DNA of 64,000 nt, from NCBI RefSeq assembly GCF_024496245.1, contig NZ_CP101740.1, positions 124,001-188,000 of the forward strand, written 5' to 3'. The position numbers were made by a program, and so were the translations under genes. The notes under the pieces were generated by a model, which made no database searches, had not been told where the DNA came from, and saw nothing but the letters and a program-made list of their open reading frames with translations. This stretch comes from Sphingomonas qomolangmaensis. Its GTDB lineage: Bacteria; Pseudomonadota; Alphaproteobacteria; Sphingomonadales; Sphingomonadaceae. Positions 1-64,000 of the stretch are shown here, piece by piece. Each line of letters opens with the position of its first letter. Positions within the stretch are counted from its first letter, which is position 1.

Positions 1-1
1 C

Positions 2-1300
2 GAGGGCTATGTCATCGAAAGCCTGCGCGCGCGCGGCATCCCGGTGCATATCGGCCACAAGGCCGAGAATGTCGAAGGGGTTGCGGTGGTCGTCACCTCG
101 ACCGCGATCAAGCCGGGCAATCCGGAGCGCGACTATGCGCTGGCCAAACGCATCCCGCTGGTGCGCCGCGCCGAGATGCTCGCCGAACTGATGCGGCTCA
201 AATCGACCGTCGCGGTCGCGGGAACCCACGGCAAGACGACGACGACGAGCATGATCGCCGCGATCCTCGATGCCGGCGGGGTCGACCCCACCGTCATCAA
301 CGGCGGCATCATCAACAGCTATGGATCGAACGCGCGGCTGGGCGCGAGCGACTGGATGGTGGTCGAAGCCGATGAGAGCGACGGCAGCTTCCTGCGGCTC
401 GACGGGACGCTGGCGGTGGTCACCAACATCGATCCCGAGCATCTTGATCATTACGGCTCGTTTGATCGGGTGAAGGACGCATTCGTCGAGTTCGTCGAGA
501 ATGTACCGTTTTACGGCGCGGCGATCCTGTGTCTCGACCATCCCGAGGTGCAGGCGATCATCCCGCGCGTGCGCGACCGGCGGATCGTGACGTACGGCTT
601 TGCCGCACAGGCCGATGTGCGCGGGGTCAATGTGACGCCGCATGTCGGCGGCAATCGCTTCGAAGTGATCGTCCGCCACCGCGACGGCACCACGCGATCG
701 ATCGAGAATATCGAGCTGCCGATGCCCGGCCGCCACAATGTCCAGAACGCGCTGGCGTCGATCGCGGTCGCGCTCGAGCTTGGCATCGACGATTCGACGA
801 TCGCCAAAGGGTTCGCGGCGTTCACCGGCGTGAAGCGGCGCTTTACCCAGGTCGGCTCGGTAGCCTTTGCACGCGGAGGGGGCGCAGCGATCGTCGACGA
901 TTACGGCCACCACCCGGTCGAAATCCGCGCGGTGCTGTCGGCGGCGCGCGAGAGCGCGCAGGGGCGGGTGATCGCGGTGGTGCAGCCGCACCGCTATTCG
1001 CGGCTGGGCGGGCTGATGGACGAGTTCGCGCAGGCGTTCAACGACGCCGACATGGTCTATGTGACGCCGGTCTACGCCGCGGGCGAAGCCCCGGTCGAAG
1101 GCGTCGATGCCAATGCTTTGGTCGAGAATATCCGCCGGCGCGGGCATCGCTCGGCGCAGGCGATCGACGGACCCGAGGCGCTGGCGAGCGCGCTGGCAGC
1201 GGTGGTGCAGCCGGGCGATCAGGTGATCTGCCTGGGGGCGGGGGACATCACGAAATGGGCTGCGGGGCTCGCGCAGGCGATCGAGGCGGCGCGGGCGTGA
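2..1300 (+). CDS. murC: UDP-N-acetylmuramate--L-alanine ligase, 5'-truncated by window edge
   Basis: MurC adds L-alanine to UDP-MurNAc with ATP in the cytoplasm, the first peptide step of peptidoglycan precursor synthesis. The reading frame is open from base 2, so the true start lies outside the window; 432 residues are visible and roughly 40 N-terminal residues are missing. The Mur ligase P-loop [10 protein letters not shown] is clear, followed by the central-domain [11 protein letters not shown] and [11 protein letters not shown] segments and the C-terminal [10 protein letters not shown] and PHRYSR motifs that are typical of MurC. It is followed by murB and ddl in the usual dcw order. Identification is secure. 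Confidence 0.97.
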
Positions 1301-1364
1301 GGGGGGCGTGTTTCCTGGATGGGGCGGCCTCGCAAGTCTCGCCTAACAGCCGGGCGGTGGAGCA

Positions 1365-2360
1365 GTGACCGGCACTACTTCTTCCCCCCTCCCGCTTGCG
1401 GGAGGGGCCGGGGGTGGGCCTGCGGACGCTGACTTCGGTAAACAGAAAGCCCCACCCCTAACCCCTCCCGCAAGCGGGAGGGGGACTGCGCGCGGTCGCT
1501 TAACCCCCGCCGCGCCGCTTGCGCCGCTCGTGTGGTTCAAGGCCGGCGGTGCCGCCGAATGGCTGTTCGAGCCTGCCGACACCGATGACCTTGCGGCCTT
1601 CCTCGCCGATCTCGACCCGGCGGTGCCGGTCATGGCGCTGGGCCTGGGATCGAACCTGATCGTGCGCGATGGCGGGGTGCCTGGTGTCGTCGTTCGGCTG
1701 GGCAAGCCATTCGCCAAGGTCGAGGCGATCGACGCGGTCACGCTTCGTTGCGGCGGCGGCGCGTCGGGCATTTTGGTGTCGTCGACCGCGCGCGATGCGG
1801 GGATTGGCGGCACCGAGTTTTTGCGGTCGATCCCCGGCACCGTCGGCGGCTTCGTGCGGATGAACGGCGGTGCCTATGGCCGCGAGGTGAAGGACGTGCT
1901 GGTCGCGTGCGACATCGTCCTGCGATCGGGCGAACGGCACACGCTGGACGTCGGCGACCTGGGCTACACCTATCGCCACAGCGATTTGCCCGAAGGCGCG
2001 GTGGTGGTGTCGGCGACTTTCCGCGGCCACCCCGCCGAACCCTCGGTGATCCAGGCCGAAATGGACCGGATCGCCGCCGCGCGCGAAGCATCGCAGCCGC
2101 TGCGGAGCAAGACTGGGGGGTCAACCTTCAAGAACCCGCCGGGCGAGAAGGCCTGGGCGCTGGTCGATGCGGCGGGCTGTCGCGGGCTGATGCGCGGTGG
2201 CGCGCAGGTGAGCGAGAAGCATACCAACTTCCTCATCAATACCGGTGACGCGACCAGCGCCGATATCGAGGCGCTGGGCGACGATGTCCGCGCGCGGGTG
2301 AAGGCGGCGTCGGGGATCGACCTCGAATGGGAAATTCAGCGAGTGGGGCGTAGCGCGTGA
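1365..2360 (+). CDS. murB: UDP-N-acetylenolpyruvoylglucosamine reductase with repeat-encoded N-terminus
   Basis: MurB is the FAD/NADPH enzyme that reduces UDP-GlcNAc-enolpyruvate to UDP-MurNAc. The FAD-binding GLGSNLIVRDGG, the SIPGTVGG segment and the GGSTFKNP motif with the proton-donating serine are all present. The start is a GTG preceded by GGTGGAG. The unusual part is residues 6 to about 40: they are encoded by a palindromic intergenic-type repeat, giving a Pro/Gly-rich segment not expected in MurB. The conserved enzyme begins only at LTPAAPLAPLVWFKAGG. No ATG, GTG or TTG lies between the repeat and that motif, so translation must run through the repeat unless the GTG of VWFK is used. 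It overlaps ddl by four bases. Confidence 0.95.
   Translation: MTGTTSSPLPLAGGAGGGPADADFGKQKAPPLTPPASGRGTARGRLTPAAPLAPLVWFKAGGAAEWLFEPADTDDLAAFLADLDPAVPVMALGLGSNLIVRDGGVPGVVVRLGKPFAKVEAIDAVTLRCGGGASGILVSSTARDAGIGGTEFLRSIPGTVGGFVRMNGGAYGREVKDVLVACDIVLRSGERHTLDVGDLGYTYRHSDLPEGAVVVSATFRGHPAEPSVIQAEMDRIAAAREASQPLRSKTGGSTFKNPPGEKAWALVDAAGCRGLMRGGAQVSEKHTNFLINTGDATSADIEALGDDVRARVKAASGIDLEWEIQRVGRSA
1381..1485 (+). repeat. Palindromic repeat, family B doublet, inside murB
   Basis: Two hairpins of the type CTCCCGCTTGCGGGAG lie in inverted orientation, separated by about 60 bases. The left one is followed by GGCCGGGGGTGGGC and the right one is preceded by GCCCCACCCCTAACC. The same arrangement recurs at 35053-35153, and similar ends flank the DUF559 gene at 21727-22180. 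Here the unit is translated in frame as part of MurB. Confidence 0.85.
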
Positions 2361-3298
2361 ACAACAAGAACCTCCACATCGCGGTGCTGATGGGCGGCTG
2401 GTCGGCCGAGCGCGAGGTGTCGCTGATGTCGGGTGCCGGCGTCGCCGATGCGCTCGAATCGCTCGGCCATCGGGTCACGCGGATCGACATGGGGCGCGAC
2501 GTCGCCGCGCGGCTGACCGAAGCCGCACCCGATCTGGTGTTCAACGCGCTCCACGGTACCCCCGGCGAGGATGGCAGCGTGCAGGGGATGCTCGACCTGA
2601 TGGGGCTGCGCTACACCCATTCGGGGCTGGCGGCATCGGTGATCGCGATCGACAAGGTGCTGACCAAGCAGGCTTTGGTGCCGCACGGCATCCCGATGCC
2701 CGGCGGACGGATCGTGCCGACCGAGGAGCTGTACGAGCGCGACCCGCTGCCGCGCCCCTATGTACTCAAGCCGGTCAACGAGGGATCGTCGGTGGGCGTC
2801 GCGATCGTCACCGACGAGGGCAATCACGGCAACCCGATCGCGCGCGACAGCGTGGGGCCGTGGAACGAATTCGACGAATTGCTCGCCGAACCCTTCATCC
2901 GTGGCCGCGAGCTGACGACGGCGGTGCTCGGCGACCAGGCACTGGGCGTCACCGAATTGAAGCCGACCGGCGGCTTCTACGACTATGCCGCCAAATATAC
3001 CGATGGGCTGACCGAGCATGTCTATCCCGCCGACATTCCCGACGCGATCGCTCAGGCGTGCGAGGGGATCGCGCTCGAAGCGCATCGGTTGCTCGGCTGC
3101 AAGGGTGCCTCGCGCGCCGATTTCCGCTGGGACGACAGCCAAGGGGCCGAAGGGCTGTTCCTGCTCGAGGTCAACACCCAGCCTGGCATGACTCCGCTCA
3201 GCCTGGTGCCCGAACAGGCGCGGCATCGCGGGATTGCCTACCCGCAGCTGGTGCAGCGGATCGTCGACGAAGCGATGAACGAAGGGGGGAGGGCGTGA
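2357..3298 (+). CDS. ddl: D-alanine--D-alanine ligase
   Basis: Ddl joins two D-alanines with ATP to supply the terminal dipeptide of the peptidoglycan stem. The protein has 313 residues, a normal length. It starts MNNKNLHIAVLMGGWSAERE, with the glycine-rich loop and the conserved serine/glutamate of the first domain. The ATP-grasp parts YVLKPVNEGSSVGV and the metal-binding C-terminal LLEVNTQPGMT are intact. The GTG start overlaps the murB TGA (GTGA), so the two are translationally coupled, and its own stop overlaps the GTG of ftsQ. This linked order is standard in alphaproteobacterial dcw clusters. Confidence 0.96.
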   Translation: MNNKNLHIAVLMGGWSAEREVSLMSGAGVADALESLGHRVTRIDMGRDVAARLTEAAPDLVFNALHGTPGEDGSVQGMLDLMGLRYTHSGLAASVIAIDKVLTKQALVPHGIPMPGGRIVPTEELYERDPLPRPYVLKPVNEGSSVGVAIVTDEGNHGNPIARDSVGPWNEFDELLAEPFIRGRELTTAVLGDQALGVTELKPTGGFYDYAAKYTDGLTEHVYPADIPDAIAQACEGIALEAHRLLGCKGASRADFRWDDSQGAEGLFLLEVNTQPGMTPLSLVPEQARHRGIAYPQLVQRIVDEAMNEGGRA

Positions 3299-4215
3299 GC
3301 AGCATGACGCAGCGTCGATCGGCCCAGAAGCGAGGCGCTCCCGCCAAACGCAAGCAGCCGGCGAAACGGTCGCGGAAGGCCTCGATCCTCGATCGGACGA
3401 TCGCGGTGCTGCCGGTCAGTGAGCTGGCGCTGCGCCGCGCCGCTGCCTGGACCTTCGCGATCGCGGCGGGTGCGGGGGCGATCGGCATCGCCAGCTTCTT
3501 CGGGGTCCCCGGCGCGATCGGCGTCGCGGTGGCCGAGGGGATGGGCCGCGCCGGGCTTCGAGTCGACCAGGTCGAGGTGAGCGGGCTCGAGCGGATGGAG
3601 CGGATGTCGGTCTATGCCGTCGCGCTCGAACAGCAATCGCGCGCGATGCCGCTGGTCGACCTCAACGAGGTGCGCGACCGGCTGCTGCGCTATGGCTGGA
3701 TCGCCGATGCGCGGGTGTCGCGGCGGCTGCCCGATACGCTGGTGATCGACATCGTCGAGCGCACCCCGGCGGCGATCTGGCAGAATAATGGCCAGCTGAT
3801 GCTGATCGACGAGGCGGGAACGCTGCTCGAGCCGGTGCGCGCCGATGCGATGCCCAATCTGCCGCTGGTGGTGGGCGACGGCGCCAATGCGCAGGAGCCG
3901 GCGTATCAGCGGTTGATGGCGGCGGCGCCCGCGCTTCGCCCGATGGTGCGTGCGGCGACCTGGGTCGGTGATCGGCGCTGGGATCTGCAATTCGTGTCGG
4001 GCGAGGTGCTGTTGCTGCCCGCCGGAGAGGAGCCTGCCGCCAAGGCGCTGGTGAAGTTCGCCGAGCTCGACGGGCGCGACCGGTTGCTGGGCGGGCATTA
4101 CAGCCGCTTCGACCTGCGCGATCCGACCAAGCTGGTGATGCGGCGCAAGAGCGGGGTGGAGAAGGTTGCGCCGGTGGTCGGTGAGGATCCACCCACCACC
4201 GTTCGTCCTGAGTAG
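3295..4215 (+). CDS. ftsQ: Cell division protein FtsQ
   Basis: FtsQ is a single-pass inner-membrane divisome protein that links early and late division proteins in the periplasm. The 306-residue product has a Lys/Arg-rich cytoplasmic tail, one membrane segment near residues 50-75, a POTRA domain beginning VDQVEVSGLERM, and the FtsQ beta domain with RRLPDTLVIDIVERTPAAIW. The start is taken as the GTG overlapping the ddl stop; an ATG three codons later (3304) with GGGGGGAGG upstream is equally possible. The last codons (TTVRPE and TAG) lie inside a family A repeat, which apparently supplies the stop codon. Confidence 0.94.
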   Translation: MSSMTQRRSAQKRGAPAKRKQPAKRSRKASILDRTIAVLPVSELALRRAAAWTFAIAAGAGAIGIASFFGVPGAIGVAVAEGMGRAGLRVDQVEVSGLERMERMSVYAVALEQQSRAMPLVDLNEVRDRLLRYGWIADARVSRRLPDTLVIDIVERTPAAIWQNNGQLMLIDEAGTLLEPVRADAMPNLPLVVGDGANAQEPAYQRLMAAAPALRPMVRAATWVGDRRWDLQFVSGEVLLLPAGEEPAAKALVKFAELDGRDRLLGGHYSRFDLRDPTKLVMRRKSGVEKVAPVVGEDPPTTVRPE

Positions 4216-4316
4216 CCATTGAGATTGTCGAAATGGCGTATCGAAGGACCGTGGGGCGCAAGGGTGCTTCGATACGAGGCTTCGACAAGCTCAGCCTCTA
4301 CTCAGCACGAACGGAC
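4199..4316 (+). repeat. Palindromic repeat, family A (CGTTCGTCCTGAG type) between ftsQ and ftsA
   Basis: This is an imperfect inverted repeat of about 115 bases, with arms containing CGTTCGTCCTGAGTAG and its counterpart CTACTCAGCACGAACG. Inner arms read GTCGAAATGGCGTATCGAAG and CTTCGATACGAGGCTTCGAC. Related copies lie at 32691-32784 and 49261-49380. It overlaps the end of ftsQ and occupies almost all of the ftsQ-ftsA gap. Confidence 0.85.
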
Positions 4317-4341
4317 AGTTTGAAGTAACAGGGGCAGGAAC

Positions 4342-5601
4342 ATGGCGAAAACGGCACCGGAAGGTCTGATTACCGCACTCGACATCGGGTCGTCGAAGGT
4401 ATCGGCGGTGATCGCGCAGCGCGGCGACGGCGGCGAGCTGGTGGTGCTCGGCACCGGCCAGCGCGAGAGCAAGGGCGTCAAGCGCGGTTACATCGCCGAC
4501 ATGGCGGCGACCGAGGTCGCGGTGCGCGAGGCGGTGGAGCAGGCCGAGCGGATCGCCGGCGTCGCGATCGAAGACGTGTGGGTGGCGTTTTCCGCAGGGG
4601 GACTGGTCAGCGACATCGTCAAGCTCGAGGTCGATTTGGGTGGCCACCGCGTCGAGCAGGCCGATATCGACGATCTGCTCAAGGCGGCGCGCAACGCGCT
4701 CGATCCCGCGGGGCGGATGGTGCTCCACGCGCAGCCGACGCGCTACACGCTCGACGGGTTGACCGGGGTGCGCAAGCCCTTGGGGCTGCATGCCGACCGG
4801 CTGGGGGTCGAAATCCATGTCGTCGCGACCGAAGGCTCGCCGGTGCGCAACCTCGATCTGTGCGTGCGTTCGGCGCATCTCGACGTGAAGTCGATCGTCG
4901 CCGCGCCGGTCGCCACCGGACTGGCGGTGCTGAGCGAGGAGGAGCGCGAGCTGGGTGTCGCGCTGGTCGAGATCGGCGCGGGAGTGACCAACGTGTCGGT
5001 CTACCAGAACGGCGTGCTGACCGGGCTCGCCTCGATCGCGATGGGGGCGGCCGATGTCACCGACGACATCGCCAGCGCCTTCGGCACGCGGCGGGCGCAG
5101 GCCGAGCGGATGAAATGCTTCCACGGCTCGGCGAACATGAGTCCGCGCGACAATCACGACATGATCGACGTCGCGCCGATGTCGAGCGACGAGGATGCCG
5201 AGGGGACGCGGATCACCAAGGCGCAGCTGATCGCGGTGATCCGGCTGCGGCTCGACCGGCTGATGCAGGAGGTCCAGCGCGAGCTGACCAAGCTCAACTT
5301 CGCCGATCCGGTGGGGCGGCAGATCGTGCTGACCGGCGGCGGCGCCGAGCTGAAGGGGATCGCCGATTATGCGCAGCAGGCGCTGGGACGGACGGTGCGG
5401 CTGGGGCGCCCGCGCGGGCTGACCGCGCTGCCCGAGGCGCATTCGGGGCCGGCGTTCGCGACGCTGGCGGGGCTCGCGATGTTCGCTGCGGCCGACCCGG
5501 TCGATTTGCGCGCGTTTGAACCCACGCACCAGTTGGTCGTTAGACCATCGACGGGCGCGGTGTTCAAACGACTGCTGGCCGCTTTCAAGTCGAATTATTG
5601 A
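4342..5601 (+). CDS. ftsA: Cell division protein FtsA
   Basis: FtsA is the actin-like ATPase that tethers FtsZ filaments to the inner membrane. The 419-residue product opens with the phosphate-1 motif ALDIGSSKVSAV. It contains the SHS2/1C domain after KRGYIADM, the phosphate-2 region LVEIGAGVTNVSVY, and the adenosine motif IVLTGGGAELKGI. The C-terminus VFKRLLAAFKSNY forms an amphipathic membrane-targeting helix as in other FtsA proteins. The ATG follows GGGGCAGGA. It sits between ftsQ and ftsZ, as in other dcw clusters. Confidence 0.97.
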   Translation: MAKTAPEGLITALDIGSSKVSAVIAQRGDGGELVVLGTGQRESKGVKRGYIADMAATEVAVREAVEQAERIAGVAIEDVWVAFSAGGLVSDIVKLEVDLGGHRVEQADIDDLLKAARNALDPAGRMVLHAQPTRYTLDGLTGVRKPLGLHADRLGVEIHVVATEGSPVRNLDLCVRSAHLDVKSIVAAPVATGLAVLSEEERELGVALVEIGAGVTNVSVYQNGVLTGLASIAMGAADVTDDIASAFGTRRAQAERMKCFHGSANMSPRDNHDMIDVAPMSSDEDAEGTRITKAQLIAVIRLRLDRLMQEVQRELTKLNFADPVGRQIVLTGGGAELKGIADYAQQALGRTVRLGRPRGLTALPEAHSGPAFATLAGLAMFAAADPVDLRAFEPTHQLVVRPSTGAVFKRLLAAFKSNY

Positions 5602-5612
5602 GGATTTGCGAC

Positions 5613-5692
5613 AGCAGCCGCATTTGCGGCTAGAGTCGCGTTAATTGTTCGTGCACAACCGCTGACAAATTTGGGTGCCTCCCGGTTTTCGG
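5613..5692 (+). promoter_or_regulatory. ftsA-ftsZ leader with two hairpins and a GANTC site
   Basis: The 110-base gap before ftsZ holds the hairpin AGCCGC-ATTT-GCGGCT, one GAGTC (GANTC) site at 5633-5637, and a second hairpin GCCTCC-CGGTTTTC-GGAGGC just before the GGGGAG ribosome site. GANTC is the CcrM methylation target in alphaproteobacteria, and ftsZ in Caulobacter is known to respond to it. A promoter here is an inference; no clear -35/-10 pair was identified. Confidence 0.4.
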
Positions 5693-5711
5693 AGGCCCAG
5701 GGGAGAACACC

Positions 5712-7109
5712 ATGGGTATCGATTTTCTGCCGCCCGACGTCGACGAGTTGACGCCGCGCATCACCGTGATCGGCGTCGGCGGCGCTGGCGGCAACGCCAT
5801 CGCCAACATGATCCGCGCCGACGTGCAGGGGGTCGAGTTCCTCGTCGCCAACACCGACGCGCAGGCGCTCAAGCAGTCGACCGCGCCGCAGCGGATCCAG
5901 CTCGGCGCCAAGATCACCCAAGGCCTGGGTGCCGGCAGCCGGCCCGAGATTGGCCGCGCCGCGGCCGAGGAGACGATCGAGCAGGTCCAGAAGGCGCTCG
6001 AGGGCGCGCATATGTGCTTCCTGGCGGCTGGCATGGGCGGCGGCACCGGCACTGGTGCGGCCCCGGTGATCGCCAAGGCGGCGCGCGACATGGGCATTCT
6101 CACCGTCGGCGTGGTGACCAAGCCCTTCTCGTTCGAAGGCAAGCGCCGCTCGGCGTCGGCCGATGCGGGCATCGAAGAGCTGCAGAAATATGTCGATACG
6201 CTGATCGTCATCCCCAACCAGAACCTGTTCCTGATCGCCAACGCCAACACGACGTTCAAGCAGGCGTTCGAGATGGCCGACGAAGTGCTCCAGCAGGGCG
6301 TTCGCGGCATCACCGACCTGATGGTGATGCCCGGCCTGATCAACCTCGACTTTGCCGACGTTCGCAGCGTGATGCAGGAAATGGGCAAGGCGATGATGGG
6401 CACCGGCGAGGCCGAGGGCGACAGCCGCGCGATCGAAGCCGCGCAAAAGGCGATCGCCAACCCGCTGCTCGACGGCGTGTCGATGCGCGGCGCCAAGGGC
6501 GTGATCGTGTCGATCACCGGCGGCGACGACATGCGGCTGCTCGAGGTCGACGAGGCCGCGAACCATATCCGCGAGCTGGTCGATCCCGACGCCAACATCA
6601 TCTGGGGTTCGGCGTTCAATCCCGAGCTCGAGGGCCGCATCCGCGTGTCGGTGGTCGCCACGGGCATCGAGGCCGATGGCGAGGCGATGGCCGCGCCGGT
6701 CAGCACGCCTGCCGACACCACGCGCAGCTTCAGCTTCTCGGCGCCGCGCAAGAGCGAGCCGGCAGCGGCACCAGCCGCCGTCGCGGCCGAGCCGCAGCCT
6801 GCCGCGCCCGCGCCGATGGCCGAGCCGGCACCCGCGCCGGTACAGGCGGAAGACGACGAGCTGGTGCTCGGCGCCGAATCGACGCTGCCGACCGAAGCCG
6901 CTGCCTCGGCCGAGGCCGATGCCCCCAAGCGCCGCTGGCTGACCGGCGAGGCGAACGAACCCGCACCCGTAGCCGAACCCGCGCCCAAGGCGGGCGGCAC
7001 CTTGTTCGAGCGGATGTCGAACGCGGGTCGTGGGCTCAGCCGCGGCACCGAGGACGACAAAGCGCCGCTCGACATTCCGCGCTTCCTGCATCGGCAGAAC
7101 AACCAGTGA
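5712..7109 (+). CDS. ftsZ: Cell division protein FtsZ
   Basis: FtsZ is the tubulin-like GTPase that forms the cytokinetic ring. The 465-residue product has the nucleotide-binding [11 protein letters not shown] near residue 20, the tubulin signature [13 protein letters not shown] near residue 110, and the T7-loop region containing [11 protein letters not shown]. After about residue 320 comes an Ala/Pro/Glu-rich disordered linker of some 130 residues, ending in the conserved C-terminal peptide DIPRFLHRQ that docks FtsA. The ATG is preceded by GGGGAG at good spacing. The long linker is usual for alphaproteobacteria. Confidence 0.98.
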
Positions 7110-7111
7110 TC

Positions 7112-7147
7112 GGTGCTGCCCGTCCGGCTCGTCGCCGGGCGGGCACC
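7112..7147 (+). terminator. Strong hairpin after ftsZ, possible terminator or attenuator
   Basis: TGCCCGTCCGGC and GCCGGGCGGGCA form a 12-base-pair stem (one G-T wobble) around the loop TCGTC, three bases after the ftsZ stop. There is no U-run, so it may act as an mRNA-stabilising or attenuating structure rather than a true intrinsic terminator. Confidence 0.45.
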
Positions 7148-7212
7148 GTCGGTCGCCATTGGCGCGCGCGACTGTCGCGGTTCATCCAGGGCCTGCTATA
7201 GCGCGTGCATTC

Positions 7213-9414
7213 ATGAAGCATTTTCGTATCTTGCGTCCGTCCGTCGCGCTGGCCGCGATCGCACTCTCCGTGCCGGGCGCGGCGATGGCGCAAGCGAGCC
7301 AAGGCGCAAGCGGGCAGGCTGGGTTCGTGCCGCAGCCGACCCCGATCGCCGATCGGCTGGCGGTGCAGATGCGCGCGCTCGCCGCCAATCCCACCGACGC
7401 CAACGCGCTGATCGAGGCGGGCGACCTCAGCGCGCAGCTCGACGATACCGCGGCCGCACTGCAATTCTTCGCCCGCGCCGAAAGGGTTGCGCCGCGCGAC
7501 CCGCGGATCGCGGCGGGACGCGGGCGCGCGCTGGTGCGGCTGGGCCGACCGGGCGAGGCGCTGCGCCGCTTCGCCGAGGCCGAAGCCGGGCGGATGCCGC
7601 CGGCGAGCTTCGCCGCCGATCGCGGCCTTGCCTATGACCTGATCGGCCAGCAGCGGCACGCGCAGGCCGAATATGCCCGCGCGCTGGCGGCGGGCGAGGA
7701 CGACGAGCTGCGGCGGCGCTATGCGCTGTCGCTGGCGATCTCGGGCGACAAGGCGGCGGCCGACGCGATGCTCGATCCGCAATTGCGCGCGCAGGACCGT
7801 GCGGCGTGGCGAACCCGCGCGCTGGTGCTGGCGATCGGCGGCAACCTGCTCGAGGCCGAACGCGTCGCGGTGCAGATGATGCCGGGGTTCGGCACCGCCT
7901 ATATCCCGTTGTTCCGCCGGTTGGCCGAAATCCGCGACCCCGCCGACCGTGGCTTCGCCGCGCATCTGGGCGAGTTCACACGGACCCCCGCGCGGATGGC
8001 GGATGCGACGCTGACCCCGGCGCTGCCCGCATTGCCCGCCGGCGTGCGCGCGGCACCGGTGGCGCTGGCATCGGTCACGACATCGGGTGCCGCCGCGGCA
8101 AGAAGGGTGAGCGAGCGAGCGCCAAGCGCCGCCGAACGCCGTGCCGCGGCGCGCTCGGCACGGGTCGCCGCGGCGGCCGAGCGGCGGGCGCGGCGGGCTG
8201 CTCCTGCGGTAGCGAGCCGACGCGAGACCGGCCCGGCGATGCCAGAGCGGCAGCCGGCGGCGGTGCCGACGCCGAGCCGCGAACCGGTGCAGGTTGCGGC
8301 GGCACCCGCGCGGTCGCAGCGATCGGCCGCGGCAACGCCGCTGGCGGAGCGGCGCGCGCCGCTCGTCCGGTCGAGCGTGGCGACGCCGACGCCGCAGCGC
8401 ACGCCGGTACCTTCGACCCCGGTGCAGGTGGCTGCCGCCCCCACACCTGCGCCTACGGTTTCCTCGGCGAATGCGCAGCCGGTCGCCGCCGCGCGCGAGA
8501 TCCCGCCGGAGCGTGGCGAGACCGTAGCAGCGACGCCGCAGCCTGGCTTCACCCCGGCGCCCGTGACGCAGCTGGCTGCGAGCCCGCCGCCGCAAAGCGC
8601 GATCCCTGCGGCGAGCGCGCCGGTCGCTTCGACGCCAGCACCGGTAGCGGTGGCTGCGACCGAATCGTCGGTGGTGCCGCCGACGAGCGCCGGCGCTATC
8701 CCCGCCGCGATGCCCAACAACGGCGCCGATAGACTGGCGGCGGCCTCGCTGCCGCAGCCGACCACAGCAGACGCGACCGAGGCTGCAGCGCCCAGCCCCG
8801 CCGCGCCGCGACTCGCGGCAGCCGAGCCATCGGTCGCTCCGGCCCGCCCCACGCCGCCGTCGCGGTCGGTGGGTGCCGAGGACAGCATCCTCGCCTCGAT
8901 CGTCCGCGGAATTGTCGTCCCAGGCTCCGAACTCGGGGTCGCGCCACTGCCGACCCCGAGCCCCCCGCCCGAGCCAGAAATCGTCGCGCCGCCCGAGCCC
9001 GAACCGCCCGTCGCCGCGCCGGCGCCTCAGCCCGAACCCGTCGAAGCGCCGAAGCCCAAGTCTGCGCCGAAACCCGCCGCGGCCAAGCCCGCGCCCAAGG
9101 CCGTCGCCAAGAAGCCAGCCGCGCCCAAGCCGCCAGCCGAGCCTGCGCGCCATTGGGTGCAGGTCGCGGGCGGCGCGAACGTCTCCGATCTGCCCAAGGA
9201 ATGGAAGAAACTGGTCGACAAGGCGCCCGCGGCGATGAAGGGACGCGGCGCATGGACGACACCGCTACGCTTCACGAACCGTCTGCTGACCGGCCCGTTC
9301 AAGACCAGCGCCGACGCGCAGGGCTTCGTCAACACGCTGACCAAGGCGGGGCTGAGTGGCTTCGCATGGACGAGCGAGGCCGGGCAGAAGATCGCCAAGC
9401 TGCCGGTCCAATGA
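7213..9414 (+). CDS. Secreted TPR protein with C-terminal SPOR domain
   Basis: A 733-residue exported protein of unknown exact role. Residues 1-26 are a signal peptide ending AMA. Residues 40-250 are helical TPR-like repeats ([20 protein letters not shown] onward). Residues 300-640 are a low-complexity Ala/Pro/Arg then Pro/Glu/Lys-rich stretch. The last 80 residues, from [10 protein letters not shown], form a SPOR domain, the fold that binds denuded septal peptidoglycan. Its position directly after ftsZ and its SPOR domain point to a cell-division envelope function; this is inference. The ATG was chosen because the signal peptide begins there. It overlaps dgt by ATGA. Confidence 0.85.
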
Positions 9415-10574
9415 CCCGCGCGCCCTGGGCGGCGGACCCCGCAGCGACGCGCGGGCGGCTGCACCGCGAGGCGAGCGAAAGCGAACGCGGGCCGCGCGAC
9501 GCCTTCCAGCGCGATCGCGACCGGATCGTCCATTCGATCAGCTTCCGCCGGCTGCGCCACAAGACGCAGGTGTTCATGGCGCCCGATGGCGATCACTTCC
9601 GCGTGCGACTGACGCACAGCCTGGAGGTCGCGCAGATCGGCCGGGTGATCGCGCGCACATTGGGGCTGAACGAGGATCTGACCGAGGCGCTGTGCCTGGC
9701 GCATGATATCGGCCACCCGCCCTTCGGCCATGCCGGCGAGGACGCGCTGGGCGCCGCGCTGGCGGGCAAGGGCGGGTTCGATCACAACGGGCACACGCTG
9801 CGCGCGTTGATGCTGCTCGAAAGCCCATATCCGCGCTGGCCGGGGCTGAACCTGGGGTGGGAAACGCTCGAGGGGCTGGCGAAGCATAACGGGCCGATCA
9901 CGAACCCCGGCTGGGCGCTGGCCGAGGCCGATTCGACCTTCGCGCTCGACCTGACGCGCTGGCCTTCGCTCGAGGCGCAGGTCGCCGCGCTCGCCGACGA
10001 TATCGCCTATGACAATCACGACATCGACGACGGACTGCGCGCGGGGCTGTTGTCGCGCGACCAGATCATGGCGGTGCCGATGATCGCGCGCGGCTGGGAC
10101 GCGGTGAAGGCGCGGCTGCCCGACGTGCCCGATCATCGGCTGACCGGCGAGCTGATCCGCTCGCAGATCGGGCTGATGGTCAACGACCTGATCGCGACCA
10201 CGCAAGGCCGGATTGCCGAGGCGGGGATCGAAACCGCCGACGATGTCCGCGCGGCGGGGCGCTGCCTGGTCGGCTTTTCGGATGCGATGCGCGACGAGGA
10301 GCGTGCGCTCAAGCGCTTCATGTATGCCGAACTTTATCACCACCCGCGCCAGTTGGCCGCCGCCGACATGGCGCGCGCGGTGGTGGCGGGGCTGTTCGCC
10401 GCCTATGCCGACGATCCGCGCCGCCTGCCCGAGGAATGGCGCGAACTGCTCCCAGCCGAAGAACCCGCGCGCAGCCGCCACATCGCCGATTTCATCGCGG
10501 GCATGACCGATCGCTATGCGATCACGCGCTATCGCGAAGTGGTGGGGCCGATCGAACTGCCCGAGGGCTTCTAG
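9411..10574 (+). CDS. dgt: Deoxyguanosinetriphosphate triphosphohydrolase-like protein
   Basis: This family of HD-domain enzymes splits dNTPs to deoxynucleoside plus triphosphate and helps control dNTP pools. The 387-residue product shows the HD metal ligands in [13 protein letters not shown] and [15 protein letters not shown], a further Asp in [16 protein letters not shown], and the usual N-terminal [13 protein letters not shown]. The length matches the short Dgt subfamily of alphaproteobacteria rather than the 505-residue E. coli enzyme. Its ATG overlaps the stop of the SPOR gene, and its last four bases overlap the convergent radC stop. Confidence 0.93.
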
Positions 10575-11254
10575 ATCAGCCCCAGCGAACGCAGGCTGGC
10601 ATGGCCGCTGGTGCCGATGATGATGTGGTCGTGCACCGCGATGTTCAGTCGCTTGCCGGCATCGACGATCGCGCGGGTCAGATCGATATCGGCGCGGCTG
10701 GGGGTGGGATCGCCCGAGGGGTGGTTGTGGACCAGGATGATCGCCGCCGAGCCGAGGTCGATCGCGCGGCGGATGACTTCGCGGACATGCACCGCGGCTT
10801 CGTCGATCGATCCCTCGCTCATCAATTCGTCACGGATCAGCATGTTGCGGGTGTTGAGGTGGAGCACGCGGACGCGCTCGATCGGGTGGTGCGCCATGTC
10901 GGCGCGCAGATAATCGAGAAGCGCCTGCCAGTTGTTGAGCAACGGGCGTTCGGCCACTTGCGCCTGCACCAGCCGGATCGCGGCGGCGTGCGCGATCTTG
11001 ATCGCCGCGGCCGAGGTTTCGCCCATCCCCGGCACCCGCGCCAGCGCCGCCGGATCGGCGGTGAGCAGCCCGCCGATGCCGCCGAATTCGCGCAGCAGCG
11101 CCTTGGCCAGCGGCTTGGTGTCGCGGCGCGGGATCGCCAGCGCGAGCAGATATTCGATCAGCTCGTGATCGAGCAGCGCCTCGCCGCCATTGCCCAGCAA
11201 CCGCTGGCGCAGCCGCGCGCGGTGACCGGTCGTGTCGGGCGGGGGCTCGGCCAT
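10571..11254 (-). CDS. radC: DNA repair protein RadC family (JAB/MPN domain)
   Basis: The 227-residue product has an N-terminal helix-hairpin-helix part ([20 protein letters not shown]) and a C-terminal JAB metalloprotease-like domain with the full motif [14 protein letters not shown] and an upstream glutamate. RadC proteins are widespread, but a true repair role is doubtful; some work suggests links to recombination or anti-phage functions. The start ATG gives a standard N-terminus, [20 protein letters not shown]. The open frame continues upstream, but only as antisense to the next gene. It is convergent with dgt. Confidence 0.92.
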
Positions 11255-11323
11255 CGAGGGGCAGGGGTAGCAAAGCGCGCGCGGCGTGCAAATCCTCCCA
11301 GCGCCTCCGGCGAGGAATGGTAA

Positions 11324-14300
11324 GTGCTTGACCATCCTCGCGCAGCCCCGCAACGATCGCCGCGTGATGGCGACAGGGTCAGCGTGACGGCGCAAGCCGA
11401 GCAGGAACCGGGCGCGGTCGCGGCGCGGCGGTGGTGGCGGCTGCTGGGCGTGCCGCGGCGCGGGCGGGTGCCGCTGGGCATCGCGATCGTGCTGCTGGCG
11501 GTGCTCATCGCGGTCTGGAGCCAGCGGCGTCCGCTTGCCGAGAATTTCATCGACGACGAACTGGCGCGGCGCGGTATCGCCGCGAGCTATCGCGTCGCCG
11601 ATATCGGCCTGTCGAGCCAAAGGCTGACCGACCTGGTGATCGGCGACCCCGCCGACCCCGATCTGGTCGCCGACAGCGTGATCGTGCGGACGCAGGTTGG
11701 GCTGTCGGGCGCGCGGGTGACGGGGATCGAGGCGGGGCAGGTGCGGCTGCGCGGACGGCTGGTCGACGGGAAGCTGTCGCTCGGCGCGCTCGACCGGCTG
11801 CTGCCTGCGCCTTCGGGCAAGCCGTTCGCGTTGCCCGAGATGTTCGTCGATGTTGCCGATGCGCGGATGCGGTTGACGACCCCCCATGGTGTGGTCGGGG
11901 TTCGCGTGAGCGGGCGCGGACAGCTGAACGACGGCTTTGCCGGGCGAATCGCCGCGGTCTCCGATCGGCTGGCGGTGAACGGCTGCGCCGGCGGCGGGGT
12001 GAGTGCGGCGATGGCGCTGACGATCGACGAGGGTGCGCCGACGCTGCGCGGGCCGATCCGCGCGGCGACGATCGATTGCGGCGCCAGCGGCCGCGCGCGC
12101 GATGTCGCGCTGGGGCTCAACGCCGCGCTTGGCGCGCAGCTCGATCGCTGGCGCGGGAATGCCAAGATCGTAGTGGCGAGGGCTGGAGCTGCGGCGGGCG
12201 GGCTGTCGGGGCTGACGGGCACGGTCGACTTTGCCGGCAACGTGGCGCGCACCGAGGGTGCGGTCGATCTGGCCTCGCGCGGTTTTGCCGCCACCGATGC
12301 GCGCGGCAGCGGGTTGGCGATCGACGGGCGGTATCGAATCGAAGGCCCCGCGATCCGTTTCGCCGGGCGTGCGCGCGCCGATCGCGTCGGGCTGGCGCCG
12401 GCGCGACTGGCGCAGGCGAGCGGACTGGCACGTAGCGCCGCGGGAACGCCGGTGGCCGCGCTCGGCGCGAAGTTCGCCGATGCCATCGCGCAAGCCGGGA
12501 AGCGGAGCGCGATAGACCTGCGGTTCGCGGTGCAGCAGCGCGGGAGCCGCGGCGCGCTGGTGGTGCGTGAGGCATCGATCGACGCCGCCAGCGGCGCGCG
12601 GATTGTGCTGCGCGGCGGGCAGGGGGTGCGGCTCGGCTGGCCCGGCGGTGCGCTGGGTGTCGATGGAAACCTGACGCTTGGGGGCGGCGGCTTGCCGCAG
12701 GGCGAGGTGCGGCTGGTCCAGGCGCGCCCTGGCGAGGCGGTGACCGGCGAGGCGCGCTTCGAACCCTATGCCGCGGGCGGTGAGGCGCTGGCGCTGGCCC
12801 CGGTGCGCTTCTCGCGCGCGCCCAATGGAGCGACCGCGATCACGACGCGGATGCGGTTCAGCGGCGCGTTTCCGGGCGGGCGGGTCGATGGCCTGACGTT
12901 GCCGATCGACGCGCGCTGGGATGGCGGCAAAAGGCTCGCGGTAAACGCGCGCTGCGCGGCGACGACGTTCGATCGGCTGCGGGTGTCGGCGTTGCTGCTC
13001 GCACCCGCGCAGCTTGCCTTGTGCCCGACCGATGGTGCGTTGCTCAGCATCGGCCCCGGCGGGGTGGGCGGTGGCGCCAGCGTCGCGCGACCGGTGCTGC
13101 GCGGCACGATCGGTGGAACCCCGCTCCGCCTGGAAGCCGCGCGCGCGGTGTTCGCGCTCGACGGGCTGCGCTTCGACGTCGCCGATGTCGCTGCGCGATT
13201 GGGGGCGGGGGATCGCATCTCGCGGCTCGATATCGCGGCGCTCGATGGCCGGGTGCGCGATGGCGGTGCGGCCGGGCGCTTTGCCGGTGCGAGCGGGGTG
13301 ATCGGGAATGTGCCGCTCAATCTGTCGGGTGGGGCGGGGGCGTGGCGCTTTGCCGATGGGCGATTGACCCTGAACGGTGAGGCATTGCGGGTGGCCGATG
13401 CCGCGCCCGAACCGCGCTACAACCCCCTGGCGGCGAATGATTTCGTGCTCACGCTCTCGGGCAACCGCATCGACGCCAGCGGCACGCTTACCACCCCGGC
13501 GGCGGGGGTGAAGGTGGCGGACGTCACGATCGTCCATGATCTGGGCGCGGGGGCGGGGCGCGCCGATCTCGCCGTCACCGGCATCAGCTTTACCGAGGCG
13601 TTCCAGCCCGAAGCGCTCACCAGGCTCACCTTCGGCGTGATCGCCGACGTCGCCGGCACCGTGTCGGGCGCGGGGCAGATACGCTGGAGCCCCGAGTCGG
13701 TTACCAGCGACGGTGTGTTTCGCACCGCGGGTACCGATCTTGCCGCCGCCTTTGGCCCCGTCGAGGGAATTTCGGGCGAGATCCGCTTCACCGACCTGCT
13801 TGGGCTCAAGACCGCGCCGTCGCAGCTCGCGACGATCGCGGTCGCCAATCCGGGGATTCCGGTCGAGAACGGGCAGGTGCGCTACCAGCTGATCGGCGAC
13901 CAGAAGGTGGCGGTCGAGGGCGGGCGCTGGCCGTTCGGCGGCGGCGAGCTGGTGCTCGAGCCTACGGTGCTCGATTTCGGCCAGACGGTCGAGCGGCGGA
14001 TGGTGTTTCGCGTCCGCGGGGTCGATGGCGCGCAATTCCTCCAGACCTTCGATTTCGAGAACCTAAACGCCACCGGCACCTTCGACGGCGTATTGCCGAT
14101 GATCTTCGACGAGCGCGGCGGGCGGATTGAGGATGGCCGCCTGACGGTGCGCGAGGGTGGGGGGACGATCGCCTATATCGGTGAGCTGACGCAGGAAGAT
14201 CTGGGCACCTGGGGCAATCTGGCGTTCCAGGCGCTCAAGGCTATCGACTATGATCGGCTGAACCTGGTGCTCAATGGTTCGCTGTCGGGCGAGATGGTGA

Positions 14301-14551
14301 CCGAGATCCAGTTCGCCGGAATCAGCCAGGGCAAGGGCACCAAATCGAACTTCATCATCGATCGACTCGCGAAGCTGCCGCTCGTGTTCAACATCACGAT
14401 TCGCGCGCCGTTTCGCCAATTGCTCGATTCGGTGCAGAGCTATTACGACCCCAGCCGACTGATCGAGCGCAACCTGCCGACGCTGATCGAACAACAGCAG
14501 CAGCGTGAAGCGCCCCCCGTTCAGCCCCCCGCAAGCGAGAATGTGCCATGA
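11324..14551 (+). CDS. ydbH: YdbH-family intermembrane lipid-transport protein (AsmA-like)
   Basis: A 1075-residue protein with an N-terminal membrane anchor around residues 50-67 (VPLGIAIVLLAVLIAVW) and a very long beta-rich periplasmic part. It ends in a conserved block with FDFENLNATGTFDGVLPM and an amphipathic C-terminal region. YdbH with TamB and YhdP is known in E. coli to carry phospholipids between inner and outer membrane. The two following genes are ynbE and ydbL homologues, the same trio as in E. coli, which strengthens the call. The GTG start has GAGGAA upstream; a second GTG at 11384 is possible. Confidence 0.88.
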   Translation: MLDHPRAAPQRSPRDGDRVSVTAQAEQEPGAVAARRWWRLLGVPRRGRVPLGIAIVLLAVLIAVWSQRRPLAENFIDDELARRGIAASYRVADIGLSSQRLTDLVIGDPADPDLVADSVIVRTQVGLSGARVTGIEAGQVRLRGRLVDGKLSLGALDRLLPAPSGKPFALPEMFVDVADARMRLTTPHGVVGVRVSGRGQLNDGFAGRIAAVSDRLAVNGCAGGGVSAAMALTIDEGAPTLRGPIRAATIDCGASGRARDVALGLNAALGAQLDRWRGNAKIVVARAGAAAGGLSGLTGTVDFAGNVARTEGAVDLASRGFAATDARGSGLAIDGRYRIEGPAIRFAGRARADRVGLAPARLAQASGLARSAAGTPVAALGAKFADAIAQAGKRSAIDLRFAVQQRGSRGALVVREASIDAASGARIVLRGGQGVRLGWPGGALGVDGNLTLGGGGLPQGEVRLVQARPGEAVTGEARFEPYAAGGEALALAPVRFSRAPNGATAITTRMRFSGAFPGGRVDGLTLPIDARWDGGKRLAVNARCAATTFDRLRVSALLLAPAQLALCPTDGALLSIGPGGVGGGASVARPVLRGTIGGTPLRLEAARAVFALDGLRFDVADVAARLGAGDRISRLDIAALDGRVRDGGAAGRFAGASGVIGNVPLNLSGGAGAWRFADGRLTLNGEALRVADAAPEPRYNPLAANDFVLTLSGNRIDASGTLTTPAAGVKVADVTIVHDLGAGAGRADLAVTGISFTEAFQPEALTRLTFGVIADVAGTVSGAGQIRWSPESVTSDGVFRTAGTDLAAAFGPVEGISGEIRFTDLLGLKTAPSQLATIAVANPGIPVENGQVRYQLIGDQKVAVEGGRWPFGGGELVLEPTVLDFGQTVERRMVFRVRGVDGAQFLQTFDFENLNATGTFDGVLPMIFDERGGRIEDGRLTVREGGGTIAYIGELTQEDLGTWGNLAFQALKAIDYDRLNLVLNGSLSGEMVTEIQFAGISQGKGTKSNFIIDRLAKLPLVFNITIRAPFRQLLDSVQSYYDPSRLIERNLPTLIEQQQQREAPPVQPPASENVP

Positions 14552-14772
14552 GCGAAACAGGATTGATGAAAGCCATGAAAAGCGCGACCTTGCTTCGGAT
14601 GTCGAAGCGTGCGGCGATCGGGGCGGTGGTGCTGGCCGGCGGGTGCGTGAATGTCACCGCGCCCGACAAGCCGATCGTCATCAACCTGAACATCAACATC
14701 ACCCAGGAGGTGGTGTACCGATTGGATGGCGAAGCAAAGACGTTGATCCAGCAGAACCCGGGGATTTTTTGA
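14548..14772 (+). CDS. ynbE: YnbE-family outer-membrane lipoprotein
   Basis: A 74-residue small lipoprotein. A charged N-terminus precedes the hydrophobic stretch AAIGAVVLAGGC, whose LAGGC serves as a lipobox. The mature part, with IVINLNINITQEV and a conserved IQQNPGIF tail, is characteristic of YnbE. In E. coli YnbE is reported to be the outer-membrane partner of YdbH, completing the lipid bridge. The ATG overlaps the ydbH stop, so production is coupled. Several in-frame ATGs (14566, 14575) lie nearer the signal sequence and could be used instead. Confidence 0.88.
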   Translation: MSETGLMKAMKSATLLRMSKRAAIGAVVLAGGCVNVTAPDKPIVINLNINITQEVVYRLDGEAKTLIQQNPGIF

Positions 14773-14774
14773 CG

Positions 14775-15146
14775 ATGCGTATCGCGAAATGGATGATCGG
14801 CCTGGCGCTGGTGGCGGGGGTTGCGGGTACCGCGCAGGCGCAGCGCGACCCCGACTATGCCGCGGCACGCGCCGCCGGGCAGATCGGCGAGCAGACCGAC
14901 GGCTATCTGGGCGTGGTGGGCAACGCGCCCGACAATGTCCGCGCGATCGTTCGCGACATCAACATCAAGCGCAAATCGGTCTACACCCAGCGCGCGGGCG
15001 CGGGTTCGACGATCGAACAATTCGCGTTCGTGTCGGGCTGCAACCTGATCGCGCGCACCGAACCGGGCGAGATGTACCAGACGCCGAGCGGCGCCTGGAA
15101 GCAGCGGGGTGCGGGCGCTCCCGAACGCGATCCGCGGTGTGTGTGA
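14775..15146 (+). CDS. ydbL: YdbL family periplasmic protein (DUF1318)
   Basis: A 123-residue exported protein. The signal peptide ends AGTAQAQ near residue 23. The mature domain contains GQIGEQTDGYLGVV and IVRDINIKRKSVY, the DUF1318 signature. In E. coli YdbL is thought to act as a chaperone-like modulator of the YdbH-YnbE bridge. Only two bases separate it from ynbE. A C-terminal extension with two cysteines (GCNLIAR and PRCV) is less conserved. It is the last gene of the operon. Confidence 0.86.
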   Translation: MRIAKWMIGLALVAGVAGTAQAQRDPDYAAARAAGQIGEQTDGYLGVVGNAPDNVRAIVRDINIKRKSVYTQRAGAGSTIEQFAFVSGCNLIARTEPGEMYQTPSGAWKQRGAGAPERDPRCV

Positions 15147-15228
15147 TGTTAGCCGGCGATTGATTTTTCGACGTTCGTAGCGTAGGTGAGTCGTAGCAAT
15201 ATCGATTGATCGTTGTGATCATCTCTGG

Positions 15229-15290
15229 ACCCCGGCTGTGCCAGCAGTCGGGGTTCATTCGTTTGGGGGCCAGCTGCCAGGCCGGCCCCC
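15229..15290. other. Two adjacent stable hairpins in the ydbL-atpI gap
   Basis: ACCCCGGCTG and CAGC(AGT)CGGGGT form the first stem at 15229-15254. GGGGGCC and GGCCCCC form the second at 15265-15290. Neither has a U-run on either strand. They lie just after the stop of the tiny minus-strand frame at 15299-15409 and could be its 3' structure, a small RNA, or a terminator for ydbL. The rest of the 530-base gap shows no other recognisable element apart from the promoter listed next to atpI. Confidence 0.4.
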
Positions 15291-15298
15291 TCCCGCCG

Positions 15299-15409
15299 CT
15301 ACTTAGAGCGGGCCACCTCGATGATCCGAAGAATCAAGGTGGCGAATGCCACCATCAGCAAGCCAGTGCTGACGATGATAATAGCAATATCTTTTGTCGC
15401 TGTTCTCAC
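15299..15409 (-). CDS. Possible 36-residue hydrophobic membrane peptide
   Basis: Unrecognised. A GTG-initiated frame encodes a peptide with a charged start (VRTATKD), a single hydrophobic span IAIIIVSTGLLMVAFATLIL, and a basic tail RIIEVARSK. Its base composition is clearly more A+T-rich than its surroundings. GGAGG abuts the GTG so closely that this start is doubtful, and no better start codon exists downstream except an internal ATG. The layout, a one-span peptide followed by stable hairpins, recalls type I toxin peptides and other small membrane proteins, but no homology can be claimed. Confidence 0.35.
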   Translation of the reverse strand: MRTATKDIAIIIVSTGLLMVAFATLILRIIEVARSK

Positions 15410-15574
15410 CTCCGATCCGCCCGCGTGATTTGGCGCGGATGCCCCGCTCCAGCGGACGTCAGCGAATATTGGTCGACGCCCATTCGGCGGGCAAGCAGCC
15501 AGCGTCAACAAAATGAAAGTTAAAAGGGTTGACGCAGCGGCTGCCTTAGCCGCGCCCTCATCCCACCCCCAAGG

Positions 15575-15602
15575 TTGACTTGGCCCGCCCCCCATCCTAA
15601 TC
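15575..15602 (+). promoter_or_regulatory. Candidate promoter of the atp F0 operon
   Basis: TTGACT at 15575 and CTAATC at 15597 are separated by 16 bases, about 75 bases upstream of the atpI ATG. The -35 is the same TTGACT as in front of rplM. The -10 is weak, so this is a moderate prediction. Confidence 0.45.
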
Positions 15603-15676
15603 GGCGCGTGCCTTGGCGGGCTTGGCCCTCGGTACATGGCGCTTGCCCGGCCCATACGGGGCTTGGAGAAGCGAAT

Positions 15677-15994
15677 ATGGCCGAGAACGAGCCCGGACCG
15701 GACCCCCTGCCCGAGGATGCACGCCTTGATTCGCTCGACGAGCGGCTGGCGCGCGCCAAGACGCAGGAATCGATCCGATCGGGCGAGACGCGCGCGCAGG
15801 ATGGCGAAGGCTATCGTCTGGGCAACCGCGTTCTCGCCGAATTGGTCGGGGGAATGGTTGGCGGTGCGTTGATCGGGTGGACGCTCGATTATTTCTTGGG
15901 CACCTCTCCCTGGCTCCTGCTCGTGCTGCTTGCTCTCGGCATCGTCAGCGCGTTCAGGAATATCATCAGGATTTCGAACCGGCGCTCGAAGTGA
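15677..15994 (+). CDS. atpI: AtpI family protein, F0F1 ATP synthase assembly factor
   Basis: A 105-residue protein with a hydrophilic N-terminal half and two transmembrane segments (ELVGGMVGGALIGWTLDYF and PWLLLVLLALGIVSAF). This is the alphaproteobacterial AtpI form, which assists assembly of the c-ring or supplies magnesium. The ATG follows GGAGAAGCGAAT. It leads the F0 operon, with atpB starting 33 bases after its stop, which is the normal position of atpI. Confidence 0.9.
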   Translation: MAENEPGPDPLPEDARLDSLDERLARAKTQESIRSGETRAQDGEGYRLGNRVLAELVGGMVGGALIGWTLDYFLGTSPWLLLVLLALGIVSAFRNIIRISNRRSK

Positions 15995-16027
15995 TGCTTC
16001 GGGCGCTTTGGCAAATTGGAAACGGCA

Positions 16028-16819
16028 GTGGCGGCTGAGGCAGGCAAGATCGACCCGATGCACCAGTTCGAGGTGCAGTCGATCGCGGATATGTTCACGG
16101 TAGGCGGCCAGACGATCGCCTTCACCAACAGTGCGCTCTACATGGTCGCGGCACTGATCGCGCTCTGGGCGTTCATGCTGGTCGGCATGAAGCGCCAGCT
16201 GGTGCCCGGTCGCGGCCAGATGATGGTCGAGGGATTCGTCGGCTTCATCGACAAGCTGCTCGACGCCAATATCGGCAAGGCGGGGCGCAAATATGTGCCC
16301 TACGTCTTCACGCTGTTCATGTTCATCCTGTTCGCCAACCTGCTCGGGCTGTTGCCGCTGGGGCTGGCCGGGTTGCACCCGTTCACCTTCACCAGCCACT
16401 TCACCGTTACCGGCGTGCTGGCGATCATGAGCTTTTCGATCGTGCTGATCGTCGGCTTTGCCAAGCATGGCCTTCGCTTTTTCAGCCTGTTCGCGCCCAA
16501 GGGCACGCCGATCCCCGTCCTGCTGCTGGTCGCGCCGATCGAGTTCGTCTCGTTCATGGTGCGCCCGTTCAGCCTGGCGCTGCGGCTGTTCGTCGCGATG
16601 ACCGCGGGCCACATCCTGCTGAAGGTGCTGGCGTATTTCGTCATCAATTCCTCGGCGGTGTCGGCGGGTACCGGGCTGCTCGTCGGCATTCCCAGCTTCG
16701 CGCTGATGGTCGGTGTTTCGGCGCTGGAGATTCTGGTCGCCGGCGTGCAGGCCTATGTGTTCGCGCTGCTGACCTCGCTGTACATCAACGATGCCGAGCA
16801 TCTGCACGACCATCACTGA
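16028..16819 (+). CDS. atpB: F0F1 ATP synthase subunit a
   Basis: Subunit a forms the proton half-channels beside the c-ring in the inner membrane. The 263-residue product has five to six membrane spans and the essential arginine in LALRLFVAMTAGHI. Conserved NLLGLLP and AYVFALLTSLYIND motifs are present. The GTG start was chosen because it gives the usual sphingomonad N-terminus MAAEAGKIDPMHQF and has GGAAA five bases upstream; a TTG four codons earlier (16016) is the alternative. It is followed by atpE. Confidence 0.96.
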   Translation: MAAEAGKIDPMHQFEVQSIADMFTVGGQTIAFTNSALYMVAALIALWAFMLVGMKRQLVPGRGQMMVEGFVGFIDKLLDANIGKAGRKYVPYVFTLFMFILFANLLGLLPLGLAGLHPFTFTSHFTVTGVLAIMSFSIVLIVGFAKHGLRFFSLFAPKGTPIPVLLLVAPIEFVSFMVRPFSLALRLFVAMTAGHILLKVLAYFVINSSAVSAGTGLLVGIPSFALMVGVSALEILVAGVQAYVFALLTSLYINDAEHLHDHH

Positions 16820-16864
16820 TTTCTTTCGTTTTCTAACCGCAATTTTTCTCAAGGAGTGAATTTC

Positions 16865-17092
16865 ATGGACGCAGACTCGATCAAGCTGCTCGGTGCCGGT
16901 CTCGCAGCAATCGGCGCAGGCCTTGCCGCGCTCGGCGTGGGCAACGTCTTCTCGGCTTACCTTCAGGGCGCGCTGCGCAATCCTGGCGCGGCTGCCAGCC
17001 AGCAGGGCAACATGTTCATCGGCTTCGCCGCTGCAGAGCTTCTGGGCCTGCTGGCGTTCGTCGTCGCGGTGCTGCTGATTTTCGTCGCCTGA
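16865..17092 (+). CDS. atpE: F0F1 ATP synthase subunit c
   Basis: The 75-residue proteolipid forms the rotor ring. It is a two-helix hairpin with the glycine/alanine-rich first helix AGLAAIGAGLAALGVG, the polar loop ALRNPGA, and the ion-binding glutamate in FAAAELLGLLAFVVA. No sodium-type ligand set is seen, so it is presumably proton-driven. The ATG follows the strong AAGGAG. A strong hairpin follows the gene, fitting the higher expression needed for this subunit. Confidence 0.97.
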   Translation: MDADSIKLLGAGLAAIGAGLAALGVGNVFSAYLQGALRNPGAAASQQGNMFIGFAAAELLGLLAFVVAVLLIFVA

Positions 17093-17098
17093 TTTCGC

Positions 17099-17127
17099 GG
17101 GCAGTGCCGGCTCGTCCGGCGCTGCCC
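17099..17127 (+). terminator. Hairpin between atpE and the b' gene
   Basis: GGGCAGTGCCGG and CCGGCGCTGCCC pair over 12 positions (one wobble) around the loop CTCGT. It lies seven bases after atpE and has no U-run. Such structures commonly stabilise the atpE end of the mRNA and reduce read-through into the b subunits. Confidence 0.5.
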
Positions 17128-17144
17128 CCAAGGACATTTTTCGA

Positions 17145-17636
17145 ATGCCGCAAATCGAACAAGTCGCCGCAACCTTCGCGTCCCAGCTCTTCTGGGTCGT
17201 GCTGACGTTCGGGCTCGCCTATCTGATCATCGGCCGGGGCATGGTGCCCAAGGTGCAGGCGACGATGGACGATCGCGACACCCAGGTCGCCGGCGATTTG
17301 CAGGCGGCAGAGGCGGCGCGCGTCGCGGCGGATGCCGACGAAGAGAATTGGCGTTCGCAGGAAAATGCGGCGCGCGAGGCGGCGCGGCAGAAGCTTGCTG
17401 CTGCCAAGGCGCAGGCTACCGCACGGACCGAGGCGACCCTCGCCGCCTCGGACGCCGAGCACCAGGTTCGGGTCTCCGCCGCCGAAGCGCAGATCGCTGC
17501 GGCCTCGCAAGCGGCATCGGGCGAGATCGAGGGCATTGCCGCCGATCTAGCGCGCGACATCGTCGCGCGGGTATCGGGCGCACCGGTGAGCGAAGACGAA
17601 GCGCGCGGCGCAGTGAAGGTGGTGATGCATGGCTGA
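17145..17636 (+). CDS. atpF2: F0F1 ATP synthase subunit b'
   Basis: A 163-residue peripheral-stalk subunit. One N-terminal membrane helix (LFWVVLTFGLAYLIIG) precedes a long charged, alanine-rich coiled coil that contacts F1. Alphaproteobacteria and cyanobacteria carry two different b-type genes; the one directly after atpE is b'. Its last bases overlap the start of the b gene by eight, so the two are produced together. Which copy is called b or b' rests on gene order rather than on a diagnostic residue. Confidence 0.93.
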   Translation: MPQIEQVAATFASQLFWVVLTFGLAYLIIGRGMVPKVQATMDDRDTQVAGDLQAAEAARVAADADEENWRSQENAAREAARQKLAAAKAQATARTEATLAASDAEHQVRVSAAEAQIAAASQAASGEIEGIAADLARDIVARVSGAPVSEDEARGAVKVVMHG

Positions 17637-18237
17637 CCCAGTGCTCCATTCCGAAGCATCGAACGCCAGCCTGTCGGCCGAGGGCATGCCCGAGACCGGC
17701 GCGGTCGCGATCGAGAGCGTTGGCGCCGAGGGCGCACACGCCGATCCTACGCTGTTCTTCCTCGACCCCACCGGCTGGGTGTCGGCGGCGATGGCGGTCT
17801 TCCTGATCATCCTGCTGGTCAAGGGCGTGCCGCGCCTGATCGGCGCGATGCTCGACAAGCAGATCGGCGAAATCCGGTCGCGGCTCGACGAGGCGAAGCA
17901 GCTTCGCGCCGAGGCCGAAGCGCTGCGCGCCGAATATGCGCGCAAGCTGGCGACCGTCGAGGTCGACGCCGCGGCGATGATCGCGCATGCCGACGAAGAG
18001 GCGACCGCGATGATGGCCAAGGCCGAGATCGACGCCGCGACGCTGGTGCGCCGCCGCACCCGCATGGCCGAAGACAAGATCGCGGCCGCCGAGCGTCAGG
18101 CGATCGCCGACGTTCGGATCCGCGCAGCCGACGCTGCGGCCAAGGCGGCGGCAGCGATCATCGCCGAAAAGCACGGCGCGACCGCCGACCGCGCGTTGGT
18201 CGACCGCACGATCGCGGGGCTTGGCCGGGTCAACTGA
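17629..18237 (+). CDS. atpF: F0F1 ATP synthase subunit b
   Basis: The second stalk subunit, 202 residues. It has an N-terminal cytoplasmic extension of about 40 residues that typical b subunits lack. A membrane helix follows (VSAAMAVFLIILLVKGVP), then a long coiled coil beginning ARLDEAKQL-like residues (SRLDEAKQLRAEAEALRAEY). The gene ends the F0 operon; the F1 genes are not adjacent, as is normal in this class. It converges on the next, minus-strand gene with only 21 bases between. Confidence 0.93.
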   Translation: MADPVLHSEASNASLSAEGMPETGAVAIESVGAEGAHADPTLFFLDPTGWVSAAMAVFLIILLVKGVPRLIGAMLDKQIGEIRSRLDEAKQLRAEAEALRAEYARKLATVEVDAAAMIAHADEEATAMMAKAEIDAATLVRRRTRMAEDKIAAAERQAIADVRIRAADAAAKAAAAIIAEKHGATADRALVDRTIAGLGRVN

Positions 18238-18238
18238 T

Positions 18239-18268
18239 GCCGGCCCGCTGGCGGTCGGTCAGGCCGGC
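18239..18268. terminator. Possible bidirectional terminator stem between atpF and the convergent gene
   Basis: GCCGGCC and GGCCGGC pair over seven bases with a 16-base loop, spanning the short gap between the two stop codons. No U-run is visible, so the assignment is weak. Confidence 0.3.
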
Positions 18269-19428
18269 GGGGTAGTGGTGGTGGACCGGGTAAGGTCTAG
18301 TATCTCGAGCGTGACCGGGCCTGTCGGGCTCTTGATGATCGATCCCGTTTGTACCGCACGCGACGCCCGAAGCGTGAAGCGCTCGACGCGGTATAGGCCC
18401 GGATGCCCCGGCTCGAGCGCGATCGGGGCATAACGGCGCGATGCTACCTGCTCGACGATCGGTTTGGTCCAGCCGAGGATCCGGTTGCCGCGCAGCACCT
18501 CGACATCACCGACGCTGCCGTCGGGCGCAACCATGAACCCGATGTCTGCCCATTGGATCGGCGTCGAACCCCTGGCCTGCATCATTTCGGCTCGCAGTTC
18601 GAGCGCACGCTGCGTCGGGCGCTTGGCCGACGCGAGCGACGCCGGCCCCACCGCCTCGTCCAGCAACAGCGGCGGCCCGGCGGGGTCGGTACGCAATGCG
18701 GTCAACAGGCGGTCGACCGCCGCATCGTCTCCCTTCGAGATGTCGACGCGCGTCGCCAGCACGGCCGAATAGGTGCGTATCGCCGGATCGTTAGCGGCTG
18801 GCCCGGTATCGACCTCGCGCAGAATTTCGCGTGCCAATGAGGGGTTGCCCTGCGCGATGTCGAGGGTCGCGCGGCGCAGCGCCGCTACCGCTGCAAGCCT
18901 GTGCTCGCCACGCTCGCGAAACTCGCGCTCGGCAGACCGGTATTGCCGCCTGGCCTCATAGGTGTAGCCGCGCTTCAGACTGGCGTCGCCGAGGCGGATG
19001 GGCAGCAACTGCACTTCGGTGGCGCTGTCGGGCAAATAGCTGCGCAAGACTTCTGCCTGGTTGCTCATGGCGCGTTGATAATCGTCCATGTCGCCATAGT
19101 GGAGCGACACGGTCGAATATGCCTCGTGCAACGCGGCGACATGGCGCGGCAGCCGCGACGCCGCGTCGCGGTTACGGCTGATCGACTGCTGCAGCGTCGA
19201 TCGTGCGTCGCGATATTTGCCCTCGGCGAACTGCGACTCGGCATGCGCGATCGACAGCCGAACATCGTCTTCGGTCGGGCACTGCCGGTCGATACAGGCA
19301 GCGAGCGCGGCGGCGGTGCGTTTGCCACGCACGACGATATCGCTGTCGGACGCAGGGGCTGGCGGGGGGGCAGGCGTTGGCGCCGCGGTTTGCATCAGCG
19401 CCAGTGCAGCGACTAGAGACAGCGACAT
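18259..19428 (-). CDS. Hypothetical exported protein with TPR-like middle and TonB-like C-terminus
   Basis: Not assigned to a named family. The 389-residue product begins with a signal-like segment (MSLSLVAALALMQTAAP), then a proline-rich linker and SDIVVRGKR, a motif frequent in sphingomonad envelope proteins. Residues 70-270 look like helical repeats of the TPR kind (ESQFAEGKYRDARSTLQQSI). The last 90 residues (GFMVAPDGSVGDVEVLRGNR then RRYAPIALEPGHPGLYRVER) resemble the C-terminal domain of TonB-type proteins. It stands alone, divergent from the Gdx gene. Confidence 0.7.
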   Translation of the reverse strand: MSLSLVAALALMQTAAPTPAPPPAPASDSDIVVRGKRTAAALAACIDRQCPTEDDVRLSIAHAESQFAEGKYRDARSTLQQSISRNRDAASRLPRHVAALHEAYSTVSLHYGDMDDYQRAMSNQAEVLRSYLPDSATEVQLLPIRLGDASLKRGYTYEARRQYRSAEREFRERGEHRLAAVAALRRATLDIAQGNPSLAREILREVDTGPAANDPAIRTYSAVLATRVDISKGDDAAVDRLLTALRTDPAGPPLLLDEAVGPASLASAKRPTQRALELRAEMMQARGSTPIQWADIGFMVAPDGSVGDVEVLRGNRILGWTKPIVEQVASRRYAPIALEPGHPGLYRVERFTLRASRAVQTGSIIKSPTGPVTLEILDLTRSTTTTPPA

Positions 19429-19503
19429 CGGTACGACTCCTCGGCTGTATGCTGACAAGGAAACATCATTTTGACGACAGGACAAGCCGTTAGCGGCGCC
19501 GGG

Positions 19504-19824
19504 ATGGCTTGGATCATCCTGGGCATCGCGGTCTGCACCGAAATCATCTGGGCGCTCAGCCTGAAATGGGCGGGGGATCGCGGCACCTGGCTCGCGGGAT
19601 CGGTCCCGATCGTGCTGTCGTTCGTCAATATGGGGCTGCTTGCTCTCGCGATGCGCGGCATCCCTGCGGGCACCGCTTATGCGGTGTGGACCGGACTCGG
19701 CGCGGTGGGGGTGATCATCGGCGGGACGATCTTCTTCGGCGAGAAGATTTCGCCGCTCCAGGCGGCCTTCATGGCGCTGATCGTGATCGGGGTCGTCGGC
19801 ACCAAGTTCAGCGCGCAGGGCTGA
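19504..19824 (+). CDS. gdx: SMR family exporter of the Gdx (SugE) type
   Basis: A 106-residue, four-helix small multidrug resistance protein. The first helix has the essential glutamate in IAVCTEIIWALSLKWA, with the tryptophan three residues on that marks the guanidinium-exporting Gdx group rather than EmrE. The third helix carries GTAYAVWTGLGAVG, the other Gdx signature. The ATG giving MAWIILG fits E. coli SugE; a TTG at 19471 would add 11 residues. No guanidine riboswitch was recognised in the 75-base gap upstream. Confidence 0.88.
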   Translation: MAWIILGIAVCTEIIWALSLKWAGDRGTWLAGSVPIVLSFVNMGLLALAMRGIPAGTAYAVWTGLGAVGVIIGGTIFFGEKISPLQAAFMALIVIGVVGTKFSAQG

Positions 19825-19903
19825 TCGCGCTCGCCGCGCGCGGGGGGTGACAGACGGCGCTCTCCTGGCCTACCCCGGCGGTACCACCCAAGGGAGTTAC
19901 AGC

Positions 19904-21709
19904 ATGGATCGTCGCCAGTTCATCGGCACCACCGCGCTTGCCGGCACCGCCGCAGCGCTGCCCGGGTTTGCCTTGGCGCAGGGCAATGCCGCCGACCAGA
20001 AGCTGCGCGCGATGCTCGATGCCTTTTTCTACGCGCGCCTCGAGGATAATCCCGAGGGCGCGACCTCGCTCGGGCTCGACACCGGTCCGCGCGCGGGCCT
20101 CAAGGCGAAGCTGTCCGACGCGTCGCGTGCGCAGGACCAACGCCAGCTCGCGCGCGCCAAGCGCGAACGGGCAGAGCTCAAGACCGTCGATCGCGCGGCG
20201 CTCTCGCCCGCGGCGCAGCTCGACTACGAAGTCGTCGGCTATCAGCTCGATCGCGTGGTCGAAAGCGAGCGCTTCGCTTATGGCTCGAACGGCGGGCGCT
20301 ATTCGCCCTACGTGCTCAGCCAGCTTTCGGGCGCCTATCGCGACGTCCCCGATTTCCTCAGCAACACCCACCGCGTCGCGAGCGCCGCCGATGCCGACGC
20401 CTATGTCGCGCGAGTCGCGGCGTTCGGCGGGGTGATCGACCAGGAAACGCAGCGCCAGCGCGCCGATGCCGCCAAGGGGGTGTTCGCACCCGACTTCATC
20501 CTCGACACGACGCTCAAGCAGCTCGGCCAGGCGCGCGACAAGCCCGCCGGGCAAAGCGGCCCGGTCACCGACCTCGCTGCCAAGCTCAAGGCGGCGAACC
20601 TGCCGCCCGAGCGCGCCGCCGAGGTCGAAAAGCTGATGGCCGAGCGGGTCTATCCTGCGCTCGACCGCCAGCGCGCGCTGGTGACCGAGCTGCGCGGGCG
20701 CGCGACGCACGATGCCGGCGTGTGGCGGCTGCCCGATGGCGAGGCCTATTATGCCGCCGCCGCCAGCGCGGCGACCACCACCGAGCTGACCGGCGACGAA
20801 ATCCACCGGCTGGGGCTCGAACAGGTCGCCGAGATCAGCGGGCGGATCGATGCGATCCTCAAGGGGCAGGGGATGGGCAGCGGCACCGTCGGCGAGCGGC
20901 TGGTGGCGCTCAACAAGCGCCCCGACCAGCTGTTCCCCAACACCGATCCGGGCCGCGAGGCGCTGCTGACGCAGTTGCGCGCGCAGGTGAAGGCGATGGA
21001 AGCACGGCTGCCCGAACAGTTCGCGGTGGTGCCCAAGGCGCCGGTCGAGGTGCGGCGGGTGCCCGAGGCGATCCAGGCGGGCGCGCCGGGGGGGTATTAC
21101 CAGTCGGCGTCGCTCGATGGGACGCGGCCCGCAATCTATTTCATCAACCTGCGCGATACCTTCGACCGGCCCAAGTTCGGGCTGGCGACGCTCAGCTACC
21201 ACGAGGGTGTGCCGGGGCATCATCTGCAGGTCATGTCGGCGCTCGAGAGCGACGACATCCCGCTGATCCGCCGCCGCGGCGGCTATAGCGGCTATAGCGA
21301 GGGCTGGGCGCTTTATACCGAACAGTTGGCGGACGAAATGGGAATGTACGAGGGCGATCCGCTGGGGCAGGTCGGCTATCTCCAGTCGCTGCTGTTCCGC
21401 GCGACGCGGCTGGTGGTCGATAGCGGGCTGCACGTGAAGCGCTGGAGCCGCGAAAAGGCGACCGACTATTTCCTCGCCACCACCGGGATCGCGCGCGGGC
21501 GCGGGCAGGGCGAGATCGATCGCTATACGTGCTGGCCCGGCCAGGCGTGCAGCTACAAGATCGGCCACACGGTGTGGACCCGGCTGCGCGACGAGGCGAA
21601 GGCCAAGGCGGGCGCGGCGTGGGATCCCAAGGCGTTCCACGGCGTGCTGACGATGGGGGCGATGCCGCTGACGGTGCTCGAACGCGTGGCGCGGGCGCGG
21701 ATGGGGTGA
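19904..21709 (+). CDS. Tat-exported DUF885 family protein, probable metallopeptidase
   Basis: A 601-residue exported protein. The N-terminus MDRRQFIGTTALAGTAAALP is a twin-arginine-type signal ending near ALAQ. The rest is mostly helical and belongs to DUF885, with the family motif YHEGVPGHHLQ. This HExxPGHH signature resembles gluzincin metal sites, and YSEGWALYTEQLADEMG supplies a likely third ligand. Substrates are unknown; a peptidase role is inferred from the motif. AGGGAG precedes the ATG. It ends just before the DUF559 repeat unit. Confidence 0.87.
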   Translation: MDRRQFIGTTALAGTAAALPGFALAQGNAADQKLRAMLDAFFYARLEDNPEGATSLGLDTGPRAGLKAKLSDASRAQDQRQLARAKRERAELKTVDRAALSPAAQLDYEVVGYQLDRVVESERFAYGSNGGRYSPYVLSQLSGAYRDVPDFLSNTHRVASAADADAYVARVAAFGGVIDQETQRQRADAAKGVFAPDFILDTTLKQLGQARDKPAGQSGPVTDLAAKLKAANLPPERAAEVEKLMAERVYPALDRQRALVTELRGRATHDAGVWRLPDGEAYYAAAASAATTTELTGDEIHRLGLEQVAEISGRIDAILKGQGMGSGTVGERLVALNKRPDQLFPNTDPGREALLTQLRAQVKAMEARLPEQFAVVPKAPVEVRRVPEAIQAGAPGGYYQSASLDGTRPAIYFINLRDTFDRPKFGLATLSYHEGVPGHHLQVMSALESDDIPLIRRRGGYSGYSEGWALYTEQLADEMGMYEGDPLGQVGYLQSLLFRATRLVVDSGLHVKRWSREKATDYFLATTGIARGRGQGEIDRYTCWPGQACSYKIGHTVWTRLRDEAKAKAGAAWDPKAFHGVLTMGAMPLTVLERVARARMG

Positions 21710-21726
21710 TGTTAGGCGGTGCTTGC

Positions 21727-21759
21727 TCCCCTCCCTGAAAGGGAGGGGCCGGGGGTGGG
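21727..21759 (+). repeat. Left end of the DUF559-carrying palindromic unit (family B)
   Basis: The hairpin CCCCTCCCTGAAAGGGAGGGG is followed directly by CCGGGGGTGGG. The same tail (GGCCGGGGGTGGG) follows the left hairpin of the short doublet in murB. It lies 18 bases after the DUF885 stop. Confidence 0.8.
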
Positions 21760-21794
21760 TAGGCGAGCGCGGCTCGCCGTCCTACGCTGGCCTC

Positions 21795-22187
21795 ATGCGA
21801 CGTATTCCGCGATTGATGACCGCTCGCGCGCGCGACCTGCGCAATGCCGCCACCCCGGCAGAGCGCAAACTTTGGCGTCTGCTGTCGCCGTATCGACCGC
21901 GGTTCACTCGGCAGTTGGTAGTGGGCCCGTACATCGTTGATTTCGCGTGCCGCGAAGCAAGGCTTGCGATCGAACTCGACGGCAGCCAGCACCATGACGC
22001 GGCGGCCCGTGACGCTGCACGCACCGCATGGCTCGAATCGGCAGGCTGGCGGGTGGTGCGGCTTTGGAACAACGACGTCCTGACCGACCCCGAAGGCGCC
22101 GCGACGTTTGTCCTTGGCGTCGCCGCCGAGTGCCTCGGCGGCACCCACCCCCAGCCCCTCCCTTCCAGGGAGGGGAGGAAGGCGTAG
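21795..22187 (+). CDS. DUF559 endonuclease-domain protein (Vsr-like fold)
   Basis: A 130-residue protein of the DUF559 family, related to very-short-patch-repair endonucleases. The N-terminal ARDLRNAATPAERKLWRLL and FTRQLVVGPYIVDFAC, the catalytic-type IELDGSQHH, and WRVVRLWNNDVL are family signatures; the Asp and Glu of VDF and IELD are the expected metal ligands. Its physiological role is unknown. The last residues (THPQPLPSREGRKA) are encoded by the right-hand palindrome, so the gene and the repeats are physically one unit. The ATG is the first after the left repeat; a start at 21723 inside the repeat would give an unlikely N-terminus. Confidence 0.88.
   Translation: MRRIPRLMTARARDLRNAATPAERKLWRLLSPYRPRFTRQLVVGPYIVDFACREARLAIELDGSQHHDAAARDAARTAWLESAGWRVVRLWNNDVLTDPEGAATFVLGVAAECLGGTHPQPLPSREGRKA
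22143..22180 (+). repeat. Right end of the DUF559-carrying palindromic unit (family B)
   Basis: CACCCACCCCCAGCCCC leads into the hairpin CCCCTCCCTTCCAGGGAGGGG. It is the inverted counterpart of the left end and encodes the C-terminus of the DUF559 protein. The GGGGAGGAAGG at its edge may also serve as the ribosome site for uvrC. Confidence 0.8.
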
Positions 22188-22190
22188 CGA

Positions 22191-22220
22191 TTGGGGGGAT
22201 TACCTCCTAAATCCCCCCAA
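22191..22220 (+). promoter_or_regulatory. Hairpin directly abutting the uvrC start codon
   Basis: TTGGGGGGATT and AATCCCCCCAA form a perfect 11-base-pair stem with the loop ACCTCCTA. The final A of the stem is the A of the uvrC ATG. The region right before the ATG has no usable Shine-Dalgarno, but GGGGAGGAAGG lies eight bases before the stem, so folding would bring it to a normal distance. The loop itself is complementary to AGGAGGT. Confidence 0.5.
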
Positions 22221-24142
22221 TGTCGTCCCCCAACACTCCCGACCGGTTCAACGAAGACAAGGCCACCTTCGCCGTCAAAGGCAGCGACGCGCCCGATCTC
22301 GACGCCGGCGTCGCGGCGATCCGCAATGTCGTCGCGACGCTGCCGGTGCGCCCTGGGGTGTACCGGATGCAGGATGCGCGCGGCGATGTGCTGTATGTCG
22401 GCAAGGCCAAGGCGCTCAAGAACCGGGTCACCAATTACACCCAGGTCACCCGGCTGACGAAGCGGCTGCAGCGGATGGTGGCGCAGACGCGGTCGATGAC
22501 GATCGTCACGACCAATAACGAGGCCGAGGCGCTGCTGCTCGAGGCGCAGCTGATCAAGCGTTATCGACCGGCGTACAATGTGCTGCTGCGCGACGACAAG
22601 AGCTTCCCCTTCATCCTGCTGCGCGGAGACCATGATTTCCCGCGCGTCCAGCTCCATCGCGGCGCGCGGCGGTCGAAGGGCGATTATTACGGGCCGTTCG
22701 CTGGCGCGGGGCAGGTGCGGATGACGCTCAACGCGCTGCAGAAGCTGTTCCTGCTGCGGTCGTGCACCGACAGCTTCTTCAACAATCGCGACCGCCCGTG
22801 CCTGCTCCACCAGATTCGTCGTTGCTCGGCCCCTTGCGTCGACCGGATCAGCACTGAGGATTATGCCGAACTCGTCGGCGACGCGAAGGATTTCCTGGGC
22901 GGCAAATCCACCAAGGTGCAGAGCAAATTGGGCGCGCAGATGCAGGAGGCCGCCGAGAAGATGGACTTCGAGCTCGCCGCGGTGCTGCGCGACCGGCTGA
23001 AGGCGCTGACCTTCATCCAAGGCAGCCAGGCGATCAACGCCGAGGGCGTCGGCGATGCCGATATCTTCGCGATGGCGGCGAAGGATGGCGCGATCGGCAT
23101 CCAGGCCTTCTTCATCCGCGGCGGGCAGAATTGGGGGCACCGCGCCTTCTTCCCGACGCACGTCCAGGACGTGCCCGAGGACGAAGTGCTCAGCCAGTTC
23201 CTGATGCAATTCTATGAGGAGGTGCCGCCCGCGCGCAATGTGCTGATCGACCGCGAGCTGGCCGAGGCCGAGTTGCTTGCCGAGGCGATGAGCGAGCGCG
23301 CGGGCTTCAAGGTGTCGCTCTCGGTGCCGCAGCGCGGCGACCGGCGGCGGCTGATCGAACAGGCGCGGCGCAACGCGGTCGAGGCGCTCGACCGGCGGCT
23401 GGCCGAGGGGACGACTCAGGCGCGGCTGCTGCGCGAGGTCGCCGAACTGTTCGGCCTGCCCGACAGCCCCGACCGGATCGAGGTGTACGACAACAGCCAT
23501 ATCCAGGGGACCAACGCGCTGGGCGCGATGGTGGTCGCGGGGCCCGAGGGCTTTCGCAAGGGCCAGTATCGCAAGTTCAACATCAAGCGTCCCGAGACGA
23601 TCGCGGGCGACGATTTCGGCATGATGCGCGAGGTGTTCGGCCGCCGCTTCGCGCGCGCGCAGGACGAAGACCCCAATCGCGAAAAGGGCGACTGGCCCGA
23701 TCTGGTGCTGGTCGATGGTGGGCGCGGGCAGCTCAATGCGGTGACCGGGGTGCTCGAGGAACTGGGAATCGAGGACATCACGGTGGTTGGCATCGCAAAG
23801 GGGCCGCACCATGGCCGCGACGGGCGCGAGGTGTTCCACATGATGGACGGGCGCGAATTCCAGCTACCGGTCAATTCGCCGGTGCTGTTCTACCTCCAGC
23901 GGCTACGCGACGAGGTCCACCGCTTCGCGATCGGCGCGCACCGCGCCAAGCGCGCCAAGGCGATGACCACCAGCCCGCTCGACGACGTGCCGGGCATCGG
24001 CCCCGCGCGCAAGAAGGCGCTATTGATGCACTTCGGCACCGCCAAGGCTGTGCGCGCCGCGAGCCTGGAGGATCTGTCGAAGGCGCCGGGCGTGTCGAAG
24101 GCGATGTCACAGGGAATCCACGACTTTTTCCACGCGCGGTGA
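22220..24142 (+). CDS. uvrC: Excinuclease ABC subunit C
   Basis: UvrC makes the two incisions of nucleotide excision repair. The 640-residue product contains the GIY-YIG nuclease domain (PGVYRMQDARGDVLYVGKA and a following arginine/glutamate set), the cysteine-bearing RRCSAPCVDRI segment, a UVR motif around FELAAVLRDRLKAL, and the RNase H-like 3' nuclease part (IEVYDNSHIQGTNALG and VLVDGGRGQL). Two helix-hairpin-helix motifs follow at the end (DDVPGIGPARKKALL). The start context is unusual because the ATG is at the foot of a hairpin. Confidence 0.97.
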   Translation: MSSPNTPDRFNEDKATFAVKGSDAPDLDAGVAAIRNVVATLPVRPGVYRMQDARGDVLYVGKAKALKNRVTNYTQVTRLTKRLQRMVAQTRSMTIVTTNNEAEALLLEAQLIKRYRPAYNVLLRDDKSFPFILLRGDHDFPRVQLHRGARRSKGDYYGPFAGAGQVRMTLNALQKLFLLRSCTDSFFNNRDRPCLLHQIRRCSAPCVDRISTEDYAELVGDAKDFLGGKSTKVQSKLGAQMQEAAEKMDFELAAVLRDRLKALTFIQGSQAINAEGVGDADIFAMAAKDGAIGIQAFFIRGGQNWGHRAFFPTHVQDVPEDEVLSQFLMQFYEEVPPARNVLIDRELAEAELLAEAMSERAGFKVSLSVPQRGDRRRLIEQARRNAVEALDRRLAEGTTQARLLREVAELFGLPDSPDRIEVYDNSHIQGTNALGAMVVAGPEGFRKGQYRKFNIKRPETIAGDDFGMMREVFGRRFARAQDEDPNREKGDWPDLVLVDGGRGQLNAVTGVLEELGIEDITVVGIAKGPHHGRDGREVFHMMDGREFQLPVNSPVLFYLQRLRDEVHRFAIGAHRAKRAKAMTTSPLDDVPGIGPARKKALLMHFGTAKAVRAASLEDLSKAPGVSKAMSQGIHDFFHAR

Positions 24143-24246
24143 GGGGCGCCCGCTGCGGGCTCGGCCGACATTTCTGACCGGTCGCTCTTGCAACCCGAAC
24201 GGCCCCCGCTAGGCTTGGCGCGTGGTTTAGGCCGGGGGGCGTCGTC

Positions 24247-27048
24247 ATGTTGCGGAAGTTGGCAGTACCGTTTGCGTTGGTTGCGGGCGCGACATCGGCA
24301 TGGGCGGGGGACAAGCCGCTGTATGAGCCAGCGCCTGCCTGGGTGAAGGAAGCGCCGGCCCCCGATCCCGCGAACCTGCCTGCCGACAAGCCGCAATTGC
24401 TCATTTCGGATCAGCAGCACCGCATCGCCGATGGCGGGGTGTTCGCCTATGTCCGCAGCGCGGTGCTGATCGCCAATGCCGGCATGCTCAACGAAGCCGG
24501 AACGCTGCGCCTCGAATGGCTGCCCGACCAGGGCGACCTGATCGTCCATCACGCGCGGATCCTGCGCGCGGGCGAGACGATCGACCTGCTTGCCAAGGGC
24601 GAACGCTTTGCGGTGATCCAGCGCGAGCTGGGGCTCGAGCGCAAAATGCTCACGGGCATGTTGACCGCGACGATGAACGCCGAGGGGATGCGCGTCGGCG
24701 ACGTGCTCGACTTCGCCTTTACGATCACGCGCAAGGACCCGGTGCTCGGCGGCCAGACCTCGACGTCGATGCCGGTGCTGACCAAGCCCGTCACGGCGGC
24801 GTTCGCGCGCAACCGCCTGTCGTGGGACAAAGCCACGCCGGTCGCGCTGCGAAGCTATTTCGACGGCGCCGAACTGACGCCGCGCAACGCCGGCGGGTTC
24901 GACGAGGTCGAGCTGGTCGGGCCGTTGCCCAAATTGCCCGATCTGCCCGACGACATGCCGCTCCGCCTACGTCCCCTGCCGATGGTCGAGGCGAGCAGCT
25001 TTGCCGACTGGCAGGCGGTGTCGCGCACCTTTGCGCCGCTATATGCCACCGACGGGGCAATTGCCCCCGGATCGCCGCTCGCCGCCGAGGTCGCGCGGAT
25101 CAAGGCGGCGGGCAAGACGCCGCGCGAGCGCGCGGCGCTGGCGCTGCAATCAGTGCAGGGTGAGATCCGCTATCTGTTCAAGGGCATGGCGGGGGGCAAT
25201 TACACCCCGCAGGCGGCAACGCAGACCTGGAGCGTCCGCTATGGCGATTGCAAGGCCAAGACGTTGCTGTTGCTGGCGATGCTCCGCGCGCTCGACATCG
25301 AAGCCGAACCTGTGCTGGCGAGCAGCGACGGCGGCGATTATGTGCCGCGCCGACTGCCATCGGCGGGGGCCTTCGATCATGTACTGGTGCGCGCCGAGAT
25401 CGACGGCGCCTCGCTATGGCTCGACGGCACCGGGCAGGGCGCGCGCCTGTCGGACATCGACGACACCCCGCCGTTCCGCAACGTGCTGCCGCTGCGCACG
25501 GCGGGGGCGGGGCTGATGTCGCTGCCGATGCGCGTGCCTGCGCGTCCCGATGTCGCGATCTGGCTCGAAATCGATCAGACCGCGGGGATCGTCTTGCCCG
25601 CGCCTTATCGCCTCAGGATGACGATGCGCGGGCAGGGCGCCGAAATGATGCGGATGGTAACCGCGCAGGGCACCGAGGACCAACGCGAGGCGATGGCGAC
25701 GCAGATCGCCAATCAGAATGTGGGCGATGGTCGCGTCGTGTCGCACCGGCTGAGCTTCGACGAGGCCGCCAATACCGGGTCGGTCGAGATCGAGGGGATC
25801 GCGCCCGCCGGCTGGGGGCGCGAAGAGGGCCGCCGCTATCGGACGATCGATTATGCGGTGAACACGATCCAGTTCAATCCCGATCGATCGCGCACCGTGT
25901 GGAAAACGATCCCGGTCGCGACCGGCGGTCCTGAGAAAATGTCGTTCACCCGGCGCGTGCTGCTGCCCGATGGCGGGAAGGGATATACGATCGAAGGCGA
26001 TCGGACCTTGCCCCCGCGGCTGGGGGGCATGAACGTCACGCGCAGCTTCTCGTTCGACCAGGGCGTTGCCAATATGGAGGACGTCATCGGCGCGGCAGGA
26101 AGCGAGATCGCGCCCGACGCGATCGCTGCCGAGCGCGCCGCGCTGACCGCCGCCGAACGGCGCACGCTGAAGATCATGGCGCCCGCCGATCTGCCGCGGA
26201 CGCACGAACTGCGCGCGCGGGCGGTGCGCGAGGGGCGGCTGAAGCGGTTAGACGCGCTGTATGCCAAGGCGATCGCCGATGCCGAGCCGGGCGACGCCAC
26301 TGCCTATGACGCGCGTGCGCGCCTGCGCGAGGGGCTGGGCGACTGGAAGGGCGCGCTGGCCGATGTCGAGCGCATGGTGGCGATCGACCCAAGTGGGGCG
26401 AACCTCTATTTTCAGGCCTATATTCTCTATGTGCTGGGCCGCGACGCAGAGTCGCTCGCGGCGATCGAGAAGGCCACCGCCGCCGATCCTTCGGATTACA
26501 ACGCGCTGACCTATCACACCGCTCGCCTCGCCGATGCCAAGCGGCACGACGAAGCGCTCGCGATGATCGACGCGCGTATCGCCGCGGGAGGCGACGAGCG
26601 CGAATGGGCGACGCTGCACAAGGCGTATCTGCTGGCGACCCAGGGCGAGATCGACGCTGCGGCTGCGCTCGCCGATGCGGCGTTGGGCGAAAAGCCACGT
26701 GACGTGGGGCACCTCAACCAGCGTTGCTGGCTGCGCGGGCAGATGAACGTCGCGCTCGAAGCCGCGCTTGCCGATTGCGACCGCGCGATCGCGCTGGGGG
26801 ATAATCCTGCCGCCGCGCTCGATAGTCGTGCGCTGATCCATTTTCGCGCAGGACGGCTCGATGCCGCGCGCGCCGATCTCGAAGAGGCGCTGGCGCTCGA
26901 GCCCGACACCGCGGCGGCACTGTATCTGCGCGGCCTGGTGCGCCAGAAGCAGGGCGACCTGAAGGGTGGCGCCACCGATATCGCCGACGCCCAGGCAATC
27001 GCGCCGCGCATCGCCGATGATTATACCCGCTGGGGGATCACCGCCTGA
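24247..27048 (+). CDS. Exported DUF3857 / transglutaminase-like / TPR protein
   Basis: A 933-residue protein with a signal peptide ending SAWA near residue 20. Residues 50-220 form a DUF3857 domain. Residues 280-400 form a transglutaminase-like domain with an apparently intact triad: Cys335 in RYGDCKAKT, His378 in FDHVLVRAEIDG and Asp393 in LWLDGTG. Residues 650-930 are TPR repeats. Such proteins are common in Sphingomonadales and Bacteroidetes. Function is unknown, and periplasmic protein modification or cleavage is inference. No operon partners overlap it. Confidence 0.85.
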   Translation: MLRKLAVPFALVAGATSAWAGDKPLYEPAPAWVKEAPAPDPANLPADKPQLLISDQQHRIADGGVFAYVRSAVLIANAGMLNEAGTLRLEWLPDQGDLIVHHARILRAGETIDLLAKGERFAVIQRELGLERKMLTGMLTATMNAEGMRVGDVLDFAFTITRKDPVLGGQTSTSMPVLTKPVTAAFARNRLSWDKATPVALRSYFDGAELTPRNAGGFDEVELVGPLPKLPDLPDDMPLRLRPLPMVEASSFADWQAVSRTFAPLYATDGAIAPGSPLAAEVARIKAAGKTPRERAALALQSVQGEIRYLFKGMAGGNYTPQAATQTWSVRYGDCKAKTLLLLAMLRALDIEAEPVLASSDGGDYVPRRLPSAGAFDHVLVRAEIDGASLWLDGTGQGARLSDIDDTPPFRNVLPLRTAGAGLMSLPMRVPARPDVAIWLEIDQTAGIVLPAPYRLRMTMRGQGAEMMRMVTAQGTEDQREAMATQIANQNVGDGRVVSHRLSFDEAANTGSVEIEGIAPAGWGREEGRRYRTIDYAVNTIQFNPDRSRTVWKTIPVATGGPEKMSFTRRVLLPDGGKGYTIEGDRTLPPRLGGMNVTRSFSFDQGVANMEDVIGAAGSEIAPDAIAAERAALTAAERRTLKIMAPADLPRTHELRARAVREGRLKRLDALYAKAIADAEPGDATAYDARARLREGLGDWKGALADVERMVAIDPSGANLYFQAYILYVLGRDAESLAAIEKATAADPSDYNALTYHTARLADAKRHDEALAMIDARIAAGGDEREWATLHKAYLLATQGEIDAAAALADAALGEKPRDVGHLNQRCWLRGQMNVALEAALADCDRAIALGDNPAAALDSRALIHFRAGRLDAARADLEEALALEPDTAAALYLRGLVRQKQGDLKGGATDIADAQAIAPRIADDYTRWGITA

Positions 27049-27090
27049 GCGTTACCGCTTTCTTCACCGCGCGCTGATAGCGCGGGGGCG

Positions 27091-28047
27091 ATGACGACCC
27101 GCGTGTTCCTCACCGTCGATACCGAGCTGATGTGGCGGCACCACGCCGCTGGGCTGCCGGTGGCCGAACAGATCGCGCGGTCGATCGAGCCCGCGGGGGT
27201 GGGGGTGGGCTATCAGCTGCGCATGCTCGCGGAACATGGACTCAAGGCGACGTTCTTCGTCGATCCGATGCCCGCGCGCACCTATGGGCTCGACGTCGTC
27301 AAGGCGATCGTCGCGCCGATCCTGGCGGCGGGGCAGGAGGTGCAGTTGCACCTCCACCCCAATTGGGCAGGCGCGGTGGCGGGCGATGGGGGGACGGCGC
27401 ATGCGCGCTTCGAGCTGGTCGATTATACGCTGGCCGAGCAGCGCGACCTGATCGCCGAGGCGGCGGCGCTGCTGGTGGCGGCGGGGGTGCCGCAGCCGGT
27501 GGCGTTTCGCAGCGGCAGCTATGCCGCCAATGACGATACGCTGGCGGCGCTCGCCGAATTGGGCTTCGGCTATGACAGCAGCCATAACGGGTCCGAGCAT
27601 CCGTGGCCGAGCGCGATCACGCTGCCGGTGCGGCAGATCGCGCCGGTGCGGCATCGCGACGTGATCGAATGCCCGGTGACATTGATCGAGGATGCGCCGG
27701 GGAAGCTTCGCCATTTCCAGATCTGCGCGCTGTCGGTGGCCGAGATGCGCGCGGCGCTCGACCATGCCGCGCGCGAGGATCATGCGGCGGTGACGATCGT
27801 CAGCCACGGCTTCGAGCTGGCGGCGCGGACGGGAACGCGCGCCAATCGCGTGCATATGCGGCGGTTCGAGGCGCTGTGCGCGATGCTGGCGGCACGGGCC
27901 GAGGCGATGCCGACGACGTGGTATGCCGAGGCTGGCGGGTTGCGGCTGGGGCAGGGCGATGCGCCGCTGGGGCCGAATGTGGTGCGGACGCGGTTGCGGC
28001 AGGCCGAGCAGCTTTGGTCGAACATGGTCGAGGAACGGGCGGCGTGA
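27091..28047 (+). CDS. Polysaccharide deacetylase family protein
   Basis: A 318-residue NodB-type carbohydrate esterase. The motif-1 aspartates appear as LTVDTELMW, the metal-binding histidines as EVQLHLHPNW, motif 3 as VAFRSGSYAAND, and the late histidine as TIVSHGFEL. No signal peptide is seen, so it probably acts in the cytoplasm. The substrate is unknown, perhaps a lipid-linked or nucleotide-linked sugar. The next gene, a CelD-type acetyltransferase, begins within a few bases of its stop, suggesting a two-gene unit for making or decorating a glycan. Confidence 0.85.
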   Translation: MTTRVFLTVDTELMWRHHAAGLPVAEQIARSIEPAGVGVGYQLRMLAEHGLKATFFVDPMPARTYGLDVVKAIVAPILAAGQEVQLHLHPNWAGAVAGDGGTAHARFELVDYTLAEQRDLIAEAAALLVAAGVPQPVAFRSGSYAANDDTLAALAELGFGYDSSHNGSEHPWPSAITLPVRQIAPVRHRDVIECPVTLIEDAPGKLRHFQICALSVAEMRAALDHAAREDHAAVTIVSHGFELAARTGTRANRVHMRRFEALCAMLAARAEAMPTTWYAEAGGLRLGQGDAPLGPNVVRTRLRQAEQLWSNMVEERAA

Positions 28048-28049
28048 GC

Positions 28050-28937
28050 ATGCCCAACGGGGCGGCGGGGGTGGTTGTCCGAGACCTGCCACTCAACTTC
28101 CGTGTTGGGGCGCGCACAGTATTCGCGTTCCCTCGCCGGCTGGTGCGGATCGCGGTGTCGCTTGCCGATGCGATCGAGGGGCGACCGCCCGCGCTGCCGC
28201 CGCTACCCGCGGATGCCGACGGCTATTCGATCCTCTCGCTGCCCGCGGGGTACCCGATCGTGCTGCCGGGGATGCTCGCCGCAGAACGCCAGCGTTACCC
28301 ACGCTACTTCGCCGACCTGGCGCTCGGGTGGGATGCCTATCACGCCGGGCTGTCGGGCAATCTGCGATCGGGGTTGAAGCGCAAGGCCAAGAAGCTGGCG
28401 GCGGCGTCGGGCGGGGCGATCGACATTCGCCGGTATCGGACGCCCGCCCAACTCGAAGCCTTTCAGGCGATCGCGCGGCCGCTGGCGGCGGAGACGTATC
28501 AGGAGAAATTGCTGGCGATGGGCCTGCCCGGGGACGCGGGGTTCGTCGCCGAGATGCTGCGGCTGGCGGCGGCGGATAGGGTGCGCGCGTGGCTGTTGTT
28601 CGTCGGTGGCGAGGCGGCGGCGTATCTCTATTGCCCGATCGATGGCGGCGACGTGCTGTACGAATATGTCGGCCATGCCGAGCGCTTCGACGCGCTGTCG
28701 CCCGGGAGCGTGTTGCAGGCCGAGGCGCTGCGCGATCTGATGGCCGAGGGCGGGCTGGCGCGGTTCGACTTCACCGAGGGCGAGGGGCAGCATAAGCGGC
28801 AATTCTCGACCGGGCATGTCGATTGCGCCGATTGGCTGGTGCTGCGCGCGACGCTGGCGAACCGGGTGGCGCTGGCGGCGTTGCGGGCGTTCGACGCGGG
28901 GGTGGCGCGGTTGAAGCTGGTGGTTTCTTCTCGCTGA
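28050..28937 (+). CDS. GNAT / CelD-like acetyltransferase
   Basis: A 295-residue protein of the FemAB-like or CelD-like N-acyltransferase group. It shows an N-terminal GYSILSLPAGYPIVLPGM part, the basic helix NLRSGLKRKAKKLAA, and the acceptor-fold motifs FDALSPGSVLQAEALRDL and FDFTEGEGQHKRQF, which are typical of CelD (Acetyltransf_6) proteins in polysaccharide loci. A GTG at 28044 overlapping the deacetylase stop is an alternative start. Being paired with a deacetylase, it may re-acylate the amine that enzyme exposes; this is inference. A repeat follows it. Confidence 0.78.
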   Translation: MPNGAAGVVVRDLPLNFRVGARTVFAFPRRLVRIAVSLADAIEGRPPALPPLPADADGYSILSLPAGYPIVLPGMLAAERQRYPRYFADLALGWDAYHAGLSGNLRSGLKRKAKKLAAASGGAIDIRRYRTPAQLEAFQAIARPLAAETYQEKLLAMGLPGDAGFVAEMLRLAAADRVRAWLLFVGGEAAAYLYCPIDGGDVLYEYVGHAERFDALSPGSVLQAEALRDLMAEGGLARFDFTEGEGQHKRQFSTGHVDCADWLVLRATLANRVALAALRAFDAGVARLKLVVSSR

Positions 28938-28959
28938 GGGGAGGCAGTACGCGTCGCAA

Positions 28960-29084
28960 TTCCTCCCCCGCCAGGGGGAGGGGGACCGCGAAGCGGTGGA
29001 GGGGGCGGACACGAGCGGCGTGTTGGTGTCAGCCCCCTCCGTCAGCCCTTCGGGCTGCCACCTCCCCCTGGCGGGGGAGGAATG
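28960..29084 (+). repeat. Palindromic repeat, family C
   Basis: The outer arms are TTCCTCCCCCGCCAGGGGGAGG and their inverse (reverse complement) in CCTCCCCCTGGCGGGGGAGG. Between them are the small hairpin ACCGCGAAGCGGT, GGAGGGGGC versus GCCCCCTCC arms and the hairpin AGCCCTTCGGGCT. The element fills most of the 205-base gap before recO. Related units lie at 38623-38976 and 49414-49537. Confidence 0.85.
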
Positions 29085-29142
29085 GATAAGGCGCCTTCCA
29101 TCTCCCCTCCCTTTCATCCGCCGGCACCTGTAGACCCACCCC

Positions 29143-29874
29143 ATGCACCTTTCCTCCCCCGCCATCGTCCTGTCGGTGCGCCCGCATGGCGAGCATGGGG
29201 CGATCGTGCGGGCGCTTACCCCGCGCGACGGGGTGCAGCCGGGCTATGTGCGCGGCGGGCGATCGCGGGCGATACGGCCGGTGTTGCAGCCCGCCAACGC
29301 GATCCTGGGCGAATGGCGCGCGCGTACCGATGTCCAGCTGGCGGCGCTGACGGTCGAGCTGGTCCATAGCCGCGCGCCGTTGTTCGACGAGGCGCTGCCC
29401 GCCGCCGCGCTCGAATGGCTGACCGCGCTCACCGCGACCTTGCTGCCCGAGGCGCAGCCCTATCCGCAGATCTATGCCGCGCTCGATGCGGTGGTCGACG
29501 CGGTCGAGGCGGCGCCCTCGGCGCGCGGCTGGGCGGGAAGCATCGCGCGCTATGAATTGCTGCTGCTCGCCGAACTGGGGTTCGGGTTGGCGCTCGAGGA
29601 ATGCGTGGTGACCGGCGCGCGCGAACATTTGGCGTTCGTCAGCCCCAAGAGCGGCGGCGCGGTGAGCCGCGCGGCGGCGAGCGGCTATGAGGCGCGGCTG
29701 CTGGCGTTGCCGGCGTTCCTGCAGGCGGGCGGCGAGGCAGGTTGGAATGAGGTGTTTGCTGGTCTCGCGATCACGCGGCATTTCCTCGAGCGCGACTTGC
29801 TGACCGGGCGCGCTGCCGAGGTGCTGGCGGCGCGCGGGCGGCTGGTCGAACGGTTGCAGCGCGCGGTTGCGTGA
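29143..29874 (+). CDS. recO: DNA repair protein RecO
   Basis: RecO mediates RecA loading at single-strand gaps in the RecFOR pathway. The 243-residue product starts with the OB-fold part [20 protein letters not shown] and GYVRGGRSR. It continues with the helical C-terminal domain containing [13 protein letters not shown] and [24 protein letters not shown]. The zinc-binding cysteine cluster of some RecO proteins is absent; only one cysteine remains in that region, as in other alphaproteobacteria. It is followed closely by leuB. Confidence 0.92.
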
Positions 29875-29902
29875 GGCATGGGCGAGGCCACAAGGGGGAG
29901 CC

Positions 29903-30949
29903 ATGCCGCAGTTGATCGCCATATTGCCCGGGGACGGGATCGGACCTGAAGTGACCGCCGAGGCACGGCGCGTGCTCGAGACGCTCGGCCTCGACCTGCG
30001 CTTCGAGGAAGCGCCGGTGGGCGGGGCGGCCTATGACGCGACGGGGCATCCGCTGCCGCCCGCGACGCTCGATCTCGCGCGGCGTGCCGATGCGGTGCTG
30101 TTCGGTGCGGTGGGCGATTCGCGCTATGACGGGCTGGCGCGTGCGCTTCGCCCCGAACAGGCGATCCTGGGCTTGCGCAAGGAATTGGGGCTGTTCGCCA
30201 ATCTGCGCCCCGCCAAATTGTTCGCCGGATTAGAGGACGCATCGGCGCTGCGCCCCGAGATCGCCGCGCGGATCGACCTGGTCATCGTGCGCGAGTTGAC
30301 CGGCGACGTCTATTTCGGGCTGAAGTCGCGCGGCACCACCGCCGAGGGCTTGCGCGAAGGCCGCGACCTGATGCGCTATGACGAGGCCGAAGTCGCACGG
30401 ATCGCGCGCGTCGGCTTCGAAACCGCGCGCACCCGTGGCGGGCGGCTATGCTCGGTCGACAAGGCCAATGTGCTCGAAACCTCGCAATTGTGGCGCGACG
30501 TGGTGATCGAGGTGTCGGTCGAGTATCCCGATGTCGCGCTCACGCATATGTATGTCGACAACGCCGCGATGCAGATGGTGCGCGATCCGGGGCAGTTCGA
30601 CGTGATCGTCACCGGCAATCTGTTCGGTGACATCCTGTCGGATCAGGCGAGCATGTGCGCGGGGTCGATCGGGATGCTGCCCTCGGCCGCGCTCGATGGG
30701 TCGGGCAAGGGGCTGTACGAGCCGATCCACGGCTCGGCTCCCGATATCGCGGGGCAGGGGCTGGCCAATCCCGCCGCGGCGATCCTGTCGGCGGCGATGC
30801 TGCTGCGGCATTCGCTAGGGATGGCCGAGCCAGCCGACCGGATCGAGGCGGCGGTGGCGGCGGCGATCGTCGGCGGCGCGCGGACGCGCGATCTTGGCGG
30901 CACGCTCTCGACCCGCGCGATGGCCGATGCGATCCTGACCCAGCTATGA
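29903..30949 (+). CDS. leuB: 3-isopropylmalate dehydrogenase
   Basis: LeuB oxidises and decarboxylates 3-isopropylmalate with NAD in leucine synthesis. The 348-residue product begins [18 protein letters not shown]. It has the substrate-binding [10 protein letters not shown] and [13 protein letters not shown], the catalytic [16 protein letters not shown] lysine region, metal-binding aspartates in VDNAAMQM and NLFGDILSD, and the NAD-binding [21 protein letters not shown] precedes the ATG. It lies apart from leuA/C/D in this window and overlaps the following glycosyltransferase by ATGA. Confidence 0.96.
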
Positions 30950-32070
30950 TGAGCCCCATGCTGGAACTGGCGGTGGTCGTTCCGGTATTCAACGAGCGCG
31001 GCAACATCGCGCCGATGGTCGCGGCGCTTGATCGCGCGCTGGCGGGGCGGCATTGGGAAGTCATCTTCGTCGATGACGACAGCCCCGACGGCACCGCAGA
31101 GGCGGTGCGCGAGATAGGGCGGGGCGATGATCGCGTGCGGGTGATCCAGCGCATTGGCCGGCGCGGCCTGTCGACCGCGTGTATCGAGGGGATGTGTGCG
31201 ACCGCCGCGCCGCTGGTGGCGGTGATCGACGGCGATATGCAGCATGACGAGACGTTGCTGCCAGCAATGGCCGATGCGCTGGCGGCCGACGCGGCGCTCG
31301 ATGTGGTGATCGGCTCGCGCTTCGTCGCGGGCGGTGGCACCGGGGCTTGGGATCGTGACCGGGTGGCGAAGTCGGCGCTGGCGACGCGGCGGTCGCGGCG
31401 CGTGCTCAAGGCCGATCTCAGCGACCCGATGAGCGGTTTCTTCATGATCCGCGCGCCATTGGTGCGCGCCTTGGCGCCGACGCTCTCGGGCATCGGCTTC
31501 AAGATCTTGCTCGACATCATGACCGCCAGTCCGCGGCCGCTGAACTTCAAGGAATTGCCCTATATGTTCCGCACCCGCGGCGAAGGCGAAAGCAAGCTCG
31601 ATCACGTGGTCGCGATGGAATATCTGATCGCGCTCTACGATCGGATGTTCGGGCGGCTGGTGCCGGTGCGCTTCGTGATGTTCGGCGCGATCGGTGCCCT
31701 GGGGGTGGTGGTGCATATGGCGGTGCTGGCGCCGATCGTCGCTCTTTGGGGCGAGCGGGCTTTCATCGGCGGGCAGGTCGCCGCGACATTGGTGGCGATG
31801 ACCTTCAACTTCTTCCTGAACAACATGCTGACCTATCGCGACCGGCGGCTGAAGGGCACGCGCGAGCTGCTGGCGGGGCTGGTGTCGTTCGCGCTGGTGT
31901 GCAGCGTCGGGCTGGCGGCGAATGTCGGCGTCGCGACCTATCTGCATTCGGCGCAGTCGAACTATTGGGCGGTGTCGGCGCTGGCGGGGATCGTCGTGGG
32001 GGCGGTGTGGAATTTCGCGCTTTCGTCGCGCTTCACCTGGGGGCGGTATGGGCGCCGGGCGGCGGGCTAG
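30946..32070 (+). CDS. Dpm1-like polyprenol-phosphate mannosyltransferase fused to GtrA
   Basis: A 374-residue two-domain protein. Residues 6-235 are a family 2 glycosyltransferase of the polyprenol monophosphomannose synthase type, with [15 protein letters not shown], the [11 protein letters not shown] stretch and the metal site [13 protein letters not shown]. Residues 240-370 are a GtrA-like domain with four membrane helices ([19 protein letters not shown] onward). It likely transfers a sugar, probably mannose, from a nucleotide to polyprenyl phosphate. It converges with a PMT gene with overlapping stops; PMT enzymes use exactly this donor. It is coupled to leuB by ATGA. Confidence 0.87.
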
Positions 32071-33356
32071 CGCCAGCTGGCGAACCACATCCAGCGCAGG
32101 AACGCCTGGTCGTTCGGCAGCGGCGCGGCGGCGATGATCGGGTAGAAATAGACGAAGACCGCGGTTGCCGCCGTCGCGAACCAAAGATCGGCGTTGCCAC
32201 GCTTGAACAGGATCAGCGCGGGCGGGATCGCTAGCGTCACGAAGATGCCCGAGAGGTGATAGTAATAGAAGAAGCCGAGCGATTTGGGGATCACGACATA
32301 GATCGCGATCGAGAATAGCCACAGCAACGCCAGCGCCAGATGCGCGCGCGACCCGCGCAGGCCGGCCCCTAGGCAGGCGGCGACGGCGACCAGCCCGCTC
32401 CAGAAGATCGCGGGATTTCCGAGCAGCAGGATCCCGCGCATGATCCCCAGGTCGCGCTCGTAATAATACCAGATCGGGCGCAGCATCAGCGGCCAGCTCC
32501 ACCAGTCGGACTGATAGGGGTGGGGGCGAAGGACCACGGTTTGCTGCGCGTACATCTGCTGCTGGAGCGGGAGCAGGTCGGCGAGGGTAAGCGCGTCGCG
32601 GGCATAGAAGAAGGCGGGGGTAAAGGTGGCGAAATAGGCTGCGAGGGCGGTGAGGCCGAGGATGACGGCGGCGAGCGCGCGGCCACCTATCCCCGTTCGC
32701 GCTGAGCCTGTCGAAGCAATGTTCTTTCTTTCCCCGGTCGAGAAGAAGGACGGTCCTTCGACAAGCTCAGGACGGACGGGGGAAAGAAGCAACACCGCCA
32801 GACACGCCACCGCGACATAGGGCGCGGCCGACCATTTCACCGCCACCGCGCACCCGAGCAACGCCCCCGCCAGCACGATCCGCGCCATCCTCTGCTCGGG
32901 CCGCGCGCGCATCGCCCACAGCAATGCCGCGATCCCGCAGGTGACGAACGCCCCCAGGAACCCGTCGAGCATCGCGATCCGCGCCTGGACGAACACCGTC
33001 TGGTTGATCGCCAGCAGATATGCGCCGAGCGCCGCGACCCGCACCCGCCCGAACCCCAGCATCAGGATCGCGAAGCCGCCGAGCACCGTCGCGGTGCCCG
33101 CCAGCGTCGACATCGCCCGCCAGCCGATCGGATTGTCACCGAACAGCGCGATACCGATCGCGATCAGCGCCTTGGCGAGCGGAGGGTGCTCAGTGTTCGC
33201 GGGCTCGGCGAGCGCCAGCATCGTCCGCGCGGCGGGGACGTAATGGACCTCGTCGAACACCAGATTGGTCGGGCGGCCGAGCTGGATGCTGAACAATGCC
33301 TGCGCGGCGAGGCCGATCAGCAGGGCGACAAGAAGCGGGCGGTGGGCGAGGCGCAT
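32067..33356 (-). CDS. PMT family protein mannosyltransferase with repeat-encoded insert
   Basis: A 429-residue, multi-span membrane glycosyltransferase (GT39/PMT). The first loop has the catalytic-type acid pair in FDEVHYVPAA and the NTEHPPLAKALIAIG motif. Later signatures include AARIAMLDGFLG-like VQARIAMLDGFLGAF, KWSAAPYVA and HPYQSDWWSWPLM. It is expected to transfer mannose from polyprenyl phosphate to exported proteins. About 32 residues between two membrane helices (VRPELVEGPSFF to STGSARTG) are encoded by a family A repeat lying in frame. The reading frame is intact, so the gene may still work. Confidence 0.87.
   Translation of the reverse strand: MRLAHRPLLVALLIGLAAQALFSIQLGRPTNLVFDEVHYVPAARTMLALAEPANTEHPPLAKALIAIGIALFGDNPIGWRAMSTLAGTATVLGGFAILMLGFGRVRVAALGAYLLAINQTVFVQARIAMLDGFLGAFVTCGIAALLWAMRARPEQRMARIVLAGALLGCAVAVKWSAAPYVAVACLAVLLLSPVRPELVEGPSFFSTGERKNIASTGSARTGIGGRALAAVILGLTALAAYFATFTPAFFYARDALTLADLLPLQQQMYAQQTVVLRPHPYQSDWWSWPLMLRPIWYYYERDLGIMRGILLLGNPAIFWSGLVAVAACLGAGLRGSRAHLALALLWLFSIAIYVVIPKSLGFFYYYHLSGIFVTLAIPPALILFKRGNADLWFATAATAVFVYFYPIIAAAPLPNDQAFLRWMWFASWR
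32691..32784 (-). repeat. Palindromic repeat, family A, inside the PMT coding region
   Basis: The arms GTTCGCGCTGAGCCTGTCGAAG and the inverse CTTCGACAAGCTCAGGACGG match the family A elements at 4199 and 49261. On the minus strand it is read as RPELVEG and STGSART. Its roughly 94 bases preserve the frame. Confidence 0.88.
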
Positions 33357-33371
33357 GACAGCCGCTTACGC

Positions 33372-33396
33372 AATCCTCTCCCAAAGGGGGAGGATT
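33372..33396. repeat. Short hairpin in the PMT-metZ divergent gap
   Basis: AATCCTCTCCC and GGGGGAGGATT pair over 11 positions around AAA. The composition is like half of a family C repeat. No SAM riboswitch or other known leader was recognised before metZ. Confidence 0.6.
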
Positions 33397-33439
33397 AGGT
33401 TGTCTTGCTTCCTTTGGCTTCTCCCGGCAAAGCAGCGGC

Positions 33440-34645
33440 ATGAAGCGCAACACCGGTCAGGATCGCAGCGTCACCAGCAAGTGGCGTCCCGCAACGCAAG
33501 CGGTGCGCGGGGGCACCATGCGCAGCGAGTTCGGCGAGACCTCCGAAGCGTTGTTCCTCACCTCGGGCTATGCCTATGACTGCGCGGGCGATGCCGCGGC
33601 GCGGTTCGCGGGCGACCAGGCGGGGATGACCTATTCGCGGTTGCAGAACCCGACGGTCGAGATGCTCGAGCACCGCATCGCGCTGATGGAAGGCGCCGAG
33701 GCATGCCGCGCCACCGCATCGGGCATGGCGGCGATGACGGCGGCGCTGCTGTGCCAGCTCGAGGCGGGCGACCACGTCGTCGCCGGGCGCGCGCTGTTCG
33801 GGTCGTGCCGCTGGCTCACCGACACGCTGCTGCCCAAGTTCGGCATCACCACGACGATCGTCGATGCCCGCGACGCACAGCAATTCGCCGATGCGACCAC
33901 CGACAAGACCAAGGTCTATTTCTTCGAGACCCCCGCCAATCCGACGATGGACATCGTCGATCTGCGCGCGGTGTGCGACATCGCGCGCGCGCGCGGCGTC
34001 ACCACCGTGGTCGACAACGCCTTCGCCACTCCCGCGCTGCAGCGGCCGATGGAGTTCGGCGCCGATGTCGTCGCCTATTCGGCGACCAAGATGATGGACG
34101 GGCAGGGCCGCGTGCTCGCGGGCGCGGTGTGCGGAACCGAGGATTTCATCACCAACACGCTGCTGCCCTTCACGCGCAACACCGGGCCGACGCTGAGCGC
34201 GTTCAACGCGTGGGTGGTGCTCAAGGGGCTCGAGACGCTCGACCTGCGGATCCGCCGCCAGAGCGAGAATGCGCTGCAGGTCGGTCGTTTCCTCGAACCG
34301 CGGGTGCCGCGGCTCAACCATCCCGGGCTGCCGAGCCATCCGCAGCATAACCTGGCGATGGCGCAGATGGACATGACCGGCCCGATCTTCTCGTTCGAGG
34401 TCGAGGGGCGGATCCAGGCGCATGCGTTGCTCGACGCGCTCGACCTGATCGACATCTCGAACAATATCGGCGATTCGCGCTCGCTGATGACGCACAACGC
34501 TTCGACGACGCACGCCAGCGTGAGCGAGGAAAAGCGGCTCGAGATGGGAATCACCGAGGGCACGCTGCGGCTGAACGTCGGGCTCGAAGACCCGATCGAC
34601 CTGATCGCCGATCTCGACCAGGCGCTGAGCCGGGCGGGGCTGTGA
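33440..34645 (+). CDS. metZ: O-succinylhomoserine sulfhydrylase
   Basis: MetZ is a PLP enzyme that makes homocysteine directly from O-succinylhomoserine and sulfide. The 401-residue product has the family N-terminus TQAVRGGTMRSEFGETSEAL, the PLP phosphate-binding ATASGMAAM, and the Schiff-base lysine in VAYSATKMMDGQGRV. The end reads SLMTHNASTTHASVSEEKR with the substrate-carboxylate arginine shortly after, in LRLNVGLED. O-acetyl versus O-succinyl preference cannot be read from sequence alone; the alphaproteobacterial context favours MetZ. Its stop overlaps the GTG of apaG. Confidence 0.92.
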   Translation: MKRNTGQDRSVTSKWRPATQAVRGGTMRSEFGETSEALFLTSGYAYDCAGDAAARFAGDQAGMTYSRLQNPTVEMLEHRIALMEGAEACRATASGMAAMTAALLCQLEAGDHVVAGRALFGSCRWLTDTLLPKFGITTTIVDARDAQQFADATTDKTKVYFFETPANPTMDIVDLRAVCDIARARGVTTVVDNAFATPALQRPMEFGADVVAYSATKMMDGQGRVLAGAVCGTEDFITNTLLPFTRNTGPTLSAFNAWVVLKGLETLDLRIRRQSENALQVGRFLEPRVPRLNHPGLPSHPQHNLAMAQMDMTGPIFSFEVEGRIQAHALLDALDLIDISNNIGDSRSLMTHNASTTHASVSEEKRLEMGITEGTLRLNVGLEDPIDLIADLDQALSRAGL

Positions 34646-35037
34646 AGGCGCTGTTCGACACCGAGGCGCGGACCGGCGGGGTCATCGTGCGCACGTCGGT
34701 GTCGTACTTGCCCGATCAGTCCGAGCCCGCGCGCGGGCGCTGGTTCTGGGCCTATCATATCCGGATCGAGAATGAGGGCGAGCAGGCGGTGCAGCTGCTC
34801 GCGCGCCACTGGATCATCACCGACGGCCGCGGCGCGCGCCATTCGGTCGAGGGCGAAGGCGTGGTCGGCGAACAGCCGATGATCGAGCCCGGCGGCAGCT
34901 TCGACTATGTCTCGGGCTGCCATTTGGCGACGCCTACGGGATCGATGCAGGGGACGTACCAGATGCTGGGCGAGGATGGCGGCGCGTTCGACGTGACGAT
35001 CCCGAAATTCGCGCTGCTCGCGCCGGCGGTTTCGTGA
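34642..35037 (+). CDS. apaG: ApaG domain protein
   Basis: A 131-residue protein with a fibronectin-III-like fold. Diagnostic parts are FWAYHIRIENEGEQAVQLL, the RHWIITDGRG strand, and the glycine-rich VSGCHLATPTGSMQGTYQM. ApaG influences Co2+ tolerance and is reported to bind or act on dinucleotide and phosphate compounds; the biochemical role is unsettled. GTG overlaps the metZ stop. MetZ followed by ApaG is a recurring pair in sphingomonads. Confidence 0.93.
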   Translation: MKALFDTEARTGGVIVRTSVSYLPDQSEPARGRWFWAYHIRIENEGEQAVQLLARHWIITDGRGARHSVEGEGVVGEQPMIEPGGSFDYVSGCHLATPTGSMQGTYQMLGEDGGAFDVTIPKFALLAPAVS

Positions 35038-35052
35038 GGGGGTTGTCGCTCT

Positions 35053-35153
35053 TCTCCCCTCCCGCTTGCGGGAGGGGGCGGGGGAGGGCCTGTCTTTCAG
35101 GCTCGCTTCACCGGACATGCCCTCCCCTAACCCCTCCCGCAAGCGGGAGGGGG
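35053..35153 (+). repeat. Palindromic repeat, family B doublet, before lysR
   Basis: CCCCTCCCGCTTGCGGGAGGGG is followed by CGGGGGAGGGCC. After 35 bases comes GCCCTCCCCTAACCCCTCCC and the second hairpin. The architecture is the same as in murB. The right hairpin ends GGGAGGGGGAATCG and so supplies the ribosome-binding site of the next gene. Confidence 0.85.
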
Positions 35154-35158
35154 AATCG

Positions 35159-35950
35159 ATGAAACGCACGCACCTCCCGCTCAACGGCCTGCGCGTCCTC
35201 GATGCCGCCGCGCGGCACCTCAGCTTCACGCGCGCTGCCGACGAGCTCGCGGTCACCCCTGCCGCGGTCGGGCAGCAGATCCGCGCGCTCGAGGATACGC
35301 TCGGCGTCGTGCTGTTCCGTCGCACCACCAAGGGGCTCGAACTGACCCCCGAGGGCGAGGGCGGGCTGGGCGCGTTGCGCGAAGGCTTCCTCCAGTTCGA
35401 GGAAGCGGTGCGCGCGATGCAGCAGGGGCAGTCGTCGAAATCGCTGACGATCGCCGCGCCGCGCGACCTGACCAACAAATGGCTGATGCCGCGGCTCGCC
35501 GAGATCGCGGCGCGCGAGCCCGATCTGCGCTTCGTGCTGGTCGGCGGCGACGAGGGCGGTGACTTCGCGCAGGCCAATCTCGACCTGGCGATCCGCTGGG
35601 GCGAGGGACCGGGCGAGCATGAGGGCGAGGCGCTGTCGAGCGACGGCATGGTCACGATCGAACGTCCCGGCGGCGGTGCCGACACGCGGATCTCGTGGCC
35701 CGGCTGCCTGTCCGAGGACGCGCTGTCGCTGGTGCGCGTCGCCGATGCCGGGCTTGCGATCGAGGCGGCGGCGGCGGGTCTCGGGCGCGCGACGGTGCCA
35801 GAACTGCTCGTCCGCAGCGACCTGGCGAACGGGCGGGTGGTGATGATCGGCGACCCCAAATCCTATCCGGCGGGCTATTGGATGGTCGCGCCGCTGCCGC
35901 AATGGCGCCAAAAGAAGGTGCGCGCGCTGGTCGACGCGCTGGCGGCGTGA
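35159..35950 (+). CDS. LysR family transcriptional regulator, GcvA-like
   Basis: A 263-residue LysR-type regulator. The winged helix-turn-helix covers residues 5-65 (LRVLDAAARHLSFTRAADEL and TPAAVGQQIRALEDTLG). The substrate-binding half begins SLTIAAPRDLTNKWLMPRL. The GcvA-like PLNGLRVLDAAARHLSF start is seen in regulators of amino-acid and beta-lactamase genes. At 263 residues it is somewhat short, the effector domain being compressed near residue 170. Its Shine-Dalgarno lies in a family B palindrome. The acetyltransferase that follows is coupled by GTGA, so it may be the target or a co-expressed partner. Confidence 0.86.
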   Translation: MKRTHLPLNGLRVLDAAARHLSFTRAADELAVTPAAVGQQIRALEDTLGVVLFRRTTKGLELTPEGEGGLGALREGFLQFEEAVRAMQQGQSSKSLTIAAPRDLTNKWLMPRLAEIAAREPDLRFVLVGGDEGGDFAQANLDLAIRWGEGPGEHEGEALSSDGMVTIERPGGGADTRISWPGCLSEDALSLVRVADAGLAIEAAAAGLGRATVPELLVRSDLANGRVVMIGDPKSYPAGYWMVAPLPQWRQKKVRALVDALAA

Positions 35951-36486
35951 ACGTGGTTCCGGCGCGCGACACGCCGGTGCTCAAGACCCGGCGGCTGCGG
36001 CTGCGCCCGCGCACCCCCGCCGATGCCGAGGCGCTGCACCCGAGCTATGCCGATGCCGAACTGATGCATTGGTGGTCGCACGGGCCGCACACCAGCATCG
36101 AGCAGACGCGCGAGGCGTTCGCACGGAGCGACAATGGCTGGCGCTGCTGGATCGTGACCCTGAAGGGCGATGACACCGCGATCGGCTTTGTCGGCGCGGC
36201 GGAGAAGCGGCAGGGCGGGGTCACCGAAATCGGCTATATGCTGGCGCGCGCGCATTGGGGCACAGGGATTGCGCGCGAGGCGGTGAGCGCGGTCATCACC
36301 CGGCTGTTCGCCGAGGGGCAGCGGCGCGTCTATGCCGATACCGATCCCGACAATGCGGCGTCGCGCGGGCTGCTCGAACGGCTGGGCTTCCAGCTCGAAG
36401 GGCGGCTGCGCGGCGAATGGGAAACGCATATCGGCGTGCGCGATACGACGCTGTACGGGTTGCTGCGACAGGAATGGCGCGGCTGA
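35947..36486 (+). CDS. GNAT family N-acetyltransferase (RimJ/RimL type)
   Basis: A 179-residue acetyltransferase. It has the typical start LKTRRLRLRPRTPADAEAL, the strand IGFVGAAEKRQGGVTEIGYML, the acetyl-CoA loop HWGTGIAREA, and the C-terminal ENLLERLGF-like RGLLERLGFQLEGRL. RimJ/RimL relatives acetylate protein N-termini, small molecules or antibiotics; no specific substrate is indicated. It is translationally coupled to the LysR gene, and a perfect terminator-like stem follows. Confidence 0.85.
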   Translation: MNVVPARDTPVLKTRRLRLRPRTPADAEALHPSYADAELMHWWSHGPHTSIEQTREAFARSDNGWRCWIVTLKGDDTAIGFVGAAEKRQGGVTEIGYMLARAHWGTGIAREAVSAVITRLFAEGQRRVYADTDPDNAASRGLLERLGFQLEGRLRGEWETHIGVRDTTLYGLLRQEWRG

Positions 36487-36487
36487 C

Positions 36488-36516
36488 CCGCTCCCTCCCG
36501 GCTGGGGAGGGAGCGG
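36488..36516. terminator. Bidirectional terminator-like stem
   Basis: CCGCTCCCTCCC and GGGAGGGAGCGG pair perfectly over 12 bases around the loop GGCTG. It lies between two convergent genes, two bases after the acetyltransferase stop. A U-run is missing on both sides. Confidence 0.55.
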
Positions 36517-36523
36517 TGAAGGA

Positions 36524-36811
36524 TCAGCGCGCTGCGGTCTGGATCGGTGCCGCGACCAGCGGCTTGTCGATGCGGAAATTCACCGGGCGTCCCTCGACAT
36601 TGCCGCGGACGGTGCGGCCGCGCACGACGAAGCGGAAATTGTCGCCCTGCGGCAGCGTGCGACCGCTGAGGACGACGGAGTCCTCCTGGCGATCGATCGT
36701 ATAGGCATAGGTCTGGCCGTCGCGCGTGAACTTGTCCTGGCGAACGTCGTCGGCAAGCGCGGGGGCGGCGATGAGCGTTGCTGCGAGTGCTGCTGCGAGT
36801 TTGATGGTCAT
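36524..36811 (-). CDS. Hypothetical small exported protein
   Basis: A 95-residue protein with a clear signal peptide (MTIKLAAALAATLIAAPALA) cut before DDVRQD. The mature 75 residues, with FTRDGQTYAYTIDRQEDSVVLSGR and FRFVVRGRTVRGNVEG, look like small beta strands. It matches a type of short periplasmic protein often seen in sphingomonads; no function is known. AGGGAG lies seven bases before the ATG, a good ribosome site. It is monocistronic. Confidence 0.75.
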   Translation of the reverse strand: MTIKLAAALAATLIAAPALADDVRQDKFTRDGQTYAYTIDRQEDSVVLSGRTLPQGDNFRFVVRGRTVRGNVEGRPVNFRIDKPLVAAPIQTAAR

Positions 36812-37002
36812 GTGCGATCTCCCTGGGGCGGAAATGTTCGCCTTCAATCGACATCCTCTCTCGCCCCGATATTGTTGCAGCGCAGCAATTGCGGCAATCG
36901 CAAAGATCGGCGGTGCGGTTGCAGTCGATGCATCTGGGCGGGCCGATGCACTGCATCCTTCTGCCGCCAGCCACGTTGGGAGCGTGGCAGCAAGGGGCGA
37001 CG

Positions 37003-37842
37003 ATGCGGAAGTTATGGTTCATCACCAATCCCAGTTCGGGGTCGGCGACCAAGGAAAAATGCGACGCGATCGAGGCGGTGTTCGACGAACGCGGCCTGGT
37101 GATTGCGGGGCGCACCGGCTTTCCCGATGAGAAGCTGCCGAGCGGCAAGCAACTGGATTCCGCGGGCGCCGATACGGTCGTGCTGTTCGCAGGAGACGGG
37201 ACGATCAACGCCGCCTTGTGCGCGCTCGCCGATTGGGACGGGGCGTTCCTGATCCTGCCCGGCGGCACGATGAACCTGCTCGCCAAGCGGCTGCACGACA
37301 CGCTCGATCCGCACGCGATCATCGCCGCGGCGCACGACAACGACCGGCGGGTGGCGCTGCCGTTCATCGAGGCGGGCGAGCATCGTGCGTTCGTCGGGCT
37401 GATCATCGGCCCCGCGGCGCAATGGTTTCGCGCACGCGAAGCGGTGCGCCAGCGGCGAGTGTTCGCGCTGGTCCGCGCGATGCGGCACGCCTGGGGGCGG
37501 ACCTTCGGCAAGGGCGTGCGCGTCAGCGGATCGGTGAAGCTGCGGCGGCGCTACCAGGCGGTGTTCGTGACGCCGGACGAACGCGGGATCGACGTCGCCG
37601 GAGTCGATGCGCGCGACTGGCGCGCGATCGCCGATCTTGGTTGGGGGTGGATCGGCGGCGATTGGGCCGAGGCACGCGCGGTGACGCACACGCTGTCGGC
37701 GCATCTGCGGATCGAGGGCGATCGCCCGGTGCTGGCGCTGTTCGACGGCGAGCCGCAGCGGCTCGATCCGGGGATGCGGATCACCGGCGGCATGAGCGGC
37801 CGCCATTTCATCGAGACACGCGCGCAGGGAGCAGCGGCATGA
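37003..37842 (+). CDS. Diacylglycerol kinase family lipid kinase
   Basis: A 279-residue cytoplasmic enzyme with the DAGK catalytic fold. The motifs are FITNPSSGSATKEKC at the start, VLFAGDGTINAALCAL (the GDGT ATP-binding motif), and ILPGGTMNLLAKRL. Relatives phosphorylate diacylglycerol, sphingosine-like lipids or undecaprenol-like lipids; the host class makes sphingolipids, so a sphingoid substrate is possible but unproven. The C-terminal half is divergent. The ATG overlaps nothing upstream, but its stop overlaps the start of the phosphoesterase by ATGA. Confidence 0.84.
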   Translation: MRKLWFITNPSSGSATKEKCDAIEAVFDERGLVIAGRTGFPDEKLPSGKQLDSAGADTVVLFAGDGTINAALCALADWDGAFLILPGGTMNLLAKRLHDTLDPHAIIAAAHDNDRRVALPFIEAGEHRAFVGLIIGPAAQWFRAREAVRQRRVFALVRAMRHAWGRTFGKGVRVSGSVKLRRRYQAVFVTPDERGIDVAGVDARDWRAIADLGWGWIGGDWAEARAVTHTLSAHLRIEGDRPVLALFDGEPQRLDPGMRITGGMSGRHFIETRAQGAAA

Positions 37843-38588
37843 CGGTTCGGCTTTTTCACGTCAGCGATCTGCATTTCGGCGCCGAGGACCAGTCGGCGCT
37901 CGACTGGTTCGCGGGAATCGTCCGCGACGAAGTGCCCGATGCGATCCTGATGACCGGCGACCTGACGCAAAGCGCGCGCGCACACGAGTTCGAAGCGGCG
38001 GCGGCGTGGCTCGAAAGCCTCGACCGGCCGGTGACGATCGAGGTCGGCAACCATGACCTGCCGGTGTACAACCCGGTGCAGCGGATGCTGCTGCCCTATC
38101 GCCGCTATCGCGCGCTCGAACGGATGCTCGAACAGCCGCTCGACATCGCGGGGGTGACGATCGTGCCGCTGCGCACCACCGCGCGGCTGCAGCTACGGCT
38201 CGACTGGTCGAAGGGGTTCGTCAGCCGGCGGCGTCTGGACAAGGCGGTGAAGCTGATCGAAGCGGCCTCCGATGACGGGCTGGTGTTCGTGACCGCGCAT
38301 CACCCGCTGATCGAAGCGGGCACGCGCACCCGCGCGAGCACGCGCGGCGGCGAGCGCGCGCTGTCGGCGCTGGTGAAGGCGGGCGCGCATGCGGTGCTGA
38401 CAGGGCATGTCCACGATCCGTTCGACATCGATCACCGGCACGAAGGACGCGAGGTACGGCTGATCGGTGCGGGAACGCTGTCCGAACGCGTGCGTGAGAC
38501 AAGGCCGTCGTTCAACGAGATCCGGGTCGAGGGGCGCGCGTTCGAGACGATCGCGCGGGTGATGGATGCGCCCGACGAGCGATTGTGA
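37839..38588 (+). CDS. Metallophosphoesterase
   Basis: A 249-residue calcineurin-type phosphoesterase. All metal motifs are present in order: HVSDLHFG, MTGDLTQ, EVGNHDLP, VTAHHPLIE and LTGHVHDPF. It starts directly with the fold and has no signal peptide, so it is cytoplasmic. The substrate is unknown; cyclic-nucleotide phosphodiesterases and lipid-A-like pyrophosphatases have this fold. Translational coupling to a lipid kinase suggests a paired role in lipid phosphate turnover, which is inference. Confidence 0.88.
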   Translation: MTVRLFHVSDLHFGAEDQSALDWFAGIVRDEVPDAILMTGDLTQSARAHEFEAAAAWLESLDRPVTIEVGNHDLPVYNPVQRMLLPYRRYRALERMLEQPLDIAGVTIVPLRTTARLQLRLDWSKGFVSRRRLDKAVKLIEAASDDGLVFVTAHHPLIEAGTRTRASTRGGERALSALVKAGAHAVLTGHVHDPFDIDHRHEGREVRLIGAGTLSERVRETRPSFNEIRVEGRAFETIARVMDAPDERL

Positions 38589-38622
38589 TGCGGGAAGCGC
38601 GGTCGCCTTCGGGTAGCGTTGT

Positions 38623-38776
38623 GCGCTCCCCGAGGGCCATCGTGTCCGCCCCCTCCGTCAGCCTGCGGCTGCCACCTCCCCCTGGCGGGGGAGGATTTGG
38701 GGTTCTCATCCTCCCCCGCCAGGGGGAGGTGGCGGGCGCATCAGCGGCCGTCGGAGGGGGCGGAGGGGGAGCGGCT
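38623..38776 (+). repeat. Palindromic repeat, family C, first tandem copy
   Basis: Opens with GAGGGCCATCGTGTCCGCC, continues with CCACCTCCCCCTGGCGGGG, and returns with CCCCGCCAGGGGGAGGTGG and GTCGGAGGGGGCGG. The two arms form a long near-perfect palindrome. It repeats 198 bases later with only a few differences. Confidence 0.88.
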
Positions 38777-38820
38777 CGAGGGGATAGCCTGCTCGGCTCC
38801 GTGACGGCACGCTACTAATC

Positions 38821-38976
38821 GCGCTTCCCCGAAGGCCATCGTGTCCGCCCCCTCCGTCAGCCTTCGGCTGCCACCTCCCCCTGGCGGGGGAGGATTTGGG
38901 GGTCCTTCATCCTCCCCCGCCAGGGGGAGGTGGCGGGCGCATCAGCGGCCGTCGGAGGGGGCGGAGGGGGAGCGGC
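38821..38976 (+). repeat. Palindromic repeat, family C, second tandem copy
   Basis: Nearly identical to the unit at 38623 in sequence and internal layout; small differences include CCTTCGGCTG in place of CCTGCGGCTG. The 44 bases between the two units hold nothing recognised. Together the two copies fill the 397-base gap between the phosphoesterase and the methyltransferase. Confidence 0.88.
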
Positions 38977-38985
38977 TTGCGGAAG

Positions 38986-39732
38986 CTACCGTTCGCGCAC
39001 CCCGATCAGCGTTCCCTTGGTCCCCTTGTTGACCAGGTCGAAGCGGAAGTTCGGCCAGCGCTCACGCCAGCGCGCCGCAACGATGCGCTCGCCGGGACGC
39101 GCTGCGTCATCGAGCAGTATTGTGCCGCCCACGGGGAGACGGTCGAACAGCGTCTCAGCGGCGCCACGGACATAGGGGTGGATCGTCCAGGGCGGGCCGT
39201 CGATCACCAGCATGTCGATCTGCTCGGGCAGTGGGCCGTGGTCGTACCAGATCCCCGGCCAGTCGCCCGGCGCCTGGCGCAGCGGGGTCGCGCGCATTTC
39301 GGCGTCGACGCCATGTTCGTGCAGCCATTCGCGTGTCGCGGCGATGAAATCGCCATGCTGGTCGCAGCTGATCAGATGCCCGCCGCCATTTTGCTGGAGC
39401 GCCTTGGCGACCACCAGGCTCGACGCGCCGGCGCCGAGTTCGAGCACCGTCTTGGGCCGGTTGCGCTCGATATGATCGACGATCAGCGTCAGGAATCCGG
39501 TATCGGCCTTCCAGCTGCCAAGGTTGGGCAGCGCGTCGGGGGCGAGCTCGAGCCGCTCGAGCAGCGCTTGCTTCACCGCGCGCGACCCGCCCGACAGGCT
39601 GCGCGCGAGCCAGGGCCATTGCACCGCGAAAAAGGCGACGACGAAGGCGCGATCGACGAAGCGGCGCTTCACGTCGTCGGGCCACATGCCGTCGGTACGC
39701 GGCAGATAGGAGGTGGTTTCACGCGTAGTCAT
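38986..39732 (-). CDS. Class I SAM-dependent methyltransferase-like protein
   Basis: A 248-residue protein with the Rossmann-fold signature TVLELGAGASSLVVAKAL (motif I), an acidic second-strand region LISCDQHGDF, and MLVIDGPPW (motif II/III), followed by GTILLDDAARPGE. This resembles class I methyltransferases that act on small molecules or O-groups of glycans. The target is unknown. The ATG start gives MTTRETTSYLPRTDGMWP; the frame remains open upstream, but that part has no similarity. It lies alone, right after the tandem repeats. Confidence 0.8.
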   Translation of the reverse strand: MTTRETTSYLPRTDGMWPDDVKRRFVDRAFVVAFFAVQWPWLARSLSGGSRAVKQALLERLELAPDALPNLGSWKADTGFLTLIVDHIERNRPKTVLELGAGASSLVVAKALQQNGGGHLISCDQHGDFIAATREWLHEHGVDAEMRATPLRQAPGDWPGIWYDHGPLPEQIDMLVIDGPPWTIHPYVRGAAETLFDRLPVGGTILLDDAARPGERIVAARWRERWPNFRFDLVNKGTKGTLIGVRER

Positions 39733-39849
39733 AAGTCGTTCCGATCGCGATCCGATCGGGCGATCGGGCGCGCCGGTGTTCGAACAACTCCCGCGCGGCG
39801 TCAATCTTCTATGCCGCGATGCCGGCTCGCTTGGCCGCAAGTGTGCAGG

Positions 39850-39880
39850 AAAAAGGGGCGATTCGTCGCCGAACCGCCCC
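39850..39880 (-). terminator. Rho-independent terminator of the autotransporter gene
   Basis: On the minus strand GGGGCGGTTCG and CGAATCGCCCC pair around GCGA, followed by TTTTTCC. The stem lies about 20 bases after the stop codon. Good U-run and stem make this one of the clearest terminators here. Confidence 0.8.
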
Positions 39881-39901
39881 CCATTCGGTCTTGCTGTGCG
39901 A

Positions 39902-42900
39902 TCAGAAGCGGATGGCGACCGTCCCGCGCAGCGTCGCGTTGCGGATGTCGTCGCGCTCGATCGTGCGCTCGGCGGCGATCGTCGCGCTCACGCGCTCGCT
40001 GCCAAAGGTGAAGCCGCCGCTGATCTCGGCCCAGTCGCGATCGGTCGAGGGCAGCGAGAACAGCGCCGCGTTGCCGATGCCGTTCACGAAGTTCGCCCCG
40101 AACGCGCCGGGCGCGTCGAGGAATTCGTGGACATAGTTCGCCGAAACGAAGGGCTTTACCGATCCGAGCACCGCATTGGCGCTGGCACCCGCACGCCCCT
40201 GGACGCTGTCGAAGCTGCCGAGGTTGTAGCGCAGCGCCGGACCGCCGCCTTCTTCGGCGACGTTGGTGAAGCCGATATGGCTGTAGCGCAGCGACGCGCG
40301 CGGCTTGAAGCTGACGCCCCCCGATTCGGCGAGCAGGCCGATGCCGCCCTCGCTCGAGAAGGTGAAGGCGTTTTCTTCCGAGGTCAGCGTGAAGCTGTTG
40401 GCGCCGATCGCTCCCATCCGGCTGCTGTCGACCTTGAACACGCCGGCGCTTGCCTGCGCATCGACCACCAGTGCGCCATAGCGCGTGCTGCCATAGAAGG
40501 TGCCCTGGAACAGCTCGCTGCCCGCCGAATCACCCGCTGCGACGGTGGTACCGTTGAGGTCCGAATAGGTGAGGCCGAAGCCAAGAGTCGTGGCTTCGTC
40601 CATCAGATGCTCGACGCCCGCGGCGATGAAGAAGCCGTCGAACTGGTTGCGGCCGAAGCTCTGGACGCTGGGCAGGCCGACGCCGTTGCCGTCGATATAG
40701 CCGCCTGCCAGATACACCGCGACGCTATCGGGCAGAACCCCTTCCTGCACCATTGCGCCGCTGCCCACATCGCTGTCGACCATCCCGGCCAGGTTCATGC
40801 TGGTCGCCGCGACCGAGGCAAGCTGCACCGGCTTGCCGTACATCGCCAGCGTACCGCCCTGGCCGCCATCGGCGATGTTGTTGATCCGATCGCGGAAGAA
40901 GCGCGAGGCGGTGTCGGTCGCCACCGTGCCCATCTGGCTCATCAGCGGCGCAGTGCGCGGCGCCAGGTTTTCGAGCTGGGCGCGGATCGTGCCCTGGTTC
41001 TGCAGATCGAATTCGCCGTAGAGCCCCGACAGCGCGGCGTAGTTCGAGCGGTTCTGGTCGAGCAACTGCGCATAGGCGGTCTGTACCCGCGACGAGCGGT
41101 TGACGACGTTGGCATAGAGCCCCGCCTGGATGCGCATCGTCACCGCGTTGGGACCATAGGCGAGGATCGGCGTCAGGATCGCGCTGAACGCGCCCGGGGT
41201 GTTGCTGAACCGTCCGGTCACCCCGCCCGCGGCGGTGAGGATCGTGTAGGCATCGCCGTCGCGCGGACGATAGCCGGTCACCGTCTGGAAGCCGACGGTG
41301 CCGCCGAGCGTCGCCAGCCCGGTCTGGCCGCTGCCAGCAACGACCGCGACGCGATCGGATACGCCCACGCCGCCCAGGTCGACCAGATACTGGCTCCCCG
41401 ATGCCAGCACCAGATTGCCAGCGATCGTCAGCGTGCCGGTGGTGCCCATCGTCCCTGGCGCGATGCGGCCGAGCATGCTGGTGAGGAACGGCGCGTTGAT
41501 CCGCCCGCTACCCATCAGCGCGCCACCCATCAGCGTATAGTCGCCGACGGTTGTCAGCGCGCCGTTGACGGTGTTGACGCCGGCGAACTGCGTGGTGTTG
41601 ATCAGCGTGGTGAGCGATGCGCCCGACGCGATCGTCAGCCCCGACGAGGCGCCGCCGAGCGTCAGCCGGTCGATCACGATGTTGGCGCCCGACAGCGTCG
41701 TGGTGCCCGCCGCGGTGAGCGTCACGTCGTAATATTGCGCGCGCGCGCCGGTCGCGCGGACCGGATCGACGTTGTTGGGGACGAAGTTGCTCGCGCCCGG
41801 CAGGCCGTTGACCAGTGTCGGGGCGGGCGGAGCAACCGCTGCCGCCTGCGGTGCGAGCTCGACGCCGTCGAACGCGGCGCCCGCCGCGCCATCCTGTGCG
41901 ACCACCGCGCTGCCGGCGTTGTTGCCCGCGGTGCCGATCGGGTTGGCAGTGATCGACGTTTGGCCGGTGCGGGTGTCGAGGCACTCGCTGGATACGCGGT
42001 CCTGGAAGCAGATCTGGCCGAAATCGCCGCTGGTGCCGGTCTTCTGCTCGCCGGTCAGCCCGGGAATGCCATTAACCACCTGACCGCCGACCAGTACGTT
42101 GTACGCCGGATCGAGCGTGGTGAGCCAGTGATTCGCGTCGGTCCACGCGCCGTCGCCAGCCTTGGTCGTGACATAGTGATACGGGTTGTTGCCCGCGATC
42201 CAGTCCCAATAGAGGTAGAGCGGCTGGTAGAAGCCGACGGTGCCATAGCCGTTCGCCGGCTGGCCGGCGAAGAAGCGGTCATAGCCGCCCGACAGCACGC
42301 CGATCACCATCTGCTTGGCGAAGTTCTGCAACACCAGCGGGCCGCCCGAATCGCCCTGCGAGGTGCCGCCTTCGGTGACCACGCCGTTGGTGACGCGCGC
42401 ATTGTCGCGGAAGGCGTTGAAGTCGAACGGGCTGGCGCCCGCCTGGCCGCGGCGGGGGTCGTCGAAATCGAGGAAATACAGGTTCTGCGTGAGGCCGTTG
42501 GCCGGCCCGCCGAACAAGAAGCCCTCGAAGGTCTGCAGGTCGGTCAGCGCACCGAGGATATTCTCCGCCGAGCGCCGGCGGAAATCGCTGCCGAGGCGGC
42601 CGGTCGAGCCGGTGCCGTTGTTGCCATAGCCATATTGCGCGACGTTGTAGCCCGTGCCGTTCTGCGCGGTGATCGTGCCAGGGGCGGGCAGCGGCGAGAA
42701 CAGCACCGCCCAGGTCGGGACGTTGGCTGCGGGCGTGTCGAGCGTCGCCAGCGCGACGTCGCCGTACAGGAAGCTGCGGGCTTCGGGCTCGAGCGACAGC
42801 GGGTTATAGGCAACCTGGTTCACATTGTAGAGCGCCTGCGCGACGTTGGTCTGGAAGCGCCCGGCGCCACCGGGTCCGCCGAGCAGCCAGCGGACCAGTT

Positions 42901-43447
42901 CGTCGGTCTGGCCGGGCCCGTTGGCGCGGGTGTTGGTTTCGAACCCGAAGGCGATACCGGTGCCGCCCGAAGCCTGGCCATAAGCGGTTGCCGGGCGGCC
43001 GTTCACGCAGTGCGCCGCGAACAGCACGGTGCGGGGGTTGATCAAGGTGCCGGTGCACAACCCCACCGATCCGCCGCCGCCATCGGTGACCATCTGGCCG
43101 ATGCCGGTGATGTTCACCGGGTCGCGCGCAGTGGTCGGGGTGGCGGGGTCGGCGACCAGAATGTCGGGCTCGGGCGCGATCTGCACCGTCAGCGGCGGCG
43201 GCGTGACGTTGCTATGGGGTGCCAGCTCGGCTTCGTCGCGATCGGGCAGGCCGATCGAGATCGGCGCGGCGTGCGGCGACAGTTCGGCGGTGCCCGGCGT
43301 CAGATAGCCAGCGCGCAGCCCCGAAAACTCGGTTTGCTGTGCTTGGGCAGGCATCGCCGCGATAGTGCCGGCAAGCGCAACCGAGCCCAACAATGCCCGG
43401 CGCGTGGCGACGCAACGCGAAACCGAAGTAAACCCCGTGAAAGTCAT
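39902..43447 (-). CDS. Autotransporter with trypsin-like serine protease passenger
   Basis: An 1181-residue type V secreted protein. A signal peptide ends near PAQAQ (residue 37). The passenger holds a chymotrypsin-fold protease with an intact triad: His146 in LFAAHCVNG, Asp230 in YGDVALATLD, and Ser367 in SQGDSGGPLV. Middle residues 560-800 are beta-helix-like (ANIVIDRLTLGGASSGLTIA). The last 270 or so residues are the outer-membrane beta barrel, ending LRGTVAIRF with the terminal phenylalanine typical of barrel insertion. Substrate and self-release are unknown. It is monocistronic with its own terminator. Confidence 0.92.
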   Translation of the reverse strand: MTFTGFTSVSRCVATRRALLGSVALAGTIAAMPAQAQQTEFSGLRAGYLTPGTAELSPHAAPISIGLPDRDEAELAPHSNVTPPPLTVQIAPEPDILVADPATPTTARDPVNITGIGQMVTDGGGGSVGLCTGTLINPRTVLFAAHCVNGRPATAYGQASGGTGIAFGFETNTRANGPGQTDELVRWLLGGPGGAGRFQTNVAQALYNVNQVAYNPLSLEPEARSFLYGDVALATLDTPAANVPTWAVLFSPLPAPGTITAQNGTGYNVAQYGYGNNGTGSTGRLGSDFRRRSAENILGALTDLQTFEGFLFGGPANGLTQNLYFLDFDDPRRGQAGASPFDFNAFRDNARVTNGVVTEGGTSQGDSGGPLVLQNFAKQMVIGVLSGGYDRFFAGQPANGYGTVGFYQPLYLYWDWIAGNNPYHYVTTKAGDGAWTDANHWLTTLDPAYNVLVGGQVVNGIPGLTGEQKTGTSGDFGQICFQDRVSSECLDTRTGQTSITANPIGTAGNNAGSAVVAQDGAAGAAFDGVELAPQAAAVAPPAPTLVNGLPGASNFVPNNVDPVRATGARAQYYDVTLTAAGTTTLSGANIVIDRLTLGGASSGLTIASGASLTTLINTTQFAGVNTVNGALTTVGDYTLMGGALMGSGRINAPFLTSMLGRIAPGTMGTTGTLTIAGNLVLASGSQYLVDLGGVGVSDRVAVVAGSGQTGLATLGGTVGFQTVTGYRPRDGDAYTILTAAGGVTGRFSNTPGAFSAILTPILAYGPNAVTMRIQAGLYANVVNRSSRVQTAYAQLLDQNRSNYAALSGLYGEFDLQNQGTIRAQLENLAPRTAPLMSQMGTVATDTASRFFRDRINNIADGGQGGTLAMYGKPVQLASVAATSMNLAGMVDSDVGSGAMVQEGVLPDSVAVYLAGGYIDGNGVGLPSVQSFGRNQFDGFFIAAGVEHLMDEATTLGFGLTYSDLNGTTVAAGDSAGSELFQGTFYGSTRYGALVVDAQASAGVFKVDSSRMGAIGANSFTLTSEENAFTFSSEGGIGLLAESGGVSFKPRASLRYSHIGFTNVAEEGGGPALRYNLGSFDSVQGRAGASANAVLGSVKPFVSANYVHEFLDAPGAFGANFVNGIGNAALFSLPSTDRDWAEISGGFTFGSERVSATIAAERTIERDDIRNATLRGTVAIRF

Positions 43448-43479
43448 TATATTCCCCCTAAACGCTTATATGGGGAAAC

Positions 43480-43507
43480 AATCACTTGTTCGTCGGGCGC
43501 TTGTCAA
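43480..43507 (-). promoter_or_regulatory. Candidate promoter of the autotransporter gene
   Basis: On the minus strand TTGACA is followed after 16 bases by TGATTG, about 35 bases before the ATG. The -35 is perfect and the -10 weak. The short leader then carries TAGGGGGAATATA just ahead of the ATG. Confidence 0.4.
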
Positions 43508-43584
43508 GCGAGCCTAATGGACCGTTAATCGGCAGTATTCGGGCTCGCTGAGGGCAAAGACTGTGGCGGCAATGTCACGACGCC

Positions 43585-43615
43585 AAAAAAAGGGCGACCC
43601 GTTGCCGGATCGCCC
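43585..43615 (-). terminator. Rho-independent terminator of rplM-rpsI
   Basis: On the minus strand GGGCGATCCG and CGGGTCGCCC pair (one mismatch) around GCAA and are followed by seven Ts. It starts about 25 bases after the rpsI stop. Confidence 0.85.
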
Positions 43616-43640
43616 CCTTTCAGCAGCCTTGAAGGCCGAA

Positions 43641-44189
43641 TCAGCGCTTCGAGAACTGGAAGCTGCGACGCGCCTTCGCCTTGCCGTACTTCTTGCGCTC
43701 GACCGCGCGGCTGTCGCGGGTCAGGAAGCCTGCCGCCTTCACCGGGGCGCGAAGCACCGGCTCGTAGCGGGTAAGCGCCTGCGCGATGCCGTGCTTGACC
43801 GCGCCGGCCTGGCCCGAAAGGCCACCGCCCTTGACGGTGCACATGACGTCGTACTGATCGGTGCGATCGGCGACTTCGAAGACCTGGCTAATCACCAGAC
43901 GCAGCGTCGGACGTGCGAAATACACTTCCTGGTCGCGGCCGTTGACGACGATTTTGCCCGAACCCGGCTTCAGCCAGACGCGTGCGACGGCGTCCTTGCG
44001 GCGACCGGTCGCGTAGGCGCGGCCATACTGGTCGATGATCTGCTCGCGCAGCGGGGTGTTCGAATACACCGGAGCAGCTGCAGGCGTTTCGCCGGTGGTG
44101 GCTTCGCCGTTCTGTGGCTGCTGCTCGCCGACGGGCTGGCCCGCTGCGATGGCGCCGAGGTCAGAAAGGGACTGGCGGTTGTCGGACAT
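43641..44189 (-). CDS. rpsI: Small ribosomal subunit protein uS9, N-terminally extended
   Basis: uS9 sits in the 30S head, with its C-terminal tail reaching the P-site tRNA. The core from about residue 57, [20 protein letters not shown], through [19 protein letters not shown] and the terminal [11 protein letters not shown] is complete. An extra 55 residues at the N-terminus, rich in Gln, Ala and Pro, precede the core; such extensions are seen in sphingomonads and a few other alphaproteobacteria. The ATG overlaps the rplM stop by one base. It ends at a strong terminator. Confidence 0.96.
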
Positions 44190-44668
44190 TATGCGCCCAC
44201 CTTGTTCTTGCGGTTCATGCTGCCGATGTCGAGGACTTCGGGGTTCTGCGCCTCGTGCGGATGCTCGGTGCCCTTGAAGATGCGCAGGTTGCGCATCTGC
44301 TGGCGGCCGAGCGGACCGCGCGGGATCATCCGCTCGATCGCCTTTTCGAGCACGCGCTCGGGGAAGCGACCTTCGAGCACCTTGGCTGCGGTGACTTCCT
44401 TAATGCCGCCGGCATAGCCGGTGTGCTTGTAATAGACCTTCTTCGCCGCCTTGCCGCCGGTGAAGCGGACCTTCTCGGCGTTGATGACGATGACATTGTC
44501 ACCGCAATCGACGTGCGGGGTAAAGCTGGTCTTGTGCTTGCCGCGAAGCACGTTGGCGATGATCGTCGCCGCGCGACCGACCACCAGGCCGTCGGCATCG
44601 ACGATATGCCACTTCTTCTCCACCTCAGCCGGCTTCACCGACTTGGTGGTCTTCATGAGCGCCTTCAT
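44189..44668 (-). CDS. rplM: Large ribosomal subunit protein uL13
   Basis: uL13 is an early-assembling 50S protein. The 159-residue product shows [19 protein letters not shown], the [14 protein letters not shown] segment, [21 protein letters not shown], and [11 protein letters not shown]-like [19 protein letters not shown]. The first ATG gives [11 protein letters not shown]; the second ATG (44656) has an AAGG ahead of it and is an alternative. It is co-transcribed with rpsI, the universal bacterial pair, from the promoter just upstream. Confidence 0.97.
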
Positions 44669-44735
44669 GGGGCTTGGACCTTATGTGAGTATAAACGCAG
44701 GGCGCCGCCCCGGCGGGAGCGGCGTCGTGGCAGCG

Positions 44736-44764
44736 CTAATGCGCAGAAGGGGGCTGGAAGTCAA
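44736..44764 (-). promoter_or_regulatory. Candidate promoter of rplM-rpsI
   Basis: On the minus strand TTGACT is followed after 17 bases by CATTAG. The predicted start lies about 60 bases before rplM. The strength and position fit a ribosomal-protein operon promoter. Confidence 0.5.
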
Positions 44765-44816
44765 GGCAACCGGGCGATTGCTGACGGGTATCGGGATACC
44801 TATGGCTTTCGAGCGA

Positions 44817-45134
44817 TCAGTCGCCGGTCGACTCGTCGATCCATTCGAGCGCGGCTTCGCTCGTCGCCGCGGGCCATAATTCGATCGCGGGGGTGTCGTA
44901 GCTGTGGAGCTGGGTGATCCGGTCGCGCAGCGCCAGCGCCTGCTCCATCCCGGTCTTGAACAACACCGGCACCTCGATCTCGGTCTCGATATTGTCCTTC
45001 CAGCGATAGATCGAGGTGCACGACTGCATGACGTTAGCGCAGGCGGCCAAGCGTTCCTCGATTACCGCGCGCGCGACCGATTCGGCTTCCTCGGCGGTGC
45101 CGAAGGTGACGTGGAGCAGCGCGAGGTCGCTCAT
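44817..45134 (-). CDS. cutA: Divalent-cation tolerance protein CutA
   Basis: A 105-residue small trimeric protein. Diagnostic motifs are LLHVTFGTAEEAESVARAVI, RLAACANVMQSCTSIYRWK, EIEVPVLFKTG and AIELWPAATSEAALEWID. CutA was linked to copper tolerance in E. coli, but its molecular role is unclear. Its ATG overlaps the stop of ctaA (ATGA), so it is produced with heme A synthase. The pairing with an enzyme feeding the copper-containing cytochrome oxidase is suggestive. Confidence 0.93.
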   Translation of the reverse strand: MSDLALLHVTFGTAEEAESVARAVIEERLAACANVMQSCTSIYRWKDNIETEIEVPVLFKTGMEQALALRDRITQLHSYDTPAIELWPAATSEAALEWIDESTGD

Positions 45135-46189
45135 GCCGCGCGCCGTCCGGCGGCATGCGCGCCCCACGCGGCAGACGCGACCAGCAGCGCGCCGACCACC
45201 TGATGCGTCACCGCGGCGTGGAAGTTCACCCCGCTCATCACCGTGGCGATGCCGAGCAGCACCTGGATGCCGACCGCGCTGTGGATCGCGATCGATGCAG
45301 GACGGTTGCCCGCACCCTTGGCGGCGCGCGCGAGCACGACCAGCGCCACCAAGGCGACCAATGCCCACCAGCGGTGGATGAAGTGGATCGCCCAAGGGTC
45401 GTTCACCAGAGCTGACAGCACGCCGCCACTGGTATCGACCTGCGGCACCAGCCGCCCGTTCATCAGCGGCCATTCGCTGGTCACCAGTCCGGCGTTCATC
45501 CCCGCGACGAACGCGCCGAACACCAATTGGAACAGCAACACGCCGCCGGTGACCACCGCCACCTTCGTGAGTCGTGCGGCGGGCGCAGCGGGGGCGCGCG
45601 CCAGGCGCCGCATGTCGAGCGCGGTCCACACGACCGCGGCGAGGATCACCAGCGCCATGTTGAGGTGCACCGCGAGCCGGAAATGGCTGACGTCGGTGCG
45701 CTCGGCGAGGCCCGAGGTGACCATCCACCAGCCGACCACGCCTTGCATGCCGCCGGCGATCAGCAGCAGCACCAGCCGCGGCGCATAGCCCCCAGGGATC
45801 TGCCGCCGCACCGCGAACCACAGCAGCGGCAGCGCGAAGGCGAGGCCGATCAAGCGGCCGAGCAGCCGGTGGATATATTCCCAGAAATAGATGAACTTGA
45901 AATCGGCCAGGCTCATCCCGGCATTGATTTCGCGATATTCGGGGGTCGCTTGGTATTTCGCGAACTCGCTCGCCCATGCCGCGTCGTTCAGCGGCGGGAC
46001 CGCGCCCGACACCGGCTTCCATTCGGTGATCGACAGCCCCGATTCGGTCAGCCGCGTAATCCCGCCGACCGCGACCATCAGCACGATCAACAGCGCGACG
46101 GTCCAGAGCCAGGTGGCGATCGCCGCGGGGCGCGCGGCGATGCGCGCCGATGCGGCGGGCAGGGCGGAGGGGGAGGCGATATGCGACAC
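45131..46189 (-). CDS. ctaA: Heme A synthase (COX15/CtaA)
   Basis: CtaA oxidises the heme O methyl group to a formyl in making heme A for aa3-type oxidases. The 352-residue membrane protein has eight predicted helices. Its conserved histidine-bearing segments are VGGITRLTESGLSITEW, WEYIHRLLGRLIGL, SHFRLAVHLNMALV, IHFIHRWWALVAL and FHAAVTHQVVGALLV, each placing a heme-ligand candidate on a helix. This is the type 2 form used in alphaproteobacteria and mitochondria. It is followed by cutA with overlap. Confidence 0.95.
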   Translation of the reverse strand: MSHIASPSALPAASARIAARPAAIATWLWTVALLIVLMVAVGGITRLTESGLSITEWKPVSGAVPPLNDAAWASEFAKYQATPEYREINAGMSLADFKFIYFWEYIHRLLGRLIGLAFALPLLWFAVRRQIPGGYAPRLVLLLIAGGMQGVVGWWMVTSGLAERTDVSHFRLAVHLNMALVILAAVVWTALDMRRLARAPAAPAARLTKVAVVTGGVLLFQLVFGAFVAGMNAGLVTSEWPLMNGRLVPQVDTSGGVLSALVNDPWAIHFIHRWWALVALVALVVLARAAKGAGNRPASIAIHSAVGIQVLLGIATVMSGVNFHAAVTHQVVGALLVASAAWGAHAAGRRAA

Positions 46190-46347
46190 GATCGGGCCTT
46201 TAGCGTTTCGCGCATCGGGCGTCGATGGCGGCTGGTGCGCATATGGGGCGCGGGCGCGCGATGTCGCTGCGGACCTAAGCCGGTAGCAGGTGCCAGCGGC
46301 AGAAAAATCGCCGATGTGATGTTGTAACCTTGCCCATGCTGGCCTAG

Positions 46348-46737
46348 ATGGCAGCCATGGCCAGTCGCATCGCTTCCCGTTTCGCCGCTGATGGCATGCT
46401 CGATCGCATCGCGATCGGCGTGTCGGCGCTGTGCGTGATGCACTGCCTGGCGAGCGCGGCGGTGGTGGCGCTGCTGTCGACCGTCGCGGGCGAATTCGTC
46501 GCCGATTGGGTGCACGAACTGGGGCTGGGGATCGCGATCCTGCTCGGCGCGCTAGCGCTGGGGCGCGGGATCGTGAAGCATGGCTATATCATGCCGCCGG
46601 CGATCGGCGCGTTGGGCCTTGGCATCATGGGCGGTGCGATGACGCTGCCGCACGGATCGGGCGAGATCGTCTGGACGATGATCGGCGTCGGCATCTTGGC
46701 GCTCGGTCACGACCTCAATCGCCGCGCGGTGATCTGA
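46348..46737 (+). CDS. MerC domain-containing membrane protein
   Basis: A 129-residue protein with four membrane helices. The MerC signature CVMHCLASAAVVALL in the first helix provides the metal-handling cysteine pair and a histidine. MerC was described as a mercury transporter, but chromosomal relatives without mer genes are frequent and their metal is unknown. No merA, merR or merP lies nearby. The next gene, 44 bases downstream, is a zinc-type Fur regulator. A second ATG at 46357 is equally possible. Confidence 0.87.
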   Translation: MAAMASRIASRFAADGMLDRIAIGVSALCVMHCLASAAVVALLSTVAGEFVADWVHELGLGIAILLGALALGRGIVKHGYIMPPAIGALGLGIMGGAMTLPHGSGEIVWTMIGVGILALGHDLNRRAVI

Positions 46738-46781
46738 CCGGCTTGCTTGCCGCGCGGGCCGCTCGCGCTTACATCCCGATC

Positions 46782-47243
46782 ATGCATTCGCACGACCATC
46801 ACGAGCCGCAGGGCGACGACCTAACGACCGCTGCGCGCAAGACGCTGGAGCAGGCGGGTGAGCAATGGACCGCGATGCGCGAGCGTATCTTCCAGACGCT
46901 CGCCGGGTTCGAAAAGCCCGCCTCGGCCTATGACATCGCCGAGGCGGTATCGAAGAGCGAGGGTCGGCGGATCGCCGCCAACAGCGTCTATCGCATCCTC
47001 GACCTGTTCGTGCAGGCGAACCTGGCGCGCCGCGTCGAGAGTGCGAACGCCTATGTCGCGAATTCGCACCCGGGATGCCTGCACGACTGCATCTTCCTGG
47101 TGTGCGACCTATGCGGCCAGACCACGCATATCGATGACGACAAGATCACCGGTTCGGTACGCTCGGCGGCGACCGATTCGGGCTTCTCGCCGACCCGACC
47201 GGTGATCGAAGTGCGCGGGACGTGCGCCGATTGCACGGCTTAA
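46782..47243 (+). CDS. zur: Fur family metal regulator, Zur-like
   Basis: A 153-residue regulator. A His-rich start (MHSHDHHE) precedes the winged helix ([21 protein letters not shown] and [15 protein letters not shown]). The dimerisation half has [22 protein letters not shown] and the terminal [11 protein letters not shown], giving two CXXC pairs for a structural zinc. This layout resembles Zur more than iron-sensing Fur; Zur represses zinc uptake. Iron or peroxide sensing cannot be excluded. It directly follows the MerC-like gene and is 61 bases from dxs. Confidence 0.83.
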
Positions 47244-47304
47244 TCACAATCAACGCAATACGGCAGTAACATTCGACACGTCCGAAGCGACGCGGTACAC
47301 CACC

Positions 47305-49236
47305 ATGATGGTAGACGTATCTGCGACCCCGCTGCTCGACACGGTTGATGTTCCGGCCGACCTGCGAAAGCTCAAGCCAGCCGATCTGCGCCAATTGGCC
47401 GACGAGCTGCGCCACGAAACGATTTCGGCGGTCGGCACGACCGGCGGGCATTTGGGATCGGGGCTTGGCGTCGTCGAGCTGACCGTTGCGATCCACTATG
47501 TGTTCGACACCCCGGTCGACCGGCTGGTGTGGGACGTCGGGCACCAATGCTATCCGCACAAGATCCTGACCGGGCGGCGCGACCGGATCCGCACGCTGCG
47601 GATGGGCGGGGGCCTCAGCGGCTTCACCAAGCGTGCCGAGAGCGAATATGACCCGTTCGGCGCGGCGCACAGCTCGACCTCGATCTCGGCGGCGTTGGGC
47701 TTCGCGGTCGCCAACAAGCTGGCCGGAACGCCGGGCAAGGGCATCGCGGTGATCGGCGACGGATCGATGTCGGCGGGCATGGCCTATGAGGCGATGAACA
47801 ATGCCGAGCAGGCGGGCAACCGGCTGATCGTGATCCTCAACGACAACGACATGTCGATCGCGCCGCCGGTCGGCGGGCTTTCGGCCTATCTCAGCCGGAT
47901 CGTGTCGAGCCGCGAGTTCCTGGGGCTGCGCGAGACGCTCAAGAAATTCGCGCGCCGCCTGCCACGCCCGATGCATGCCGCCGCGCGCAAGACCGACGAG
48001 TTCGCGCGCGGGCTGACGATGGGCGGCACGCTGTTCGAAGAGCTGGGCTTTTATTATGTCGGGCCGATCGACGGGCATAATCTCGATCACCTGATCCCGG
48101 TGCTCGAAAATGTCCGCGATGCCGAGGAAGGCCCGATCCTGGTCCATGTCGTGACCAAGAAGGGCAAGGGCTATGCCCCCGCCGAGGAATCGGCGGACAA
48201 ATATCATGGCGTCCAGAAGTTCGACGTCATCACCGGCGCGCAGGCCAAGGCACCGCCGGGGCCGCCAAGCTATCAGAACGTGTTCGGTGAGACGCTGGCG
48301 AAGCTGGCCGAGACCGACGAACGCATCTGTGCGATCACCGCGGCGATGCCCGGCGGCACCGGGGTCGACAAGTTTGCCGCGGCGCACCCGACGCGGGCGT
48401 TCGACGTGGGGATCGCCGAACAGCATGCGGTGACCTTCGCCGCCGGCCTTGCGGCACAGGGGATGCGCCCGTTCTGCGCGATCTATTCGACCTTCCTCCA
48501 GCGCGCCTATGACCAGGTGGTTCATGACGTCGCGATCCAGAACCTGCCGGTGCGCTTCGCGATCGACCGTGCGGGCCTGGTGGGCGCCGATGGCTGCACC
48601 CATGCCGGGTCGTTCGACGTCACTTACCTCGCGACCTTGCCCAATTTCGTCATCATGGCGCCCGCCGACGAAGCCGAATTGGTCCACATGACCTATACTG
48701 CGGTCTGCCACGACAGCGGCCCGATCGCGCTACGCTACCCGCGCGGCAACGGCACCGGAGTCGCGCTGCCCGAGACGCCCGAGCTGCTCGAAATCGGCAA
48801 GGGGCGGATCGTGCGCGAGGGCAAGACCGTGGCGATCCTGTCGCTCGGCACCCGGCTTGAGGAAGCGATGAAGGCCGCCGAGACGCTCGAGGCCAAGGGG
48901 CTGTCGACCACCGTCGCCGATCTTCGCTTCGCCAAGCCGCTCGACGAGGCGATGATTCGCCGGCTGCTGACGACGCACGAGGTCGCGGTGACGATCGAGG
49001 AAAACGCGGTCGGTGGCCTCGGCGCGCACGTGCTGACGCTGGCAAGCGACCAGGGGTTGATCGACGGCGGATTGAAGCTGCGCACGATGCGGCTGCCCGA
49101 CATCTTCCAGGACCAGGACAAGCCCGACAAGCAATATGACGAGGCACGGCTGAACGCGGTGCATATCGTCGATACGGTGCTGAAGGCGCTGCGGCACAAT
49201 GAGGATGTGGGCCGGGTTGGGGACGCGCGGGCTTAA
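47305..49236 (+). CDS. dxs: 1-deoxy-D-xylulose-5-phosphate synthase
   Basis: DXS condenses pyruvate and glyceraldehyde-3-phosphate with thiamine diphosphate, the entry to the MEP isoprenoid pathway. The 643-residue product begins with [10 protein letters not shown] and [16 protein letters not shown]. It has the ThDP motif [19 protein letters not shown] with NDNDMSI, the catalytic H in HQCYPHKIL and [16 protein letters not shown], and the transketolase C-terminal domain. Sphingomonads feed this pathway into carotenoids and quinones. A family A repeat lies 25 bases after it. Confidence 0.97.
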
Positions 49237-49260
49237 GGTTCGCCTTTCGTTTTTCGTCAG

Positions 49261-49380
49261 TCCGTGCTGAGTAGCCGCTGAGCTTGTCGAAGCGGCGTAT
49301 CGAAGCATGCGGCCCGCTTGGGCCATGTCCTCCGATACGGGCCTTCGCCTACGCTCAGTTCCTACTCAGGACGAACGGGG
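49261..49380 (+). repeat. Palindromic repeat, family A, after dxs
   Basis: CGTGCTGAGTAGCCGCTGAG with GTCGAAGCGGCGTATCGAAG forms the left arm. CGATACGGGCCTTCG and CCTACTCAGGACGAACGG form the right arm. It is closest to the unit at 4199-4316. Confidence 0.85.
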
Positions 49381-49413
49381 TTTGGGTGTTCGAGCCCAAC
49401 CGATCAAAAACCC

Positions 49414-49537
49414 ACTCCTCCCCTTCAGGGGGAGGGGGACCGCGGAGCGGTGGAGGGGGCTGCCGCGGACGCTGCGGTTGTCGTGACGCCCCCTCCGTCA
49501 TCCCTTCGGGCTGCCACCTCTCCCTGAAGGGGGAGGA
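49414..49537 (+). repeat. Palindromic repeat, family C, before the siderophore locus
   Basis: Outer arms CTCCTCCCCTTCAGGGGGAGG and CTCCCTGAAGGGGGAGG enclose GACCGCGGAGCGGTGGAGGG, GCCCCCTCCGTCA and the hairpin CCCTTCGGG, as in the copy at 28960. Between this unit and the start of the PepSY gene lie about 80 bases with the Fur-type sites. Confidence 0.85.
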
Positions 49538-49564
49538 TCGGCCTGGCCGAAAGCCGCACTTGCA

Positions 49565-49604
49565 GTTGCGAATGGTTCGCGCTAGCGGTTGCGAATGGTT
49601 CTCA
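49565..49604 (+). promoter_or_regulatory. Two tandem Fur-box-like sites
   Basis: GTTGCGAATGGTTC occurs at 49565 and again at 49588, 23 bases (two helical turns) apart; the second is extended to TTGCGAATGGTTCTCA. This matches the half of a classical Fur box that reads TGCGAATGATTCTCA. It lies 20-55 bases before the PepSY start, so iron repression of the siderophore unit is likely. Confidence 0.6.
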
Positions 49605-49620
49605 GCCGCACCTTCGCCGC

Positions 49621-50772
49621 ATGACCCGCCGGACGATCCGCGGCTGGGTGGTTTTGCACAGCTGGTCGAGCCTGGTGTGCACCGCCTTCCTGCTGATGCT
49701 CTGCATCACCGGGCTGCCGCTGATCTTCCACCACGAGATCGACGAATTGCTCGACGACCAGCCGCCGATCGCTGCGATGCCGGCAGGGACGCCGCTGCAG
49801 TCGCTCGATACGATCCTGGCGCGCGCGCTGGCCGATCGGCCGGGCGAGGTCGGGCTATATATGAGCTTCGACGAGGATCGCCCCGTCGTGAACGTCACCA
49901 CCGGCCCCTCGCCCGATGCCGGCGGGGCCGAGATGACGCTGACCGCTTATGACCAGCGTGACGGGTCGCTGGTCGGCGCGATCGCGCAGGACGGGGTGAT
50001 GGACTTCATCCTGCAGCTCCACACCGACATGTTCGCCGGGCTGCCGGGGATGTTGTTCCTCGGCGCGATGGGGGTGTTGTTCCTCGCCGCGATCGTCTCG
50101 GGCGTCGTTCTCTACGCGCCGTTCATGCGCAAGCTCGACTTCGGGACCGTCCGCACCGGCCGCGCGCGGCGGACGAAGTGGCTCGACTATCACAATCTGC
50201 TCGGGGTCGTCGTGCTCGCCTGGGCGAGCGTAGTCGGGCTCACGGGGGTGATAAACACGCTCGCCGAGCCGATCATCGCGCAGTGGCGCAGCGACGATCT
50301 GGCCGCGATCACCCGCGAGCATGACGCGCGCGGCTTGCCCGTGCCGACCCGGCTCGCATCGATCAACGCCGCGGTCGAGACCGCCAAGGCGGCGGTACCG
50401 GGCAGCCGGGTGCAGTTCGTCGCCTTTCCTGGCGTCGCCTATAGCAGCCGCCAGCATTATGCGGTGTTTCTGCAGGGCGATACGCCGCTGACCAAGGGGC
50501 TGCTGACGCCCGCGCTGGTCGATGCGCGCACCGGCGCGTTGGCGGCGGTGCGACCGATGCCCTGGTATGTCCAGGCGCTGCAATTGTCGCAGCCGCTGCA
50601 CTTCGGCGATTATGGCGCGCTGCCGCTCAAGATCCTGTGGGCAGTGCTCGACCTGTTCACGATCCTGGTGCTCGGGTCGGGGCTGTATCTGTGGTTCGCC
50701 AAGCGCCACGCATCGAGCGAGGCGAAGGCACGCGAGGTCGAAAGCGGCGGCGTGCTGGTGCCGGCTGAATGA
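49621..50772 (+). CDS. PepSY-associated TM helix protein, siderophore reductase-like
   Basis: A 383-residue inner-membrane protein with about four helices. The first (VCTAFLLMLCITGLPLIF) is followed by HHEIDELL, and a long periplasmic part holds PepSY features. HTDMFAGLPGMLFLGAMGVLFL and WLDYHNLLGVVVLAWASVVGLTG are the PepSY_TM signatures, with histidines that could bind heme as in FoxB/PiuB-like ferrisiderophore reductases. It leads a unit with a small membrane protein and a TonB siderophore receptor, consistent with reductive iron release in the periplasm. Confidence 0.87.
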   Translation: MTRRTIRGWVVLHSWSSLVCTAFLLMLCITGLPLIFHHEIDELLDDQPPIAAMPAGTPLQSLDTILARALADRPGEVGLYMSFDEDRPVVNVTTGPSPDAGGAEMTLTAYDQRDGSLVGAIAQDGVMDFILQLHTDMFAGLPGMLFLGAMGVLFLAAIVSGVVLYAPFMRKLDFGTVRTGRARRTKWLDYHNLLGVVVLAWASVVGLTGVINTLAEPIIAQWRSDDLAAITREHDARGLPVPTRLASINAAVETAKAAVPGSRVQFVAFPGVAYSSRQHYAVFLQGDTPLTKGLLTPALVDARTGALAAVRPMPWYVQALQLSQPLHFGDYGALPLKILWAVLDLFTILVLGSGLYLWFAKRHASSEAKAREVESGGVLVPAE

Positions 50773-50966
50773 GCGGGGTGATGCATCGACCGCGCTCGCG
50801 ATCGACCGGCGCGATCTTCGCGGTGCCGCTGCTGCTCGCGGTGGCGAGCATGATCGGGCTGGTGGCGGCGCTGCTGGGCGACGGGGCGGCCGACATCGTG
50901 TCGTGGGTCGCCCTGGCGTTGCCGGTGGCAGCGGTGATTTGGGCGATGCGGTTCCGGCGCGGATAG
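50769..50966 (+). CDS. Small two-helix membrane protein of the siderophore unit
   Basis: A 65-residue protein with a basic N-terminus and two hydrophobic helices (IFAVPLLLAVASMIGLVAAL and IVSWVALALPVAAVIWAM) separated by a short acidic loop, and ending RFRRG. Its ATG overlaps the PepSY stop. It has no known domain. Its place between the PepSY protein and the receptor suggests a subunit or helper of the reductase, which is inference only. Confidence 0.72.
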   Translation: MSGVMHRPRSRSTGAIFAVPLLLAVASMIGLVAALLGDGAADIVSWVALALPVAAVIWAMRFRRG

Positions 50967-51009
50967 GGGCGCCGGGCCCCGTTTGCTTGAACCGAACGGG
51001 GTTCGGACA

Positions 51010-51068
51010 GGCCCTCACCCTTCCGGCGCTGCGCGCCTCCCTCCCTCTCCCGCAGGCGGGAAGGGAAT
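51010..51068 (+). repeat. Short palindromic repeat before the siderophore receptor
   Basis: The sequence GGCGCTGCGCGCC and, further on, CCCTCTCCCGCAGGCGGGAAGGG form two hairpins. It is related in composition, not clearly in sequence, to families B and C. It fills the gap before the receptor gene. Confidence 0.55.
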
Positions 51069-51087
51069 TTTCTATTGGGGATTTTCG

Positions 51088-53232
51088 ATGAAGTTCGTTT
51101 TGCTTGCCGGTTGCTGTCTGTTTGCTGCCTCTGTCGCACACGCCCAGGAGGCGCCGCGCGATGACGACGACATCGTGGTCACCGCGCAGGCCGATAATCA
51201 GACGCAGGTGATCCGCGGCGGGCAGGTCGGGGTGCTGGGCGACAAGGCCGGCGAGGACGTGCCGTTCAGCATCCGCGCCTATGGCGAGACGCTGATCCTC
51301 AACCAGCAGCCGCTGACGCTGGGGCAGGTGCTCGAAAACGATCCGTCGGTGCGCGCGAGCTATGGCTTCGGCAACGCCGCCGAACTCTTCGTCATCCGTG
51401 GCTTCCCGTTGTTCGGCGACGATATCGGGCTCGACGGGTTGTACGGCATGGCGCCGCGGCAGCTGATCTCGCCCGAGCTCTACGAGCAGGTACAGATATT
51501 GAACGGTGCGAGCGCGTTCCTGAACGGTGCGGCGCCGGGTGGGACCGGGATCGGTGGGAGCGTGAACCTGACCCTGAAGCGGGCGGGCGATCGTCCGCTG
51601 ACGCGGGTGACGGGTAATTTCAGCGAGGGCGCGCATTTCGGCGGTGCGGTCGACGTGTCGCGGCGCTTCGGCGCGGGGGGCGAGTTCGGGGTGCGGATCA
51701 ACGGGGCGTACCGTGCGGGCGACGTCAGCGTGAACGATGAATTTCGTCGCTCGGCGGTGATCGGTGCCGGTTTCGACTGGCGCGGCGAACGGGCGCGGCT
51801 GTCGCTCGACCTTGCCTATCAGCGGCTCGAAGTGCGCGGGCTTCGGCCCAAGGTAACCGTCATCGGGCTCACCAGCATTCCCGAGGTGCCGCGCGCCGAT
51901 GCCAATTATGCCCAGCCCTGGACCTACACCGAGTTGCGCGACGTGTTCGGGCTGGTGAAGGGCGAGTACGACCTTGCAGACAATGCGCTGCTGTACGCGT
52001 CGTTCGGTGCGCGCGACGGATCGGAGGACGGGATCTACAGCGGGCTGACCGTCACCGACGCGGTGACGGGCGCGGCGAGGGGCGACGCGCTGTTCGTGCC
52101 GCGCACCGACAATAACGAGGCCGCGCAGGCGGGGCTTCGCTTGAAGCTCGCGGCGGGCGGGGTCAGCCACGAGATCAACTTCGGCGGATCGATGTCGTGG
52201 CAGGTCAATCGCAATGCCTTCGACTTTCTGAGTGGTTTTGCGACCAACCTGTACGACACCCCGGTGGTGCCGCAGCCGGGCACCGGCTTCGTCGGTGGCG
52301 ACCTCGACGATCCGTTCGCGGTCTCGCGGGTGCGGCTGGGCAGCGCGTTCGTTTCGGATACGCTGGGCTTTTTCGATGATCGGGTGCTGCTGACGGCGGG
52401 GCTTCGGCTGCAGGCGATCAACGTGCGCGGCTATTCGTACACCGGTGGGTCGCTGGCCAGCGAATATGCCGAGGACGCGGTGACCCCCGTCGTCGGGCTG
52501 GTCGTCAAGCCGGTCGAAGGACTGTCGCTGTTCGCCAACCGGATCGAGGGGCTGGCGCAAGGCCCCACCGCGCCGACCACCGATCCGTTGATCGTCAACC
52601 CCGGCGAAGTGTTCGCTCCGTTCACATCGGCGCAATATGAGGTCGGCGGAAAGCTCACCTTCGGGCGGTTCAACGCCGGGGCGGCGGTATTCCAGATCGC
52701 ACAGCCCAGCGCCTTTGCTCGGCCGATCAATGCCGCCGATCCTACCGGCCCACGGATCTTCGCGGTCGAGGGGGTACAGCGTCATCGCGGGGTCGAACTG
52801 ACGCTCGACGGCGAACTGGTCGATGGCTTGCGCTTCATCGGCGGCGCATCGGTGATCCAGGCCAAGCTTCGCGATACCGAGGGCGGGACGCTCGACGGCA
52901 ATACCGCGGTCGGCGTGCCCGATTATACCATCAACGCGAATGTCGAATGGGACACGCCGTTCATCCCCGGCTTCACGCTGACCGGACGGGTGATCGATAC
53001 CGGCAAGCAGCAGGTCGATCGCGCCAACACGCTGGAGATTCCTGGCTGGACGCGCTTCGACCTCGGCGCGCGCTATGTCGTTGCAGCGGCGCAGCGCCCG
53101 CTGACGCTGCGGCTCAACGTCGATAACGTCGCCAACGAACGCTATTGGCAGTCGGCGTTCGACAGCTTCTCGCCCAGCCTGTTGCAGGGCATGCCGCGGA
53201 CGGTGAAGCTGTCGGCCTCGGTCGAGCTGTAG
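51088..53232 (+). CDS. TonB-dependent siderophore receptor
   Basis: A 714-residue outer-membrane receptor. The signal peptide ends VAHAQ (residue 20) and the TonB box is DDIVVTAQ. The plug starts DVPFSIRAYGETLILNQQ and includes VLENDPSVRASYGFGNAAE and FVIRGFPLFGDDIG, as in FhuE- or FpvA-type receptors. A 22-strand barrel follows, ending TVKLSASVEL. The ligand, an iron-siderophore complex, cannot be named from sequence. It is the third gene of the probably Fur-controlled unit, although the repeat upstream may reduce read-through. Confidence 0.9.
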   Translation: MKFVLLAGCCLFAASVAHAQEAPRDDDDIVVTAQADNQTQVIRGGQVGVLGDKAGEDVPFSIRAYGETLILNQQPLTLGQVLENDPSVRASYGFGNAAELFVIRGFPLFGDDIGLDGLYGMAPRQLISPELYEQVQILNGASAFLNGAAPGGTGIGGSVNLTLKRAGDRPLTRVTGNFSEGAHFGGAVDVSRRFGAGGEFGVRINGAYRAGDVSVNDEFRRSAVIGAGFDWRGERARLSLDLAYQRLEVRGLRPKVTVIGLTSIPEVPRADANYAQPWTYTELRDVFGLVKGEYDLADNALLYASFGARDGSEDGIYSGLTVTDAVTGAARGDALFVPRTDNNEAAQAGLRLKLAAGGVSHEINFGGSMSWQVNRNAFDFLSGFATNLYDTPVVPQPGTGFVGGDLDDPFAVSRVRLGSAFVSDTLGFFDDRVLLTAGLRLQAINVRGYSYTGGSLASEYAEDAVTPVVGLVVKPVEGLSLFANRIEGLAQGPTAPTTDPLIVNPGEVFAPFTSAQYEVGGKLTFGRFNAGAAVFQIAQPSAFARPINAADPTGPRIFAVEGVQRHRGVELTLDGELVDGLRFIGGASVIQAKLRDTEGGTLDGNTAVGVPDYTINANVEWDTPFIPGFTLTGRVIDTGKQQVDRANTLEIPGWTRFDLGARYVVAAAQRPLTLRLNVDNVANERYWQSAFDSFSPSLLQGMPRTVKLSASVEL

Positions 53233-53306
53233 CGGAACAAAGCGCTGGTTTGACTGCTTGTGGCGACCTAGAGGCCGTTTTTGTCGTCGGCGGTCCAGGG
53301 GGAAAC

Positions 53307-54380
53307 ATGATCGAGCAGCCAGGCACCGCGCAGCCGGCGGACAAACAGTGGACGCCATCGCGCATCGCGCGCGCCGGGGTGATCCTGATCGCGCTGGTCG
53401 GCTTGGCGATGCTGCTGATCTCGCTGACCAACCTGTTCCTGCTGATCTTCGCCGCGATCGTGCTGTCGGCGGTGTTCGAGACGCTCGCCAGCCTGATGCA
53501 GCGCTGGACGAAGCTGCCGCGCGGGCTGGCGCTGACCGCTGCGGTGTTGCTGATCCTGGGCAGCTTCATCGGCATCTTCGCGATGTTCGGCGCGCAGCTC
53601 GCCGCCGAGTTCGACACGATCCGCGAAAAGTTTCCGACCGCGCTCGAGGGTATCCAGCAACAGCTCGATAGCTGGGGCGTCGGCGGCCAGGCGCGCGAGC
53701 TGGTGGCCGGTGGGACGAAGGACCTGACCAGCCTGCTGCAGGGCGCTGGCGGCTATGCGCTGTCGGCGGGTAGCGGGCTCGCCGATTTCGCGCTGGTGCT
53801 GGTGGGGGCGATCTTTCTGGCGGTCGAGCCGGGCGTGTATCGCCGCGGGCTGGTACTGCTGATGCCCGAGCGCGCCGAGGATGTGACCGAAGCAGCGCTC
53901 GACGATGCCGGGACCGCGCTCAAGGGCTGGATGATCGGTCAGCTGATGTCGATGGTGGTGGTCGCGGCGTTCACCGCGCTGGGGCTGTGGCTGCTCGGCG
54001 TGCCCGCGGCGGGCGGGCTGGGGCTGATCGCCGGGCTGCTCGACATCATCCCGTTCATCGGGCCGATCATCGCGGCGGTGCCGGCGGTGCTGCTGGCCTT
54101 CACGGTATCGCCGTCGACCGCCTTGTGGACGCTCGGGCTATTCCTGCTGATCCAGCAGATCCAGGGCAACCTGCTCCAGCCGCTGATCCAGAAGCGCGCG
54201 GTCGACGTGCCGCCGGGGGTGCTGCTGTTCGCGGTCGCGGGCGCGGGCATCCTGTTCGGGTTGCTCGGGGTGTTGCTCGCCGCGCCGCTGACGGTGGTGA
54301 TCTTCGTGCTGGTGCAGCGAATCTATGTGAAGACGCTGCTGGGCAAGCCGATCGAGACCGCCGCAGAAAAGGCCGACTGA
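53307..54380 (+). CDS. AI-2E family transporter
   Basis: A 357-residue inner-membrane protein. The first two helices are VILIALVGLAMLLIS and LFLLIFAAIVLSAVF. A central amphipathic part (FDTIREKFPTALEGIQQQLD) precedes the conserved LLDIIPFIGPIIAAVPAVLLA and QIQGNLLQPLIQKRAVDVPP motifs of the AI-2E/TerC-like exporter family. The family name derives from TqsA, but most members transport other compounds, including sodium/proton antiport in some. AGGGGGA precedes the ATG. It stands between the receptor and a minus-strand lyase. Confidence 0.88.
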   Translation: MIEQPGTAQPADKQWTPSRIARAGVILIALVGLAMLLISLTNLFLLIFAAIVLSAVFETLASLMQRWTKLPRGLALTAAVLLILGSFIGIFAMFGAQLAAEFDTIREKFPTALEGIQQQLDSWGVGGQARELVAGGTKDLTSLLQGAGGYALSAGSGLADFALVLVGAIFLAVEPGVYRRGLVLLMPERAEDVTEAALDDAGTALKGWMIGQLMSMVVVAAFTALGLWLLGVPAAGGLGLIAGLLDIIPFIGPIIAAVPAVLLAFTVSPSTALWTLGLFLLIQQIQGNLLQPLIQKRAVDVPPGVLLFAVAGAGILFGLLGVLLAAPLTVVIFVLVQRIYVKTLLGKPIETAAEKAD

Positions 54381-54386
54381 CGCCCG

Positions 54387-55226
54387 TCAGCGGCCGACGG
54401 TCGCCAGCACGCGCAGCGCCTGCGCGAGGTGCAGGCGTTCGACCATTCGGCCGTCGAGGCGGATCGCGCCTTTGCCAGCATGTTCGGGTAGCGCGAAGGC
54501 GTCGCGGATCGCTTCGGCCTCGGCGATTTCGGCGGTGCCGGGGCTGAACGCGCTGTTGCAGGCGGCGATCTGCGAGGGGTGGATCAGCGTCTTACCGTCG
54601 AAGCCGAAACGGCGGCCCTGCGCGCATTCGGCGACGAGCCCTTGCGCATCGTCGATGCCGTTGAAGACGCCGTCGAGCGCGCCGAGGCCGTGCGCGCGCG
54701 CTGCAGCGACAGTGGTGGCGAGGAAGGAATGGAAGGGCAGGCGGTCGCTGCCGGGCTGCATCCCCATGTCCTTGGCAAGATCGTTGATCCCCATCACCAG
54801 CGCGGCGAGCCGCGGCGCGGCGGCTATCTGGCCCAATGCGAGCAAGGCGGCGGGGGTCTCGATCATCGCCCAGAGCGCCACGTCCCCGGGCAGGAGCGCG
54901 GCGCAGGCGGCAAGGTCGGCGGGGCCGTTGACCTTGGGGAGCAGGATGGCGTGCGGCGGGGCTTCGGCGAGCGCGGCGAGGTCGGCGGCGGCCCATTCGG
55001 TGTCGAGCGCGTTGATGCGGACGACCAGTTCGCGGTCGCCGAAATCGCCCAGCGCGAGCGCTGTCACCGCTTGCGCGCGCGCGGCTTCCTTCGCCTCGGG
55101 CGCGACCGAGTCTTCGAGGTCGAGGATCACCACGTCGCAGGCGAGCGTGCGCGCCTTGGCGATCGCGCGGTCGTTCGAGGCGGGCAGGTACAGCGCGCTG
55201 CGGCGGCGGCGGGGGGTGTCGGTCAT
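54387..55226 (-). CDS. HpcH/HpaI aldolase / CitE-like CoA ester lyase
   Basis: A 279-residue TIM-barrel enzyme of the CitE/Mcl family. It begins SALYLPASNDRAIAKARTL. It has the metal-ligand and CoA motifs VVILDLEDSVAPEAK, VVRINALDTEW, the AMIETPAALLAL glutamate and GINDLAKDMG with the aspartate ligand. The C-terminal FDGKTLIHPSQIAACN is a family signature. Likely substrates are malyl- or citramalyl-CoA. There is no citrate lyase cluster nearby. It is convergent with the AI-2E gene with six bases between. Confidence 0.87.
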   Translation of the reverse strand: MTDTPRRRRSALYLPASNDRAIAKARTLACDVVILDLEDSVAPEAKEAARAQAVTALALGDFGDRELVVRINALDTEWAAADLAALAEAPPHAILLPKVNGPADLAACAALLPGDVALWAMIETPAALLALGQIAAAPRLAALVMGINDLAKDMGMQPGSDRLPFHSFLATTVAAARAHGLGALDGVFNGIDDAQGLVAECAQGRRFGFDGKTLIHPSQIAACNSAFSPGTAEIAEAEAIRDAFALPEHAGKGAIRLDGRMVERLHLAQALRVLATVGR

Positions 55227-55299
55227 GGCGCGGGGATAGCATCGGCGGCGGGGGGATGCCTATGGGGAGCGGCTGCTTGCGCTTCCGTGCCTCCAAGTG

Positions 55300-55385
55300 C
55301 CGTCGCCCCAGCGAAAGCTGGGGCATCCCCGTTTGGTGGGCGACGCGTGCCACACGGGGAGATCCCAGCTTTCGCTGGGATGACG
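55300..55385 (+). repeat. Palindromic repeat, family D
   Basis: GTCGCCCCAGCGAAAGCTGG followed by GGCATCCCCGT pairs with ACGGGGAGATCCCAGC and TTTCGCTGGGATGAC. The inner GGGCGACGCGTGCC is a loop-like part. It fills most of the gap between the lyase and cobU. Confidence 0.85.
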
Positions 55386-55434
55386 TGTGTTGGGTGGGGG
55401 CGTGTGTTGGTGGGGGTGTTGCTCGAAGCGCGAG

Positions 55435-55944
55435 CTACTTCATCCGCAACGCCAACCCCGCCGCAACCAGCACCACCGAATCTGCCGCCGCCGCCACCCG
55501 CTGGTTCAGTCGCCCGGCTTCATCGCGAAACCGGCGGGCCAGCGCGTTTTCGGGGACGATGCCCATGCCGACTTCATTCGATACCAGCATCACCGGACAG
55601 CGCGCCGCCGCGAGGGCAGCGACCAGTGCATCGGCGGCGGGCTCGATCGGGTGGTCGCCCAGCATCAGGTTGGTCAGCCACAAGGTGAGGCAGTCGACCA
55701 GCAGCACCGATCCTTCGCCGCTTTCGCGCACAATCGCGGCGGGTAGGTCGAGCGGGCATTCCACGGTGCGCCAGCGCGCGCCGCGATCGGCGATGTGGTG
55801 GGCGATCCGGTCGGTCATTTCCTCGTCGAAGGCCTGTGCTGTCGCGAGATACACCAGTGATCCCGGCAGCGCTTCGGCGGCGGCCTGCGCCAGCCGGCTC
55901 TTGCCCGATCGGGCGCCGCCAATGAAGAAATGCACGCGATCCAA
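55435..55944 (-). CDS. cobU: Adenosylcobinamide kinase / guanylyltransferase
   Basis: CobU (CobP) phosphorylates adenosylcobinamide and activates it with GMP in nucleotide-loop assembly. The 169-residue product has the P-loop FIGGARSGKSRLAQ, GSLVYLATAQAFDEEM, DCLTLWLTNLM, and VSNEVGMGIVPENALAR. The guanylylated histidine in the AHHIADRGARWRTVE stretch is present. It is divergent from the riboswitch-led btuB operon. The riboswitch would not control it on this strand, so it may have its own regulation. Confidence 0.94.
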   Translation of the reverse strand: MDRVHFFIGGARSGKSRLAQAAAEALPGSLVYLATAQAFDEEMTDRIAHHIADRGARWRTVECPLDLPAAIVRESGEGSVLLVDCLTLWLTNLMLGDHPIEPAADALVAALAAARCPVMLVSNEVGMGIVPENALARRFRDEAGRLNQRVAAAADSVVLVAAGLALRMK

Positions 55945-55987
55945 GCCTATTGCCTCCGCTTCGACCGCATATTAGGGGCGATCGGGT

Positions 55988-56160
55988 GACAGGTTCCCAG
56001 AGATGGGATCAAAAGGGAACCCGGAAGCGGCCAAGCCGTGATCCGGGGCTGTACCCGCAACTGTGACCGGCGAGCGTTCGCCCATCCATGCCACTGGACC
56101 CTCGGGTCCGGGAAGGCGGGACGAACGCGGTGACCCGGGAGCCAGGAGACCTGCCTGTCA
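55988..56160 (+). promoter_or_regulatory. Cobalamin riboswitch
   Basis: The consensus elements are in order: AGGTTCCC, AAAAGGGAACCCGG, the B12 box core GCCGTGATCCGGGGCTGTACC, CGCAACTGTGACCGGCGAG, GCCACTGGACCC, GGGAAGGCGG, and the closing GAGCCAGGAGACCTGCCTGT. This is a class I AdoCbl-type aptamer on the plus strand. It precedes the btuB gene, and B12 binding should turn the operon down. Confidence 0.95.
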
Positions 56161-56229
56161 CGGTCGGTCCATCGCGCGGACGGGAATATCCGGGCGATCG
56201 AGGTTTTTTCCTCGTGTGACGACACCGTT

Positions 56230-56309
56230 GGGGTGGCGCGCGTGGGAAGGATTCCACGACCACATGATCGTGCCCGCCGGGCGCGCGACCCCTTGTTGTT
56301 GATGAGGGG
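56230..56309 (+). promoter_or_regulatory. Riboswitch expression platform with alternative stems
   Basis: GGGGT(GG)CGCGCG at 56230-56242 can pair with CGCGCGACCCC at 56282-56292, an 11-base-pair stem. Alternatively CCCCT at 56289 pairs with AGGGG at 56305, which is the btuB ribosome site. The two pairings exclude each other, which suggests control of translation initiation. Which state is B12-bound cannot be read from sequence. Confidence 0.55.
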
Positions 56310-56315
56310 AAGAAC

Positions 56316-58214
56316 ATGCCTGTCCGTATTTCGTTACTTTCGCTGGCCGTCGTGCTGGCGGCATCGCCCGCTTACGCCCGCGATATCCCCGAAACCCCCG
56401 ACGACACGATCGTCGTCACCGCCAACCGCAGCGAGCAGCCGCTCGACCGAGTCGGCCAGAGCATCAGCATCCTCGATGCCGAGGAAATCGAGATCCGCCA
56501 GACCCAAGCGGTCGCCGATCTGCTGCGGACGCTGCCCGGCGTCACCGTGACGCGCAACGGCGGGGTAGGGGCGGTGACGTCGGTGTCGATCCGCGGCGCG
56601 GATGGCGACCAGACCGTCGCGCTGATCGACGGGGTGAAGCTGAACGATCCGTCGTCGCCCGGCGGCGGTTTCAACTTCGGAAACCTGCTGGTCGGCAATA
56701 TCCAGCGGATCGAGGTGCTTCGCGGGCCGTCGTCGATCCTGTGGGGCAGCCAGGCGATCGGCGGCGTCGTCAACCTGCTGACCGCGCCGCCGACCGAGGC
56801 GCTGGCGGTGAACGCGCGCGCCGAAGCTGGGTGGCGCAATACCGGCCAGGCAGTCGCCAATATTTCGGGCAAGGCGGGGCCGCTTTCGGCGAGCGCGGGG
56901 GGCGGCTATTTCCGTAGCGACGGCATTTCGGCGTTCGGCGCCGGCAACGAGCGCGATGGTTATCGCAACTGGGGTGCGAACCTGAACCTCAACCTGGCGC
57001 TGACCGACGCGATTTCGTTCGACGCGCGCGGCTATTATTCGGACGGGCGGGTCGAGATCGACGGCTTCGCAGCCCCGAGCTTCGCGTTCGGCGATACCGA
57101 GGAGTACAGCACGACGCGCGAGTTCGTCGGCTATGCGGGGCTCAACGCCGCGCTGTTCGACGGGCGGTTCCGCAACCGGCTGGGCTTTGCCTATACCGAT
57201 TCGGATCGCGCCAGCTTCGACCCCGCCGAGACCTTCGCGGGCAAGGGCCGCAACGAGCGGCTGGAATATCAGGGCGTCGTCGATATCGTCGCGGGTAGCC
57301 AGGCGACCTTCGGGCTCGAGCGCGAGACCTCGCGCTTCACCTCGTCGAGCTATGGCGGCCCCGAGACGCGCGGGCGCGCGCAGATCGACAGCGTATATGG
57401 CCAGCTGGTGGCGACACCGATCGCCGGGCTGACGCTGACTGGCGGGCTGCGGCACGACGAGCATAACCGCTTCGGCGGCGCGACCACCGCGGCGGCGAGC
57501 GGGGTGTTCTCGCCCAATGACGGCGCTACGATCCTGCGCGCGAGCTATAGCGAGGGGTTCAAGGCGCCGTCGCTGTTCCAGCTGCAGAGCGAATATGGGA
57601 ATCAGGCGCTTCGGCCCGAACGCGCGCATGGCTGGGACGCCGGGCTGACACAGCGGCTGCTCGATGGCGCGATCGAGGCGATTGCGACCTATTTCCGGCG
57701 CGACAGCCAGGACCTGATCGTGTTCGTGTCGTGCCCCGCGCCGCTGAGCGGCATCTGCGCCGGACGGCCATCGGGCACCTACGACAATATCGCGGAGGCG
57801 ACGTCGAAGGGTGTCGAGGTGGCGCTGGCGCTGCAGCCAGTGCCCGCGCTGCGCATCCAGGGGAGCTACACGCATATCGACGCGCGCAACCGTTCGCCCG
57901 GCGATGCCAATTTCGACCGGCGATTGGCACGGCGGCCGAGCGACAGCGTGACGACGACGGTCGATTACAGCTGGCCGTTCGGGCTGCAGACGGGGGCGAC
58001 GCTGACGCATGTCGGCACCAGCTTCGACAATGCCAGCAACGCGCGGCGGATCGAGGGCTATGTGCTGGCCGAACTGCGCGCGGCGCTGCCGGTGACGCGC
58101 AATGTCGAGCTGTACGGGCGCGTCGAGAATCTGTTCGACGAGCGCTACGAAACGCTGTTCCGCTACGGCACGCCGGGGCGCGCTGCCTATGGCGGCGTTC
58201 GGGTGCGCTACTGA
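56316..58214 (+). CDS. btuB: TonB-dependent cobalamin receptor
   Basis: A 632-residue outer-membrane receptor for corrinoid uptake. The signal peptide ends AYARD near residue 22 and the TonB box is DDTIVVTA. The plug has ADLLRTLPGVTVTRNGGVGA, SIRGADGDQTVALIDGVKL and EVLRGPSSILWGSQAIGGVVNLLT. The barrel ends with the aromatic GGVRVRY typical of membrane insertion. The upstream riboswitch and downstream btuFCD support the cobalamin assignment. Its TGA overlaps the next ATG (TGATG). Confidence 0.94.
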   Translation: MPVRISLLSLAVVLAASPAYARDIPETPDDTIVVTANRSEQPLDRVGQSISILDAEEIEIRQTQAVADLLRTLPGVTVTRNGGVGAVTSVSIRGADGDQTVALIDGVKLNDPSSPGGGFNFGNLLVGNIQRIEVLRGPSSILWGSQAIGGVVNLLTAPPTEALAVNARAEAGWRNTGQAVANISGKAGPLSASAGGGYFRSDGISAFGAGNERDGYRNWGANLNLNLALTDAISFDARGYYSDGRVEIDGFAAPSFAFGDTEEYSTTREFVGYAGLNAALFDGRFRNRLGFAYTDSDRASFDPAETFAGKGRNERLEYQGVVDIVAGSQATFGLERETSRFTSSSYGGPETRGRAQIDSVYGQLVATPIAGLTLTGGLRHDEHNRFGGATTAAASGVFSPNDGATILRASYSEGFKAPSLFQLQSEYGNQALRPERAHGWDAGLTQRLLDGAIEAIATYFRRDSQDLIVFVSCPAPLSGICAGRPSGTYDNIAEATSKGVEVALALQPVPALRIQGSYTHIDARNRSPGDANFDRRLARRPSDSVTTTVDYSWPFGLQTGATLTHVGTSFDNASNARRIEGYVLAELRAALPVTRNVELYGRVENLFDERYETLFRYGTPGRAAYGGVRVRY

Positions 58215-59230
58215 TGGCGCAGGCCGCCCGCATCGCTATCGCGCCGCCCGATATTGCCCGGTTCGCCGTGCATGGCGGACGGATCGATGCCGCGCGGGCG
58301 GCCTATTCCGCGGTCGCCGACTGGATCGATCTGTCGACGGGGCTCAGTCCCTGGGCCTGGCCCGCGACGATCGATGCCTCGGCGCTGACGCATCTGCCGA
58401 CGCCCGATGCGCTGGCCACGCTCGAGGCGACCGCCGCTGCTGCGTTCGGCACGAGCGCGGCGGGCGTGGTGGCGGTGCCGGGGAGCGATCTGGCGCTGCG
58501 ATTGCTGGGGCGGATGATCGGCGGGCATGCCGCGGTGGCGGGGCCGGGCTATTCGGGGCATGTGGCGATGTGGGCGGGCCGTGCGGTGGCTGCAGGGCTC
58601 GGGTCGCTTGCCGATAGCGCGCGCACGGGCGAGACCGTGGTGGTCGCGCGGCCCAACAATCCCGACGGGCATGTCGTCGATATCGCGACGCTAGAACGCC
58701 TTGCCGAGCGCGACGACTGGCTGATCGTCGACGAAGCCTTTGTCGATGCGACGCCCGAGCTGAGCCTGGCGGGGCAGGCATGGGATTCGCTGATCGTGCT
58801 GCGGTCGTTCGGCAAATTCTATGGGCTTGCAGGATTGCGGCTGGGGTTCGTGATCGCGCCGCCGGCGATCGTCCAGGGGTTGCGCGAGCTGCTCGGTGAC
58901 TGGCCGGTGTCGGGGCCGGCGATCGCGATCGGGACGGCCGCCTATGCCGATCGCGACTGGGCGGCGATGCAGGTGGCGCGGGTGACCGAGGCGGCGGCGC
59001 GGCTCGATGGGCTGTTTGCCGGCGCCGGGCTGCGCGTGGCGGGTGGCACCGCGTTGTTCCGGCTGGTCGAGACGCCGCACGCGCACGCGCTGTTCGACCA
59101 TCTGGCGCAGCGCGGCATCCTCACGCGGCCCTTCGCCGATCGGCCGCAGGCGTTGCGGCTGGGGTTGCCCGGCACCCCCGCGGCATGGGATCGCATCGAC
59201 ACCGCGCTCAACGACTGGAGCAAGCCATGA
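58214..59230 (+). CDS. cobD: Threonine-phosphate decarboxylase (CobD/CobC)
   Basis: This PLP enzyme makes aminopropanol phosphate for the nucleotide loop. The 338-residue product is a class I/II aminotransferase fold with WIDLSTGLSPWAWP, VVARPNNPDGHVVD, the LIVDEAFVD PLP aspartate, and the Schiff-base lysine RSFGKFYGLAGLRLG. In alphaproteobacterial pathways the same function is labelled cobC. A histidinol-phosphate-like aminotransferase role is ruled out mainly by context. It is coupled to btuB and cobO. Confidence 0.9.
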   Translation: MAQAARIAIAPPDIARFAVHGGRIDAARAAYSAVADWIDLSTGLSPWAWPATIDASALTHLPTPDALATLEATAAAAFGTSAAGVVAVPGSDLALRLLGRMIGGHAAVAGPGYSGHVAMWAGRAVAAGLGSLADSARTGETVVVARPNNPDGHVVDIATLERLAERDDWLIVDEAFVDATPELSLAGQAWDSLIVLRSFGKFYGLAGLRLGFVIAPPAIVQGLRELLGDWPVSGPAIAIGTAAYADRDWAAMQVARVTEAAARLDGLFAGAGLRVAGGTALFRLVETPHAHALFDHLAQRGILTRPFADRPQALRLGLPGTPAAWDRIDTALNDWSKP

Positions 59231-59838
59231 CCGACACGCCCGACGACTATGCCCGCCACAACGCCCGCATGAAGCGGGTTCAGGCGGCGCGCGAGCGGAT
59301 GCAGGCGCGCCACACGCTCGAACGCGGGCTGCTGATCGTCCATACCGGCAACGGCAAGGGCAAATCCTCCTCGGCCTTCGGCATGGCGATCCGTTCGCTT
59401 GGCTGGGGTATGAAGGTCGGCATCGTCCAATATGTGAAGGGCGCGTGGGAAACCGGCGAGAAGAACTTCTTCATGGCATCGCCCGACCTGTTGACCTTCG
59501 AAGTGATGGGCGAAGGCTTCACCTGGGACACGCAGGATCGCGCGCGCGATATCGAGGCGGCGCGCGCGGCGTGGGAGCGATCGAAGGAACTGATCCTCGA
59601 CCCCGCCTATGATTTCATCATCCTCGACGAGCTCAACATCGTGCTGCGCAACGATACGCTCCCGATCGACGAGATCGTCGGCTTCCTGCGCGACCGCCCG
59701 CTGACCAAGCATGTGTGCATCACCGGGCGGGGCGCGAAGCCCGAACTGCTCGAGATCGCCGATCTGGTGACCGAATTCGCCGAGGTGAAGCATCCGTACA
59801 AGGCGGGCTTCAAGGCGCAGAAGGGCGTCGAATATTGA
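59227..59838 (+). CDS. cobO: Cob(I)yrinic acid a,c-diamide adenosyltransferase
   Basis: CobO attaches the adenosyl group to reduced corrinoid. The 203-residue product has the P-loop VHTGNGKGKSSSAFGMAIR, VGIVQYVKGAWETGE, LDELNIVLR with the acidic pair, and VCITGRGAKPELLEIADLVTE. The end KHPYKAGFKAQKGVEY matches CobA/CobO. ATGA overlap with cobD. CobO type (BtuR) contrasts with PduO, so the enzyme probably works on both de novo and salvaged corrinoids. Confidence 0.95.
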   Translation: MTDTPDDYARHNARMKRVQAARERMQARHTLERGLLIVHTGNGKGKSSSAFGMAIRSLGWGMKVGIVQYVKGAWETGEKNFFMASPDLLTFEVMGEGFTWDTQDRARDIEAARAAWERSKELILDPAYDFIILDELNIVLRNDTLPIDEIVGFLRDRPLTKHVCITGRGAKPELLEIADLVTEFAEVKHPYKAGFKAQKGVEY

Positions 59839-60665
59839 AGCGCGCGGCAATCCTGGCGGCGCTGCTGTGCGTGGGGGCGGCCCCCGCGCCAGCCCCCTTG
59901 CGCGCCCCCTTGCGCGTGGTGTCGATCAACCCCTGCGCCGATTCGGTGCTGATGCGCGTCGCCGATCGTGGCCAGATCGCGGCGATCAGCCATTATTCGC
60001 ACGATCCCGAGGCCAGCTCTATCCCCGTCACCATCGCGCGCCACTTCAAGGCGACGTCGGGGACTGCCGAGGAAGTGGTGGCGCTTGCCCCCGACGTGGT
60101 GCTGTCGGGCCAGCATGTCGCGCCCTCGACGATCCTGGCGCTGCGGCGGATGGGCGTACGGCTGGTGCAGTTGCCGGTGCCGACGACGATTGCCGAAAGC
60201 GTGGCGCAGGTACGGCTGATCGCCGACACGGTCGGGCGGCCCGAGCGCGGTGCGGTGCTGGCCGGCGCGATCGAACGCGCGGTGCGAGCGGCGGAGCCCG
60301 CCGATGACCGGGCGATTCCCGCACTGATCTGGCAGGGCGGCGGGCTGGTGCCGGGCACCGACACGCTGTCGAGCGACATGCTGCGCGCCGGAGGATTTCG
60401 GAACCTCAGCGCCGATTACGGCCTCAAGAATTGGGATGTGCTGCCGCTCGAGCGTCTGGTGGCGAAGCCGCCGCGCGTGCTGCTGACGGTAGGGAAGGGC
60501 GAGGGGACCGGCGACCGGCGGCTGAGCCATCCGGTGCTTCGCCCGCTCGCGCGCCACATGGTGCGCGCGGCCTGGCCCGAGCGGCTGATGCATTGCGGCG
60601 GGCCGACGATCGTCGATGCGATGACTCGGCTGCGCGCGATCCGTAGCCGATTGCCCGCCGCATGA
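59835..60665 (+). CDS. btuF: ABC transporter periplasmic substrate-binding protein, BtuF-like
   Basis: A 276-residue periplasmic corrinoid-binding protein. A TTG start overlaps the cobO stop (TTGA) and begins a short signal peptide, MKRAAILAALLCVGAAPAPA. The Peripla_BP_2 domain shows VVSINPCADSVLMRVADRG, AEEVVALAPDVVLSG and LMHCGGPTIVDAM. Siderophore-type binding proteins share the fold, but the operon between cobO and btuC points to B12. No better start exists upstream. Confidence 0.87.
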   Translation: MKRAAILAALLCVGAAPAPAPLRAPLRVVSINPCADSVLMRVADRGQIAAISHYSHDPEASSIPVTIARHFKATSGTAEEVVALAPDVVLSGQHVAPSTILALRRMGVRLVQLPVPTTIAESVAQVRLIADTVGRPERGAVLAGAIERAVRAAEPADDRAIPALIWQGGGLVPGTDTLSSDMLRAGGFRNLSADYGLKNWDVLPLERLVAKPPRVLLTVGKGEGTGDRRLSHPVLRPLARHMVRAAWPERLMHCGGPTIVDAMTRLRAIRSRLPAA

Positions 60666-61621
60666 GACTGAACCTGACATTGGCGGTTGGCATCGCCTTC
60701 GCGGTGGTTCTTTCGCTGATCGCGGGAAAGGTGTGGCTTCCCGCCGAAGCGTGGAACGCCGACGACCCGCGCTTCCTGATCATCTTCGAACTGCGGATGC
60801 CGCGGACGGTGCTGGGGCTGGCGATCGGCGCGGCGCTGGGGCTGTCGGGTGCGGCGATGCAGGGGTATCTGCGCAATCCGCTTGCGGATCCGGGGCTGTT
60901 CGGCGTCTCGGCGGGGGCGGCGCTGGGGGCTGTGCTGTCGATGTTCTTCGGCTTCGCGCTGTCGGCTTGGCTGCTGCCCGCCTTCGCGCTGACCGGCGCT
61001 GCGGCTACGATGGCGCTGCTGGCGTTGCTCGCCGGACGATCTGCGAGCGTGCTGGTGTTCACCCTGGCGGGCGTCATCGTGTCGAGCGTCGCAGGGTCAA
61101 TGACCGCGCTGGCGATCAGCCTCGCGCCCACGCCCTTCGCCGCGAGCGAGATCGTGACCTGGCTGATGGGCGCGCTGACCGATCGCAGCTGGGACGACGT
61201 GCTGCTGGCGCTGCCGATCATCGCGGTCGGCGCGGCGTGCATTGCCTTTACCGGGCGCGCGCTCGACGTGTTGACGCTGGGCGAGGCGGCGGCACGATCG
61301 ATGGGGGTCGATCGCACGCGGCTGCAATGGCTGATCGTGATCGGCGTCGGGCTGTGCGTCGGCGCGTCGGTGGCGGCGGCGGGGATCATCGGCTTCGTGG
61401 GATTGATCGTGCCGCATCTGGTGCGTCCGTTCGTCGGCAACCGGCCCTCGGCGACGCTGCTCCCTTCGGCGCTGGGCGGGGCGCTGCTGCTGCTGCTCGC
61501 CGACAGCCTGGTGCGCGCAGCGCCGACGGTGAGCGAATTGCGGCTTGGCATCGCAATGTCGATGCTCGGCGGGCCGTTCTTCCTGGTGCTGCTGGTGCGG
61601 ATGCGGAGGAAGCTCGCATGA
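60662..61621 (+). CDS. btuC: FecCD-family ABC permease, BtuC-like
   Basis: A 319-residue inner-membrane permease with about ten helices. The FecCD signatures are RMPRTVLGLAIGAALGLSGAAMQ, NPLADPGLFGVSAGA, FTLAGVIVSSVAGSMTAL and GFVGLIVPHLVRPFVG; the latter sits at the coupling helix to the ATPase. It pairs with the following btuD. The ATG overlaps the btuF stop, and the end overlaps btuD by ATGA. Confidence 0.93.
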   Translation: MRLNLTLAVGIAFAVVLSLIAGKVWLPAEAWNADDPRFLIIFELRMPRTVLGLAIGAALGLSGAAMQGYLRNPLADPGLFGVSAGAALGAVLSMFFGFALSAWLLPAFALTGAAATMALLALLAGRSASVLVFTLAGVIVSSVAGSMTALAISLAPTPFAASEIVTWLMGALTDRSWDDVLLALPIIAVGAACIAFTGRALDVLTLGEAAARSMGVDRTRLQWLIVIGVGLCVGASVAAAGIIGFVGLIVPHLVRPFVGNRPSATLLPSALGGALLLLLADSLVRAAPTVSELRLGIAMSMLGGPFFLVLLVRMRRKLA

Positions 61622-62391
61622 ACGGGTTGCTGGTTCGCGCGCTGCGGCTGTCGCTCGGCGGCACGGCGGTGCTGGGCGGGATCGACGCCAGCTTCGCGCG
61701 CGGGCGGGTGGCGGCGGTGCTGGGGCCGAACGGCGCGGGCAAGAGCAGCCTGCTCGCCTGCCTCGCCAGCCTGCGCGCGCCCGACAGCGGCACGATCATG
61801 CTCGACGGGCAGGCACTGGCGGCGATCGACCCGCGCGATCGCGCGCGGCGGATCGGGCTGCTGCCGCAGACCGCCGATGTCCATTGGGACGTCGATGTCG
61901 CGACCTTGGTGGCGCTGGGCCGCTATCCCCGGCGCGGGCGTTGGGGCGAGAGCGACGAGGATCGCGCGGCGGTGGCGCGCGCGATGGCGGCGACCGATGT
62001 CACGCGCTTCGCCGATCGCCGGGTCGAGACATTGTCGGGGGGCGAGCGCGGGCGGGTGCTGCTCGCGCGCGTGCTGGCGGGCGAGCCCGAATGGCTGCTT
62101 GCCGACGAACCGCTCGCCAGCCTCGATCCCGCGCACCAGCTCGACGTGCTCGATCGGCTGCGGGCGGTGGCGGGCGAGGGCGCGGGGGTGGTGGTGGTGC
62201 TCCACGACCTCAACCAGGCGGCGCGCGTGGCCGACGATGTCGTGCTGATGCGCGGCGGGCGGATCGTCGCGGCGGGCGCACCCGAAACCGTGCTGACGCC
62301 GGCGCTGATCGCGCAGACTTACGGCGTCGAGGCGCATGTGGGGCACACGCCCGAAGGGCAGCGCTATGTGATCCCGGTGCGGCGGACGTGA
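61618..62391 (+). CDS. btuD: ABC transporter ATP-binding protein, BtuD-like
   Basis: A 257-residue ATPase. The Walker A is VLGPNGAGKSSLLACL, the Q-loop GLLPQTADVHWDV, the signature LSGGERGRVLLARVL, and the Walker B WLLADEPLASLDPAHQ, followed by the H-loop VVLHDLNQAARVADD. All residues for ATP hydrolysis are intact. It completes the BtuCDF importer. Its stop overlaps the start of cbiB (TGATG). Confidence 0.94.
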   Translation: MNGLLVRALRLSLGGTAVLGGIDASFARGRVAAVLGPNGAGKSSLLACLASLRAPDSGTIMLDGQALAAIDPRDRARRIGLLPQTADVHWDVDVATLVALGRYPRRGRWGESDEDRAAVARAMAATDVTRFADRRVETLSGGERGRVLLARVLAGEPEWLLADEPLASLDPAHQLDVLDRLRAVAGEGAGVVVVLHDLNQAARVADDVVLMRGGRIVAAGAPETVLTPALIAQTYGVEAHVGHTPEGQRYVIPVRRT

Positions 62392-63305
62392 TGCTCGGCC
62401 GCGAGGAACAATTGCTCGCGGCGCTGATCGTCGAGGCGGCGCTGGGCTATCCGGCGGCGGTGTATCGGCGGATCGGCCATCCGGTGACCTGGATCGGCGC
62501 CCTGATCGCGGCGATCGAGGTGCGGATGAACCGTGGCGGCTGGGGTGCGCGGCGGGTTTCGGGGTGCGCGTTGCTCGCGGTGTTGGCGCTGGTGGCGGGC
62601 GGTGCAGGCTGGGCGATCGAAGAGATTGGCTGGGTTGCCGTCATCGTGCTGCTGGCAACTACCGGGCTCGCGCAGCGCAGCCTGTACGATCATGTCGCGG
62701 CGGTGCTGGGCCCTTTGGCGGCGGGCGACGTCGTGGGGGCGCGGGGGGCGCTGGCGATGATCGTTGGGCGTGATACCGGAGCGCTCGATGAAGCGGGGAT
62801 TGCCACCGGCACGATCGAGAGCCTGGCGGAAAGCTTTTGCGACGGTGTCGCCGCGCCCGCTTTCTGGTTCGCGGTCGCGGGGCTGCCGGGGCTGGCGATC
62901 TGCAAGGCGATCAACACTGCCGACAGCATGGTCGGTCATCGCGATGTGCGCTACGCCGCGTTCGGCGGGGCATGCGCGCGCGCTGATGACGTGATCAACT
63001 GGCTGCCCGCGCGGCTGTCGGGCGTGATGCTCTGCCTGGTCGGTGGCGGCGGCTGGCGGACGATGCTGCGCGACGCACCCGCGCATGCCTCGCCCAATGG
63101 CGGTTGGCCCGAGGCGGCGATGGCCGGGGCGCTGGGCGTCCGGCTCGGCGGCCCGGTCAGCTATGACGGCGAACCGGCGGCTCGCCCCTGGCTGGGGCAG
63201 GGCCGCGCACCCGACGCCCGCGATCTGCGCCGCGCGCTGGCGATGTATCTGCGCGCGTGCCTGTTGCTGTGGGGAATCGTGGGAGTGCTCGCATGGCTGC
63301 GGTGA
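62391..63305 (+). CDS. cbiB: Cobalamin biosynthesis protein CbiB (CobD in aerobes)
   Basis: The membrane enzyme that attaches aminopropanol phosphate or aminopropanol to adenosylcobyric acid. The 304-residue product has about four membrane spans and the family motifs [68 protein letters not shown] and the [16 protein letters not shown] core. A GTG one codon upstream is possible. It is coupled to btuD and overlaps cobQ by 13 bases. Confidence 0.92.
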
Positions 63306-64000
63306 TGTTGCAGGGTACCGGTTCCGACGTCGGCAAATCGGTGCTGGTCGCGGGGCTGTGCCGGTTGTTCGCCAATCGCGGGCTTACCGTGCGCCCGTTC
63401 AAGCCGCAGAACATGTCGAACAACGCCGCCGTCACCCAGCCCGACGCCAATGGCCGGCGCGGCGAGATCGGGCGCGCGCAGGCGTTGCAGGCGCTCGCCT
63501 GTCGCACCCCGCCGACGATCGACATGAACCCGGTGCTGATCAAGCCGCAATCCGATGTCGGCGCGCAGGTGATCGTACATGGCCAGGTGCGCGGCCAGTT
63601 CGCCGCGCGCGACTATCAGGCGGCGAAGGTCTCGCTGCTCGGGGCGGTGCTCGGCTCCTATGCGCGGCTGTCGGCCGAATGCGACCTGGTGATCGTCGAG
63701 GGCGCGGGCAGCCCCGCCGAGACCAATCTGCGCGCCGGTGACATCGCCAATATGGGCTTTGCCCGCCCCGCCGGGGTGCCGGTGGTGTTGGTCGGCGACA
63801 TCGATCGCGGCGGTGTGATTGCCTCGCTGGTCGGCACCCATGCGATGCTCGATGCCCAGGATGGCGCGATGATCCGGGGGTTCCTGATCAACAAGTTTCG
63901 CGGCGACGTCGCGCTGTTCGACGATGGCCTGCGCGAGATCGAACGGTGTACCGGCTGGCTCGGGCTTGGCGTCGTCCCCTGGCTCGCCGCCGCGCGCTCG
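63293..64000 (+). CDS. cobQ: Adenosylcobyric acid synthase, 3'-truncated by window edge
   Basis: CobQ (CbiP) amidates four carboxyls of adenosylcobyrinic acid a,c-diamide with glutamine and ATP. The first 236 residues are visible. They contain the P-loop [71 protein letters not shown] and [12 protein letters not shown]. These are the dethiobiotin-synthetase-like half; the glutaminase half lies beyond the window. The ATG is inside cbiB, with 13 bases of overlap. Confidence 0.96.

Follow-up and report, generated by a model that had tools for sequence, protein, structure and literature searches.

The DUF559 gene in the window, a 64,000-nucleotide stretch of the Sphingomonas qomolangmaensis genome, lies between two inverted palindromic ends that also occur as gene-free pairs. 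We conclude that DUF559 probably serves a REP-doublet system as its dedicated nuclease, in the manner of REPIN-RAYT but with an unrelated enzyme. DUF559 is widespread and its family name is still "unknown function". The matched pairing of enzyme and repeat gives a testable job to this protein and to its palindromes, dozens of which turn up in many of the genomes examined.

The whole element, comprised of a palindromic end, the DUF559 gene and a second palindromic end, occupies 21726..22177 on the + strand. Its homology with L004, a second copy in the same genome (79% identity over 473 bp), begins and ends a few bp from the outer hairpin edges, and the hairpin-to-hairpin distance is 427 bp in both copies. 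The left end is a perfect hairpin, CCCCTCCCT-GAA-AGGGAGGGG (21728..21748), of a type that we call A1, followed by the G-rich tail CCGGGGGTGGG (21749..21759, + strand). The gene (21795..22187, + strand; Pfam match to PF04480) encodes 130 aa plus a stop, and its coding end contains an inner hairpin, GCCGCCGAGTGCCTCGGCGGC (22122..22142), that is also found in the L004 copy. The right end opens with CCCACCCCCAG ahead of its hairpin; the right tail ACCCACCCCCAG (22143..22154, + strand), which is the left tail inverted and is coding, leads to the right hairpin CCCCTCCCT-TCC-AGGGAGGGG (22155..22175). Positions 22143-22175 are the left arrangement inverted, and the two ends align over 39 bp with a score of 30. 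The ORF reads through the right hairpin, which encodes the last residues of the protein (tail ...GTHPQPLPSREGRKA), to a stop at 22185-22187. The coordinates and the ORF confirm the description in an earlier sequence-only reading of a left hairpin with tail and a right lead with hairpin that encodes the last residues. A1 ends have a foot sequence CTCCCC.../...GGGGAG and then a CCGGGGGTGGG-like tail, and the tetranucleotide GTAG is absent. A CGTC tag beside an AT-starting stem is absent from both A1 ends and those of the sister type A2.

The window protein matches PF04480 with an E value of 2.9e-32 and 111 bits against a curated cut-off of 20.6. The folds closest to its AlphaFold2 model (pLDDT 88) are 3hrl, I-Bth0305I and Vsr, and the nearest characterised nuclease fold is that of the homing endonuclease I-Bth0305I. 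The protein has both the fold and the conserved acidic and His residues of EDxHD/Vsr-fold nucleases, and we take this nuclease to be of the PD-(D/E)XK kind. The gene is under purifying selection. We rejected an ordinary plasmid-borne element, as 43 of 72,556 plasmid records matched at E 1e-5 with the window protein itself as the query, and a known defence gene, as PADLOC yielded part-matches to long proteins only (best E 2.5e-7).

A profile search of the 3.43-Mb genome gave 11 matches to PF04480. All ten stand-alone DUF559 genes have matched inverted ends, with scores of 15-45, and the top score of 400 random 315-bp pseudo-genes from 260 kb of the same genome was 14. By the checks that the sequence-only reading had named, DUF559 genes lie between such ends beyond chance, and no stand-alone copy elsewhere in this genome lacks them. 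L011 was rejected as a stand-alone gene; it is a weak DUF559 match inside a 1,976-codon protein, has no ends, and scored 9 and 12 in two runs. The ends of the ten genes were sorted into about six hairpin types: A1 (CCCCTCCCT; three loci including the window gene), A2 (stems CCCCTCCCGC..GCGGGAGGGG; gene L001 at 741 kb), B (CCCTCTCCCC; two loci), C (CCTCCCC plus a second hairpin GGGACC..GGTGGAGGGG; two loci), E (CCTCCCCC plus GGTGGC..GACGGAGGGGG; L008) and F (CCCCTCCCCT). The ends of two DUF559 loci (L102 and L111) look like the CCCTCATCCG..CACCTTCTCCC palindromes of RIME and similar short mosaic repeats of rhizobia; no paper on RIME1 was found in the open-licence literature.

Two short elements in the window had been read as having the same ends as the DUF559 gene. 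Both are gene-free dimers (1386..1483 and 35056..35152) with the same plan and with tails, GGGGGTGGG / GGGGGAGGG, like those of the window gene, but their stem is different (CCCCTCCCGC..GCGGGAGGGG), which places them in the sister family A2 with the DUF559 gene L001. The tails of L001 fit the element at 35056 best. The orthologous spacers of both in the close relative G010 contain another repeat family. Several intergenic spacers are unrelated in sequence between two relatives at about 94% identity: where one genome has a repeat-dimer family (pyrimidine, CGTC or CGTTCGTTTCGAGCGAAGTCGAGAAACG type), its counterpart has a different one or none at all; in comparisons of the window with L120-L123 these spacers are at 1295-1489, 11295-11319, 28039-28085, 29886-29903, 35053-35153 and 56328-56341.

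In agreement with the sequence-only reading, the ends of the gene-bearing element itself also occur in gene-free dimers; these are present by the dozen and have unrelated centres. The genome contains 84 A1 hairpins (CCCCTCCCTnnnAGGGAGGGG) and no match to a control pattern. Fourteen A1 dimers were found in the sequence examined, 12 of 121-126 bp and two of 103 bp, and their hairpins agree at 97% compared with 33% for the central 20 bp. Dimers in two other genomes also have unlike centres, with lengths of 102-108 bp in 16 of 17 pairs in G018 and 103-104 bp in five of five in G002. Thirteen of the 14 A1 dimers of this genome were located in G010, where every site has an A1-type dimer; one counterpart lacks a perfect hairpin, one is inverted and two have another centre. 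For the ten of these 13 with the same centre and orientation, hairpins changed at a rate of 0.024, tails at 0.018, inner arms at 0.039, the centre at 0.101 and flanks at 0.049. Dimer ends therefore change 4-5 times slower than centres, and this low rate in hairpins and tails indicates that the ends are held by selection or conversion. Eight pyrimidine palindromes (L003, L007, L040, L066, L121, L135, L231 and L295) contain an inserted 62-bp double-hairpin element with a core like GGTCGGTCATGCCCCCGGCATGACC and outer arms that are variable and complementary. In L003 and L007, this insert reads as replacing four stem bases at the same point. The 62-bp insert appears to be a nested element whose targets are REP stems.

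The DUF559 gene and its ends form one unit and vary together. Among 225 locus pairs with no flanking homology (450 directed comparisons), homology past the gene ended a median of 1 bp from the outer hairpin edge on the left (n = 88; 77% within 10 bp) and 1.5 bp on the right (n = 146; 81% within 10 bp), with an overrun of more than 15 bp in 9 of the 450. Protein similarity correlated with end similarity across 83 loci from 38 genomes (rho 0.52). With same-site pairs removed, rho was 0.50 compared with a null maximum of 0.11, or with a null mean of 0.14 and maximum of 0.28 when shuffling was confined to single genomes so as to preserve genome-wide composition. For each of the 83 loci we also took the most similar protein encoded at a different site of a different genome; its ends ranked in the top tenth of similarity in 66% of cases and did not in about a third. 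Comparison with G010 revealed four sites with the same DUF559 gene (88-97% protein identity) and three sites where flanks 93-97% identical enclose different DUF559 proteins (48-52%) with different ends. In these same-site swaps the spacer outside the ends is partly different too. The window site in G010 contains a gene-free dimer of another family, and the L006 site had no recognisable ortholog among the G010 stretches compared. Whole elements, with or without a gene, are also inverted in place between relatives (L080 versus L067, L075, L083, L084 and L085; L308:9668-9789 versus L300), as would be expected because recombination between inverted ends would give such inversions.

The sequence-only reading had further suggested that the nuclease mobilises the element; from the sites compared, such mobility stays putative. 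All 13 comparable dimers of the window gene's own family have an A1-type dimer in the close relative, and we saw no clean gain or insertion with a target duplication at orthologous sites or shared dimers. One site (L075) has a type C element in five relatives, an inverted one in a sixth, and none in this genome. Here, homology on the left reaches a point 2 bp within the outer edge of the left hairpin, with a 2 bp microhomology; it returns 18 bp beyond the right hairpin, and we read the empty site as a loss of the element. RAYT-driven repeats were rejected on the basis that PF01797 (Y1 transposase, RAYT family) has no match in the genome.

Based on these results, we propose that the DUF559 gene with its two inverted palindromic ends is the gene-bearing, or master, member of a REP-doublet family. 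In this model, the Vsr-fold/EDxHD-type endonuclease would recognise its own class of pyrimidine/purine hairpin ends and act in trans on copies that carry them, and would thereby spread and maintain the gene-free dimers. The protein may cut the hairpin ends in ssDNA, cruciform or duplex form, and such a cut would cause the element to be copied, either through transposition or through repair-driven conversion.

A different proposal is that the system operates by homing and conversion rather than transposition. Cuts at or near the hairpin ends would be repaired from other copies, homogenising the ends and copying the gene into existing dimers, with the palindromes as homing targets. Several observations are consistent with this: the closest characterised fold is that of a homing endonuclease, the hairpins are near-identical between copies with unrelated centres, the ends change more slowly than the centres, and gene and ends are swapped together at the same site. 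In addition, an experimental evolution study of L. pneumophila reports segments with DUF559 and GIY-YIG flanks as potential recombination hotspots, unconfirmed according to its authors (PMC12308824). The DUF559 segments described there also contain a transposase, and such hotspots at GIY-YIG flanks and transposase/DUF559 segments would fit nuclease-driven conversion (PMC12308824). On the other hand, copies at unrelated sites have sharp outer edges, which conversion alone does not give, and the spacer beyond the ends partly differs in the same-site swaps. Among the sites compared we saw same-site swaps and one loss, and no homing event. We think it unlikely that homing and conversion account for the system.

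The dedicated-nuclease model is also consistent with where the hairpins are abundant. Hairpins of four types are commoner where DUF559 genes are present, and for three of these types the genes in question are cognate ones. We assigned gene types by visual inspection of the ends, with variants counted in (L074 and L038 as F; L077 not as C), when some of the counts were already known, and the p values treat genomes as independent, which relatives are not: A1 hairpins number 84, 140, 29, 12 and 4 in the five genomes of the genus with an A1-type gene versus 194, 13, 3, 1 and ten zeros in fourteen without (p = 0.003), F hairpins 41, 27, 47, 18, 14 and 2 with an F gene versus 18, 3, five ones and six zeros without (p = 0.0008), type C hairpins 10-88 in 12 genomes with a C gene versus 0-6 in seven without (p = 2e-4), and type B hairpins a median of 11.5 (0 to 83) in 22 genomes with any stand-alone DUF559 gene versus seven zeros, 1 and 2 in nine without (p = 1e-4) and, outside the genus, 1, 10, 15 and 43 with a stand-alone DUF559 gene versus 0-2 in eight genomes (p = 0.005). 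Type B palindromes are thus nearly absent from nine relatives without a stand-alone DUF559 gene, contrary to the equal abundance that would have counted against the sequence-only reading. The main exception is G018, with 194 A1 hairpins and no A1 gene found. According to PMC3686654, REPs without their RAYT enzyme are quite frequent.

This exception, and the fact that short dimers far outnumber genes, could be taken to mean that the doublets are moved by another host or mobile enzyme and that DUF559 genes are cargo caught between the ends. Chance capture would not be expected to yield a single protein family as cargo in several phyla with co-varying ends, nor the near absence of type B ends where stand-alone DUF559 genes are absent, and PF01797 is unmatched in the genome. 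We therefore regard passive cargo as improbable. It is still harder to see the hairpins as expression signals of the gene, for instance as terminators, mRNA guards or autoregulatory sites. Their position close on either side of the gene, and the coding right hairpin of the window copy, speak for this; against it, dozens of such pairs enclose no gene, the two hairpins are inverted copies of each other, unlike terminators, and they bound the homology at unrelated sites. We give this idea very little credence.

The association between DUF559 genes and such palindromic ends extends across several phyla. Matched terminal inverted repeats with a score of at least 15 flank 144 of 178 stand-alone DUF559 loci and 0 of 778 controls, namely RuvX genes from class genomes (none of 29 passed, whichever criterion was used), positions displaced by 850-900 bp (0 of 204 and 0 of 145, together 0 of 349) and random pseudo-genes (0 of 400). 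Under the other criterion, which asks for a pyrimidine-rich hairpin of 7 bp or longer, 123 of the 178 loci have hairpins on both sides, 38 on one side and 17 on neither; at shifted positions, 0 of 343 have them on both sides and 14 on one. In the RuvX set, L161 (41 bp of downstream flank) was left out of the score run and L162 out of the hairpin run. The 178 are the loci that remain after removal of duplicates (L215 and L267, the same loci as L097 and L107), long or unlike proteins that are not stand-alone (L011, L046, L091), loci with a short flank (L041, L220) or an N run (L227), and relatives' PF04480 matches in frames of about 1,975-2,065 codons. At the order level, 23 of 31 genomes have PF04480 matches and 65 of 77 loci score at least 15 (78 taken, one with too little flank); three of those that fall short are long or unlike proteins. 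At the class level, 43 of 115 genomes (mostly one per family) have a match, and 18 of 28 loci score at least 15, these being the best locus of each of 28 of the 43 matching genomes, with G000 and G010 not among the 28. A scan of a species-genome collection gave 63 of 78 usable loci at this score, from 80 loci (L227 uncounted) that are the best 80 of at least 565 relatives and include many metagenome bins in which wrong binning is possible; record titles include Chloroflexi, Gastranaerophilales, WOR-3, Marinimicrobia, Clostridia, and beta-, gamma- and delta-proteobacteria. The end pairs are of the pyrimidine/purine type in 139 of the 144. The notion that any small gene in palindrome-rich intergenic space would have such ends can be dismissed, for although a 324 kb sample including the window contains 23 pyrimidine-arm hairpins (arm of at least 9 bp), the RuvX, shifted and random controls rule out chance flanking and the inverted ends of stand-alone GIY-YIG genes differ in class, with 0 of 12 of the pyrimidine type.

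Stand-alone GIY-YIG nuclease genes show a pattern of their own. From 30 loci we left out three UvrC; flanks were usable in 26 of the remaining 27, and 12 of these 26 have inverted ends with a score of at least 15 (L170, L171, L173-L177, L179, L180, L185, L186 and L190, where L170 and L171 represent a single gene from two relatives). These ends are mostly CGTC-tagged palindromes (e.g. TGTCATTGCGAGCGTAGCGAAGCAATCCATC) or CCTGAGCTTGTCGAAGG palindromes. GIY-YIG-related spacers occur in G010 at L121:7942-8360 and L139:3732-4005; the gene is whole in the latter and truncated in this genome (L018:16159-16242), where the 272 bp that are missing end beside a CGTC-type palindrome. We consider GIY-YIG a parallel pairing and a candidate partner of CGTC REPs. 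It is possible, and we offer it tentatively, that REP doublets fall into a number of superfamilies, with a small nuclease dedicated to each: the known GTAG/RAYT, pyrimidine/purine with DUF559, and CGTC plus TCGAAGG with stand-alone GIY-YIG. The last two enzyme types are of homing type, so that a large part of the REPs in Alphaproteobacteria and other phyla might be spread and homogenised by a cut-and-repair drive and not by a transposase.

Comparison with RAYT and REPINs, which the sequence-only reading had drawn, proved apt, with an enzyme gene between inverted cognate ends and gene-free dimers in a genome where the RAYT family is unmatched. As in REPIN/RAYT systems, the enzyme gene is flanked by inverted cognate REPs (144 of 178 DUF559 loci, with co-variation in 83), is often at conserved sites, and is accompanied by many gene-free inverted dimers with conserved ends and a variable spacer; REPINs have a variable centre. 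Also as for RAYT, REPs occur without their enzyme (PMC3686654). In contrast to RAYT, the DUF559 enzyme is a Vsr-fold nuclease and not an HUH/Y1 transposase, and its ends have no GTAG tag, with either a G-rich tail or another hairpin next after the first hairpin. Unlike I-Bth0305I, EDxHD homing endonucleases and Vsr, the window gene stands alone between its own palindromes, which have many gene-free copies. Among the matches listed from the open-licence literature, we found no paper linking DUF559 to REPs. CGTC-tagged REPs are described in PMC3733652 as common in Alphaproteobacteria, arranged in head-to-head dimers and without a dedicated transposase. DUF559 ends are likewise common in Alphaproteobacteria and form head-to-head dimers but are mostly of the pyrimidine/purine type, whereas CGTC-type palindromes flank some GIY-YIG genes; type E ends (L008) do contain CCGTCATGC-loop-GCATGCCACC. 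The pairing bears on a question left by PMC3733652, that of the enzymes acting on REPs that lack a RAYT. If our model is correct, REP-type repeats would be paired with at least two unrelated nuclease folds.
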